Below, one piece after another: positions 1-64,000 of a stretch of DNA of 64,000 bases; the first letter of the stretch is position 1, and each line of letters begins with the position of its first letter. The stretch is from Norana najaformis (Eukaryota; Annelida; Clitellata; Crassiclitellata; Hormogastridae). The position numbers and the translations under genes were made by a program. The stretch lies in NCBI GenBank assembly GCA_964023275.1, contig OZ029921.1:31932230-31996229 (forward strand), in the 5' to 3' direction. Below the pieces are notes generated by a model. The model saw only the letters and a list, made by a program, of their open reading frames with translations, made no database searches and was not told the origin of the DNA.

Positions 1-102
1 ACCGAGAACAGTTCTAATCCAAGGTATGACCAGAGAAAGACAACCAGACAACTATAGCCCTACGGATGATTGATCGTTGTCCATGTACTATTATAATAAT
101 AA

Positions 103-3087
103 TATTCACAAGAAATCAGTGATATAGCCCTCTCTTCTCACCCGCCTGACATATTTGCCTTATCTGAAACCTGGTTTAATTTAAACACCACTCTTGCTCA
201 ATATGAAGACTGTATTCCTCCTGGCTACCATCTTTACAGTACACCTCGTCCCTGCAAACCATCTAGCCCTTCTCATAAAAATCCAACTGGCGATGGTATT
301 GCCTTTCTCACCCGAGAACCTGCCACAGTTTTAGACTCACCTGGTTACTGTTTCCACTCTTTTGAATGTGCATCAATTACGCTTAAACTTCCTCACACAA
401 ATCTGACTATCTTTAATGTATATCGCCCTCCATCCTCCTCTTCATATTCAAGTCCTCCATCGGTCTTCCTGAAAGAATTTACCACCCTCCTCTCTACTGC
501 CGCCACTACACCTCATGAATTTCTGATTACAGGTGACTTCAATATACATGTCGATAACCCCTCTGACACATTTGCTTCTGAATTCCTCACCCTATTGTCC
601 TCAACTAATCTGGTTCAACATGTCAAATTCCCCACCCACATTCACAATCACACACTTGACCTTATTATCACATCATCATTCTCCACTCTATCACCTGATA
701 TATCTTTCTCTTTTGACACGCCATCTGATCATTACCCCATCTTTACCTATCTTAACATTCTTCCGACACCACGTCCTGATCCTGTCTTTCATTCTTTTCG
801 TCGCATCAGTTCAATAAATATTGAAGCCTTCATACAAGATATTTCCTGTTCTGACCTCGTTTTAAATCCACCCTCCTCCCTGAATGACCTTCTCTCTTCC
901 TATAACACCACTCTTTCCACTATCCTTGACAAGCATGCTCCTATTATTACCAAATCCCGTTCTCACTCTAACAATCCTTGGTTCAATTCCTATCTCCAGG
1001 CCTTCAAATCTTTCCGGCGACGCCTTGAACGTGCCTATAAACGCACCAGGGATCCTCAACTTCTCTGTGCCCTTAAATCTGCCACAAATAAATACCATCG
1101 CCTTCTTACTGCAGCTAAACAAAGATTTTACTCCTCACTAGTTCGTTCTCGATCCTCTAGCCCTCGCCTTCTCTGGAAAACCATTAACCAGCTCCTCCAT
1201 CGGAACTCATCTAGCCCACTTCCAAATTCTCTTCCGTCTTCTTCAATAGCCGACTCGTTCTGTTCTTTCTTTTCGAACAAAATTAGTACCCTCCGTCTCT
1301 CTCTTCAATCTCTACTTTCCAAAACCTCCAACAATCCAGCTACTGATGCTCCCTCTTCCACCTATGACAGCCCACCTTCCCCACCTCGATCCTCATTTTC
1401 TGCTTTTCAACCTACATCAGAGACCGAAATACTAAATCTGCTAAAATCTCTCCCAAACAAACAATGTGAACTTGACCCTATACCTACCTCCTTATTGAAA
1501 GACTGTGCATCTGTCCTTGTTCCAATTATTACCAAAATAGTTAACCTCTCCCTCTCTACTGGAAATTTTCCCCTTCTTTTTAAACACTCTCTTGTTACCC
1601 CTCTTCTCAAGAAATCATCTCTCGACAAGAAAATCCTTTCTAACTACCGGCCTGTTTCTAACCTGACTTTCATCTCCAAATTAACTGAACGGATTGTCCT
1701 CTCTCGAATCAATGACTATTTAGCTTCTAACTCACTCATTAACCCACACCAGTCTGGTTTTACTAAACGCCACTCAACCGAAACTCTGCTGACATCTCTC
1801 TACAACAAGCTTGTTTCTGCCATTTCTCATCAACAGGTTTCTTGCCTCTGTCTCCTCGATATCTCTGCAGCCTTCGACACCATAGATCACAATATCTTAC
1901 TCCACCGACTTTCAACCTGGTTTGGTTTTGCTGACACTGCTCTCCTATGGATACAGTCTTATCTCTCCTCCCGCTCTTTCTCTGTTAAAACTTCGGAAGC
2001 CTCTTCTAAGTCATGCCCTCTCACTTGCGGAGTTCCACAAGGCTCCGTTCTTGGACCTCTTCTGTTTATCCTCTACACTACCCCACTCAGTTCACTCATT
2101 AAAGCATCCTCCGTTGACCATCACCTCTATGCTGATGACACCCAACTATTCATCTCTTTCTCTCCAAATTGTTTCAATGAATCTACAGATCATCTTCTTT
2201 GTGTGGTTAAACAAATCTCCTCTTGGATGACATCTAATCTCTTATGCCTGAACCCATCTAAAACTGAATTCATACTTATCGGCCTACGTGACCAGCTCAA
2301 GAAAATTCCTGACCCCTCTATCTCCCTCAGCCTGGACTCTGCCTCCACCCACACCTTTAATACTAACTCTTCTGTCCGTAATTTAGGTGTTATTTTCGAC
2401 CAGAACCTTACTTTTTCTGATCATATCACCCATCTTTCCCGCTCTTGCTTTATGCATATCCGCGACCTTCGCAGAATCCGTCCTATGCTTGACTTCAAAA
2501 CCGCATCTATCATTGCCACATCCATAGTCCATGCAAAACTTGACTACTGCAATTCACTTTTCCTCAATATTGACACAACCCAGATACATCGCCTACAAGC
2601 TATCCAGAATGCTCTCGCACGTGCTGTCACCAAAACCCCCAAACACCATCACATCACCCCTGTTCTCAAATCACTGCACTGGCTTAAAATACCAGAACGA
2701 ATAGAGTACAAGGTCTTATCCCTCACCTACAACACACTTCAATCCTCCCAACCCTCCTATCTTCGTCAATTATTTACTATCCAACCACTCCGTTCAACCC
2801 GCTCCTCATCTGTCCTAACACTTCTTCGCCCTCCAGTCACCTCATCCTTAAAATTTGGAAATCGCTCGATAGCCATAGCTGCCCCACCCCTTTGGAATAA
2901 ACTCCCGCCAGAATTGCGACAGTTGTCTGGTCCATCATACGAACTCACCAACACTTCACCTCTTTCAGTTTCTGCGCAGGTCTTTCACTCAAGACTGAAA
3001 ACACTTCTTTTCCAAAAATCTTATCCTGATTCTTCCTCTTCCTCTTATCTCTCTTCTCGCTTCAATTTCAAACAGCATCCACCGTAG
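103..3087 (+). CDS. Endonuclease-reverse transcriptase of a LINE (N-terminus missing)
   Basis: This would make the apurinic-like endonuclease and reverse transcriptase that nick target DNA and prime reverse transcription of the element's own RNA. Endonuclease motifs visible in frame are SETWF (about 163-177), YRPP, GDFNIHVD (about 532-555), HTLDLIIT and SDHYPI (about 724-741). Reverse transcriptase motifs are AAFDTIDHNIL (about 1868-1900), GVPQGSVLGPLLF (about 2029-2070) and YADDTQLF with the catalytic Asp pair at 2134-2139. A C-terminal LWNKLPPELRQ / FHSRLKTLLF segment, typical of the CR1/L2 group, lies near 2890-3020. The first in-frame Met is at about 610 or later, but homology clearly starts upstream, so the N-terminus is truncated. 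No frameshift or stop was seen. It is unlikely to be mobile by itself because of the truncation. Confidence 0.9.
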   Translation, partial: YSQEISDIALSSHPPDIFALSETWFNLNTTLAQYEDCIPPGYHLYSTPRPCKPSSPSHKNPTGDGIAFLTREPATVLDSPGYCFHSFECASITLKLPHTNLTIFNVYRPPSSSSYSSPPSVFLKEFTTLLSTAATTPHEFLITGDFNIHVDNPSDTFASEFLTLLSSTNLVQHVKFPTHIHNHTLDLIITSSFSTLSPDISFSFDTPSDHYPIFTYLNILPTPRPDPVFHSFRRISSINIEAFIQDISCSDLVLNPPSSLNDLLSSYNTTLSTILDKHAPIITKSRSHSNNPWFNSYLQAFKSFRRRLERAYKRTRDPQLLCALKSATNKYHRLLTAAKQRFYSSLVRSRSSSPRLLWKTINQLLHRNSSSPLPNSLPSSSIADSFCSFFSNKISTLRLSLQSLLSKTSNNPATDAPSSTYDSPPSPPRSSFSAFQPTSETEILNLLKSLPNKQCELDPIPTSLLKDCASVLVPIITKIVNLSLSTGNFPLLFKHSLVTPLLKKSSLDKKILSNYRPVSNLTFISKLTERIVLSRINDYLASNSLINPHQSGFTKRHSTETLLTSLYNKLVSAISHQQVSCLCLLDISAAFDTIDHNILLHRLSTWFGFADTALLWIQSYLSSRSFSVKTSEASSKSCPLTCGVPQGSVLGPLLFILYTTPLSSLIKASSVDHHLYADDTQLFISFSPNCFNESTDHLLCVVKQISSWMTSNLLCLNPSKTEFILIGLRDQLKKIPDPSISLSLDSASTHTFNTNSSVRNLGVIFDQNLTFSDHITHLSRSCFMHIRDLRRIRPMLDFKTASIIATSIVHAKLDYCNSLFLNIDTTQIHRLQAIQNALARAVTKTPKHHHITPVLKSLHWLKIPERIEYKVLSLTYNTLQSSQPSYLRQLFTIQPLRSTRSSSVLTLLRPPVTSSLKFGNRSIAIAAPPLWNKLPPELRQLSGPSYELTNTSPLSVSAQVFHSRLKTLLFQKSYPDSSSSSYLSSRFNFKQHPP

Positions 3088-3249
3088 CCGTCCGACTGTC
3101 TGAGTGCCTGACTCCTGGATCTTGACCCTTTTGCCTATCGATTTTGTTTTGACTGAGCGCCTGTGAATAAGCTGGTTCCCGCGACTTAGCTTTCGTTGAG
3201 CGCTGTAGAAATCTCGAGATTACGATTATGATTACGATTACGATTATTA
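103..3249 (+). mobile_element. CR1/L2-type non-LTR retrotransposon, 5'-truncated, coding frame open
   Basis: One frame stays open from about position 103 to the stop at 3085-3087 and carries an endonuclease followed by a reverse transcriptase. It is followed by about 160 bp of 3' UTR ending in short ATTACG-like units (3219-3249), the usual kind of tail for this clade. The 5' end is cut just before the endonuclease active-site motifs, so the element start, any first ORF and the initiator codon are missing. Related 3' ends recur at 43.04-43.46 kb, 43.81-43.94 kb (inverted) and 44.2-44.65 kb, which defines a family in this genome. Absence of stops over about 995 codons points to a recent insertion. 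The exact clade (CR1, L2 or a relative) is my inference from the motif wording. Confidence 0.9.
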
Positions 3250-4299
3250 AATGCAAGCGACAGTTTGCAGTCTATACGGAATACTTTGTCAGGATTCTCA
3301 GAAAGATCGAAACGTGACCAAACAAAAGAGTAATGTTGTCATTTTCCAGCCATTATGTAATAGCCTAGTTCACCTATTTTCAGTGGACCTCAGTCGTACG
3401 CACATTCACAGTAGGCATAATTTTAGTCAAATTGCTTGCGTGGGGGAGGGGCAAGAGCATTTCTAAGGGGACACTACATTCTGGCAGTCCACTATGCACG
3501 GGTCTGGTCTGAGGAGGGTCGGCATATAACCAAGAGGTGCGCTGGGGGCCAACCGCCCCCTCGCCTATGGCTAAATCCGACACTCGGTGGGTCGTGTTTT
3601 CAATGGGGAGGAGGACGAGAGGCAATGAGGCATGGGCTAGTGTTGATAAAGATTTTTGACGTGAGAGATTTAGCAAGTAATATAATGGCTTTTTGAACTG
3701 CGTGGTCTGGGTTCAAATCCAAGTCCTCTTGGAAATTGATAACACACGGCATTGAAAGCATTCCTTTGAGCTTGTGAGCTGAATTTACATTTCCTTGACT
3801 GAAATTATTATTAATTACTACTGTTAATAATAAATAACGAACATAGCTGAAATTTTCGAGTAGTCCTACACACGCCCGATTCTTGTTTGGACTCGAGTAC
3901 TTCCGAGTACTCGAATACTCGAGGCAGCATTACCTAGGTGGCTGAAAATAGTATCATGCCTAAACTTTTCAATAAAAATGGGGTGGTGTAACGTCAACTT
4001 AGTTGTTAAGCTTTCGTATGGGGTTAAAGGTGGAAAATGAGTTCAGAGCGTATCACTGGAAAGTTTCTATTGGAAATGTAACTTAAAATTGAAACGGATT
4101 TTGTGTGCAAATGACTGAATTTTTAGGGGGTTAAATAAGTCCAGTTTGCACTCTTTTGTGAATAATAGGTTATTTCTTTTTTCACCTATTCACTCTGCGG
4201 AATCCGGGGCGAAGCTCCGGCCACAAACCATTTTAATATTTTTTTGGCAAATTTTACTAATGCATTTGGAAAAGAACTCTAAACGAAATTATTATTTCT
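3250..4299. other. Gene-free stretch with a palindromic TCGAGTACT-like cluster
   Basis: No coding region could be supported. Around 3858-3935 the sequence alternates between TCGAGTA and its complement (for example near 3890-3925), a palindromic texture often seen at ends of non-autonomous DNA transposons. I could not find the partner end. Confidence 0.35.
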
Positions 4300-4432
4300 A
4301 CATTTATTATTTCTGCATTTATTAGGCGCCACTATCTAATGCCTTAGCATCAATCGATGGCGCCGAGCAATTGTGAGTGAAGGACTTGCTCAAGGTCCCT
4401 ATACAATAACCGCCTAGGATGAGGCTTGAAAT
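4300..4432 (-). repeat. tRNA-derived SINE, 5'-truncated copy
   Basis: The complement reads through the shared SINE body (motif GAGCAAGTCCTTCACT, then CAATTGCTC) and ends with the 3' segment TAGATAGTGGCGCCTAATAAATG. The tRNA-like promoter boxes are lost or degraded. Same family as the copies at 13.55, 24.96 and 27.9 kb. Confidence 0.7.
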
Positions 4433-4664
4433 AGAGACACCTAATAGTTGAAGAGCACATATTTAACCTGATATCTTACCCGAGTGTTTCCTCGTAATCT
4501 TCGGGGAGTTTCCTTGCATTTAAGGATTTATTTAGTACGCATACAATTATGCCTGTCCTGGGGGCCTAATTTCTCGAAATTCTCGTCCAGTACTCGCTCG
4601 ACGCTGCAGCCTGTCAACAACGTATAGCGTTGCTCGAGCTGCATATCCCGCGAGATAACAAGGC

Positions 4665-4730
4665 ACTGGCGCCTACGTCATAAATGTCACGTGACACGAA
4701 ATCGAGCGGCCATGTTGGGGTCGGTTGTCG
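4665..4730 (+). promoter_or_regulatory. Candidate promoter of the CTTNBP2NL-like gene
   Basis: A compact GC-richer patch holds a CRE-like TACGTCA (about 4673-4679), a palindromic E-box TGTCACGTGACA (about 4685-4696) and a YY1-like GCGGCCATGTTGG (about 4706-4718). Such motif combinations are typical of TATA-less animal promoters. It lies about 330 bp upstream of the proposed start codon, which itself sits in another YY1-like context (CATGGCGGC). Transcription start and any 5' UTR intron are not determined. Confidence 0.4.
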
Positions 4731-5034
4731 GGGATCGCTAAGTTATTTCTAAAAATTATTGGTGAAGTGGAGGCTCGGATGTTAAACGGATCGGAAGTGC
4801 ACAGGAGCAGAAGATGATTTGTATGGTCCGCAAAACAAGAGACGCGTCATTTCAGAGGATTACTGAGTGATTTTGTTTGGATTTATGATCTAGACTGGTG
4901 CAGATGATTGGTCATGTATTGTTATTCTTCTGACTGACGTTAATAACATTGAACCACCCCTCCTTTCCATACTCGCACTGAGTTTGACAGAAGTAACATG
5001 ATGGAATTGTAAGGTTTGACGCGTGAATTTCAGC

Positions 5035-8000
5035 ATGGCGGCCGCAGGAAATGACAGTCCTAAGAAGAAGCGGACGGCTGATGATAATATTAAGCGCCAC
5101 AAACACATTAGCGTTAGTACTCGTGAAATTTCAAATGAATAAATGTTTTTATGGTATTGCATTTACGGTAACAGTGAAGCTAATTCACTTGGTTAATTAA
5201 GCGGGTGTTAAGTGTGATTTTGATTTAACGCCTGGACGAGACGCGTCAAGAAGCTAGAATTTTAATGAACAAATCTTTATGTAGCACAGCTTAAACTTCG
5301 CCATATCGGTTTAGAATGACGGAGGTTATAGTTTATGTTGCACTTTTTGAATTATGATATTATCATACATGCTTTTGTCTTTACATTTCTGTGGGTAACA
5401 CAAAACAAGTTTGGGGGCAACTCAGTGATGTACACCCTAAATGCAAATGGGGCAAGAATGCCGTTTTGGCCATCTGGATGTGCTCTTGTTGAGAAGAATG
5501 CCATGTTTCTTTGTGTTTATTTCTGTTGTTAAATGGAAGCTTTGAATCTTTTCAGAGACAGAGTCGAATGGAGTTGAGTAAGACTGACATGCTGCAGCTG
5601 CTGAGTCACCTTGAGACTGAGCTACAGGCCCGGGATCATGTCATTGCTACATTAAAGGTATACATGTATGCACGTTTCTAAACATTTATACATATATGGT
5701 ACATTTTAACAGCCTGTCAAAGGCATGGAAACATCGCTACCAAACAGTTTTAAACAGATGTGACGTACAGTAAGCGAAGAATGTCTCTCGAGCGGTTTGC
5801 AGCAGTAGAGTTTGAAGCTTTGGTGGAAAATTGTTCCAGGAGAACAGACCTTTGCGCATGAAAGCACAATTTGCTCAAATCATTGTATGACATTGTGGGA
5901 CCATCCGGTCCAAACATGCTGCAGAACACAGTGTATGTTGATCCAGCTGGCTCAAGACAAGAACAAGGAGCTCATTGGTTCGTTTTAGGAATACAGTGAT
6001 TCTTGAGGCCTGTCATATTAGGAAAGTGTTGAAGGTAGTTCTCTGTTCAGGTGAGAGGCAGTGCAGTGTCGCTTGCAAATAGAATGCTATTGGAGCTGAC
6101 CTAATCAGTGCAACATCCATTACAGACTGGTGCCATGTCTTTATGGCAACCAAAATCAAGGTTGTTAGTGTTATCTGCCAAGGAAGTTGTTTGTTTCCGA
6201 AGCTGTTGACATTCCACAGGCCGAATAATGAACAAGCCGCATCTCCACTGTCTTCATCTGAAGTACGCGTGGGTTTTGGCCAACTGCTTTACTGTGTCTG
6301 TGGATACTTTATGTACTTGGAGAACTAGTTTCCTTACTTTTCATACAACCATGTGTCTGCTGCAGTTGGTTGATCTGGTACAGTTCTATAGATGCACCTT
6401 CCTAGCAGGTTCTGATGTGTCACACCCTGCATGAAACAAACAGTTTCCCTCATATTTAAATGAATTTCACCAAAATGAAGATGATTGTGAACATTTATTG
6501 TTTCATCAGTCGTAATTTATCCAAACATAAAAATATATATTGTCCAGGAGAACAAGAAATTAGAGTTCAGCACCGAGATAGCCTTGCCAGGTATTTATGT
6601 GCCAAAGTGCACAATGTATGCTTCATGATGTAACATGTTTTCGATGCATTTTTGTGCTGCCTTTTTTCATACTGCTGTAATTTGCACACCATGGCTTATA
6701 TTAACATATTAGGTAAATCTACAACATATAAAATTGTTGTACGTATTGTAAGCATAATAAGTTAAACTCATTATTGAAATACTATTTGTGACAGCATTTG
6801 TAACTTTAGTGTTCATATAATAAAGTGACATTTTATTAGTCCATATTACCATGATATTTTTGTATAAATATGATGACTTGTTACTGGTTTTTATCTTCTA
6901 GTCTGCATACTGTTTCAGGCAGAAAAAGCAAAGCATTTTCTATATCAGGCAAAGTATGGTCGATTCAGCTTAAGCGATCCATTGTATGCACTGCAGCGAG
7001 ATTCGGAGGCTGATAGGGATGCAGCGATGAGAGCCATGTATGACGACCCACTAACCCAGCTGGATAAGCTCATTTGTACTCAACACGAGGCACAGAAGCA
7101 GATGAAGGAACAGCTACAGGTTATTGACAAGAGGTATTACAAGGTAATTATGCAGTTGTTACCAGGTACAGCTTAAGAAATTTGTTTTTTAGGAGTAAAT
7201 AAATTTGAACCATATTCCAGACAAGTTCCCCAGGACAAGGAGGCTTCTCCATAATCACCAATTTTCACACTCGTAGCTTTTCTTTAATGAAGTATGCTTA
7301 ACTGATTCTTATTTTGCGGGTGAGAGCACAATTTTTAAAGGTTGGTTTGCTGTTAACCCTCTTTGAGATTGTGTGACAAACACGGTGCTCAAAGATCTGT
7401 TGTCAATTTAAGGTTGCTTCTTCTTGTTGCTGTGCCGCTGTTTCATTTAAATTGTCATTTTAATGGTTGCTATAAACATTGCAGCATTATCTATTTTGTT
7501 GTCCTTTGTTGTTTATTAAAGTTGTAGACTTGCCATTGTTGTTTACCATTACTTTTATTTATTGTTGTTGTTGCTGCTGTTCATTGTTGTTCATTATTGT
7601 TGTTTATTATTCATATGTATTGTTTTGGGTCACTGCAGTTAAGTGTGTTGATTAAATTTGTGCTAAACTATTGTTTTCTATATCTGCTGTTATTGAAGCT
7701 ATTGTTCATTGTTAATGTTGTTTATTACAATTGTTTATTGATGTTTTTCACTGTTAGTTATTGCTGTTGGTCACTGCTGCTGCTTTTTTGCTTTGTTTAG
7801 ATTTGCACTGAACTTGAAGATGAAAAATGGAAGCACAATCATGACTTAGAACAAGGAGACAGTGTGGTTTTCATGCTGGAAAAAGACAGAGAACGTCTTC
7901 AGCATGAGGTATTTATAGTATCAAGAGAGATTTAGCATGAGGTAAAGTAGCATACCCAAGATCATTTCATTTAGTGTTTCTGGGAGCGGTTGTTTAATGG

Positions 8001-10360
8001 AGAAGTAGATGGCTGTTCGAAAAGATTTTGTAGATAGTCTTTAGGTTTTCATTGGCACTGAATTCTTTTGTACGTTGCATTGGTGAAATTTATACAGAAA
8101 AACTGCTAAACGGTTTTAGTGTAAAATCTCAGAGTAGAGGTAATAAAAAGCAGTAAAAGTAACAATTTCATGGCTGTCGCAACACTGTTTAGAAACGTGG
8201 TTGAAGAATGAAAGGTCTTTCAGGTGAAACGTGAGCATAATAACTACAGCATTACTAACACAGGGCACTTTTTAAAATTGTCTCCAGTTGGGCTTTGCAA
8301 AAGTGGACACTAAGTAAGGATGTAAGTGTGTTCATTAATGTCTAGGTATGTGTTAAATGCAAGCAAATTGGATTTTGTGACGTAGATTATGTAAAAGATT
8401 AGTACATTTTGCCATTATGCTGGTACTTGCGTGTTTGCATTTTAACTTTATGGTAAAATCTGATGAATCTGATTTGTAAATAAAATGCACTTTTTGTTCA
8501 TTTTAGGTGGAACTGGAAAGGAGCCAGAACAAGAATCTAGAGGCTGAAGTTCAAAGTGTATCGAATGAACTTGCGAAGTTTGCTCGGCACAGAGAGGTTG
8601 TCCTCAAGTTGATAAAGAAACGCTCACAGATTGTGAATGATCTGAGTGAAACAAAAAGCAGTATTGTCAGTGTAGAAGAGGCCTTGCAGAAGGCAAAAGC
8701 AGACACACAACAGATGGAGGAGCGCCTCACAGAAGAGTGCTCCAAATGTGTGCACATAGAGGCTGTTGCCCAGCAGCAGCTCGGAGTTGCAGGCATGGAA
8801 CGGGAGCAGCTTCTGTCGCGGCTTTCGCTCGTCGAGCGACAGAACCGGGAACTCTATGTTGAACTGGAGAGGTTACGAAGCGCAATTGGCCCGAGGTCCA
8901 GACATAACCCAACACCCATGGTGGCATCAGACGGCGTTGCTGTGATTAACTTGAACGACGGCGGATTGGGACCTCAGACGAAACATACGCTTGCCTCTCT
9001 GGCAGAAGCACATGCTCATAGTTCCATGGGTGCTGGGGATGCTAGGTTACCACATGCAAAAGTTGTGGCACATGTTGTACCTGTTGGGGTCATGCCCCAG
9101 CCAAGGGTTGTAGAAGCTTCTAAGACTGGACCTGTGCCAGAGATAAATACCGGTTCAAAGTTTGTGGCCGGTCATCAGGTTGTCCTTGCCAAGCCAACAG
9201 ACGTACGAATGCCGCCTGTGGTCGAACTGGGTTCTGCTTCATCACCTGGCATGGTTTCCATGACAACGACATCTGGAACACGAATTTCCGTCGCCGTGTC
9301 TAGTTCCGCAAATCAACTACGGAAGCAGACGCCAGCTGTGGCTGGGCGAATTGTCCCGCCTCCAGTACCTCCGAACAAGCCTCAGGTGTCAATCACTCAA
9401 CCGCGACTTCCGACGGCACCTCATGTTAGCAGTTCCGGTCGAGCGATCCCGATTGCTCAGCCTTCCAAACCCCAACCTCAAGCAAAGTACGGAATAGCTT
9501 TTACTCAAGATCGAATGTCGGTACCTGACAGTAAGCCAGTCTTGACTGCAGGTGGAGCCACCTCACGGCAACAGCCAGTACCATCTAGTCAGACAGGCAC
9601 CAGCAGCCACATAGCGATGGTTGTTGGCGAGACGTCAACCGTTCACAAACATCCATCTCAGGTCTGTGTTAACATTAAGTAGCGATTATCTGTAAGGCAT
9701 ACGCTTCTGAGGTTGGTGGTTGTGGATGTGTGTTTCATAGGGTTTTAAAGCATGCCAAATCGTGATAGCATTATGTGGATGCCATCTACAATCCCACGTC
9801 TTTGTAAGTGAAGATTTTAAAAATCTCAGTGTTATTTTTAGAAATATGAAGATGAATTATCTCTGGTAAGTCTGGAGAAATGGAAATTTTATAGGAACTT
9901 TCATGTAAAAGGTTTTCATTTCACTTGAGTTATTCTACATGAGAAAAACTGATTTATTTATGAACATGTAAAAACAATTTCATTGGCCTCGCTTCATAGG
10001 CTGTGCATGGGTTGTGCAAGATATACTTGGAAGGATTGATTTCATTGTCATTACAGTACCCTGGATAATTTTATTGGTTTATTATTACTCTTGTAGTCTT
10101 TTAATCGCATCTAGTAAGAAGTTTTACTATTATTGCAGTCTGTAAGAACGATCTCTGTTGGATTTTTGGTACAAGCACAGCAGCATGTTGAGTGGTATTG
10201 CCACGATATATCCTCAGAACAGAGCAATCTCTTTCGTGACAGAATACAGCAGATACCTCTTGGCCTTGAGATGACTTGGCATAAGGATGGCATAATGTTG
10301 GATGTCATGCATCATTATGACTCAGATTCTGATATAAGCAAACGGGAACGTGGTTCTTAA
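5035..10360 (+). CDS. CTTNBP2NL: CTTNBP2 N-terminal-like protein (cortactin-binding scaffold), 6 coding exons
   Basis: Exons: 5035-5112, 5556-5657, 6919-7143, 7801-7908, 8507-9661 and 10139-10360. All junctions are GT-AG and phase 0; product about 629 aa, near the usual length of vertebrate CTTNBP2NL. Family members bind cortactin and the STRIPAK complex and act on cortical actin. Evidence: residues about 30-60 carry ELSKTDMLQLLSHLETELQARD, the family hallmark (in parts), then YGRFSLSDPLYALQRD (about 75-90), VVFMLEKDRERLQHE (about 158-171) and a long coiled coil to about residue 297. A Ser/Pro-rich tail has PPPVPPNKP (455-463), matching the cortactin SH3-binding motif of the family. There are no ankyrin repeats, unlike full CTTNBP2. 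The first exon (MAAAGND...) and last exon (10139-10360, no recognisable domain) rest on splice phase only. If the last intron is retained, translation stops at 9680-9682. Confidence 0.85.
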
Positions 10361-10730
10361 ATTCAGGCTTAGAATGCAACCTTATTATAATGCATCTTTG
10401 TTGTAATGCGTTACTTGGTAAGGCTTCCAACGATGACATTCTAAAAGGCTCTATTGCCTGCAGGTAAAATTACATTTTATTAAGCTAACCGCTGCAATTG
10501 CTGTGCAACTGCCTTGAAATCCTAATAATTTTATAGTAGAGTATGCAGCACTATGTACGTTTTAGAATTTTTAGAATGTAATAGGCACTTTAAGCTGTTA
10601 CGTTTAATCATTTTGCCACAATTGGCTTGTCAGGGATATTTATCTGCATCAACTTGGTCAACATAAACAATTGTGGAGTTGCATTTGTCTTTCTGGTCGT
10701 ATGGAGAATCATAAGCACTGAATTCAACTT

Positions 10731-10825
10731 TGGGGTCGTCCATAAAGAATGTCCGCAGAGAAGGGAGGAAGGGAGGGGTCAGCCAAATGCAGACAAGAGG
10801 ATAGGTCAGAGGGGTGCAAATTAGA
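10731..10825 (+). repeat. Solo end of a TIR element (GGGGTCGTCCATAAAG family)
   Basis: TGGGGTCGTCCATAAAG at 10731 followed by an AGGGAGG-rich stretch and GTCAGCCAAATGCAGACAAG is the same end as the left end of the 16.3-kb element. No partner end was seen nearby, so this is a fragment. Confidence 0.5.
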
Positions 10826-11249
10826 TAATTTTTTGCTAATGACCCCTTCTAACTTCAGTCTACTCTTTAATTTGCTGATTTTGAAAAATGAGCATTTTGG
10901 GGTTTATATCTGGATTTTCTGTCTCGTATTTTTGCATTGGTATTTCCACCATTTAAAATAAGTACACGGGATTGACATTTTGTTAAAAGAAATTGAAAGA
11001 TAGAAACTGTTATTAACATGCAAATGAAGAAGACTATGTGAACTTATATGTTAAACATTTGCGCCTCTTTGCTTCGTCATCCTGCATGTGTGTCTGTATG
11101 ATGATGGCCTTAGGTGCATGGCCTGGCTGTATGTTTGTGATAGTGAACACTAGCGCTGTTTGGCTAAAAATATAAGAACAAAAAAGGCTTGTTTAGAAAT
11201 GGGGGCATGATGCAGTGGGATTTTTCCCAGAAGGGCATGCAGATGCATA

Positions 11250-11287
11250 TATGTATATATATATATTTATACATTACATATATATAC

Positions 11288-11320
<33 letters not shown>
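11250..11320. repeat. AT/ATAC dinucleotide microsatellite
   Basis: Alternating TA with ATAC interruptions from about 11250 to 11320. Confidence 0.85.
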
Positions 11321-11324
<4 letters not shown>

Positions 11325-13488
11325 GCTGCAATTGTAAGCAAGTTTCATTGTGAAGGGTCAGTTGTGTTTATTTAGGCTATGTAATGGTTAATGCGTGTTT
11401 AAGGCAGTTATTGGTTTGTTTCTTGATGTGCTTAGGATTCTAATCATTCTTTGGAACCGACACACTTTCCTCTTTACTAGTTTACTTACTGCTGGTACTT
11501 CTGGGTTACAAACTTACTGTACACCTATTGCATTGCGAGTCTTCAAAGACTATTTTTATCATGTAAGGTTGATATAAAAATATGGCTGACACCTTTGGAC
11601 TTGATGTGACGGAGCATGCTGTCGTATCTGGTTTGCCTGATGACCTTGAAAGTCTATTGTTTGATTGGTTTTAAGCAAGACTGCTATATGAAGATGAAAT
11701 TTTTACTGTTGTGTAAGTTTTGTGAACCGTTGTTCAAGTATAGGAGCTAAGGCTTTGAATGAGATCTTATAAAATGACTGTGTATTGACTTTGTGCTACT
11801 CATAAACACAAGTTTATTTGCTTATTACTCTGGATTTTATATGAGTTGCTGGCACATTTGATAGTTGGACTACAGCTGTTTTATATTGCAAAGTATTTAT
11901 TTTCTTCTTTTGCATATTATATTTTGCTTCTTCAGTTGCTATAGACTGAGTGCAATGAAAGCAGTAGTAATTGTATTGTATTGTATGAGTTTTTCTGTAT
12001 TCTTTGTTTCTGCTGTTTAAATACCTAGCATAATGTCAGAAAGAGATAACAAGTTAGTAGAGTTCTTTCCCTCAAAGTCAGATTACTCATGCTCTGGAGT
12101 CATAATGCGCAAATCAGATCATGTTTGAAGATATCTACACACTAGCAAATCCTGGTTCATTGATTAAATATTGTAAAAAATCAATCAGCAATTTTCTGAT
12201 TAACGTGCCACTTGTGTCTGTGGCATGTGTATGTTTGCATGGGTGCATTTGCATGGATATATGTTTGTGTTGAACAGCATCAATAAAGAAATTTTTCTTC
12301 TCAAGGCTTTTCTGGAGTGAAATAAAAATGTGCATTAACTGTACTCTGTATATACAGATTATAATTAGTTATTAATTTCTAATTATGTGTGTGCTCAACT
12401 GGCCATAGGAATATAATAGAGAAGTTGGTTGAAGTAATAACTAACTGAAAAGAAAATATGGTAAATGTGATTCATTTGACTGTTTACAGAAACGAACTGA
12501 TCGAAAACTAAGATGGTGAATGTCATTTGATTAACTGTACAGATTTGTTTCAAATAGATTTGTTTCAAATAGATTTAACAATGTATGACTTTAAATATGT
12601 CGATTGTCATCCTTTTTCAGTCTGTTCTGTTAAAATAAATGACTCTTTCATTTATTAACCATTTTGATATAAAACTTGGCCGAAATGGGCAGTCTTCTTT
12701 TTTGAAACAACTTCTTTATGAATGCTTGCCATAGAACAAAGATTATCTAACTAATAGATATTCATAAGCCATAACTATGAGTTAAAATATATCTTGTTTC
12801 AGGCAGCCCTTGGCTGTGTCTTCTTTTGGTGGTAGATTATACATTTCTTTCAGTATAAACATGTGACACGAGTTCAAGAAACGTATTGACTTACTTAATG
12901 GTGTTATAGAAGTTTCTGTTTTTAAATTATCAGGTTCAATAATTGCTGAGATTAACAAAAATGCAATTATCATTTGTTGGATTAATTACTCCGAATCAGT
13001 CTAACACTTGGCTGCTGAGCGTCTGCTTGCATTGTGCTGTTGTTTAAAACCCAATAGTAAATAGTTTTGAGAAATTCTTATTATGCTGTACGAAATTGTC
13101 TTAACTTCTTTACATGAAGCAGTTCTACTGGGTAAAGTGTGTAAACTTTTGTACAACTCTGGTGTGCAGCAGAACACCATTCAGCTGTTTTGAATCCAAC
13201 TCATTGATAACTTAATGGAAATTAAGAAACGGATACCTGTGGTATTAATACAGACACTGCTGAACCACTATGATCTATGCATAAACGTTAGTGCAGGCTG
13301 TGAAAATGTACTGAATACTTGCTCTGAGTCATTTGTACCCACTACGTCCAATGTAAATCACTGACATAAGAGAAATGTTAGTTTGTGGCGCATTGCCAAT
13401 TCTCAGTGCAGTGTAACGTAATGAGATATTTACGATGCTCAGCTTCAATGCAGGATTTCTTCAGCAAGTAAGACATTAGTAAGTAAGA

Positions 13489-13541
13489 CATTTGTTAACA
13501 CGCCATGTGTCCATCGGCTGAGCGAGGAATCTTAGGCGAAA
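13489..13541 (+). repeat. Dispersed 50-bp block next to a SINE
   Basis: The block starts CATTTGTTAACACGCC and ends GAGGAATCTTAGGCGAA. It recurs at 57949-58001 with only a few differences and, in part, inverted at 58021-58043. At this site it directly precedes the SINE at 13548, so it could be a SINE head or an independent repeat. Confidence 0.6.
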
Positions 13542-13547
13542 GAATAG

Positions 13548-13728
13548 CAAGGTAGCCAATTGCATAGAGCGCTCGGCTTGTAACGCGGAGTATACGGGTT
13601 TGAGCCTCCTCTGAAACGGTTACTGTGTAGGGACCCTGAGCAAGTCCTTCACTGACAACTAGTCAGTGCCATTGATTGATGCTTAGTCATTAGATAATAG
13701 CGCTTAATAAATGCTGAAATAATAATTC
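13548..13728 (+). repeat. tRNA-derived SINE, full-length-like copy
   Basis: It opens with a tRNA-like domain: A box near GGTAGCCAATTGCATAGAGC (about 13551), B box GGGTTTGAGCCTCC (about 13598). The body contains GGGACCCTGAGCAAGTCC and CAACTAGTCAGTGCC, and the 3' end is TTAGATAATAGCGCTTAATAAATG. The GCGCTTAATAAAT tail resembles LINE 3' ends in this window, consistent with mobilisation in trans by an L2-like LINE (inference). Confidence 0.8.
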
Positions 13729-14156
13729 AGCACTTTTTGTTGTCAGGTAAAGGAGAATTATGGGTACACCTGGTAGTGGTGTTCTGCTGTTTATGTAATT
13801 CTATTTGGTCGCATGGAAATACAATAGAACAGGTGTGTACAAAAGTTGTTAGATAAGTTTTCCCAATGTTTTGAACCCTGAAAGCCCAGTGATTTGTGCA
13901 TGAGTCATATGGTGTGTGAATAAATTAATGACCAGAAGAAGCCAAAGCCCAGTTGCACCATCACTATGTAACAGAAAGGCTGCGTTGTAAGTAACATTGC
14001 TGTGCAACGTGTTGCACCAACACCGTCTTGTGCAAAATTATTAATTCTTACTGGAGTTAAGTGGATATTGTCAGCCATTTAGTTTAGGAAATCACTATTA
14101 GGTGATGGTTTGTATATGATTTTGAGATGAGAAAGCATCCTGATTTGTTCACACGC

Positions 14157-14567
14157 AGGGCCCGTCTTATCCATTAGGCACAGTAGGCACTATGCCTAGG
14201 GCCTACGAATTTTATAGGGGCCTACGAAAGTCGAAAATGAGATAGGCCTATTGGAGAAAATTTATTGATTGACCCGAAAATAGAAAAAGGAAATACAAAT
14301 TTAGTAACCTTAAAGTTTGTACTGAAACATTTTAAGTTAAGCTGTGCTACATTATGTTAACTTTGCGGCTCTTTGCATTAGCAAAATCACATATAATGTC
14401 CTCAAATGTCATTTCCCGCATTAAGTCGTTTTAAATTGAAAGTAGTGCAAGGGAAGATAGACATCAAGAAATAGTGTGAATGTGTTTAGCTATAATGCAG
14501 AGTTGGCAGTTGGGCCTACGAATGCGAGAGTGCCTAGGGCCTAAGACAACCTTAAAACAGGATAGAC
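14157..14567. mobile_element. Candidate non-autonomous DNA element with GCCTAGGGCCTA ends
   Basis: The left end contains GTCTTATCCATTAGGCACAG and TGCCTAGGGCCTACGAA; the right end contains GGGCCTACGAATGCGAGAG, TGCCTAGGGCCTAAGACAAC and AGGATAGAC, whose complement GTCTATCCT mirrors the left GTCTTATCC. About 410 bp, no coding capacity. Boundaries and class are uncertain. Confidence 0.45.
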
Positions 14568-14874
14568 TTTTCTTATAGTGCAACAAATTACTGGATGCGT
14601 CAATACTATATCTATGTATAATGATGTATAATGCTACATAAATAGTATAGTAGCTACATAAATAAGTGCTATGTAAATAGTTTTAGTATTAATATTTATT
14701 TCTGCCATTTTTGTTTTCATGCATATGGTCATTCTGTGTTCAGTTTCGTTTCCAGGGTCTTCTGCTGATTTTTTGTGTGGTTTTTAACGATGTTCAGATC
14801 TTTTATCATCCACGTCAGGGGCAGTGATGATCCACTAGATCAAATGGAAGTCAGTGCCAGTATATTTTAAACTT

Positions 14875-15620
14875 TCCATCCATAGCCTTGTCCATCCATG
14901 TGCTAAGGGGAGTGCCACGCGGATCAATGCTTGGACCATTGCTGTGCATGTTTTTTCATGAACGACCTAGATGGTGGGATTTCGTATACGACTTCTGAGT
15001 TTGCGGATGATGCAAAACTATGCAGAGCAGTGATTGCTGAAGAAGAAGCAGAGATACTGTGAGAGGATCCAAGAAGCATATTCAGTCGGGCTGGGAGATG
15101 CTTTTTAATTTAGAAAAGTGCTCGGTGATGTACATGGGGATACAAAGAATTTTCATATGAATTGGGGATAAGGTATGGAATGTGAGTGAGGAAGAAAGGG
15201 ACTTGGGAGTGATTATACATAAGAGCAAAACCATCAAAGTAATGTTCTGAAGCAGCAAAAAGGTTAACTCAAAAGGACAATAGTTAGCAGATGCAAGACT
15301 ACACAATACTGAGGTTGTACATATCAATGGTGAGGCCAGAGTTTGAATATTGCATCCTGGTATGGAATCCATATATGAAATAAGACTTGGAACTACTGGA
15401 TAAAGTGCAGAGGAGAGCTATCAAAATGATTTGGGGTTACAGGGATCTGATATATGAAGAAAAGCTGAAAAGGTGTAGGGTAACAACACTGGAGAGAAGA
15501 AGAAGAAGCAGAGGAGAGCTAATTGAAGCTTTTAAGATTATCAGTGGAAAGAAGGTATTGCAGTGGCAGTGGTTCTTTGAATTAGCATTGAACAAGGCAA
15601 CTTGAGAACACAGATATGAA
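14875..15620 (+). pseudogene. Decayed LINE reverse transcriptase (jockey/CR1-like), 3' half
   Basis: Frameshifted remnants of a non-LTR reverse transcriptase are readable in order: GVPRGSMLGPL (about 14908-14945), the FADDAKLC active-site block (about 15001-15024), then LRLYKSMVRPEFEYCILVWN (about 15310-15365) and ELLDKVQRRAIKMIWGYRDL (about 15390-15450) with a trailing LIEAFKIISGKK. Stops and frame changes separate the blocks. Its C-terminal wording differs from the LINE at the window start, so it is a second, older family. Confidence 0.8.
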
Positions 15621-16311
15621 TTATTTAAAAAATGGAATTCATTGGTTGGACTCTATGCCTGCATGAGACAGCCACTGGAGACCTTTTTCTTTTACATGAC
15701 CATCTCTGATGTATAGAGGAACTTGTTTCTTTAGAACTCTGACATTGTTAGGTTAGCTAGAAGAGCTTTTGAGATCTTAAAACAGCTTTATAGCAACACT
15801 GAGATATCTATGTACATACAGTAAAGTTTACTGTCCTCATTTCTGCTGTTAAGTTATATGGCAAGATGATAGCCTGTGTGTTTACCACTTTAAGACTGAC
15901 GTCATTTCTGACCCATAGCTAGTAGGTTGCATATCATTATCTTTCACTTGATTTTTTCTTTGATGCAATGGAAAATAGTGACGATTTAATGCAGAACCAA
16001 AGATAATCCATTATTTAAGTAAGGTTGGTGCAACTGGGCATAAATGATTAAGCATATATGAGTTTTATAAAAATAATGTTTTACCTACATTTTTAAAAAG
16101 AATTATGAAATGTACTAAATTTTCTGCATAGATTGTAACCATTATCTGATCAGTACTGTTGCAACTGAGTTTGTATTACTACTGATAATACTAGTGTTTA
16201 AGTTACATGTAAATAATTACTTTAGTAATTTTCTGGAAAGTTGGATGGTTAAAAAGTATTTTACCATCTTCTGGTTTGTTATTTTTTTACGGTGACCGAT
16301 AGTTGTGCCAA

Positions 16312-16812
16312 GGGGTTGTCCATTAAGGACGTTTACGGAGAGGGAAGGGAGGGATCATCCAAATGCAGACAAGTGGGAGGAATTTATGCCATTTCAGACG
16401 TCTGGATCTAATATTGGTACTTACAGTTGTTTTAGTACAGCCTGTGCATTAACACCAAGTTCAGACAGCAGCCTGTACTGCGTTGGATCGTCATGAGTGG
16501 ACTTGTTGGGTGCTGCCAAAGATCTAGGTGTACCTTGCTTTGTATATGTATCACTGGCTACTGATCTTCAGTAGTCAGATGCGTATTGGACGGAAATGGC
16601 GGTCATAATACTGGGACTGGATTTCAGCAGACCGGGATTGTCATAATCATGATAACTTGTGACATGGCAGTATCAAAGCATCACACCCTGTATTACAGTT
16701 AGCCTTTATGGGGATGTCTGCAAAAGGGGAAGGGTCATGCCAAACATGGACAAGGGCAGGGAGAGTTCAGGGTAGGTCATTTTTTTCCAGATGTCCTTTA
16801 TGGATGATCCCA
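16312..16812. mobile_element. MITE-like element with 21-bp imperfect terminal inverted repeats
   Basis: The left end GGGGTTGTCCATTAAGGACG (from 16312) and the complement of the right end GGGATCATCCATAAAGGACA (16812 inward) match at 16 of 21 positions. Sub-terminal AGGGAGGG / CCAAATGCAGACAAG segments also recur inverted near 16730-16770. About 500 bp without coding capacity. One more end of this family lies at 10731. Confidence 0.6.
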
Positions 16813-18189
16813 CATACTATTCCAGATTGGCAAAATGCATTCTCTGCAAAAAGGCAGCCAAAATAGGGCGTCTTCCCTCATAAGAGAACTGTAAACAGAT
16901 GGCTGAGAACTTGAAGTTTAAATGAACCATTAAGTGGGTGAGGTTCACCTGCTACGATTTTCAATCCCGACAGTAGATTGGAACAGGTATCAGCATCTGG
17001 TAAAAAAACTGGGAATTGTGAGAAATGCTCAAAAAATTTCATGTATGTCCCATGCATGGCTACATAGGCAAAATTGCAAAAACCATGCTTCTCTTGTCAA
17101 CAACACACTGGCATCAATTCGGGGCTGAAGTAGGTATTATTTAAAAATAAGTGCTACATAAATTGTATAACGTTGCATGAATATGAGAGAGAAGTGCAAA
17201 TGATTATATGGCTTGCTGCAAAGGATAGCCTTTGCATCATTACAAGCTCAAATGTAAGTGAAGAGTTAGGCAAAGTATTGGTATATTTATTACATGTCCC
17301 ACGTAATGCAGTATTACACAACTGATGATGAGTGTCATGTACAACTCTAACAGTAACCTTGACCAGTCCTAGTGTTTCTGTCCTAGTGTAACACAGTTTT
17401 AACGTAATTCTCACCAAATAATTTATTGTACATTCCATATACAATTTGTTGAACATTTGAAAACAAAATTGTACAAAATACCAACTACTGCTCACATATT
17501 AAAACGTGAAGTACCGATTAAACTATTTTCCACGAACTCTTCCTGAACCACGATAGCAGCAAAAGCATCTTCTCTATCACCTTACAAGAAGTCTTGGTTG
17601 ATTACAATTCTTTGATAATATTTGTTCTTTTAGAAGCGAGCCCTTATATTACAGTACTTGCGTAAAATGGAATTACTAGCAATAAGTGATAAGGATATAG
17701 CAAGAACAGTGGTGGGTTGATATTAGAATGCTTGGGTTTACTCTGCTGGCTGAGGTTTCAAATGTAATAGCATACAGCATTCCTTCCGGAGACTTTCATA
17801 AAGGACAGTGGAGCACCTAAACCAGCTAAGAGCAGATTCAGGGACTAAATGCCTGTAGTGTGAAAGTAATGCTTGTGCAGAGCAATTTCTACTTGTTTGC
17901 TGAATTCACAGACTATCTTTAACGAAAGTGATGGTTAAAACAGTAATCCTCTGCCTATCTTGCCTTGCCATTTGAGTTAACCTAAATCTAGGATATGAAC
18001 AAAAGTACGGAATACAAGCAGATTTGATGCTAAAAACAGGCTCAAGTATTTAGTGAAGTAACTGTCTACTATTCGTGTATCTGTCATTCCGTCTTTGACG
18101 GACTGCCTTCTTAGCAATACCCTACAACGCTATACACCCCTGCCAGCCCTGTTATGTCCAGGTATTGTCTGTCCAAGGGTGATCATATG

Positions 18190-21100
18190 TCAGTTGAGGG
18201 TGCCATTAATTTCTCCAACAGGGGGTGCCAGAAGGTCTCCATATTCCATGAGGGCTTCCTTGAGGGCTTTTCCAACATTGGCCGATGATGAAGTCGTACA
18301 GTCTACTAACGCCGGATAGAGGTCGATGACCTGTTTCCAGATATTTCGATCGACTGACAAATAAAGCACAACAGACATCGTTTGTCTAATTCCAAAGAAA
18401 CAGATGACAGATAATTTACTACGCACCTTAACAGTCTTTAAAAGCGAAGTAAATGTCCTATGTATCACAGTGGAACTCCGGGAGGCGCTCATTCCCTTTT
18501 CTCAAGTCCTTAAGCCATAGCATAGGCAGTGGCAGCAAGTTACCAATTATACTGCAAACTATCCATGTAACCACAAATTTACATCATGCTTTTCAGAAAG
18601 TGTGAAAAGCATGTATTAGGGCAGTGGCAATTAGGAAGGTCATTGTTTGGGCTGAAGTTCAAGCAATAGTTCAAGTTAAAGCACTGTTACCATTACTAAG
18701 ACACTAAAGCCAGATCAAGATGATGGAAAATTAGATAAACTCCTCCCAAAGTCATGGACATAGGGTCAGTGTATCATAAGACATGCTGTTTACACCTCTG
18801 TTGATGGTGAGCACTACTATTGGTAAATTCTTCTGTTTGAGCCAGACAACTGTTTGCATTAAACTATGACACAGTCATTTTGGATTAGCAAATGGCTAAA
18901 GTGTCAAGCCCGAAGGCTTGAACTTCCAATTGTTGCACTACAAAGCAAGCATCCTAAGTATTTATATTAAACAAATAATTATTCTGATTATCCCTTCCTG
19001 GCTCTGTATTCCAGTGAAATGAAGTGATATTTGACTGGATTAAAGCAGCCTTTGGCTGTTCATTGACTGATGCTTTGTGATCTACAGTAGATACCAGAGC
19101 AACAGAAGTCAATAGATTTAGATAAAGAAGCAACTTATATGTCTACAGATGCGTAAATCCTAGAGGCGCACCAGCTGTTGCCGTTTTCTTGAGTGTGAAG
19201 ACGAGCGTGCTGACTGCCTTTAGTACAAAGGACATCTCCGTCATTCGAGGTCTACTTAAAATGTACAAACACACACACACACACGCAACATTTATTCAAT
19301 GTTACTTAAACAAACTTCTATCTGCTATCTCCTTCAAACTTCTTTCTCCTTCAAACTTCTATCTCCTAATGCATCAACTACTTATATTTGATAAAAGTTT
19401 ATTCAGTAATAGAATATTCTTGAACCTGGTACTCACTGATTACTTGTCTGGTCAAGCTTAGAATATGTTTCATGTTATCCAGTAACAGTACTTTACAATT
19501 ATTGCTGATCGAGTCAAGTAACAAAACCCAACTAGCATCTTCTGCACAGAGCATCTGAATAATAGTTTGGCAAAATGTTCTTTCTTGGGAAAATCTCAGT
19601 CTCTCTCCCTTCCTTTTTTGCCTCCCTTCCCTCCTATTTGCCAGAGAGACTAGAGATGTGTTTGTGTGTGTGTGTCCACTTGCTCCCTGCCCTTGTCCTT
19701 CTCCCTGCTCATATTATTCACCAGAGCATCAGCATTTCTTTAAACACTTGGCAGCCAATCATCAAAGTAGTGTAATTTCCCAGGTAGCACCACCACTGGA
19801 CCTGCATACACCTGTGTCTAGGCAAATTATTATATACATTACCATACCTTACATGACAAATTATTATATACATTACCATACCTTACATGACCTCTGATTA
19901 CATCGGCTTGCTAGTTAAGAGTGTTATGACAACAGACCTTGGCAGAGGGCATTTTCCGCTGAGTCGTTCATCAGTTACGAACTTTTGCAGCACCGTCTTG
20001 CACCTGCTCAGCAGTGATTCGATTGCAAGGTGAGTTATGGCACCTTCTTCCAGGGTACCATCTCCATTGGGAGGACTTATGAAGGAAAACTGAAGCAGCG
20101 TTTCAAAGCATGCCTTCGCAAATTCCTCTCGCAGTTTGTGGCTTGATTCTATGTCTGAAAGTTTCAAATGAACACAATAAACTTGACTCAAACAGGTTCA
20201 GTTCAAACTAATAAAAATATCGTGACAAAATCTTAGCAGGAGGCATACATTCAATAACTAAGAAAAATTTATGCTAAAGTGAAAAACATTGCTAAAAACA
20301 AACATGAAAAGAAACAGATAGTGGACTAGTTTTTTTAATTGATTAACCACATACAGAATGTGGCTATATAAGTTAGCCTAAAACCTTTACCTTTAACAAT
20401 TATGGAAATCTGAGGACTAAATAGTCTAACAATAAATAAACTAAATAGATTAAATAGACTAAATAAGGACTAAACATTTGACTTACCGATGAAAGAGGAA
20501 GAAGTAACAGAATGAATGGAGCCTTTGTTCAGAATGGACATGATTTTGACAACAAACTCATGTGGAAGCTTCTTGGAACTTGGCAAGATTTCATCACGAA
20601 TTAACTGAATCACCTGAAAATAATAAAATCAGAACCTTATGACAGATTCATAGCCTAGCAAGCAAACCAAGTCACAGAAAAGCCTTGGCAACAGTTAACA
20701 AATTAAACAATCGGACCTCCAGAAAGTTGTTGTGCTCAACATTTCAAGTACCTTTCTAATTTTGCTCAACTAAGCTACAAGCCTGGTCAAGTAAGTCCTG
20801 TTCTCCCCATTTCTTCTACTGGTTTGCTAAAAGAACCTAAGCTTAGGATAGTTGTGAGAATACAACCTTCCAGTTGCTATGCCCCATATTTTGAACCAAC
20901 TGCCTACAATATTGTCTCATCCTCATTGAAGAAATGTTCACATTTCATGAGGAAATCTCTTTACACCCAGAGAAACTACTTCAGTAGCACTACTTCAAAC
21001 ACTCAAAATCCTCCTGTTACAAACAAGACATTCTATATCATGCACCTACAAACTAACCCTATATTTCCATTATGTCATTACTACATTTCATCCTAGTTCT

Positions 21101-24100
21101 GGTCTTCATTCTATAAATTCAAAGTTCTATGAAAAAATCTCTTTATATCTCCAGAAACTACTTATACAGCACTACCTCACTCTGCTATAAACTCTTTGAA
21201 CTACTCCACCTCATTTCTGTTGTGCCATTGCTACATTTTTCTCAATTATACCGAGATTTTATGCCCTTCGACCCCAACATTGATGTGCTTGGCTTACACT
21301 GCTGGTTAGCGGATTCACCCAGTGAGACTCCCTCCACTCTCCAAGGTTGTAATTCATAATTTTGAGGCCCAAACTAACAATAAAAACTCATCTCTTTCTG
21401 GACTCATTTCCTCTGTAGGCTGCTTCCATGTCTTCTTGGATTCCCATCTTGGTTTCTGAGTGGACTCATCCTGGAATTCAGCTTTCACGACGATTTTGCT
21501 TAAGTGAAACTATCGACTGATACCTTGACCATCAGTCAAGCCATTCTGGCCTTCTTTGCAGAAATGTCCAAGTTCTATGATGAAATCTCTCTCTCTCTCT
21601 CTCTCTTCAGAATGTATTTGTATGGTGTTCATTCAAATAACCAAAACTGTCACATTCATTTGATTGGTTTTGTATGCTTTTATGGTAAGAATATGTATGT
21701 TTTTATGGTAAGAATTTGTACGTTTTTATGGTTTTTATGTTTGTAACGTTTGTATGGTGTTCCTTCAAATAACCAAAACCTAACTGTTACAAGCAGCACA
21801 TTCAAACAACTGCATCACCTGCCGTTGCTACATTTGATCCAATTTCTGGTTCTTCGTTCCAAAATTAAATTATAAAAAATAAAAAATCAATACATATGTA
21901 CAAAAATATGTATACATATGAACAGACATACATATCTACATACATATATAATCACACAGAGTACATAAACATATAATAGTACATGCACCATTCATACACA
22001 CTTACTAACCCTGCAGTCAATGGCTTCGTCTCGCTGAAATTCATCTATGGACGAGTTCATAAGGGGGCTAAACACACAAACACTTAATCAAATAAACAAT
22101 TCAAAATACCAGCCTAACAACCACACTAGCAGTAAAACTGTTAGAGTAGCAATTAAATTGCAGTTGTTCCTGTAGCTACTAAAATAGTGACAGCAGAGCT
22201 GGAATAGTGCTAACTGCATCAGTAATAACAAACGATCTGCTTAACTGCTGCCACTTTACCAGTAAACTGAAGTAGCATCCCAGCACCACATTTCTGAGAA
22301 CTAACGTCGAACGAGATGCTTAAAACATAAATCCCTTCCTTACATAACCTGACTACCTAGACACTGTCACCATACAAAATAACAAAATAGATTAGCTGCA
22401 AATTGTCCAGAAAATACATAAATTAAAATGACTTTTAAGTTAGATGAGTCTTACTGCTGTGAAAAGAGGAAGTCCTCCAATGTATATCCAAGTTCCAGCC
22501 ACATTCCTTGAAAGGCAGACTCTATATTCATAAAAAATAGCTAAGTATGCATCGAAAAAGAAATTAACACAAAATTCAGCTTTGAACACTGACAGCGAAC
22601 CTCCATAAAGCACAAACCAAAAATCTCACATAATAAGTATTTAAAGATGTATGTCAATGCTATATACAACATTCTTCATGAACCTTGTGTGGTCAAAAGA
22701 TTTCGTAATCTGCACATTACTTGATAGATTGAATCTAACAAGAATACTCTTTCTGTTCTGCCACTTCCTCTCCCACTCCACCCACTCCTTTTCTTCTCCT
22801 CCCGTGACTACAGCCCTCATACTCCCTTCTCTTCTTCCTCTTCTTTTCCCACTCCAACTACTCCTCTTCTTCTCTTCATTTGCCTTCACTTTTCATTCCT
22901 TCAGTCATCTGACATTCTGGCATAAACAACATTGACCCTAAACTAGATGGCACACCAGCATCAACAGCCTCAGCAAAACTAGCCTTGATGTCTTTTGTTG
23001 GCCTTACCATTCTTCTTGGCAACTGGCAGGCCAACAGCTAGTACTTTAAGCAAAGCATTGATCGTCAGGAGCCATGTTGTCTGTGATGGACAGCTGTACT
23101 TCAGTCCAAGCGGCAGATGAAAAGCCTAAAACACGTAATATCATATAAGCATCTATTTATTTATTTATTTAGTTAAAGCACTTATAACGCGCACAGTGTC
23201 AGTACACCTGAATCTGAGGTGCAGGTGTATGTTTGCTAGAGGCCAAGATGGAATCATGCAAAAGCCAGGGTGAAGTAGCAAGTCTTAACAAGTGATTTAA
23301 AAGATGACAGCGAGTTTGAAAGTTGGGCCCTTTGTGGCCCTTTTTTCCACGATTCCAAATGTGAAGATCACAGCAGCTAAAAGCATGTGATCCTACAATC
23401 TATCATCATCAGCCTACATCAAAAACTTCTCCAGTTACCTCATTTAAAGCCAAGCGTCCTTTGTTATTATAGTAATGTAGCCCACAGCAACTGAAGCATT
23501 AGAATCAAGGATTAAGGCAAGATTCTGATTCAGCTTTTGCTCTACTTTCAAAGGGTGCTTGTTGTAGAGTTCAAGTCAAAATATTTGATCTAGATTACTA
23601 TTGTTTAGATTATTCAGACGTGTGTATAGGCCAATTCAACTGTAGACATGTGTATGCATCCTAAGGATGTTCGAACTAGCACAGATCAGTCACAGATTTA
23701 GGATAATTGATTAGTGGTTTAGTTTAGCTCAACTGGTTTTGTTTATGCAGTTCCTATCAGTGGTATAGATAGTGTGTATTGTTGATGTACAGGCTAAACA
23801 TTCCATAGATGCTGGACATTATAACTGATATATAGATTACATTTCAGTACAGCTATTTAGCATAGTTTAGTCTGCATGTATTTAGTTTATTTTGTATATG
23901 TATTGATGCGTAGCAGACCAGTTACAGCTAAAATTAATGAATGCCTACGTTTATAGTCCTAAACCCTAAAAGGTAGAGTGAACCATCCCATCCTACTGAA
24001 GCATACAGGTGGGCGATGTCACCTTCCAGTTACTCTCGTGAAACGGGCAACCACCCTCAACCTAAAAGACAAGACTGCACAAGTTCCTACAGTTGTGCTA

Positions 24101-27100
24101 TAATAAAGATATTCTCTAAAGCTGAACTAACCCTGGGATCCATTTCCCCAAATGCATTATAACTCGTGTTACAAGAAGGCTTTGTCATATCAATTACAAA
24201 CTGAATTTACAGTTTGAACTTACTTTGACGATATTCTGAAGAACTCGATTCTGTATGACAGACGGACACTTGGCTGTTGCCTGATAGAGATCAAGAATCA
24301 ACTCAATGATCGCTTCAGCAAAAGGAACATAGTTCATGGCAACCCAGTCAGTCTAAAGATTCAGCAGAAACGAAAAACCAAACTTTCATTATAATCTAGT
24401 TAAATAGGCTTTAACACCATGCTACAGTAAACATCTTAACACTAGAACAAGGATTTGGGAAGTCAATGACAGGCCAGTGTGAGTGCAATCGTTTCCTGCA
24501 AACACTTAACTCGGCTGTCATCGTCATCCATCCTCAGTGTAAAATGGACCAGGAACTCTGAACATTGGTAGCAGCTGTCAACGCTGGATGGGACTCCATT
24601 GGTTGAGACCCAGAGGTGTGAGAGGGCCGGTCAGCGGTAGGTAACCTTTCAGGCTGTTCAAGCATTAATCGCTTACACGGAAACTCGCTTTCTTAATAAA
24701 CTGCAACATCTTTTAGGACAGCGAGGAGTGCCTTCATCAGGTTCTTGGAAGTTCTTAGAGATTCTTAGAAGACACTATAGAAATGTTCAGTTATATATTA
24801 TATAACATATACATACATGCACACACACACACATACCAAGTGTACTATCTTGCACATAACTAATTCACATTACAATTTAATTCAGTAATGTAGAAATTAA
24901 CAGAAAGCTATAATATTATTAATAATAATGTTATTTTGCACAATTTTTATTCACAAAAGGTCAGTAAATCTGAATCTGAGGTGCAAAACAACTGTGGGTG
25001 AAGGACTTGCTCTAAGTCCCTACACAGTATTCGTCTCAGGCGAGGCCTGAACCCATGCTCTCTGTGTTACCAGCCGAGTGCTCTAACCAATCAGTTACTC
25101 TGCCTCTATATTACCAGACAACAGATTCTGCCAACCTGGTTGTTCCGGCCAGTTGACAGTAACCGTGTGTCAACTTTGCCAAATTTTGGAGGATGCACAG
25201 CAAACTCTACGAATGCAAGCAGTCGGTCAAACATCTCAGGATACATAGCAGCCATATTGTCGGATCCAGACAGTGCATCCTGTTAAGAGACAATATGAGA
25301 TGTAAGATTTCTGTGTAGAGCACAAAGTTATTTATATGATGGCATTTTACAGAAGGTCAAGCAACAGAAAAATAGGTTACAAAAATGTTAACAATCCTAA
25401 AATGATGAGAACATTTAGAAATCAACTGCTTGACAGTGCTCCAATGGATCAGTCACAAACTAATCAACAATACTGGCCAGAACCATGCTGGTTAGCACTA
25501 TATGGCGGTTACAAAACCAGCCCAAACAACTAAAAACCAACCCTAAGCTAGTCATAAATCTATATACAAAAGACTGGTCTGAAGCCAGTTCATTACAGAT
25601 CTAAACCATATGTAAAGTTAAGTTAATTAGACACTTCTGTCTACTTGACCACACCTCCTTACAACCATTGCCAATACAATCAATGCCTGTTTCTCACCTT
25701 CCCAAGAATTCGGATGGCATCAAGGATTGCCTCCTGAAGCGGAGTCAGTGAGGAAACTTCACCCAGAGGAACAATGAATGGAGTTGAAGAACTGTGAATT
25801 GGAACACACAGCGCCCTCTGGAGCACAATAAACAGTTTCTGGAGCTCGGCAGCAACAAACTGATTCTTAATGTGTGCGTAGAGAGCAGGAAATGTCTGCA
25901 CAAGGGCCGTGAGAAAGGCCTGCGACGGAATGTATAGCTGTGACCGGTCATTTGTCTCGGGTGGAGTAGTGGCAGCTGTTCCAATACTTCGCCACACCCT
26001 CCATGCATTTGACCAAAGTGTTGTATCATCAATGCCAAGGTCATCTGGATTTTCGCGATCAGTGTTGGACACAAAGTCATATTGCTGGGACGACTCGGTG
26101 TCCGACGACTGCTGTTTGTTGAAGAGCATTTTGAGTTCCTCTGACTTAGTGTCGCCATTGCCTTTATTGATGTTAAGTATTTCCTGAAAGCTTTTGAGAG
26201 CTGCCAGTGATACTTCGGCATTTGGACACAGGGCTGACGACTCAATGAACTCGAGCAGAAGTGCCCAGGCACGCAGAAAGTCACCTGAAGTAGAAAATGC
26301 ATTTCAACATACAAATTTACATGCAATGATTATACTGCAACATTGACTAGGTCCATAGTCTCCGTTAAAAATTTGTAAATCAATGTACCAGTGTTCAAAA
26401 TTCTCCATGTATAACGAAATTAATTGCTTGGTAGCCTTTTCATTTACTGCTAGTGACTGAACAATAGTTTCTTTATGTAATGTAACAACAGAGAGCTATT
26501 TAGTGAACAGAAACACAGGCATTAACAGTGACCTCATTTTCTCCTGTGCTAAGAGTAAGAGTAACTGTAAGAGGCAGCCTTAATTAAGCAGGATTTTTGT
26601 CCCTTTTGGGTGTGCCATTTGCATCCCGTTTTAACTCCACAGCATTTATAGGATGTATTGATTTTGACCTGGAATCAGTAAAAAAGATGATGATGATGAC
26701 AATGATGATGATGAAGCTGGAGTTTCAAATCAGGTGAAGGGATGATGCTCACCCAGTTGCTGAAGTACCCTGCGCTTCATGTTGAAGACACGAGCCACTC
26801 CTGCCAGCGTAAGAAAGCGTGTCTCAGCCCACTGCTTTTCAGCAGTGTCTCGTGAATGATGCATAAGAATGTTGCCAGACTTAACGGCTGCATCTTCTTT
26901 GCTGTCAGATGCAGTGCTTGACAAATGCTTGACTCTGTCAAGTAGCGGAAACAGGACCTAAAATAAACACAGAACATACAATTTCAATAGAAAAAAGTTC
27001 TGTCAGTAACGAATGCATGAAAAAACCAAGTCAAAATCAATTAATAAATAAACTAGTCCATCCATCCATCTGTTCATCCATCCATCCATCTGTTCACACA

Positions 27101-30100
27101 CCCATCCGTTCATCCACCCATCTATCCATACAACTATCCGTTCATCCATTCACCTGTTTGTCCATCCATCCATCCATAAACCCATCCGTTCATCCATCCA
27201 CTTATCCATCCTCCGCATCAACCAACCTACCTTCCAGAGGACAGTGTGCCACGTCTGCTGCTGTAGTAGTGAACCATGGGCAGCTATCATAGAAAACAGT
27301 GTCTGCCCAGCACTCTTGCGTACAGCCGGCCTCTGGTCTACACACAGGTCACCCAGTCGTGTGTAGAGCACCATCCAGAGGCTGTCAAAAGCAGGCAGTT
27401 CACTGAGCTTTCCAGATGGTGTCTGTTCACTTGGTTTACCACTAGGTGGCGCCTGATCGCTGTCCTTTCTCACGTCTGTGCTTCCAGCCGACTCTTTGGC
27501 CAGACTCTCGCAGATGCCGACACGATTTTGGCTTATGTGGTCGGCAATGTTCCACTAAAAAATTAAAACCCAGTTACAGAAATTCAAGTTTTCAGAATAA
27601 AAGTTTATAAAATGAAAAAAGTATTAAACTGAAACATATGGTATACGATTTAAGAACAGATGGAAGGTCAGGTGAAAAGGCAAGCCATAATCAGTCATTC
27701 AGGGTGCGACTGTGTAGAAGAGGCATGAATATTACCCAACATATGTACCACACTCACACGAATAACTTCTAATTCATTTTGCACAAATATCATTGGTTGC
27801 CCTAAAAAGATTTAAAAGTTCAAGCCCTCAAAACCTCTGCACTACTATTGGTGACTGACATAATTATTCCTGTAATAAATTAAACATGAAAAAGTATCAG
27901 TGAATGGCACTGAGCAATTGTGTGTGAGGGACTTGCTCATGGTCCCCACAAAGTAACCATCTCAAGGGGAGGGGGGGCTCGAACCCACACACCCCGCATA
28001 CAAGGTGAGCGCTCAGTCAGTCAGCTACCGTGTCACACAAAAAACTTGTGACATGAAATCTTCAGGGTTCGTACCAGCAGTCCAACTGCAGTGAGGCTGA
28101 TGTTCAGCTCTTGATTCTGAAGCCCAAACTTAGCAGCAACTTCAATGCAGATCTGAAGACAGGAACAGGACATTGACGGCAGGAAATCAGTAACGACCAA
28201 CTGTAAACTCTGAAATGCAGCTCGAATCAGACTCTCTCTGAAATCGAAACAGCACGCATCAACTAAATGTACATCGTTCATTTAATTAACCTGGACGACC
28301 TGACCCAGATTACTTGGGTAACTCTGCCTTACTCAACCTGGGCATTTTATCTAGGTTATTAGGATAGTCCAATCTTACTCGACAAGGCAATCTTAAAATC
28401 ATACTGACCAAAATGAATTAAGCTAAGCTTGCTGAGAAATTGAAAACATCCAGGCACTTTTTCTAGCTGTTCTGGCACCACCAGTCTTTAACTTGTATGC
28501 ACATGTATGGTGTTTGAATTTTGGGTAAGCACACAACACAGGCAACTCATCATACTTTATGTTTTGCAAGAAAAAGATTTCTGAAAATTTTGTTGTCACA
28601 TATTCATGTCATTTGATAATAAAATTTGCAATAAAAAAGTACCCTTGATCATTGCTTATGGCTCCGATTACACCAAGAATAAGCGGCCAGCCTTCATTGA
28701 GTTGTTCACCGTTGTTCTGAAGTATGAGTAAGACACAGTCCAGCTGCTTTTGACGAACATCAGCGTGTGTAATGCTTGACAGCTCTTGAAGTGGAGACAT
28801 GAGCTTGGCCTGAAGCTTCTTCAAAAACAAACAGAAATAAAACTGCCTTTCAACAGGCTGTTCCAGAATTCTAAAATCAGTGGGCAAGAGCAAACATCCA
28901 CAAATCAAGTTTTAAGCTTTACAACGTAATAAATACCATTAACCATCGCACAGTACTACTTTTACTGTTGATACTACATATTTCTAATACTGTTTTTACA
29001 GTTTTTGCATAAGTTTAAGCCAATAAAAAAATTCCGAATTGTAATAGAAAACTATGATCTTTCATACAGCAATTACAAGTACACACTAAAATAGTATCTC
29101 CCACTTAAAATATGATAATAAATGAATAAAATGTTTATAATGCAAAATAAATTGTAAATGGAAAAGAACATTTAACGAGGCCCTTAGAGGAAGATAAAGA
29201 AGTCACCAAAATCTAGAGTAGTTAGCAAATGATACTCCAGAGATCCAACTTCTAAACAAAAAGGAAGGAAAGAAAAACAAATAATAACTGAGCATATACC
29301 AATACTATTTGGAACTGACACTTCAGAAATGGATGCCAGTACAAATCACTTTACAACAACATGGTCAGTTCTTCTCTAAAGTATTGCAAACATTTTCTGA
29401 AATCTAAAGATGATTCTACTTCGTACCGGCTGCAGGTGTAGAGGTGGATCGTACTTGAAAAACAGAGCAGCTTTGATTAGTGATGTGACAGCCTCTGCAG
29501 CCCATGTTCTCAGGCCCTGATGTGGATGCTGGCAGACCTGAAGAAGTGACAGGCATCTATCATGATTGACTGTTCAAGAACAGCAGCACTTCATGGAAAT
29601 TAGAGCCACAAAAAACAGTACTCAACAATGTATAACCGTTAAAACAGTAAGATATTTGAAATAATAGGCATTCAAAATAACCAACTGTGGTCCACAGCCT
29701 TTAGTTACAGTCAGACAACACTAAGACAATACTAAGGCCACAACAGCTGCACTTCATGAACCGACAGCACCAGAAGCCATACACCGGAAAGTAATGTCTG
29801 CAAATCACAGACACTGGTATGGCTATACAGAACAATCTATACAAAAATTGTCTGGTAATCAAGAACCACTATATAGTTATTCTGGTAAAACAGGAAAAGC
29901 AACACGGTGAACGCAGACAATGTGAAAAGTCACTATCTAGTAGGTCAAAGTTCATGCCTCCAGTAGATGTCCTGTCACAGGTCGCCACAAAACTTCAACA
30001 CGTGGCAGGTTGACAACACCAGTCTCCAGCAGTTTTGCAACAGCAAACAACGATGGCTCCTAAAAAGCAGAAAAACATCAAAACATAACAGACTAGGACA

Positions 30101-33100
30101 ATGCACAAAATGGTAAGCACTGCTCATAAGTGCTACATAAAAGTTTGATTACCTTACATTACATTTAACTGATTTAACTGCAACATCTTTACCAATTCTC
30201 AGTACTCAGCAATGTAAGAACCAAAATATACCCATCGAATGGACTTGTCGAAAACCCTGGGCAACTTTACCACACCTGCTGAGGAAATTCTAGAAGCAGA
30301 GTGGACTACAGTCAGAGTTTCATGACGTGACACTTTGTGTAGGATGTATTTCTATACTTGTTTACTCTAGCTATTCTCACAGCACTGCAATCTTGCATAG
30401 GTGAATTTATACAGCACCTTTTAAGAACAAAATACTAAGCTGTACTCTTAGCACGAGAGCCCAGTAAGCTGCAACATTCATGCTTCCTAAAGCGACACGA
30501 GCACAAATACTAAATGAAATTTAGCCTCACACGAACTGTTTATAACAGTCCTATTCTATACAGCAAATAACAAATACTGAGCCGGATAAATGTTTGACAT
30601 GGAAAGTAACTCACTCTGTTTGAGAATCCAACATCCACGGCTTCAGACGAGAGCTTACACAAAGCATCAATCAGGTGATGCAAAGCCACGTCGTCCAAAT
30701 ACCTAGAAATGATCAATTATTCAGTAAGTCCATCAGTCTGGCAATCACTCAATCAGCCAATCACTTAATTGTTCAACTATGACACAAAAACCAAACCACA
30801 ACGGACATATCAAACAACAGACAGCACAAAAAATAGCAGCTTATAAGTTTTCTGCAATTAGAAAGATGCTTATCCACTCTTCCTTGGTTAAGGTTGAATT
30901 TCAAAATCCTAGATAGAGATACAGTGTATTGCAGAATTTGCTGTTAATTAACTCGCTACCGAATCCATCCATACGAAAAAAACAACACTGACTGAGAACT
31001 CTCAAAAAGCCGCGACAGCATTGCTGACAAAACTGGCAAATCCGACATGATTGAAGTTGTAATGACAGCGTTTGGGTTTTCTGATGCCTGCTGCGTCGGC
31101 TTCAAAGTTCCACCTGAAGACGGCTTCAGGCCAAGAATCCAAACAAGGTGCTAAAAGAAATAGAATAAAATGTTCACAAAAACAGAAAGATAGAGAATAA
31201 AAAACCAAGCTCACAAATAACAGCTTAGCACTGTTAAGGCTAACACAGAGAGTACCTCTGATTAATTTCTCTTGAAGTGGTGCTATACAAATTTCTGACT
31301 ACAATTACAGTTACAACAGCTGATGGTAAATTATCATGGGAAGGACAGCAAGTCAAACATTTGATAATCGCTTGTAAAATTCTCATAAACAGATGTGCAT
31401 CTGCCTACCTGTAAAGTCGTTAGAACCTGGTGCCAAGCTGTGCCAAGCACACCTCCATGGCAGTGAGCTAGGTTCAACAAGGCTCTCATACACTGGATGT
31501 TCTTAGCTGTTAACTAAAACAAATTAAGTAAATCTACATCAGAACAACAAACACACAGCCACAAAAGTCAAAAGTAGGTTAACATATAAGTTTTGAAACG
31601 AAACGCCTTACTTCAGTATACATGTATATTCAGTAAGTGATAGAACTGAGGTCCCTGAAAATGCCAAACAGCTCAATACATTAGCAGAGTTTACTGGCAG
31701 TTTCCAAGTCACACTTGCAGAATGGATGGGAAAATATGGCATTCTTGTCTGGTGATCAGAAAGTGACAGACGTCATTCAATCTGTCGAGTTAACAGTTAA
31801 TCAACTCTAGGCCACTGCCTCAGCCTCCAACCAGTTTTTTTAATTTGTTATAAGCAGGCAAGTCCTGCGATGAACTGGATCAGTGTCCAGGACTTAGGGA
31901 TTCATCCTTCATCATTCAGGACCAAAGAAAAGCGAGCCCTCAGCCACGCTCCACTAAACAGAATTAACAATTTTGATTTTTACTTCACCAAAAAGATTGG
32001 CATTTATCTACACTATTGGGGGGGGACCATATACTCCAGCTGGATGAGTCAGTCTATAATGTCTCAGACTGTGTCACGAAACTGTCACTGTCACTGCAGT
32101 TTTCAGCATATCAGTCTGTCAGCATAATATTAGCAGATCACCTTAAAAACCTACCATGACTGGTCCCTGATGGGTTCCAAGTGGTAATGATGAAGTTGCC
32201 AGCGGGGTACCAACAGCAACCACCTGACTGCCCTGGACAGATTCTGAATGACTGGATCCAGGCACTGATCCCAATTCCATCTGGCTAATGCTTCGACCTT
32301 GAGGACCTAACAATCACCAGTGGTACTGTATATGAATGAGATCAAGTCACTGACCATCTCGTAAGTGTAAAGGTTGGGAAAATAACCATAATAACCATGT
32401 AACAGTCACTGCTTAGCCTTTTCTGGTAGCACATGTCTGCGTCCACGTCGTGAATTCGTTATTGGGATCAATAAATGAATATAAAAACAAAGAAATGTTC
32501 TCAATTGTCCTTTCTTGTACATCCAGTTTTGTTGCTTTCTAGTAATAAACTTACCACCTTGTCTAGTCTAATCTCTTGACGTGGTGCTATGTAAATTAGT
32601 GATTACAATTCCAATTATGAGTTAAGTCAATAGAATTGTGAGGCTTGTGAAGTAAATTCGTGAACAATCCAGCCATGGATAACCTAGACTGCACTGTAAC
32701 AGAAAAATTCTCCACAGATGTTACCTGAAATTCCAGTTACAAAATATTAAGTTAAAAGAAGAGGCAAATACCTTTTGATTCAGCCGAGATCTGAGTGTTG
32801 AGGATTTGAAGAGCATAGTGAGCAGGTAATGAGGCTTTACAGACAGCCGTGATGAACGCATCTCTTGGTGTATTCATCTCCAGCTGGCCACACATACTCG
32901 CATACGCCTGAAGTGATTTGAGTGTGGCCTCCGTTGCACTCTCATCCGTACTATCAGCCATAAACAATCTCATCATGTAAGTCATGTAAGTCAAAGGCCA
33001 TTATGGGCAGTTCTCAAATATCATTCCAAATTAAACCTAAGGCTCATCTGTATCATTTTGTTTACCCACTGTAACTTAACTTCTCTGATCTACTGGGCCT

Positions 33101-36100
33101 CAACCAAGCTTTTCCAGTGGATTATGGTTTTAGACCAGAATTTCAATCAAAGCAAACATCAACTGATGCTTTATACATTATGATAATGACACTACAGAAA
33201 TCGTTAGATTAGATAATGAAATTCCATATTTGTTATATACAACATACAAAGTATTAAAAATATATAAAGCTGATATAAACATACATATTATACAAATGTA
33301 TATATTACATAAATACAAGTATGAGCTCCTTCACCAACTCTATAGACAACCTGCAAAAGTGAGAACCTGGAGAAAAACAGAAATTACCTTCGATTCAAGC
33401 ACCAAAATGACAATAGCAATTACAATGTTTAAAAACATGGCAACAGCTATCAGGACTACAAATGAATAACACATGTACAGTACCAAATCTTACGAAATAC
33501 CAAGATTTGAACCACAACAACAGAATGACCAACAGATTCATGTAACACAGACAGGTTTGTGACTTAAGACAAGAGGCAATTTCTGTCTGACTTAAGTTTT
33601 CAATTTTCAGATAGCTTTGTGACTTAAGAATAAGTTCTCAATTTTCAGATAGGCTTGTGACTAAAGAAAAAGTTTTCAATATGCAGACAAGTTTTGTGAA
33701 TTAGAAATAGATTATGGATTTGAAGATAGATTCCTCACATAGGAATTGTAGATTTGAACAGAGGTTTTCAGGCACCATTTACGGTTACTTTGGAGTGCTC
33801 TATAGTAGAGCAATATTGAAGGCACTTTATACAGATTACATTACATTACATTAGACCAGATCAGATCAAATATGACAAGTCAACTTGGAAAGAGCCTTCA
33901 CCTGGCATCCAGCAGTAAAGACATAGCTGCAAGAACACCGCACCAACTGGAATTTATCAGTTCCTCCTTCAGCTGGACCTCACCTGAGTTGTGAAAACAT
34001 TTTTATTAAAACAGAATTAGTCAAAAAAACACAAAACTGCCGCTCAACAGATTTCGGAATGCTGACTTACAAAACTTACTTTCAATTACATATAGAAATA
34101 ATGCCACATATAAACATATATATAATCTATTCTCCTGTCTCAACGGATTGCTCTTCCAGACTTGGACCAGATGCATCTCCTATGTTGGCAAGCATATCAA
34201 TTGTAAGCGGGGGCAACCATCAGCTGATGTCTTGCAGATTATCACAGTGGCACTGCAGAAGTTTTCAAGATGCAAGACTCCCAGAAAACCAAGACAACAT
34301 TCAACTTGATACAACACCCCATGAAATCAAAACAACTCTTCAAAAGGTCTATTCCAATACCCCATGGTTCTAACACCCAGCCAGACCCACTTAAGCATAC
34401 AACCTATTCAAGCATCAAACAAATGTTACCACAGTCATTGTCAAATTTAAAATGCAAAGACTCAAAAATCCAAGTAAACGTTTCTGACCAGCGGATGATT
34501 CTGTGTTAGCTGGTGAAACAGCCGATGAAGTTCCTGCAGCTGGAGTTTGCACGAGGCCTTGGATGCACTTGACTACATCCAGCATGCAGAGGAAGGCAAG
34601 AGACAGACCATAGCCATCAGGCACAGTGGGCGGCTCACTCTTGTCAAGCATCTCCAGGCTTCATTAAAATACAAACAAGTCAGAAATCTAGTAATTTATT
34701 TTTCTACATTTTGATATTTCCACCTTCTTGCACACATAGTATCATTCAGTAATGCCAATCAACGCATTCAGGATACTGTCAGAGGAATTATATCCTCAGA
34801 GAAGGCACAAACCACCAAGGTCTGCATTACTAGGTCAGCTTTAACCGCTCAGCCACAGGGTCACACTAGTAATGATATATCTACCATATGGGCTTTACTG
34901 CCAAGTTATGTTCTATTCACTATGGTGAAAGATCATTTATGCACCGTAACTACAAACCAGGAACAAGAAACCAGGAACTAACAAGTTTATCTTCACTCAT
35001 TCATTAAGTCCTTCAGTTGACAATACTTGTCAGTGTTGGTCTAAGGAATCTTGCAGCTACAGGGCAAAAATGACAAATGTAGTTCAATGAACAAAAGAGA
35101 AAGAACAAAGGGCTTTATCGTCGAAAACTGTTCACATGATTGTCATCAGACGACAGTATACACTTACTAAATGGCCTTATGACTTGTCTGCATTGTGTTG
35201 AAGTTTACAACAAGCGGAATCCAGACATTACGATAGCAAAATGCTGGCTGAGATGAATATCCACCAACAACTGTCACTCCTCCTCCGGCTACTGTCTGGG
35301 GAATAACCATTGTATCTGGAAGCTTGGCACCTGGAGCAACAAACATAGTAAGACAAAAATGGTCAACATCATGATCACCACCACACCACTTTCACTGCTA
35401 CCATAAACCACAATTCATTAGCAATCTGAGCTTTTGGATTACTGTTGGAATGTATACACTTCAGCTAAATAATCTATCACCTCAATGATCATGCCTCGGA
35501 GAACAATTGTAATTTGTTCACTTAATTTCCAACACTTACTTTGAATCTTAAGTGCAGATTAATGGCTGAGACAGAGTCACCCAAGGCCAATTAAATTAAA
35601 ATAATGGACATTTATAAGCGAATTAAAAGTAGATAACATTGGTGATTCTGGCCTTCTGTGGTAGTTGTTTCCATGTATGTGGGGCACAGCAACACATATA
35701 GGCAAGCAATAAAGGAACAATAACCTTACATTTCCATCATCACTGCCATCATCATTATTATCAACATCTTCCTCCTCCTCCTTCTCCTTCTGATCACCAT
35801 CCTTAGGTCGTCGTCATCATCATCATCATCAATATCATCACCCTCCTGCTCCTCCTCCTCCTCCTCCTCATCATCATCATCACCATCAATCATTTTCACA
35901 ATCCAGTCCTCAGAAATGCTGCCAAGTTCTGCAACATGAGGGTGCTTCACTGCACACAAGGTCAACGACACTGTTCAACAACTGGCAACAATAATTAAAC
36001 TGCACAATAAGATGAACCATATGACCGATTTTTCAGCATCACTCACCTGCGTTTGGGACAGATGGACTTGGATTCATGAACTGCGACTGAATGAAAGCAC

Positions 36101-39100
36101 CAAGGCCATTCACGATGTCTCGGAATATCTTGGTCGAATGTGGCTTCATGTCATAGGATTCACAAAAGCTCCTGTAGAAGTTCACCAATCGACAGATTTT
36201 ATTTAATGTCATGCAACCCATCATCAGAACATCTCTCCACACATGCAATTCAGTCATATGAATAAAAACCTGGCCTTACCCCAGTGCCTGTGGTTTGAAT
36301 CCCAGCATTTCATGCAAGACCAACAATTCATTGCTAAGATGTGTAACCTGTGAAGTCTGTCAAATTGTTGGATCTGCAGCTGTCACACATACAATGCATC
36401 AGAAGCAGAAGTTGACGAAAGCACGTATCTAGCAAGAAATTACTTTACCTGAGCTAAGCTTAAGTAAGAGCAAGCACAATGCAGCACAGAAGTGCCAACA
36501 GCAGCACAGCATTCAATGTCTGAAATTCACCTGATTAACTGTGGCTGCAGACAGAGCTTGCATAGGACTTCCAGAGCAGTAGCACGCTGCCACATGGGCT
36601 TCTCAGGATCAAGGAATTTCACCAGCAGAGCAAGGAATATCTCACACTCGGTGACCTAAGATAATGCAGACAATCAGATTGAAAGATCAAATATCTGAGT
36701 AAATGAGTAGACAGGTTGTTACATAATTAGATATATGGGTAAATTATCTGACTGACCTGCATGTAAATGATTACATGCATGTAAATCATTAAACAGGAAC
36801 TAAGTGATGAGACGTGTGGGTAAATGATCAGACAGGTGGTCAAATCATCATGAGAGTGGTCAAAAATGACCAGACAGGCTTATAACCAATCTTTTTAAAA
36901 TGTACCGAGATTTCTTTTGAATTTTTGAGGTGTATAGTCAGTTAAGTGTCATGACACAAATGCGGAATTTTTAATATTTTCAACATAGCTGCTCACCAAT
37001 AAGTTATAGTAGTATCGGATGAGAACTGCTACAATGCGCAGTAACCGCATGACAATCGGGAAATAGGGCTTCTCAACCTGCACAGGAGACGGACTGATGG
37101 TTGCCCGTGACGACCGATATTTAAGACTCGGCGAAAACAGTTTTATCACCAAGGGGCAGACTTTCTCAGACAGAAGAAAACTAAACTCTGGATGCTACAA
37201 CAGAATTAAGAGAAACATATTAATTATGTGACAATTACTAACTGGTTATGTAGTTGGTTAAACAACCGGGTAACTGTTACCATTATTAACAGGTTAATGC
37301 TACTATAACTAACAGGCTACAAGCACTACTGTAGTAGTAGGATAATAGGTTATCGTAACTAATGTGCAAATAAGTAACTTTTAACTGACTATCTCACATT
37401 TAGCTAACCATTGCATGTAATGACAGGCTCACAGGCCAACACCTTATTACCAGGTTAATAAGCCACAATCCTAACATTGCAAACAGGTTTATGGTTAGGA
37501 CAAATAACAGTGTCTCAAAAATCTGCTAAAAAGAACTTCCTGAAGCATTTCTAGAGACCTTGATGAAGACAGAATAGAAGTTGGACAGAACTTCCTCCAT
37601 GAGCTCCAGACACAGCGTCCGTGTCATTTCCGTCATTCCAAGAAGCCACAGTGGCTGATCAGCATTCAGCAGCAGGCAGAAATCCTGTGGAAAGCAAACT
37701 CCACATGGTAGAATTATCCCATACTACTTATTATAATAGTAAGAATAATATAAGACCAGTCTCTAAAACCAACCTGAAGAGGCAGTTACGATCAAAAACT
37801 GTTTGCAAATTGAATGTCTTAACCCTGGAATATAAAATCCAGTGACCGGCCCTCTTCCACTCAGTGAAAATAAAGCCTAGCTCAGTGTGTTGGACAATCA
37901 GCTCCAGTTATAATAAAGGTGCCAAGTCATACTACTAAGCCAATATAAAACACTTAGTCCATTACACGTCTGTTAAATATTGTAACCTCTCAATGATGAC
38001 CAGCTTCAATTTCTCACCATTTCTCAACAGTTCTAACAGGAGAAAGTAGAAACAGCATGAGCTACATCACAACATAAAAAACATATAGAAATTTTGATAA
38101 ATCACGAACATAATGTGGTTTATCTCAGCTTTAAAGAAAACAGAAAGGAGAGTTTACATTACATTACATACACATGTAATCCGATGTAGTAATGTAACCG
38201 AAGACTTGTCTAGCACCCTACAAGGAAACTCCTTATTGTCAATTCTCAACATATTCCCCAAAGATGAAAGCATCAATCCTACCTGAAACAAGAGGTAAGC
38301 ATCAGATGCTGACGAACGGAGGGATTTTGGAGGCTGCTTTCCAGCTGCTTTCAACTCATCCATTGACACAGACTCAACTGGCACTAAAACGAACATGTTA
38401 TTTCACTCTCATTAAGTCCATTAAACCACTGTTATTATCATAAGCACTGCTACCCAAACACAAAGATTTTAATTCTTTCAGTAGAAATATCATCATCACG
38501 ATACAGACGATGAAGTGATGAAGGATGGTTATCTTACAAATCTAATGAGGCGAGACTCTGGTAGACCAAGACATCCACATGCCAAACCTGTTGGTGGAGT
38601 TGCATCTTCACTGATCACTCGCTCAAAAATGACGCTAACAAGCTGACGAATTGTAGCGGCTGCTGTGTTTGTTGTTGTGCTGTCTTTGGCAAAGTGCAGT
38701 CGAAAGCACAGAACCAGTGCCTGCAAAGTAACCAGCAACCAAATTCCACATTTAAAGCACAAAGTTTGTCTGAGTTCAACTAATATCAATTATTATCATC
38801 AAAAGAGCAATCTCCATAACAAGTCACATAATGATACTTTGTTTTCAACAGATGGTGTCAGTCACACAATCACATCTTTGGTTTCAACACATTAACAACA
38901 CATTTCTGGGTTCCGCCTATTTACAAAATTGCACATTTGGCTTCAGCAACACAATCATACTAGTGGGTTTCAGCATTAAATAAAAATTTAAAAATTTAGC
39001 CAAACAGCTAATTAAACAACACTGTGACACATCAGGTAGGCCTACATCTCGCATACCCTGGCTAGGGTTTCATGTTGTACAACTGATGTTGTTGTGATAA

Positions 39101-41160
39101 GCAGAATGGCTGTCTGAAGTAGCTTCAGTTCCTCAACTCCTGCCTCCATCAGCAACCAAAGGGCATTGACGATGTTTTCAGCAGCTGCCTGCAATCAAGC
39201 AAAACCAACAATGAGTTGAGTCAATTCTGAGTAAGCAAGCAAGCTAGTGAAGTGTGTAAGTATAAAGAAGAAAAGCAACAGAATAAGTACATGTGTGTCT
39301 AAAAGCAAGCAAAAAAGCACTTTTCCTTACCATGTTTATGGTTTGCTGTGATATCTGTCTCTGAATAGCAGTAAGTGACATCTGAACCACTTTTGGATTT
39401 TTTGTATCACAGCCAAGAATAAATGGCTGCAGAATATCAGGGCTTGCTGCAATCAACCCTGCACAAAGACAAGAGAAATAGTTGAAAAACAGGTAAAATT
39501 CCAGCTAAAATAATCCTTTCCTGTTCCCTTTTAAAATTTAAGAGTTTCTTCAACAAATCAGTACATGGGCTGCATTAGCACTAGAATAACATCGTAGCAA
39601 AGAACAAGACCTTGCACTAAATTTATCATCATCATCATCATCATCTGTGGCATGCTCCTCTCTGAAGCTTCACTACGCACAGCCAGCTGGCTCTATTCTG
39701 GGCTCGTCTAATTTGATTCCATAACCAAAGGTCAGTAAAACACTGCAATATTAATAGCAAAAATAACAGTATTAATATGCTGGCAAGCGACCATCATGAA
39801 TGACCAAAAACTCAGAAAAAAATATTCAAACAGTAACACAAAACAAAGATCTTCTGATTTACCATGTATAACATTCTCCGACTTAGCACCAATTCCTCGA
39901 ACCTTTAACTGGCATGCCTCAGCAGCCTAAAAGCAAAACCAACGAAACAAAAACCTTGGCAACAATCTACAATCAATTTACACGAGTGTAACCACAATAA
40001 TCAAGGCTCAGATAGCCTACTTCTACATTATTTAATAATTAGTTTTGGCAAATAACACTAACAGGAAATAACAGACTACCACTTGGTCTTAGAGAATTTA
40101 CCTCTTTGAAATTGACAGAAGTTGAGACTAGATTTTGGTGCACCATCTGTTGATACCTTATGTTTTTTTCAAATTAGATGAATCTTCTGACAAGATTAGA
40201 CACTTGGTTAGGTCATGCCAGGAAATGAAGAGTTGGTTACAGCCATGTTAAAGAAATTGCACAATTAATGTGGCATAATCTCAAGAATTTCTAAAGCACT
40301 ACTTTAAAGCTAAGCGCAGAGCACCAGCTTCCTCATGATCGCTATGTCAAGTCAGAGGAGTTGTCCAAAGATGCCATAGGAAGAACAAAGTCTGGTTGCC
40401 AGAAGACCATCAGCAAAGGGGGCAGAGCAGCTGTTATGGTAGGCTGCATTTAGGTTGCAAGAAATGAGAAGGTGACGGACTGCATGGATCAGGGTAGGAT
40501 AAATTGAAAAGGTGCAACTTCAGATTTTAAATTAATACCTGAAGAGTAATAGATATCAGGGTTGAGACAGATGATGACAAGCGAACAACAGAACAGATAG
40601 AGGAATGGAGAATTTGCGAAATTCATTCCAGAGTTGAGGTGCAGTGTGGTATACATATCAGTTAGAGCACTTAAGATGAGTAATTAGCAGTCGAAGTGCA
40701 GGGTGGTATATGGATCAGTTAGAGAACTTAAGAGTAGTAGTTAGAAGGAGACAAGCAAGAGTGAGGTAAGAGGATGAACAGGTACAGCGAGGTGATTGGA
40801 TAGTAAAGAGTTTGCGAAGATAAGTAGGATGGGAGTATTGACAGGTTGTGTCCAAGAATTATGACTAGGGAATGAGATTTTATTTCAAAGTAACCTATTC
40901 ATCTCATTCACAGATTAACAATGCAGTGGAAACATCTAGATTGGATTAGATTCAAATCTAGGTCTTTGAAAAACACATCACTGGTTACTAATCCGAAATA
41001 GAATCCTTCCTAGTCTTCTGACAGTCAGTAGTTAACATACCTCCTTGATGGGTGGGTATTTTCTTTTGCATTCATAAGACAAAGTGATCAAGTCAGCAAT
41101 CAATGGATCGATGAGTTTCTTGTCTCCAGTCATAGTGCCTTGTCCTGCCGCATAAGCCAT
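18190..41160 (-). CDS. MON2: MON2 homolog, endosome-to-Golgi trafficking regulator, 33 coding exons
   Basis: MON2 is a large cytosolic/peripheral-membrane protein related to the non-catalytic parts of Sec7-family Arf GEFs. It works with DOPEY and ATP9A-type flippases in endosome-Golgi retrograde transport. Exons, 5' to 3': 41160-41041, 39926-39863, 39458-39331, 39188-39057, 38720-38588, 38383-38283, 37684-37559, 37194-36997, 36655-36531, 36171-36047, 35330-35168, 34658-34480, 33983-33902, 32950-32772, 32306-32155, 31513-31409, 31150-30993, 30702-30615, 30059-29958, 29537-29427, 28818-28643, 28237-28075, 27554-27231, 26957-26753, 26284-25698, 25279-25136, 24352-24224, 23125-23008, 22521-22455, 22067-22010, 20613-20487, 20154-19938, 18385-18190. 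They total 5,082 nt, 1,693 aa plus stop. Diagnostic blocks: [12 protein letters not shown] (N-term), [74 protein letters not shown]. An in-frame TGA lies just upstream of the chosen ATG. Intron 19 uses a GC donor. No frameshift seen; likely functional. Confidence 0.96.
20820..21860. repeat. Degenerate internally repeated sequence in MON2 intron 30
   Basis: Related segments recur three times: AAATCTCTTTA followed by AGAAACTACTT (about 20957 and 21138), and CAAATAACCAAAAC followed by GTTAC/GTCAC (about 21635 and 21767), each near text such as GCTACATTT and TCTGGTTCTTC. It looks like fragments of one older repeat. A CT run lies at 21586-21608. No coding evidence. Confidence 0.35.
22524..23007. 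other. MON2 intron 28 with a pyrimidine-rich tract
   Basis: A strong C/T-rich tract runs about 22756-22900. No coding or RNA feature is supported here; open frames over the tract are compositional. Confidence 0.4.
23160..23420. repeat. Dispersed repeat in MON2 intron 27, class unresolved
   Basis: Starts with a TATT-rich run, then AAAGCACTTATAACGCGCAC and CCTGAATCTGAGGTGCA, which is shared with the flank of the 24.96-kb SINE. The GTCTTAACAAGTGATTTAAA / TTCCACGATTCCAAATGTGAA text resembles the long repeat at 40.3-40.9 kb in style. No open frame. Confidence 0.5.
24950..25108 (-). repeat. tRNA-derived SINE in MON2 intron 26, sense orientation
   Basis: The complement shows an A box in GTAACTGATTGGTTAGAGCA, a B box GGGTTCAGGCCTC, then GGGACTTAGAGCAAGTCC and CACAGTTGTTTTGCACC. 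Its 5' end lies about 27 bp downstream of the exon 26 splice donor (25136/25135). Confidence 0.8.
27056..27212. repeat. Degenerate CCAT tetranucleotide array in MON2 intron 23
   Basis: Repeated TCCATCCATC/GTTCATCCA units over about 155 bp. It begins only about 19 bp past the exon 23 donor at 27231/27230. Confidence 0.85.
27905..28037 (-). repeat. tRNA-derived SINE in MON2 intron 22, sense orientation
   Basis: The complement shows GGTAGCTGACTGACTGAGCG (A box), GTGGGTTCGAGCCCC (B box, near consensus), then GGGGACCATGAGCAAGTCC and CACAATTGCTCAGTGCC. Its 5' end is about 37 bp downstream of the exon 22 donor (28075/28074). Confidence 0.82.
29538..29957 (-). other. MON2 intron 19 with a GC-AG boundary
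   Basis: Exon 19 must end at 29958 (frame ...GHLLE) and exon 20 starts at 29537 (VCQHPHQ...). The family protein is continuous across this point. The intron then begins GCATGA instead of GT and ends TTCAG. Reading on into the intron meets an in-frame TGA at once, so an alternative in-frame donor nearby is unlikely. Confidence 0.8.
35736..35890. repeat. TCA/TCC trinucleotide microsatellite in MON2 intron 10
   Basis: Mixed ATC, TCC and TCATCA runs. The acidic open frame on the minus strand over it is a product of the repeat. Confidence 0.85.
40290..40900. repeat. Long dispersed repeat in MON2 intron 1
   Basis: The first part (CTACTTTAAAGCTAAGCGCA at about 40302, then GTCAAGTCAGAGGAGTTGTC and TGGTTGCCAGAAGACC) matches 59387-59500 in order. 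A second part has a tandem-like duplication (GTGCAGTGTGGTATAC at about 40640 and GTGCAGGGTGGTATAT at about 40698). Class unknown; no open frame. Confidence 0.55.
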
Positions 41161-42384
41161 GGGAAAGAATCAGTGTGAAAATATCAGAGATTATACCTAA
41201 CTTGAGAACAGCAAAACTCAGATCTCACTCTGGAATCCAAAGGAAGAACAATTTAATCGACCTGACTTTGGACCTTGAATCAATATCACCTAGGTTGAGA
41301 TCTTCAAACCTTCAATGAGCTTGATTCATTCCGTTACCTGAAATTAAGCCAGCAGCATTTTAGATTCAGTATCTCACCCATTTTAGCAATCATTAATTTG
41401 AAGCCTTTATACCTCAACTAAAAACTCTTCTAAACTTAATAGCAGCTGAAACAATTAGTAATGTTTGCTTTCACATTCCAAAACTTCTTTAAGAACTGCC
41501 AATTCTTACACAATAATGCAGATTTTCACAATCTCTGATTTTTTTATGAAAACGGGCTTTACACATCTACAGTCAAAGTACGGTTACGAATAAGTTCAAT
41601 GATTACAACAGCATATACAACTGCATACAAACAACAAATCACAAAATAGAAACATACGTATACATATGTACATTCATACTACATACAACATGCACTGGTC
41701 GACATGCATATAAACACAAACACAGATATGCGTATACAGCAAAACTCAGTCTTTCGATGACCGTTTCAGAATTCTGACGTCCTGGAATGTTTCAGAACAC
41801 GATAGATAGTCTTGACCAATATTAGTAAATGAAATCCCTATCTCATGACTCTTCGATCACCGTAGCGATTAAATCGCCATCTATGGAATACAGGTGACAC
41901 TAGTTTCTTAAGGTACGTGTCCAAAATGCTATTTTAAGTAGCAGTTCGTCTTCACAGCTAGAAAATCAGTTTCTCACGTGGTCTGCTGATTAGCGTAAAT
42001 ATCAATCAATCCTCAATTTACTGATGACTATATTTATTCTCTCATACACATGGTATATTAAAGCCAGATCGTCATCGAAGCCGTACACGAAGTTGTCAAC
42101 ATCACGGCCCACTGCCGTACTACTTACTTCCGTACATAACACATCCGCTGTGAGAAATAGTTACGCAAGAATTCAGCTAAATATCACAAGATTTTCCCAT
42201 CCTAAATTTTGATGTAACTCCATTAAATTAAATTGTAACACTCAGGAGTTGTCTGTGAATCTAACACTGCTTTTGAAACAAATTCTCTAATTTATATCTT
42301 GAGTACGTAGTTTTACATGCATAAACAGCACGGCAAGGCCTAAGCACAACGTTCAAATCGCATTTAGTGAGATAAGCATTTCAA
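41161..42384. other. Upstream region of MON2
   Basis: Contains the MON2 5' UTR and promoter, but no clear core-promoter motif could be fixed. No other gene is supported. Confidence 0.4.
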
Positions 42385-42389
42385 CGCAC

Positions 42390-42876
42390 ACGTCAACAGC
42401 GGGAGGTTGTTAAGATATGGGTTATGCCAAACTATGGCATTAAAGTAGCCCAGTCCCTTTATGGGTTTAGCTCGAGTATTAGCCCTGTAAATCAATACTA
42501 TACCAGTCTCGGTGCGATTGTCTGTTTCAAACTTTTCAATCGTGCTTGCCGCTGAGGGTTCTGGGATAATTTAAGGCATCCTATACTTTTAAACGGTATT
42601 CCTCACATGAGAGAGAGAGAGAGAGAGAGACAGAGAGAGAGACAGAGACAGAGACAGAGACAGAGACAGAGACAGAGACAGAGACAGAGACAGAGACAGA
42701 GACAGAGACAGAGACAGACCACAGAATCAAAATCAACAACCTAAGATTTGCGGATGGCAGACCTGATTAACGAACAATTAAAAATCATTAAGAAAAGTTG
42801 GAAATTCTCTACACACACGCCACCTTTTCTTAATGATAACGCGTAGCCTATCTTAACAACCTCCCACTGTTGACGT
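42390..42876. mobile_element. Inverted-repeat (fold-back/MITE-like) element enclosing a microsatellite
   Basis: A 28-bp arm at 42390-42417 (ACGTCAACAGCGGGAGG...) and its complement at 42849-42876 differ at one position. A second, nested 14-bp perfect inverted pair lies at 42784-42797 and 42824-42837 (ATCATTAAGAAAAG and complement). The interior is non-coding and holds a GAGACA array (42606-42718). Target duplications were not resolved. Confidence 0.7.
42606..42718. repeat. GA/GACAGA microsatellite
   Basis: A GA run changing into about 13 GAGACA hexamers, inside the inverted-repeat element. Confidence 0.95.
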
Positions 42877-43040
42877 GCGGGATTAAAAAAATTAACACCA
42901 GTAAGACAAATTTGATGATATTTTGGTGCTGAGGAGAACGAGATCCAACTGCAAGTAGATAGATGGTGAAAACATCTAAAGTGGGTGCGAATTTGTGCTT
43001 TCCCAGCCTGTTGACATGGGAAAATAACTGTGCCAAAGAG

Positions 43041-43456
43041 CTCCCGTCACCTCATTCTTAAAATCTGGTAATCGCTCCATAGCCATAGCTGCCCCACCAC
43101 TCTGGAATAAACTCCCCCAGAACTGCGACAGTTTTCTCACCCGTCATACAAACTCATCGATGCTCCACCGCTTGCAATTTCTGCTTCGGTCTTTAACTCA
43201 AAACCGAAAACATTCCTCTTTCACAGATCCTATCCTGCCACCCCTTCTTCCTCTTACCTCTCTCCTCTCCAACCCCCCCCTCCCCGTAGCTGCCACGCTG
43301 TCTCAACGTCAGACATGTGGATTCTGACCTGGAACCGAACTATTTTGCCTATCAATTTTGTTTTGACCGAGCGCCTGTAAATAAGCTGGTCCCCGCGGCG
43401 CGGCTTTCATTTGGGCGCTGTAGAAATCTCGGGATTACGATTACGATTACCAAAGA
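43041..43456 (+). repeat. 5'-truncated 3' end of the CR1/L2-type LINE
   Basis: It matches the last part of the LINE at the window start: CCGTCACCTCATTCTTAAAA, CATAGCCATAGCTGCCCCAC and the LWNKLP segment (one base lost), then the 3' UTR CCTGTAAATAAGCTGGTCCC, GCGCTGTAGAAATCTCGG and an ATTACGATTACG tail. Only about 415 bp remain. Confidence 0.88.
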
Positions 43457-44125
43457 GACGAAAATTTAGCAAAAGCAAGCGGCACGATGGCAGGTTTCAA
43501 GAACATCTGGAGGAGCAGAGATTACTGTGCACACCAAAGTGAAAATTATCAAAACGTGTATATCCATTGTGTTGCTGTATGCAGGTGAAACTGGGACGCT
43601 GCACAGACAAGACAAGGATAGATAGATTACTGGCATTTGAGATGAGATGTTACAGATGGATATTACACATCAGGTGGCAACAGAAGGTCATGTACGCTGA
43701 GGTGCGAAGACGAGTGGGTTGCACAGAAAACATCGTGCAGCAAGTAGGCCCCTAATGGAAAGAAAATTAAATCTCTCTGTACACACCTCCAGAATGGATC
43801 GTATTCTTCGTAATCGTAATCCCAAGATTTCTACAGCGCCAACGAAAGCCGCGCCGCGGGGACCAGCTTATTCACAGGCGCTCAGTCAAAACAAAATCGA
43901 GAGGCAAAATCGAGAGGCAAAAGGGTTCGGTTCCGGGTCAAAGAAGTCTTGTTTGGCGGAAGGATCAGAGGTAGACCGAACAGAGAATGGCTGGATGACG
44001 TCAGAGAATTGGTGCGTGACCTACGTGCCCAGGCTGAGTCTGTTGGCACAGGACAAAGGTCAGTGGAAATCTACAGCGAAGCGTGCTGTCGACACCAAGA
44101 AACGATGAGCCCATGGCCCTAAATA
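43457..44125 (+). pseudogene. RTE-type LINE 3' fragment, interrupted by another LINE tail
   Basis: Readable pieces of the C-terminal region of an RTE-like reverse transcriptase: VHTKVKIIKTC then VLLYAGETGTLHRQDK (about 43530-43610), then in a shifted frame RLLAFEMRCYRWILHIRWQQ (about 43627-43685) and EVRRRVGCTENI, then RKLNL. After the inserted block at 43809-43940 it resumes with KEVLFGGRIRGRPNREWLDD (about 43941-44000) and ends with an AAGAAGAAGAA tail (about 44127). The wording (LLYG.ET.TL, AFEMRCYR, RGRPNREWLDD) is typical of RTE-clade elements. Confidence 0.8.
43809..43940 (-). repeat. Inverted LINE 3' tail nested inside the RTE fragment
   Basis: The complement is the 3' UTR of the first LINE family: GACCCGGAACCGAAC, TCGATTTTGTTTTGACTGAG, AATAAGCTGGTCCCCGC, GCGCTGTAGAAATCTTGGG and ATTACGATTACG. 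GAGGCAAAATCGA is locally duplicated. Only the last 130 bp were inserted. Confidence 0.85.
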
Positions 44126-44214
44126 AGAAGAAGAATACGCCTATTAATAAGCGTTTATAGGCCTACTTTATTACCGAAAATACTCCTAGTTATATCCTAT
44201 GTGGCCCGATTCTT

Positions 44215-44650
44215 CTCCTTGTCTCTCTCGCCGTTCAAATTCTAGACACCACCCACCGTAGCCGTCGTGACTGTATATTTGCCAGACGCTTGTCTCCGCT
44301 AGTTCACTCTTCCCCTTTCTCGCCTTTCCAACGACAGAACACTCATCCGCCTGCCCATTTCCTCCAGCCTTTCACTCAAGATTGAAAACCGAATTTTTCA
44401 CCTTCTTCGCTCCTACACCATCCCAAGATGACGATCACCAACGATTTCCGCCGCAGGACCATGTTGTCTCCCCGCTTGATTCTGGCAGGATTCTGGCCTG
44501 GTAACGAAACTGACCAAACAACCAGGTTCGTGCGGACTTGAGTTGAAATAGCGCCGGTAAATAAGCTGGTTTCCCTGATGCAGGTTTTGTGTGTCGCTGA
44601 GAAAGATTTCGGAGATTTACCTGTACATACCCTCGGATGTAGACCTGGAA
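44215..44650 (+). repeat. Rearranged, diverged LINE 3' end
   Basis: CCACCGTAGCCGTCGTGACTG (about 44258) and a later CTTTCACTCAAGATTGAAAAC (about 44371) are both found in the first LINE but in the opposite order, so two fragments are joined or duplicated. The 3' part GCGCCGGTAAATAAGCTGG and GTCGCTGAGAAAGATTTCGG matches the family UTR. Confidence 0.65.
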
Positions 44651-44956
44651 CTTGATCTTACTTGAGACGCTTGCCATACATAACGACGACGAAGACGACG
44701 AGTGACAATGACGACGGCGATGATGCTGACAATTTCTGCCTCGAGTAAATATTAAGAAAATATAAAATCGATGACAAGTCGGTGACGATGTTAAACAGAA
44801 TAAGTTCTATTATGTTGTTATTAGTATTTTTATTATAAATAACATGTGGAGTTAATTATAATAATTTATTATTGCTGTTACCCAAGGTATAAATGATCCT
44901 TAGAGCTACAAATATTAGAGGAGCGTTGTTCTGGAATGTCTGTTAAGCCTAATTGG

Positions 44957-44987
44957 CCTGATTATTATAATAATAATAATAATAAGA

Positions 44988-45023
<36 letters not shown>

Positions 45024-45062
45024 GTTATTGTTATTATTATTATTACTATTACTATTATTATC
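44957..45062. repeat. ATA/TTA trinucleotide microsatellite
   Basis: AATAAT passing into TTATTA units over about 105 bp, an imperfect self-complementary run. Confidence 0.9.
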
Positions 45063-45436
45063 CAGTTTAATTAAGGAAGGATCCTAAAGGGGGTAATATA
45101 AATCTCAGATTTGAGGAAAAGAGGAGGTTTAGTAATGGGATTTGTATAGCAGGAGAGGAGATAAGAGAAGAGAATTTTCCTTTGTCAGAACTAATGTTGA
45201 TTTCTGTGCCGGAAATTGTGGCCAGGAGTGGTGGGCTGCAGCCAGCGACCATGGATGGCGTCGGAATTGAGTGTGGCCCATCATGCCGACGACTATCGGA
45301 TATTTCTCACGTTCCGACAATCTCCGAATATCCGGTGGCCTTTGTCATGCTGAAGAGATCCACACGCCCAGGCCATGAACTCCCTACCGATATATATTAT
45401 ATGCATATATATATAAGTGTGTTTGTGTTTTGTGTT

Positions 45437-45475
<39 letters not shown>
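45437..45475. repeat. TG dinucleotide microsatellite
   Basis: Uninterrupted GT/TG run. Confidence 0.95.
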
Positions 45476-45476
<1 letters not shown>

Positions 45477-45801
45477 TTAATATCGTAAGCCTAACTCATA
45501 TGCATAACTCATATACCTGTAAATACAGCTTGTATACAGGCCAATAGATGTATACACATATGTGACTCAGTGCAGGAACCCTGTAAGGCTTCTTACATCA
45601 GCGATCTTAGGTTCTGTATTGTATATACATACATATTAGATATATTATATATAATATACAAATCGCATCTGCAGCTTGTATAAAGGCCAATATTACACGT
45701 GCGTATGACACAGTGCCGGAAACCCTGGAAGGCCCTATTTCATCAGCTGTCTCAGATTTTGTATAATATATATAATTCAGATATATGTAGGCCATATAAT
45801 A

Positions 45802-46434
45802 AACCGATACCGAACTGAGTCGGTATCGGTTTTTAAGTCGTTATCTGTTTTCGGTTTGTTCGATATTTTTTCAAAGTCAGTTCGATATCGATTTCGGTTT
45901 TTCTAAATATCGCGATATCGGTTTTCGCTTTCTTATATCATGTTCTTTAACATTTAATTTCATCTAGTCCGACTTTGATGCTGTGCAGCGTACAATTTGC
46001 AACTGTACAGCGAGCGGTGTTGTTTTATTGTAACAAATTTATATGTTACTAATTAAACTTGTATTTTATATGTTCAACTGTGCCAAATTCAGAATTTTCG
46101 ACTAACCAGTTGAAAATTAGGTCTATAGTGGTGGCCCTTCGCTGGAATGGATTGCTGTCTTATTTCCCATGTGCAGTGCAAGATGTCACTAGTCTAACTG
46201 AGACATGACATTACTGGTATTTTACTCAGTGACGGGATACACGTGAACGTACCATTCAACATCTCAAGTATCAACATTATTAAAGTACGTTCAGTGAACG
46301 AAAAATAATAACCCTGGGGAAAACTTACATTTTGAATTTTTGATACTTGCATTATGCATGTAGGCCCTACCGAGTTTTCGCTTTTCGGTATTTTTCGGTT
46401 TTCTGAATATCGCGATATCGGTTCGGTATTGGTT
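45802..46434. mobile_element. Palindrome-rich non-autonomous TIR element (GATATCGG family)
   Basis: The left end AACCGATACCGAA (45802-45814) and the complement of the right end AACCAATACCGAA (46434-46422) differ at one of 13 positions. Both sub-terminal zones carry AATATCGCGATATCGGTT (about 45906 and 46407) and short TTTCGGTATTT-like units. About 633 bp, no open frame. Clustered sub-terminal motifs of this kind are common in hAT-like non-autonomous elements (inference). Confidence 0.6.
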
Positions 46435-47698
46435 AAATCGACCCACCACGAACCTGTATATATATAGGTCTATGCTTGCTATTCTTGCTCTTTTGTATGT
46501 AATTTATGTATGCTATGACATTGTATGCGTCTGTACTTTAAATAGACCTGTAAAAAATTTCTACGACGACGCTGTCAACATCATCTCAGTTCTGGATGGA
46601 ACTCCTTTGTTTCGGTTCACCGTGTTTGTGAGAGACGGGTTAAAGAGCTGTAACATATAATTAGGCTAGCGACACTGATTAGACACTTATACAGCTCCAG
46701 TACCCAGCAAAATTGTTTGAGGTCGGACACTGGATGCAACATCGAGCAAAACATTTTCATCGTGGACATAAGATGCGATTCGCCTCATAATAGTAATAAT
46801 AATAACAACAGCAGTGACAACGATGTTACAGTAATCGTAACAGTAACAGTAATAGTAAAAATCGTTGAATATTTTCTATGAGTAACCCCGCACACTTGCA
46901 CTGACTGCGAAGAATCGGAACTCTCCGGACAGTTCAACGATGGTCGAAATTCTAGAATTAATAAGTTCCAATGAGATGATTTTTCGATGGAATCGATGAT
47001 CAGTGCAAGAAGTAATCCGAGCGTGAAACTGTAGAGAAAGCGCAATTCCAGGCGCTGGAACAGCACCGCCTCAAATACGGACGAGTGTATAATCGGCCGA
47101 TATTTCCTCCCGAATAATGTTTACTCAGCACCGATCAATGACCGAAAGCAATATAGATTGTTCTCCCTTACTTCCCTGCATTCTCGTCTGCTCTCTTCCT
47201 TAATATAGGCACTGTTCTCATATATTCTCGTATGTTCTTCCATTTCTGCTCCGTCTTCATCTCCCCTGCTTTAATTTGTCTCTCCTATTTCTCTCTTCCT
47301 TCTCAATTTCTTCCTTTCACCTTCCCTCCTTCCTTTTCTCTATATCTTTATCTTTCACTCCATCTTTCCTCTTTATAACTCCCTATCTCTTTCACTCTGT
47401 CACTCTCTGCCTCACTCGATCTCACTCTGTGCCCCTTTTCCCACCTTCCTTCCTCAGTTGCTCCCGACCTCGCCTCTCTTCCTGTTCGATGTGTGCTCTG
47501 CCTCGCTCACATTTCAGCCATCTTCTATTCTGCTCTCCTAATCCAAATTAATAGAATGTAATCAGTGAATGTAACGTGGTAAACTAACCCAACGTAGGCT
47601 AATTAGTGACGTGGTGTACACAAAAATCATAAATTTTATAAAATATTAGAAATATAGTACATAGTAATGTCTTATAGTTTTGGATCTGGCTTCGGTGT
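46435..47698. other. Gene-free stretch with a long pyrimidine-rich tract
   Basis: About 47160-47545 is strongly C/T-biased on the + strand. A short AATAATAAC-type run lies near 46788-46810. No gene is supported. Confidence 0.45.
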
Positions 47699-48688
47699 TC
47701 ATTTCCCTCCGATGAGATGCCTGGAGTGTGGAAGCCGAAAGTCTACGTCTGGCCCAGCGGAAACGATTCCATACGGATTTAGTTTCCTCATCGACGTCTC
47801 GTAGTGCTTTCTGATGTGCTCCATGTCGACGGTGCTTCCCACTCCGTCCACCTGGAACACATTCCTCAGATAGGGCCAGAGATTCGGGTAGTCGACAACG
47901 CGCTTCCAGTTGCACTTGAACATACCGACGTAGACGGCGTCGAATCTGACCAGGGTCACGAAGAGACTGAGGTCCGCTTCCGTCAGATGTCCTCCGGTAA
48001 GGTACCGCTTGTCGGCGAGTATCAGATCGACTCGGTCGAGCGCCGAGAAGACCCTGGTAACGGCATCGTCGTACTCGGCCTGAGTGGTGGTCAGTCCAGC
48101 GTCGTAGACCCCGTGATTGAGATCCGTCGAAATCCAGGCGTTCAGCTCATCGATTTCCGCTTCGAGGTTCGAAGGACGTAGGTTCAGAATCCTCTGCCCC
48201 TCCGTTGCGCACGAGTCATTGAAATTGGCATTTAAAAGCCGAACGATATCCGCCGACGCTGTACTTACCAACTTCTTCGAAGTCTTGTCCCAGAGTACCG
48301 GAAAGGTCACTTTGCCCGAGTATCCGTTATCTGGGCGTCCGGATGAGGCTAGGGAGTATACCTTGCGCAGGTAGTGACACCCATTGATGTCTGGAGTGCA
48401 CCAGGGACCCCGATTCGAGAACTCCCATCCCTTCGCCTCTTCCACTGCCCAGTCAGCGATGGTACAGGTGACGGCAGCCTCGAGGCCCTTGAGTCGACGC
48501 GCGATCAGGGTCTTTTGCGCCCAGGGACAGGCCATGGAGGCGCACAGGTGGTATCTACCGCTTTCGCCTTTGAAGCCCTCTTTTGCCTTGCCCGCAGAAC
48601 CTCGAAAGTAGATCGACTGGTCCCAGTTTTCCGCTTGAACCAACTGCTTCTCAACTTCTGCCTCGCTGTCGGCAGACGAACCCGCCAT
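47699..48688 (-). CDS. Glutathionyl-hydroquinone reductase (Xi-class glutathione transferase), intronless
   Basis: Enzymes of this family (YqjG/ECM4/PcpF type) use a catalytic cysteine to reduce glutathionyl-hydroquinones to hydroquinones, releasing oxidised glutathione; cytosolic. The 329-residue product has the family layout: WDQSIYFRG near residue 22, RYHLCASMACPWAQKTLIAR with the catalytic Cys at 54 (codon 48527-48529), KVTFPVLWD and a C-terminal all-helical GST domain with LTEADLSLFVTLVRFDAVY and NLWPYLRNVFQ. The ATG at 48688 has A at -3 and G at +4. It is a single exon, notably GC-richer than its surroundings, in a window where other host genes have many introns. The family is common in bacteria, fungi, plants and some archaea and patchy in animals as far as I know. 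No break seen; likely functional. Confidence 0.92.
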   Translation of the reverse strand: MAGSSADSEAEVEKQLVQAENWDQSIYFRGSAGKAKEGFKGESGRYHLCASMACPWAQKTLIARRLKGLEAAVTCTIADWAVEEAKGWEFSNRGPWCTPDINGCHYLRKVYSLASSGRPDNGYSGKVTFPVLWDKTSKKLVSTASADIVRLLNANFNDSCATEGQRILNLRPSNLEAEIDELNAWISTDLNHGVYDAGLTTTQAEYDDAVTRVFSALDRVDLILADKRYLTGGHLTEADLSLFVTLVRFDAVYVGMFKCNWKRVVDYPNLWPYLRNVFQVDGVGSTVDMEHIRKHYETSMRKLNPYGIVSAGPDVDFRLPHSRHLIGGK

Positions 48689-48737
48689 CTTCAACGAACG
48701 GACGACTTTAGACTTGTGATAAGTCCATAACCGTTTT

Positions 48738-48745
48738 CTTATATA
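48738..48745 (-). promoter_or_regulatory. TATA box upstream of the reductase
   Basis: The complement reads GCGCTATATAAGAAAAC; TATATAAG lies about 50 bp upstream of the start codon, which would give a 5' leader of roughly 20-30 nt. The same GCGCTATATAAG string also ends the LINE fragment at 52.3 kb, so it may be derived from a repeat tail. Confidence 0.5.
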
Positions 48746-49483
48746 GCGCCGTGCAGTGTTAACCGCACAAATTCAAATTAAATGGCAAGAGTAATATAAA
48801 CATACAGGAAAAATGCAGTTTGAATTGCTAATCATACATATTTATATAGAGTCATATATTATAGTATTGTCTGCGAAAGCAGACACCAGTGTGCATTGAA
48901 TGCTTATGGACAAATTGTCCATTTCCAGCAGACTGTACTTATATTTATCTTGCTACTGTCGGTAATATCTAAGCATTTTAAAAACATATCAGTGGCTTAG
49001 ACAGACGAATAGTTATTGCGAACTTTTAGAGATTAGTTAGACACTTTATTAATTAGGCATATGTATCAAGTGGTTATACAGAATAATTTTGCTTGACTAC
49101 CAGACAATGTACGTTTGCAACAGCTGAGTGTCTGCGCTATTTTTACAAGAAATATGTAATGTACACATTAATATTATAGAAAATTAATACGCGCATGAGC
49201 ATGCGTGTATCTATAGTCTGCTGGAATGCAGTGGTTTCCGCTAGAGGGGTCAAATTATTCTCGCTGGGTGGCGCTTTTCTTTTCATGTCCGGTCGTCAGT
49301 TTCGCCTCAGTCGTCGCCTCGGGGACTTTCACCGGCCGTCCGCAAGACAAGACTGCATCGTCGTCGTCGTCGTCGTCGTCATCGTCGTGTATACACAAGG
49401 CAGGCAACGCACGAACATTGCAGGCCGGCTGGCACTGCGCATAAGGATCTACAGCCTGTGCAGTAGGCCTACATTAATTACAC

Positions 49484-49610
49484 TGGCCAACACATAATTT
49501 GTTGCCTCAAATGTTAGAACTGTTTCTGGGTATATTTGACCTGCTGATTCCAGAAAAGGCACCAGTTTTCTCCCAGCAGGTCTAGTTTTCGAGATATAGA
49601 ACACTATGCC
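49484..49610. repeat. Left terminal inverted repeat of the 49.5-52.1 kb element
   Basis: Begins TGGCCAACA and contains GTTGCCT (about 49501), CCAGAAAA (about 49550) and CAGGTCTAGTTTTCGAGATA (49577-49596), in the same order as the complement of the right end. Confidence 0.7.
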
Positions 49611-49796
49611 ATATACCAGTCCTTGCCTCTGCTCGCCCATAAAACATAAGGCTATAGCTATAATTATGTAGTGCTCAATTTATTATGTGATACACTAAAT
49701 AAACATAATAATACAAATACTTAAAAGAAAATGGTAGTACCTGAAACTGTACTTATATGATACCAAACAGAACAAGTTTGTTATAAAAATTTCAAG

Positions 49797-51499
49797 TCAT
49801 TCGACACCGAAGAAGCTCCTTTTGTACGATTTCCGAGTGTGGCATCTGCCGGAACAATCGCGCATAATATTCCAGCAATAGTCTGCCATCATGTGTGCAT
49901 CCCATCTTCCTTGATATCGATTTTCCATTGTTTTGATGTCTTGGTGAAATCTTTCACCTTGCTCTTCGCTGAAGTCACCAAGATTCTCTGGAAAGCGATC
50001 TAAGTGACTGTGGAGATAATGGACTTTAATGCTCATGTTGCAGCCAAGCTTGTTGAAATGAAGAAGCATATCCTCTACTAGTTGTGCATAATTGTCTGCC
50101 TTCTTGTTGCCAAGAAAATTTTTAGTTACAAGAACAAAGGAAGACCAGGCACAAGATTCGATTTCATTCATTGATGGTATGAAAAGTGGGTCATTCATAA
50201 GTTGCCTGATCTGTGGACCATCGAAGATTCCAGCCTTCAATTTTTCCATTGTAATTCCTGGTAACTTGTGTACTATGTATTCGAAGCATGAACCTTCTTT
50301 ATTCAAAGCCCTGACAAATTGTTTCATCAGGCCTAGCTTTATATGTAGTGGTGGCAGTATGATCCTATCTCGTGCCACCAAAGATTCCTTGATTACATTT
50401 TGAGCTCCAACCACCATGTCTTTCCTCGAAGGCCAATCTTTTCTTGTCCAATGTTCATGCATGGCTCTACTGTCCCAAAGACACAAAAAGCAGGGATACT
50501 TTGTGTAGCCACTTTGTTGACCAAGGAGGAAATTTACCATCTTCAAGTCTACACAAATTACCCATTGATGTTCTTTGTATTTTATCTTTTCCAGTACTAA
50601 AGAGATGGCATTGTACTCTTCTTTCATCCTGGTGGACTGACCGATTGGAATAGAACCAAATTTGTTGCCGTTATTTAAAAGCACACATTTCAGACTACGT
50701 TTTGAACTGTCGATAAAAAGACGCCACTCATCTGGGCTGTAATCCGACAGACCAATTTTCTTCAATAAGTTGCTGATGTCATTACAGAATACTAGGTTGT
50801 TGTCTTCGGTAAAGAATGGCAGCAAATCCTTTTCTCTGTTTCTATAAATTGTAATTTTCGTTCCAGGCTGAAGTGCATTCTTTTCCTTTAGTCTGGACGC
50901 AAGCAATTCAGAGGACTCTTTGGAATGATTTAAGTCCCTGATCAGATCACTCAACTCTTTTTGGTCAAAACGTTCACTGTGTGAAGTTGATTGGAAATCA
51001 CTGTCACTGCCCCCAATTTCTTCACTTTCGTCATCTTGTCCGATATTGGACATGCAAGTCTCATCGTCTGAGAGCTGAGGTAGTTCGCGAAAAGGTGGAA
51101 CTGGTACAATATCCGAATGCGGAACAGGTCTCCTGTCTGAAGGTATATCAGGGTAAGACAACTTGTGACGATTATTTCGATTGATGCCTATGATATTAAC
51201 TATACAAAAGTAACAGTCGTCGAAGTGGTTTATCTGTTCCCTCCAAACCATCGGTACACCAAATTCAGGCAGCTTCTCTTTCCAATTGTCCAGTGGCGCA
51301 ATTGTTCAATACAAGTTTTGCATACTGTATGAGGAGCCCATTGCTTATCTTGATCTCCAAGTTTGACACCAAAATAACCTACATATGCTCTTTTTACAAA
51401 CTCAGAAATCGGTTTCCTGTTTGCTTTTAGTGTGTATTCCCCACAAATGTAGCAGAATATGTCTGGATGGTTAATGCAGCTCCGTCTGGAAGTAGCCAT
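49797..51499 (-). pseudogene. Uncharacterised conserved protein, putative transposase, one frameshift
   Basis: Two overlapping frames form one family protein. The first (start 51499) has C16-x2-C19 and C60-x2-C63, a likely zinc-binding module, and the LGDQDKQWAPHTVC block. The second (484 codons, 51251-49797) has MVWREQ, RLFIDSSKRSLKCVLL, WVICVDLKMVNFLLGQQ, GYTKYPCFLCLWDSR, PPLHIKLGLMKQFV, FDGPQIRQL and EEQGERFHQDIKTMENRYQG. I recognise these blocks from many unnamed invertebrate proteins. The frames switch by one base near 51266-51272, in the middle of a conserved stretch, so the copy is either freshly broken or affected by a base error. Asp181, Asp235 and Glu433 (second-frame numbering) are candidates for a DDE-type triad; this is my inference, not established. 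Confidence 0.75.
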
Positions 51500-51959
51500 A
51501 ACCTTAAGGATGTTGGCATCTGAGGAATTAAATGACTAACCTAAAAAATAGTAAGAACATGTAGTTATTTAATGCTCACATTCACAGATTGTTCTTGCGA
51601 CCAACTCTTAATATGCCGTAAGACGACTGCGGCTGCTCTAGCTTTCAGGAGGCGGTTTATATAGGCTATAAATGCTGACTTCAGCATAATCTATTTACAT
51701 AGTTCGAAACCATGAAACGCTTTATAAGCACAAATAAATTCTAAATGAGGCCATGAATTTAGTGCTGAGTAAGCTGTAGGCTACGGAATAGTTATTTCGT
51801 TGAATCAGCAATATCTCAGCACGCGGCAAGATATGCTGATTTTACATTATAAGGATGTAGGCATTATATGAATCAGCAAGAATTATAATTAGCCATAAAT
51901 AAAGCTTATTATGACATTTTAGTTTTGCCAAAGACATCGTTTAAAGAGTGGACTGGGTT

Positions 51960-52081
51960 TTCTTTACAAAATCGACGATATCTCAGAAACTAGACCTGAT
52001 GCACTCAATCCAATGACATTTTCTGAATAGGCCTACATTAAAACCGAAGGCAACAAGAAAAAAATTTTTTTCTGTTGGCCA
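51960..52081. repeat. Right terminal inverted repeat of the 49.5-52.1 kb element
   Basis: Contains ATATCTCAGAAACTAGACCTG (in parts, from about 51979), TTTTCTGAATAGG, AGGCAACAAG and TGTTGGCCA ending at 52081; the complement aligns with the left end. Confidence 0.7.
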
Positions 52082-52139
52082 TTACCATGAATGACACGTA
52101 AACAATAATGAATACAGGTAAAGTTTGATGAATTTATAA

Positions 52140-52345
52140 CTATACATTGTTTTTGGCCCATCTCTATGGAATGAACTTCCGCTATCACTTCGTGCAAGGG
52201 TCACTGTTGGTGGTAGAGCTCAGTCAGCTCGTTGTTTAAAGACGTTCTTATTTCCACGGAGTTCTCATGCTGGAAGCGCCTCTGAGTAGTTTGTTCTGTA
52301 AGAAGCGCTATATAAGTTATCAAATACAATACAATACATGTAGGT
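52140..52345 (+). repeat. 3' end of a CR1/L2-like LINE, third family
   Basis: An LWNELPLSLRARVTVG segment (about 52163) followed by RCLKTFLFPRSSHAG mirrors the C-terminus of CR1/L2 reverse transcriptases. It is followed by the tail AAGCGCTATATAAGTTATC and ATACA repeats. Heavily 5'-truncated. Confidence 0.75.
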
Positions 52346-53660
52346 AGGTAGTTAGATAGCGAGTTAGGTAGAGAGTAATGGTACAGGGAGCTACTGTAGG
52401 TAGAGGTGTACACTAAAAATAAAAGGTGGTCTTGTGGTGGATAATTCCACCCGTCGATTAAATGGCTTTGGTGGGGGTGGTAGAATCCACCATTGTATAG
52501 CGGAAGTGGTAATTCTCGATTAATCGTAGCAGAAGGTGGATTTTTCCACCAAAACTGCCAAATACAGAGCATTACTTTGTGTTGGAGAATGTAGGCCTAT
52601 TGCCAGTGCTATTACTCAAAATATATTAAATAATAATTGGAAAGACTTGCTACAATAAAATAATATAAAGCCGTATTACACTGTTCAAATGTCGCATGGT
52701 ATCCTGTCAGAAAATAAATGATATCACGCTTCATTGTCTTCTTTCCGGAAACAATAACAGCTTCGCACTACTTTGTGAGGCGTAAGGTGCTTCACGCGTG
52801 TGCATCTAAGCCCTATTGAATGTTATATAGCGCCCTTATAATTATTTCTCAAATTAATTAAATAATGAAGCAAGTACACGAAGCTGAAGCACGTGCAAAA
52901 ATTCTATATAGAATGTTATAGTGTCAAACAATGGCTTTACACGTCGACGATACCTCGCGCAAAATATAATAACAATGTAATTTCTTTCTCTTATCCAGGA
53001 AGATGATCAGGTAGAGGGATAGGGGGAATGAACGGTTGCACGCATGCAGGACGTGCGGTCTCTGTAATAAGGTGCTTGGACACGTACGTACATCCATACG
53101 TGTCTACTAGCATAGCATAGCAGAGCATAACATACTAACAGCATAACATACTAACATCATACTAAGAGCATAGCATACTAAGAGCATAACATAACATACT
53201 AACAGCATGACATACTAACATAACATAACGCCATGCTACTCTGGTTTATCTCACAACAATCTCAGCCTCTTGGGCCAAATTAATTAAACACCCTTTTCGT
53301 TTAATTTAGACAACTTTCTTCCACTTAAATCAATTTCAGAACATAAATTATCACTTATCTGCAACTCGCGATCTTTCTTTCGCTCTAGTGTTAGTATGCA
53401 CATGCATGCTGCGTGGCAGATCGAAGTTTTGCTTATGCTTCAACTGCATATACCTACTTATTTATTTATTTATTTACGCAATAACTTGCTTAGGGGTTTA
53501 AGGCGGCACTCATATCGAATATGATGGCTTCCGAGGTTACGCACATTTTAAAAAATACGATCTATGTCGCTTTCACAAGACAGGTCTGGGATTCGAACGC
53601 AGAAGAGGTGGGAAGCCAGTGCATCGTCAGTTGTGCGGTCGCTGTGCTACCTCCCTCCCT
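52346..53660. other. Gene-free stretch with an AACATACTAA-type tandem array
   Basis: Irregular tandem repeats of AGCATAACATACTAAC occupy about 53105-53228; a TATT run lies at 53457-53475. No gene is supported. Confidence 0.6.
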
Positions 53661-53937
53661 CCCACAGACTGACGGGTAATGAAAACATGTCATGAAACCG
53701 TTGTATTGGTGCCGGTGCCGGTGCCGGTCGTGATGATGGTATTGGCGGTGGTGGGTGATGGTGAGTGATGGATGAAGGTCAGCTCCTTCGTATCTGAGGC
53801 CCTGATCTATAACTGCAGGTGGCTGGACGTGCCTAAGCGCTTCCTTGAATTCTCCGGCGCCTTTAATCCTTCCCGATGAGAAATCCATCGACCAATCAGA
53901 AAACAGAGAATTCGTCAAAGTGTGATGATTGTGCGCA

Positions 53938-53993
53938 TCATCATCATCATCATCATAATCATACGATCATCATCATCATCATCATCATCATCC
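53938..53993. repeat. ATC trinucleotide microsatellite
   Basis: CATCATCAT runs broken once by ATAATCATACGATC. Confidence 0.9.
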
Positions 53994-54176
53994 GAAGGCC
54001 GAAGATCGATGGACCAGAGACGGACTTGTTTGTAGAACGGACTCCTTCTTCTGCTTTCTTTCCTGTTCCCCGTTTTCTCCCATCCCTCCCTCCCCGCTCC
54101 TGGCTGCTTCAAAAATAACCTCTGGCGACGAGCATTTGCGTCCTACGCCATTCCTTTTATTCTGCCACGCTACCTG

Positions 54177-54290
54177 TCTGTGTGTCTATCTGTGTGTCTG
54201 TCTGTGTGTCTGTCTGTTCGTCTGTCCGTGTGTGTCTGTGTTTGTGTTTGTGTGTGTGTGTGTTTGTGTGTGTGTCTGTCTGTCTTAATT
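54177..54290. repeat. TGTC/TG microsatellite
   Basis: Alternating TGTCTG and TGTGTG units; open frames in several phases on both strands are compositional. Confidence 0.9.
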
Positions 54291-54716
54291 GGCCTATGCG
54301 CTCGTCCGCTCTTGTCTGTCTGTATCTGTGTTTGCTTGTCTCTGCACGATTGCGTCTGCTTGCGTGTGTGCATGTGTGCGTGTGTGCTGTTGTTTGCCGT
54401 GTCAATCAGGTATCCGTTTGCCAGCCTGTACTGCGGTCTATTAATTTTTATAATATTCCATTTCCTACTGTCCGTGTCTGGACCTTCGTCTCTCTTGTCG
54501 TTTCTGTCTCCCTGTCTTCCTCCGTCTCTGCCTTCACTTACTCCTTTCTGTGAGAGACAGAAATGTGATCGTGAACCCTTTCTTACTTACTCTCAAGGCC
54601 AATCGAAGATGACATCGAACGATTCACCCCTACTCACTTGCAAAAGAGGAAAAGGAATCGATGATGGGATGTTAAAGAAGCCATCGGGTCTTGTATTGTT
54701 GTTGGTGTTGTTGTTG

Positions 54717-54717
54717 T

Positions 54718-54788
<71 letters not shown>
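54717..54788. repeat. GAT trinucleotide microsatellite
   Basis: About 23 GAT/ATG triplets in a row with related GACGAC runs downstream to about 54880. Confidence 0.95.
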
Positions 54789-54789
<1 letters not shown>

Positions 54790-56419
54790 CATTGACCATG
54801 CAACCATGATGGCAATAACGGCAGCGGTGCCCACAAGTGATGCTGACGACGACGATGATGATGACGACGACGACGATGGGAGAAACTGTGGGCATGGTAT
54901 GCACGTCTAAACACCAGTTTGGTGTAATTGTCAAGTTTGACCCACAGGGTCCTATTTAAAAAGAACTTTTACAAAAAAAACGACAGAATATATTGATCGT
55001 AAATTAAATTGAGCTTTCTGCTGAAACGAAGTTACTTCGAATCAAACGTTTAGAGAGTTTAGGAAGCGAACTGCGATGCGTTAAATCGGGTGGATTCGAT
55101 GAAATTCTGCTGATCAGAAGCGATCGATTAGTTGCCTATAAAGCCCTGAAAGGAGATGGCGCTTCCACCAGGACATGTCCGTATAGGCGACTGGTCTGTT
55201 AGAACAGGCCGCAACCTCAAAGCAATTCTTCTAATTGAAATAACAATAGTTCTGGGTTTCACGCTGTTTCCAAATGGAAATCACTTCGATCGCACGCATT
55301 TCGTTCTAAAAACGAGTTCACAAAGAAGATTTTTTGCTGACTACTGAGGAGACCCTACCCTTCCCAGACCGGATTTCCACCGCAGGCTGTATATAGACTC
55401 ACCCCGCATGTGTATATTTTTCAATTCGAAGCGACAATCGATCGATGCTTTGTGCTCCATGATTAAAGAAGTTATCGGTGAAGATAATTGGAATTATTAG
55501 TAAAATGAAGCCTATGCCTAGCAGCAAGATCATTGTAAGGACGGACAGCTGTGATAAATCTTTCAGACACGCCTGCACTACTATAACGCTGTCCTTGCTC
55601 CCGAATCGTCAGCATTTTCGCATATTTTAACTATACTGAATGAATATTAAGAGATTAACGTATATTAGACGTGCTCCCATGGCAGTCGAAGACGCGATTA
55701 AAATCCCCACAGAACGTGTATATTTCGCTGGAATACTTAAGAGGGCTCTGTTTCCCCGTTTCGAGCCAGCTGGTTGGTGATCATTACACTCTTGAGCCCA
55801 CGGGGACCCGCATGCACATCGACCTTTCTTGAGCATTAGAACTATAGTAGGGGAAGTATTTTAGTTTACCTTAGTTTACCTAATTAGAATATCTTTAGAT
55901 CTGTTAGAAAGCCGTATTTTCACACCTCTCAGAGGTTCCAAAAAGGCGCTTTATAAATAGCTAGATAAATAAAAACATAAATTACTATAACATTACATTT
56001 TCTCATAGATTTTGCTCCTGTCCATCCGTGTTTCCTTTCTCCACTCCATTTTTTACTTGTAATGTATCTGTACTTGTATCTGTACGTGAAATGTATATCT
56101 ACGTGTAATGTATATCTACATATAATGTATCTGTAAGGGTATATGTGTGTCCGTATACGTGAACTCTTATAACTACTACACAGACATCCAGGCTGCACAC
56201 AGAGGCGGCCTGTGAGAGTACGGATAAGGATTCAGAAGCTTTTGTATCTCATTGATCATTGAGCGGCTTGAAACCGACGATCGAATAACAATATGAACAG
56301 TGAACATCATTTCCGTGAAAGAGAATACTCTGGAAAAATCAAAGCTTGTCTTGAGAGTAATATATCGATGAAAAACATAATGCTATAGGTCACGATGGCT
56401 TATTTTTGGCAATGCTGAG

Positions 56420-56537
56420 AACTATATATTAAACCAACTAGCCTATATATTAAACCAACTATATATTAAACCAACTATATATTAAACTAACTGTATATTA
56501 AACCAACTATATATTAAACCAACTATGTATTAAACTA
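56420..56537. repeat. 16-bp tandem minisatellite
   Basis: About seven copies of a CTATATATTAAACCAA unit with single-base variants and one short spacer near 56440. Confidence 0.9.
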
Positions 56538-56923
56538 CATTTCTGAATATCCTCGTAAAAGTAAGTTGAATTGCATACGGATTTCCTGCATAAATTAGGC
56601 TTAGGCTTAATTAAGGGAGTAAATAAGGGAGTAAGGTTGGAGGTTAAATACCAAATCTAGTCCAGTAACTTCTTTAGCGCCGTGATGTAGTGACCACGCT
56701 TCTCTGGCGTTTCTGTAAAGGTATGCGTTACCTTCTTACGTTTATCTTAAATTACAGTCTTAATAAAGGCCCGTATAAACTTTAATAATAGTATGCTTTT
56801 CGTGGCGTTTAACGGCTCCTTCGTCGCAAGAATAAAGGCTGGCGCCGTTTATGCGTTTCTAACTGTAACCGAACCCTTATAGAGCGTCTCTTTGAACTTT
56901 GAGAAGCCTCCGCAGAGAAAGAT

Positions 56924-57186
<263 letters not shown>

Positions 57187-57402
57187 GATACGAGTGCTCC
57201 TACTTAAAATACTTCGCTATGCTTAATGTCGAAATTCCAATTGATTGATAGAATATACGGTCAAGCGGCGACGTATATGCCTTTAAATCTGCGTCTCCAA
57301 TGTCGTCATTTGTCGACAGAGGGCCGATATGAGCGCCATTACGTGTTACAAAGCTCGTTCGATTTTCCGATTGAAGCGCCCTGCAGGTGCCATCTCCACA
57401 AC

Positions 57403-57524
57403 CTTCCGTCCGTCCGTCCGTCCGTCCGTCCGTCCGTCCGTCCGTCCGTCCGTCCGTCCGTCCGTCCGTCCGTCCGTCCGTCCGTCCGTCCGTCCGTCCG
57501 TCCGTCCGTCCTTCCGTCCGTCGT
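57403..57524. repeat. CCGT tetranucleotide microsatellite
   Basis: About 28 nearly perfect CCGT units, GC- and CpG-rich, only about 220 bp from the end of the GATA array. Confidence 0.97.
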
Positions 57525-57742
57525 CCTTCCTTCTGCGGGCGAGCAGCCCTGGATTCGGTAGAGTATACGTGGCTTGGAGATTTTCAGAACAAAAACATTG
57601 TTAGACTCAAAGGTTAAAGCCTACATCTAATCTATATATTTTCGTGCATGTTGGTGGATTCATTCGTTAATTCATTAAGTTCGTACGTTCATTAATTAAC
57701 TGATTAAATAATTAATTCGTTTGTTCGTTCCGTCATTCATTT

Positions 57743-57785
57743 AGCGCCACTATCTAATACACAAGACATCAATCGGTGGCGCTAA
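57743..57785 (-). repeat. SINE 3'-end fragment
   Basis: GCGCCACTATCTAATACACA and ATCAATCGGTGGCGCTA match the complement of the SINE 3' end, as in the 4.3-kb copy. Confidence 0.65.
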
Positions 57786-57948
57786 ACTTAAGGTATCTGC
57801 AGCACAGAGATCATCTGCAGAAGGCGAAGTAGATACATATACGAAGTATATATGTGAATATACATGTAAGCCTCCATACATTACGTACATATATATATAT
57901 ATATTTATATACATATATATACAAAGATGCATACATACATGGATAATG

Positions 57949-58045
57949 CATTTGTTAACACGCCGTATATCCATCGGCTGAGTGAGGAATCGTAGGCGAA
58001 CACTTATCTATGTATGCAAGTAAGTGTTCGCCTACGATTCCTCGC
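57949..58045. repeat. Shared 50-bp block with a perfect 23-bp fold-back
   Basis: The block CATTTGTTAACACGCC...TAGGCGAA also occurs at 13489. Its last part, GAGGAATCGTAGGCGAACAC (arm 57984-58006), is repeated as an exact inverse at 58021-58043 across a 14-nt loop. Confidence 0.85.
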
Positions 58046-58059
58046 TGTATGTATGTAGA

Positions 58060-58131
58060 TACATACATACGTACACACAAACACACATTCGTACATACAT
58101 ACATACATACATGCATACATACATACATACC
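58060..58131. repeat. ACAT tetranucleotide microsatellite
   Basis: ACAT/ACAC units with a few variants. Confidence 0.9.
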
Positions 58132-58206
58132 TCTATAGATTGACGTCGGTGGGAGAACACGTCTCGAGAGAGGTCCATCTATTTTTAGAAGTGCATAAGT
58201 GTATGC

Positions 58207-58237
<31 letters not shown>

Positions 58238-58701
58238 AAACACACATGTAAAAGCCTTAATAATAAGGAAGACTGCATATAAGCAAATTACGCACGGCGC
58301 AGTCCATGCCCTCCAAATTGTCGTCTGCAGACGATGTCTACAATTACGTCGGATCCTCTGCAGAAAGTGTGGGCTGCCCCTGAAGTCGGTCGTTGACGGA
58401 GCTGATGGGTTCCCTCCCAGTTCTGCCTGGATCCGCCCTCAGATGCATTAGGCGCCTTGCGAACATGTAATAAAACAAGAGACCGCGGACGACTCACGGG
58501 CGTTGACGACAGAGGGTAAAAGGTTCGAAGCTCGAAGAAATTTCTCCACTACGACTAAGACGACGACGACGACGGATGGATGGCGCTACAAAATTATGCT
58601 TTTAAAAATACTGTGTATTTACATGTATGACGTATGTATGGATGCGTTCTTTCGGAAACATGTAGGCATACTTTTAGTTTCACGACTTAATGATATCTCT
58701 C

Positions 58702-59030
58702 AACACACACACACACACACACCTACACACACACACAGTCCGTCGGGCAACTTGTGACCATTTCCGTCCAGTGATGTATGTATTATGTATGCATGTGTAC
58801 GTGTATGTATGTTTGTTTGTATGTATGTATTTTTTATATGTATGTATATATGTATGTAGGAAGGTATATATGTTTATGTATGCATGTATGTATGTATGTT
58901 TATATATATGTATGCATATATGTATATAGATATATGTATGTAGGAAGGTTCATATGTATACGCATGTATGTATGCATGTAAGTATGTATGTAAGCATGCA
59001 TGTATGTATGTACGTACGTACGTATGCCTA
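58702..59030. repeat. AC run followed by a TATG array
   Basis: ACACAC at about 58702-58737; then TATG/TGTA tetranucleotides with many variants at about 58771-59028. Confidence 0.9.
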
Positions 59031-59379
59031 ATCTAATCTAATCATATCTTTAGAAGAACTTCTATTAGAGTCACTGTAGTAAATGTCAAGGCATCAAAGT
59101 TAAGTACAGTCCTTGTGTTTATCAAAATCTTGAAGAGTTCGGTCAAGAATCCCAAAGAGCAAACCACTTGGACGTGGAAACAGCCAACGGGAGAAATGCC
59201 TGCAGGAAGATAAGGATCTTCGGTGGTGAGCTAAACGCCTACACAGACTTTACAGAGCGACATGAGCTGGAAGTGATTTGTAGAATCTGGGACCAGCGCC
59301 CGAGAAGAAGTTTCGTATTTGGTAGGTAGGTCGGAGTGAGGCATTCTTAATCGTAGTCGTATATAGACTCGTAATTGTA

Positions 59380-59488
59380 TAAAGCGCTGCTTTAAAGCTA
59401 AGCGAAGGACATCTGCTTATTCACGAGCACCGTGTCAACTCAGAGGGTTTGTCAAGAAGTACCGCGTGGAGCACAATATCCAGTTGCC

Positions 59489-59531
<43 letters not shown>

Positions 59532-59600
59532 TAGACAGACAGACAGACAGACGGACGGAGAAGCTGTTGTGGAAAGGTTGAAAGGAAATTGGATGGCAGC
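59380..59600. repeat. Dispersed repeat (40.3-kb family) invaded by an ACAG array
   Basis: GCTTTAAAGCTAAGCG, GTGTCAACTCAGAGGG and CCAGTTGCCAGA follow the same order as at 40.3 kb. At the GCCAGA position a run of about 15 GACA units (59489-59552) is expanded, after which GGAGAAGCTGTTGTGG resumes the homology. Confidence 0.65.
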
Positions 59601-60170
59601 GAGTTGGATTAATTTAATAGGGATAATAGCACAGAGGGTTTCTTTAAAAATTTCATTTGAACATCTGATTCTAAAGGGCGATTTGCTTGTTAACGTTAAC
59701 GATGTGCTTCGATATGAAATTTGAAAGCGTCTTACCCGATTGCCAACAACTTTAGAAAGTAGGCCCTACCTTTAAAAACTTTTAAATGAAATTGTGATTT
59801 TACAGAGTAATTTGTACATAAATGTCTGAGAGTAGACAGTGGGAAAAAATCGAAAATCCCGGGCCTGGAGTTTAACAAACATGGGGAAAATTTTCTGCGA
59901 TAGTTTCGTATGCAACTTGGCTTTATAACTTGCTCGACATCTAATCAAAATTTTGGAGGTAGGATAAATAATGGGTCTGAACTTTCCTGAAGGGGGTCGG
60001 CGAGACCCAAAACGACCCCTAAGCTGCTTTTTGGTCACGGCTGAGGTTGACTTTTGGCATACAGGTCGATCCTTTCCCAGCGCCCTTCAAATCTAATATT
60101 TGATTGTCTGTCGATGCCAGCATGTCTTTCTGTGTCTCTGCGTCAGCGCGCGTGTCATTGTAGTCCAGTG

Positions 60171-60362
60171 TCTGTGGTTGTCAGCATGTTTCTGTCGTTG
60201 TCTGTGGTTGTCAGCATGTTTCTGTCATTGTCTGTGGTTGTCAGCATGTTTCTGTCGTTGTCTGTGGTTGTCAGCATGTTTCTGTCGTTGTCTGTGGTTG
60301 TCAGCATGTTTCTGTCGTTGTCTGTGGTTCTCAGCAGTTTCTGTCGTTGTCTGTGGTTGTCA
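60171..60362. repeat. 30-bp tandem minisatellite
   Basis: About 6.4 copies of TCTGTGGTTGTCAGCATGTT plus TCTGTCGTTG, almost identical; the last copy is one base short. The period is a multiple of three, so several frames on both strands stay open and give decapeptide repeats; this is not evidence of coding. Confidence 0.95.
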
Positions 60363-60411
60363 ATCTGCATCCGTCTGTGGTTGTCACGGAGTTGTCCATG
60401 GGTCACTTTTT

Positions 60412-60765
60412 AAGGACCCGACCCATTACACATTGGACCCTACCCGAGCCGACCCACCATTAACACACGAATTCTGACCCGACCCGACCCATTTCCTAGC
60501 GGTTAGTGTTAAACCAAAAAATAATAGTTTTGCTAATTTAAAAATGAATGAATACTTGAAACCAGAAGGGCAGTTTTGCGCAATCAAAGCATTGTTCAAC
60601 TAGTAAGCTGATAAATAATCGATAACAACTGCTTCATCTTGCTGATTTATATATCAGCCAAAATTATTCATTATACAACCTTCTTGACCCGACCCACCGA
60701 ATTTCCCAAAAAATCCGACCCGACACGACCCAACACGACCCGACCCGACCCGTGGCTACATCCAC
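60412..60765. repeat. Two clusters of GACCC/ACCCG repeats
   Basis: GACCCGACCCA-type units cluster at about 60414-60490 and again at 60685-60755, flanking about 190 bp of AT-rich sequence. Confidence 0.75.
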
Positions 60766-60899
60766 TCCATGGACAACTCTGGGTCCTCAGTCTTCGTCTG
60801 TCTTTGTCTGCTATGGTTCCTTTGTATCTGCCTAAATCACCGCAGCCGTTTATTCTGACGTCATGATATAAAAGATGATCGAAAGGCGGATGTGACGCT

Positions 60900-62345
60900 T
60901 CTTTTCAACTGGCGCCCTCTGCCTCAGGGCTCCCTCTGTCGTTTCTATTTCTTTTAAGCGAGACATTCTTCGCGTCTCCTGTGTAGAGACTCTGCTGTTT
61001 GCAAGTGGCACGTCCATGTGTCAACGACCCAGCGATGGCCGCAGGGCCACTCCTTACCAGGTGGAAAGACCTAAAGATAGCGAAATGCGCCGATGTAAAT
61101 GCAAATGTACGTTTTTGTATAGCGACCGTGTGGCCTCGACGCTGCTCATTTTTCGATGAGTTGATCGGGTGAGATCCTTCACCACCTTTGTCCAGTTGAA
61201 TGAGTGCCATCCTATTTAAGGTCCCCGTGTACGGACCGTGCTAGCCCGAGATTCAAATCTCTGAAATAAGCCACGACCTGATGGGTCTCTAGCGCCATCT
61301 TTAAGCCTCGGTACATAAAACTTGTGACGTTTATAACAAATTAGGCTAAATAGCTAGGACAAGGCAGCAAATTAGAGTACCTAAGCCTATCTAGGCTAAT
61401 AAAAAACACGATAAATTGATATTTAAAGAAACGGAGGGAAGATTAAGAAGACAAAGTTGAACAAACAGACACTTAGACATACAGAAACACAATGACAGTT
61501 ACTAAAGACTAACTGAGCGAATACTTCCACAAATACTTTCCACTGAACATAGCTCTCAAAATACTTTATAATTTGGATGTTTTCGTTAATTCATCAACAG
61601 CTCGTGCAGGACTTCAAAAATTCGCAAAAGCTATAAAATCTACTTTGATTACGATCGTCATCGTCAATATCAGCATCGTCTCCTACTGATCTCAGGCCAA
61701 AACTCAGGCTTCTTACAAAGTTAACCGGGGGTACAAATGGCACGCGCAGAAGGGACAAAATCCCCGCTGAAGTAGGACCCACTATTACCATAGTAGCAAG
61801 TGAGATGGCTATTAACTCTCATTCATTATAACAAGAAGACATGCATCGTATAAACACAAACCAAAGTAAGGCAAAAACAAACAGCCAAGTCCAACTAATC
61901 AGCATGATTTCCTTAACAGCTGGAAAAGGAAAAGAAGACCTAACTAACTGTTAAGTATAAACAATCGCAAGGAACATTTCTGAGCAGTCGTATCTGCTTT
62001 TAATTGGTTCTAAGTTAGACAAAACACAAAAGCCATCATGGCCTGCGCTTTGAAAGACCTGGCTCCCGGTAGGAAACGATTGTCCCGTCAGACGAGGGGA
62101 GGAAGGAAATGAAAGGATACAGAAGCAGTTGGATTCAGAAAATATCTGACCATAAAGACATCTGGCATCTGAGAAAAGCCGTGAATTCTGGAAGACACCA
62201 AAGAAGTTGATAACGCATGTAATAAGATGGGTGACTGACGCGTGGGAGACGATATGTGCGTCTATTGCTGTAGAATTCAATACCGATTGAAGAAGACCTG
62301 ACATTCTCACTTTCACTCCTTATATCGTAACAATTATTATATGTG
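60900..62345. other. Gene-free stretch
   Basis: Only short frames occur here and none shows a recognisable motif or splice-consistent extension. Nothing else was recognised. Confidence 0.4.
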
Positions 62346-62837
62346 TCTTTAGGCTACACTCTCTCCATACATATATATACAGATTTACTGCTGCTTTCTT
62401 TATTTGTAGATAGTAATGATATATATATATATATTGTCATTTATAGAGAAAATGCAGTTGTCAGGCCTTCAATCAGTATTGCATTTTACAGCAAAAGAAT
62501 TACACAAATTGTCTCCCACGAAATCTCATTTTATATATATATCTCATTACATGCGTGATCAACTTCACTTTGTATACATGCATACGTACATGCATACATA
62601 CATTCATTCATACATACATATACACATCTATATGAAGAGATAGACAGAGAGTAAAGGTGTTGTCAAGGCAAAGTTGAACAGCGTGAGCGCTGACAGTCTT
62701 AGACATGTAAAGACTATGTACTGCACGTGTACAGGTGATACAAATTGCATTCTCCAACACAATTATATCTCGACATCTAGGCTTACTAAATCGCTGATTC
62801 TCTGGCATCTTTGAGACTGAATCAACGAATCAACTGG

Positions 62838-62861
62838 GAGGGAGGGAGGGAGGGAGGGAGG
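62838..62861. repeat. GGGA microsatellite
   Basis: Six GGGA units. Confidence 0.9.
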
Positions 62862-62959
62862 GATGTTTTTGTTGTTTTTCTAGAGTTGTCGTGAGTTAAT
62901 AATTGTCCCAAGTTTTTATGTTTTGTGTAGGTGGCAATAATTCTATAGTCTGAAAAGCC

Positions 62960-63230
62960 TTATTTCTTAAGTATTTGTCGCTTCCATTCTCTGATTAAAT
63001 GTGTGCCTATTGGTGAATATGGAATGATCACTGGTAATAGAATACGCCTTTGTGTTGGATTTTCAGTTTGTGTGTGATAGAACCATTTGTCTCTTTTCAT
63101 TTTCCTCAGCATTCTCTTATTGTAGCCTCTTTTTCGTAGGGATTTAAAGAGGGTAAAGCATGCAGTCCGATTTGAAGGAGCTGAGTCTTTTGAATCGAAG
63201 AACCTGGGATTTGAGAACTCCCTGTGTGGT
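62960..63230 (-). pseudogene. Possible retroelement reverse-transcriptase C-terminal fragment
   Basis: The complement encodes FKSLRKRGYNKRMLRKMK followed by LLPVIIPYSPIGTHLIREW before a stop at 62960. The spacing and wording (an RGY...L block, then a V..Y.P...I block) recall the region just after the catalytic core in Penelope-like and related retroelements. Upstream the frame dissolves into repeat-derived residues. Weak evidence. Confidence 0.3.
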
Positions 63231-64000
63231 ATGTGAGGGATGATGCTGATGATGATGACAGAAAGGCAGATAGGCAGAGAGGCAGAGTGGTAAAAACAGA
63301 GATAGTGAGAAGCAGACACAAAGAGAAACATACTTAGACAGAGAAACAGAGAAAGAGAAACATAAAAACACATACAGCGAAGCAGAGACAGCCAGACAAA
63401 ACAGACAGACAGAATAAAAGGCTTCTTTTGTAGGCCCTGTTTGATTCGCTTAATGCAGGTCCACAATCGCACAAGCGTTTTTGCCCCCGCAAGCAACGCC
63501 GAACATAGACCCGCACTTATATACATATACATGCATTGCATACACATATACGTGTATATGTATGTGTGTGCGTGTGATACTGATATTGGCGACAATCGAC
63601 TGCTATGCGTCGTTGAATGCGACGGAGTTGCTGCTGCTGCTGCTGCGGCTGATCTAACTGCTGAGACCGCCTTGGGAGGCTGACGAATTCTATATGCAGC
63701 CTGCTATACCTGTGACACAGTTGGCAATTAGAGTACCTGAGTAGCGTTAACGAGGTGAGTACACGACGCCAATAATAAGCAACATGTATGAGACATAGAA
63801 GTTCGCGCATTCGCCTGTTTACAAGCTTATCTAGCTACAACGAAAATTTCTATGGCGCTTCTAGGTAATAAATTATTTGATCGCTGTAACGAGCGTCGAA
63901 GCAAGCTAGGACAAGTTTCGAATCCGGATCAGTGAGTGCCTCGCTGTTTCAGTCAAGGTCGTATTGACTTAAGGCTAGCACCGTTGGATCTCGACCTGGA
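63231..64000. other. Window end, no gene supported
   Basis: Contains purine-rich CAGAGA runs (about 63260-63410), a short CTG run (about 63630-63646) and TACATATACA runs. The last bases (GGATCTCGACCTGGA) resemble the LINE 3' UTR, which may continue beyond the window. Confidence 0.35.

Follow-up and report, generated by a model that had tools for sequence, protein, structure and literature searches.

Chapaev transposons have CAC and GTG ends and target-site duplications (TSDs) of 3-4 bp, and every Chapaev3 element examined in the corresponding study had a TWA TSD flanked by A and T (PMC4079192). The silkworm Chapaev3 transposase has 556 aa and carries the motifs C(2)C, LH, and H(4)H (PMC4079192). 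The longest Merrow and Garfield elements measure 2,289-2,455 bp and encode 554-562 aa in two exons, most other Chapaev3 genes have a single exon, and the tabulated elements range overall from 295 to 3,363 bp (PMC4079192). The copy numbers tabulated in the same source include more than 254 for Merrow_PM and 281 for a short Conan derivative (PMC4079192). Chapaev3, with Merrow, Garfield, and Conan, was reported by Kapitonov and Jurka in Repbase Reports in 2008, as cited in PMC4411706, where the group belongs to the Transib superfamily, has an N-terminal Chapa zinc finger, and is a distant relative of RAG1. The motif set given for CMC/Transib transposases includes C(2)C and H(3-4)H (PMC12730594).

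The window, a stretch of 64,000 nt from the genome of Norana najaformis, harbours at positions 49481-52081 one damaged copy of a DNA transposon, whose ends read CACTGGCCAACA...TGTTGGCCAGTG in intact form. We assign the element with high confidence to the cut-and-paste transposon group Chapaev3 (CMC/Transib group), based on published hallmarks and not on direct sequence comparison. The unnamed gene that it carries very probably encodes a cut-and-paste transposon enzyme, of which many recent copies have been made. The boundary features of the window copy are the following.

49478..49480, no strand: left TSD copy TTA, preceded by A (from the sequence; 3-bp TSDs occur in 24/29 other copies)
49481..52081, minus (strand of the gene): whole element, very likely a Chapaev3-type copy; homology to 40 other fetched loci stops here
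49481..49597, plus: left terminal inverted repeat with the tip CACTGGCCAACA (inverted alignment and genome copies)
51978..52081, minus: right terminal inverted repeat, GTG gone from the tip, inner damage at 52028-52041 (inverted alignment and genome copies)
52028..52041, plus: TAGGCCTACATTAA, identical to the host flank 49464-49477, in place of right-end sequence (repeat comparison and genome copies)
52082..52084, no strand: right TSD copy TTA, followed by C instead of the usual T (from the sequence; terminal GTG absent in this copy)

Inverted ends were present where the earlier note had placed them, with TGGCCAACA exact at 49484-49492 and 52073-52081, and an inner 24-nt pair (49574-49597 and 51978-52001) is 88% complementary. 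The 21-mer CAGGTCTAGTTTNNGAGATAT has exactly two matches at up to three mismatches, both in the inverted ends, against 0.03 expected. The score of the inverted flank alignment (56.2) was reached by none of 2,000 linked random placements, and by six out of 2,000 pairs of unlinked segments from the window. In an earlier tip-anchored test, one of 2,981 random pairs gave an equal score. The genome copies show that the true ends, CAC...GTG, lie three bases outside those suggested by the window alone, and the left end of the window copy is therefore 49481. Read from the window alone, ATTAC or TTAC could be taken as an offset TSD. This reading was rejected, as the copies give TTA and a lost right GTG.

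The element measures 2,601 bp in the window copy and approximately 2,625 bp in intact copies. Near 52028, the window copy has by eye 11 bp in place of the 31 bp of its nearest relative, locus L048. Its gene, on the minus strand, is split by a frameshift into two overlapping frames of 89 aa and 484 aa. Since the protein is not in one frame and the right end is damaged, the copy is probably dead, or reliant on transposase from other copies. Two further frames of the window were read by eye. A frame of 331 aa just outside the element (47699-48694, minus strand) has what we take to be a glutathione-transferase-type look, and a frame of 830 aa (595-3087, plus strand) resembles a non-LTR reverse transcriptase.

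The genome of the window (608 Mb, 17 contigs) was searched for other copies. At least 88 protein matches, scored out of 6,016 first-look candidates, were found, all at 98-100% identity. All 88 span the 484-aa frame, one of them from residue 2, and two have one internal stop. Forty of the 88 scored matches, the top of the protein ranking, were fetched with their flanks as loci L009-L048. Seven shorter duplicates (L001 and L003-L008, duplicating L048 and L009-L014) and the window copy itself (L002) were dropped. The left tip lies at the identical base in 37 of the 40 fetched loci, and the flanks differ. The exact terminal 12-mer CACTGGCCAACA occurs at 2,856 sites of the genome, against 25 for the reversed control. 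The first 100 tips listed all lie on one contig; they form 34 pairs with a spacing of 2,600-2,640 bp and three pairs with a shorter spacing, and 26 have no partner. Very roughly, this extrapolates to 900-1,000 full-length copies in which both tips are exact, if the stretch of the first 100 tips is typical. With 160 bp of the left end as query, a DNA search yielded four places; it skipped common words and is hence uninformative on copy number.

Mean divergence among the 29 two-ended copies and the window copy is 0.53% and the maximum is 1.12%, and this low divergence among 30 two-ended elements points to a recent amplification burst. Twenty-five out of 58 differences (43%) change the protein, against 77% expected. 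Intactness, low divergence, and the deficit of protein changes are upper-end figures, because the loci were taken from the highest ranks of the protein matches.

The earlier note had proposed to look for gene copies lacking the flanking repeats and for TSDs in full copies, and both tests favoured a transposon. The ends are common to the fetched copies, and an exact 3-bp TSD was found in 24 of the 29 loci that match both end patterns; the 11 loci without one recognisable end were left out of this count. Swapped flank pairs match in 211 out of 812 cases (26%), because the flanks are AT-rich. The 24 TSDs are TTA (11), TAA (8), TAT (2), AAA (1), ATA (1), and TTT (1). TWA thus accounts for 19 of them, and A before and T after the TSD were found in 20. 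Among ten elements picked by position, nine have a 3-bp TSD, and six of the nine are TWA. Copies without an exact 3-bp TSD were therefore found in both sets (5/29 two-ended and 1/10 position-picked), as were exact TSDs other than TWA (5/24 and 3/9). Genome-wide, ATWA directly precedes 1,906 of the 2,856 tips, and none in the reversed control. When the flanks of L023 are joined, they match a related site without the element in L038, across the junction and at 72% identity; this site has the triplet TGG at the place of TTA in L023. Copy number, common ends, 3-bp TSDs, and this one diverged element-free site strongly support the claim that the protein lies within a DNA transposon bounded by terminal inverted repeats.

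A domesticated host gene of transposon origin, flanked by chance repeats, was also considered, and the window copy alone could be read in this way. We regard this explanation as already refuted, given that the fetched copies share their ends, differ in their flanks, and mostly have individual TSDs, that the genome contains 2,856 tips, and that the window copy is itself frameshifted.

At the true ends, 5-bp and 4-bp TSD matches were each found in 0/29 copies. Transib elements have TSDs of 5 bp, in contrast to 3 bp in the window family, in which the 5-bp trait is missing. Sola2, the first candidate considered, is likewise a DNA transposon bounded by terminal inverted repeats, and was rejected on TSD length, which is 4 bp in Sola2 (PMC3627910) and 3 bp in the window family.

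Locus L074 (C1:908934-909073) has two tips 17 bp apart, in the arrangement ATAA-CACTGGCCAACACATAA-CACTGGCCAACAG. It resembles the outcome of an insertion at an ATAA target that lay inside a left end of this same family.

A single uninterrupted frame of 567 aa is present in 28 of the 29 other two-ended fetched copies, with L048 as the exception; over 20 shuffles of the window, the longest stop-to-stop frame had 181 codons. The features of the gene in the window copy are given below.

51230..51499, minus: ORF1, 89 aa, Cys-rich N-terminal portion of the transposase, followed by the frameshift; joined to ORF2 in 28/29 two-ended copies
49797..51251, minus: ORF2, 484 aa, putative catalytic region; matched by 88 scored genome hits at 98-100%
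50709..50711, minus: candidate first catalytic Asp codon, D181 of ORF2 and D264 of the 567-aa protein; end of a low-confidence predicted strand; 28/28 copies
50547..50549, minus: candidate second catalytic Asp codon, D235 and D318; directly after a low-confidence predicted strand; 28/28 copies
50481..50492, minus: C(2)C motif CFLC, 19 residues past the second Asp; C337/C340 in 28/28 copies; equal to the RAG1 D708-C727 spacing
50343..50348, minus: LH motif, L385-H386; 28/28 copies; a motif named for Chapaev in PMC4079192
50004..50021, minus: H(4)H motif HYLHSH, H494/H499; 28/28 copies; a motif named for Chapaev in PMC4079192
49953..49967, minus: candidate catalytic Glu region EEQGE, E429/E430/E433 of ORF2; low-confidence predicted helix start; 28/28 copies

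In the numbering of the 567-aa protein, the candidate Glu is E512, E513, or E516, each present in 28/28 copies. The choice of the catalytic Asp and Glu residues is putative, and presence in 28/28 copies reflects intactness rather than deep conservation, because the copies are near-identical. The paired N-terminal CxxC motifs that the earlier note had described were found as CYIC and CKTC, and the acidic residues that it had pointed out are likewise present. A weak match to zf-AD at the N-terminus (E 3e-4 and 0.0058) is under the gathering score of that model. In two single-sequence AlphaFold2 models, whose pLDDT of 36 is too low for them to serve as folds, the predicted order is strand-strand-strand-helix-strand-helix-strand-helix, with one Asp at the first strand, one Asp after the fourth, and the Glu in a late helix. 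At this model confidence, the order gives a hint of an RNase-H strand and helix succession with Asp, Asp, and Glu at DDE-like places. Foldseek and VIA-align revealed no significant structural match for these models. HIV integrase and other RNase-H-like folds appeared among many unrelated, non-significant rows.

Searches of Pfam and NCBIfam detected nothing above curated cut-off for the protein, including no Pfam transposase model. PHROGs gave no match, and among PDB sequences none was found at E<=1 (two rows at E 1.9). No relatives were found in IMG/VR, GTDB contigs, phages, or plasmids. A literature search for short peptide strings of the protein gave no match, and among the papers listed on unnamed or new superfamilies and on Sola nothing was recognised as this family; Chapaev papers led to the match. 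Rfam and tRNA scans of the window were unproductive. The empty Pfam, NCBIfam, PHROGs, and PDB searches would fit an undescribed superfamily, as the earlier note had suggested. We nonetheless consider a new superfamily extremely unlikely, since an absent Pfam model is a gap of the library and the testable hallmarks match a group described in 2007-2008 (PMC4079192, PMC4411706). Ends, TSD sequence, A/T context, size, and the C(2)C-LH-H(4)H succession are those given for Chapaev3 in PMC4079192. Of the proposed new DNA transposon, the transposon thus holds and the new superfamily does not. At most, the element represents a new family within the known Chapaev3 kind, and it is possibly in Repbase already. 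The Chapaev3 assignment supplies a likely name and mechanism for the protein.

As far as shown, the mechanism is ordinary and of a known kind. By analogy with the group, binding of the inverted repeats would fall to the N-terminal zinc fingers. Cleavage at the CAC tips would be the task of an RNase-H-like DDE core that contains an inserted domain, held in place by a zinc site of the C(2)C and H(4)H motifs. After excision, the freed 3' ends would attack the target with a 3-bp stagger. The copies themselves indicate insertion mostly at A^TWA^T, with the three middle bases duplicated.

Locus L048, on another contig, carries the same 484-aa frame as the window copy. At 10 substituted positions and one indel column, the two agree with each other against the majority of the other 28 copies. 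L048 possesses its own flanks and its own TTA duplication. Shared variants together with separate flanks and TSD indicate that a member of this sublineage transposed once the frameshift was already present, and it was probably mobilised in trans by the transposase of other copies.

Twelve copies have a missing or damaged end, namely 11 of the 40 fetched loci and the window copy. In seven out of the twelve, 14-43 exact bases of the flank of the intact end are found at the broken end, in direct orientation. Where the right end is damaged, the own left flank is copied at the break in four of nine copies (window 14 bp, L034 33, L036 43, and L039 25). These flank copies end 0-6 bp from the left tip, and for each of the four none of 37 other flanks matches equally well. 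The intact L035 has an 11-base A-rich flank match, likewise not reached by its controls. Where the left end is damaged, the right flank is copied at or near the break in three of three (L014 40 bp, L038 22, and L042 15), and their controls, two each, gave at most 9 bp.

Under a stricter measure, the suffix of the flank must end exactly at the tip or 3 bp from it. The window copy, L034, and L039 are retained, and L036, in which the flank copy ends 6 bp from the tip, is missed. L024 (9 bp) and L026 (8 bp) are added, with 0/37 controls each, and L010, L021, and L032 have no flank copy above controls by this measure. The 29 intact copies reach at most 8 bp. The case of the window copy alone is weakened by the over-representation of TAGGCCTA, found six times in the window (14243, 39037, 44158, 49464, 52028, and 52592) against approximately 0.8 expected. 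TAGGCCTACAT occurs three times on the plus strand of the window and once on the minus strand. An array at C1:4020208-4029858 (L069-L073) comprises partial elements with four tips in one orientation. In the same array, a 17-bp piece of the first unit's flank reappears ahead of the second unit, and identical 220-bp sequences lie upstream of the third and fourth.

The flank copies at broken ends suggest integration by one end or repair with template switching. For L034 and the window copy, a simple one-ended insertion fails as an explanation, because distal right-end sequence comes after the flank copy, and these two might reflect template switching during repair. Tentatively, and with less confidence than doubt, we propose that many truncated copies integrated already truncated via one intact end, in a process dependent on synthesis or end joining that duplicated about 8-43 bp of target instead of 3 and could iterate into tandem arrays. 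If true, this would represent a second, replicative-looking mode of integration of a CMC/RAG-like transposase. The observation on truncated copies is a lead, because the sample is small and biased.

The dozens of fresh, apparently intact copies provide material on how CAC-ended transposases cut, target A-TWA-T, and fail. The family is good study material because Chapaev3 is distantly related to RAG1 (PMC4411706). RAG1 has the residues D708, C727, C730, H937, H942, and E962 (PMC4914335). As in RAG1, the window protein has 19 residues from the candidate second Asp to the first Cys, a CxxC, and then an HxxxxH ahead of the candidate Glu residues. These candidates lie 13-17 residues past the second His in the window protein, compared with 20 in RAG1.

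Membership in EnSpm/CACTA, or in another CMC/Transib branch than Chapaev3, is very unlikely. EnSpm shares CAC...GTG ends, 3-bp TSDs, C(2)C, and H(3-4)H (PMC12730594); the window family has these ends and this TSD length, and some of its TSDs are not TWA, which would also suit EnSpm. However, TWA between A and T is reported as a Chapaev3 preference (PMC4079192), and an unbroken reading frame, a length of 2.6 kb, and a protein of 567 aa agree with Chapaev3. The missing match to any Pfam transposase model also speaks, weakly, against EnSpm.

Similar to Chapaev3, the window family has CAC/GTG ends (in the 29 two-ended copies and in 2,856 exact 12-mers), an A-TWA-T target in most copies but not all, and C(2)C, LH, and H(4)H between the candidate second Asp and the candidate last Glu (in 28/28 copies of one family). 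The elements compared are 2.3-2.6 kb long and encode 554-567 aa. Chapaev3 elements examined in PMC4079192 all had TWA, whereas some TSDs of the window family differ from it. Unlike Merrow and Garfield with their two exons, the window family has one uninterrupted frame, as do most Chapaev3 elements, and its copy number is apparently higher than those tabulated for Merrow_PM and the Conan derivative.
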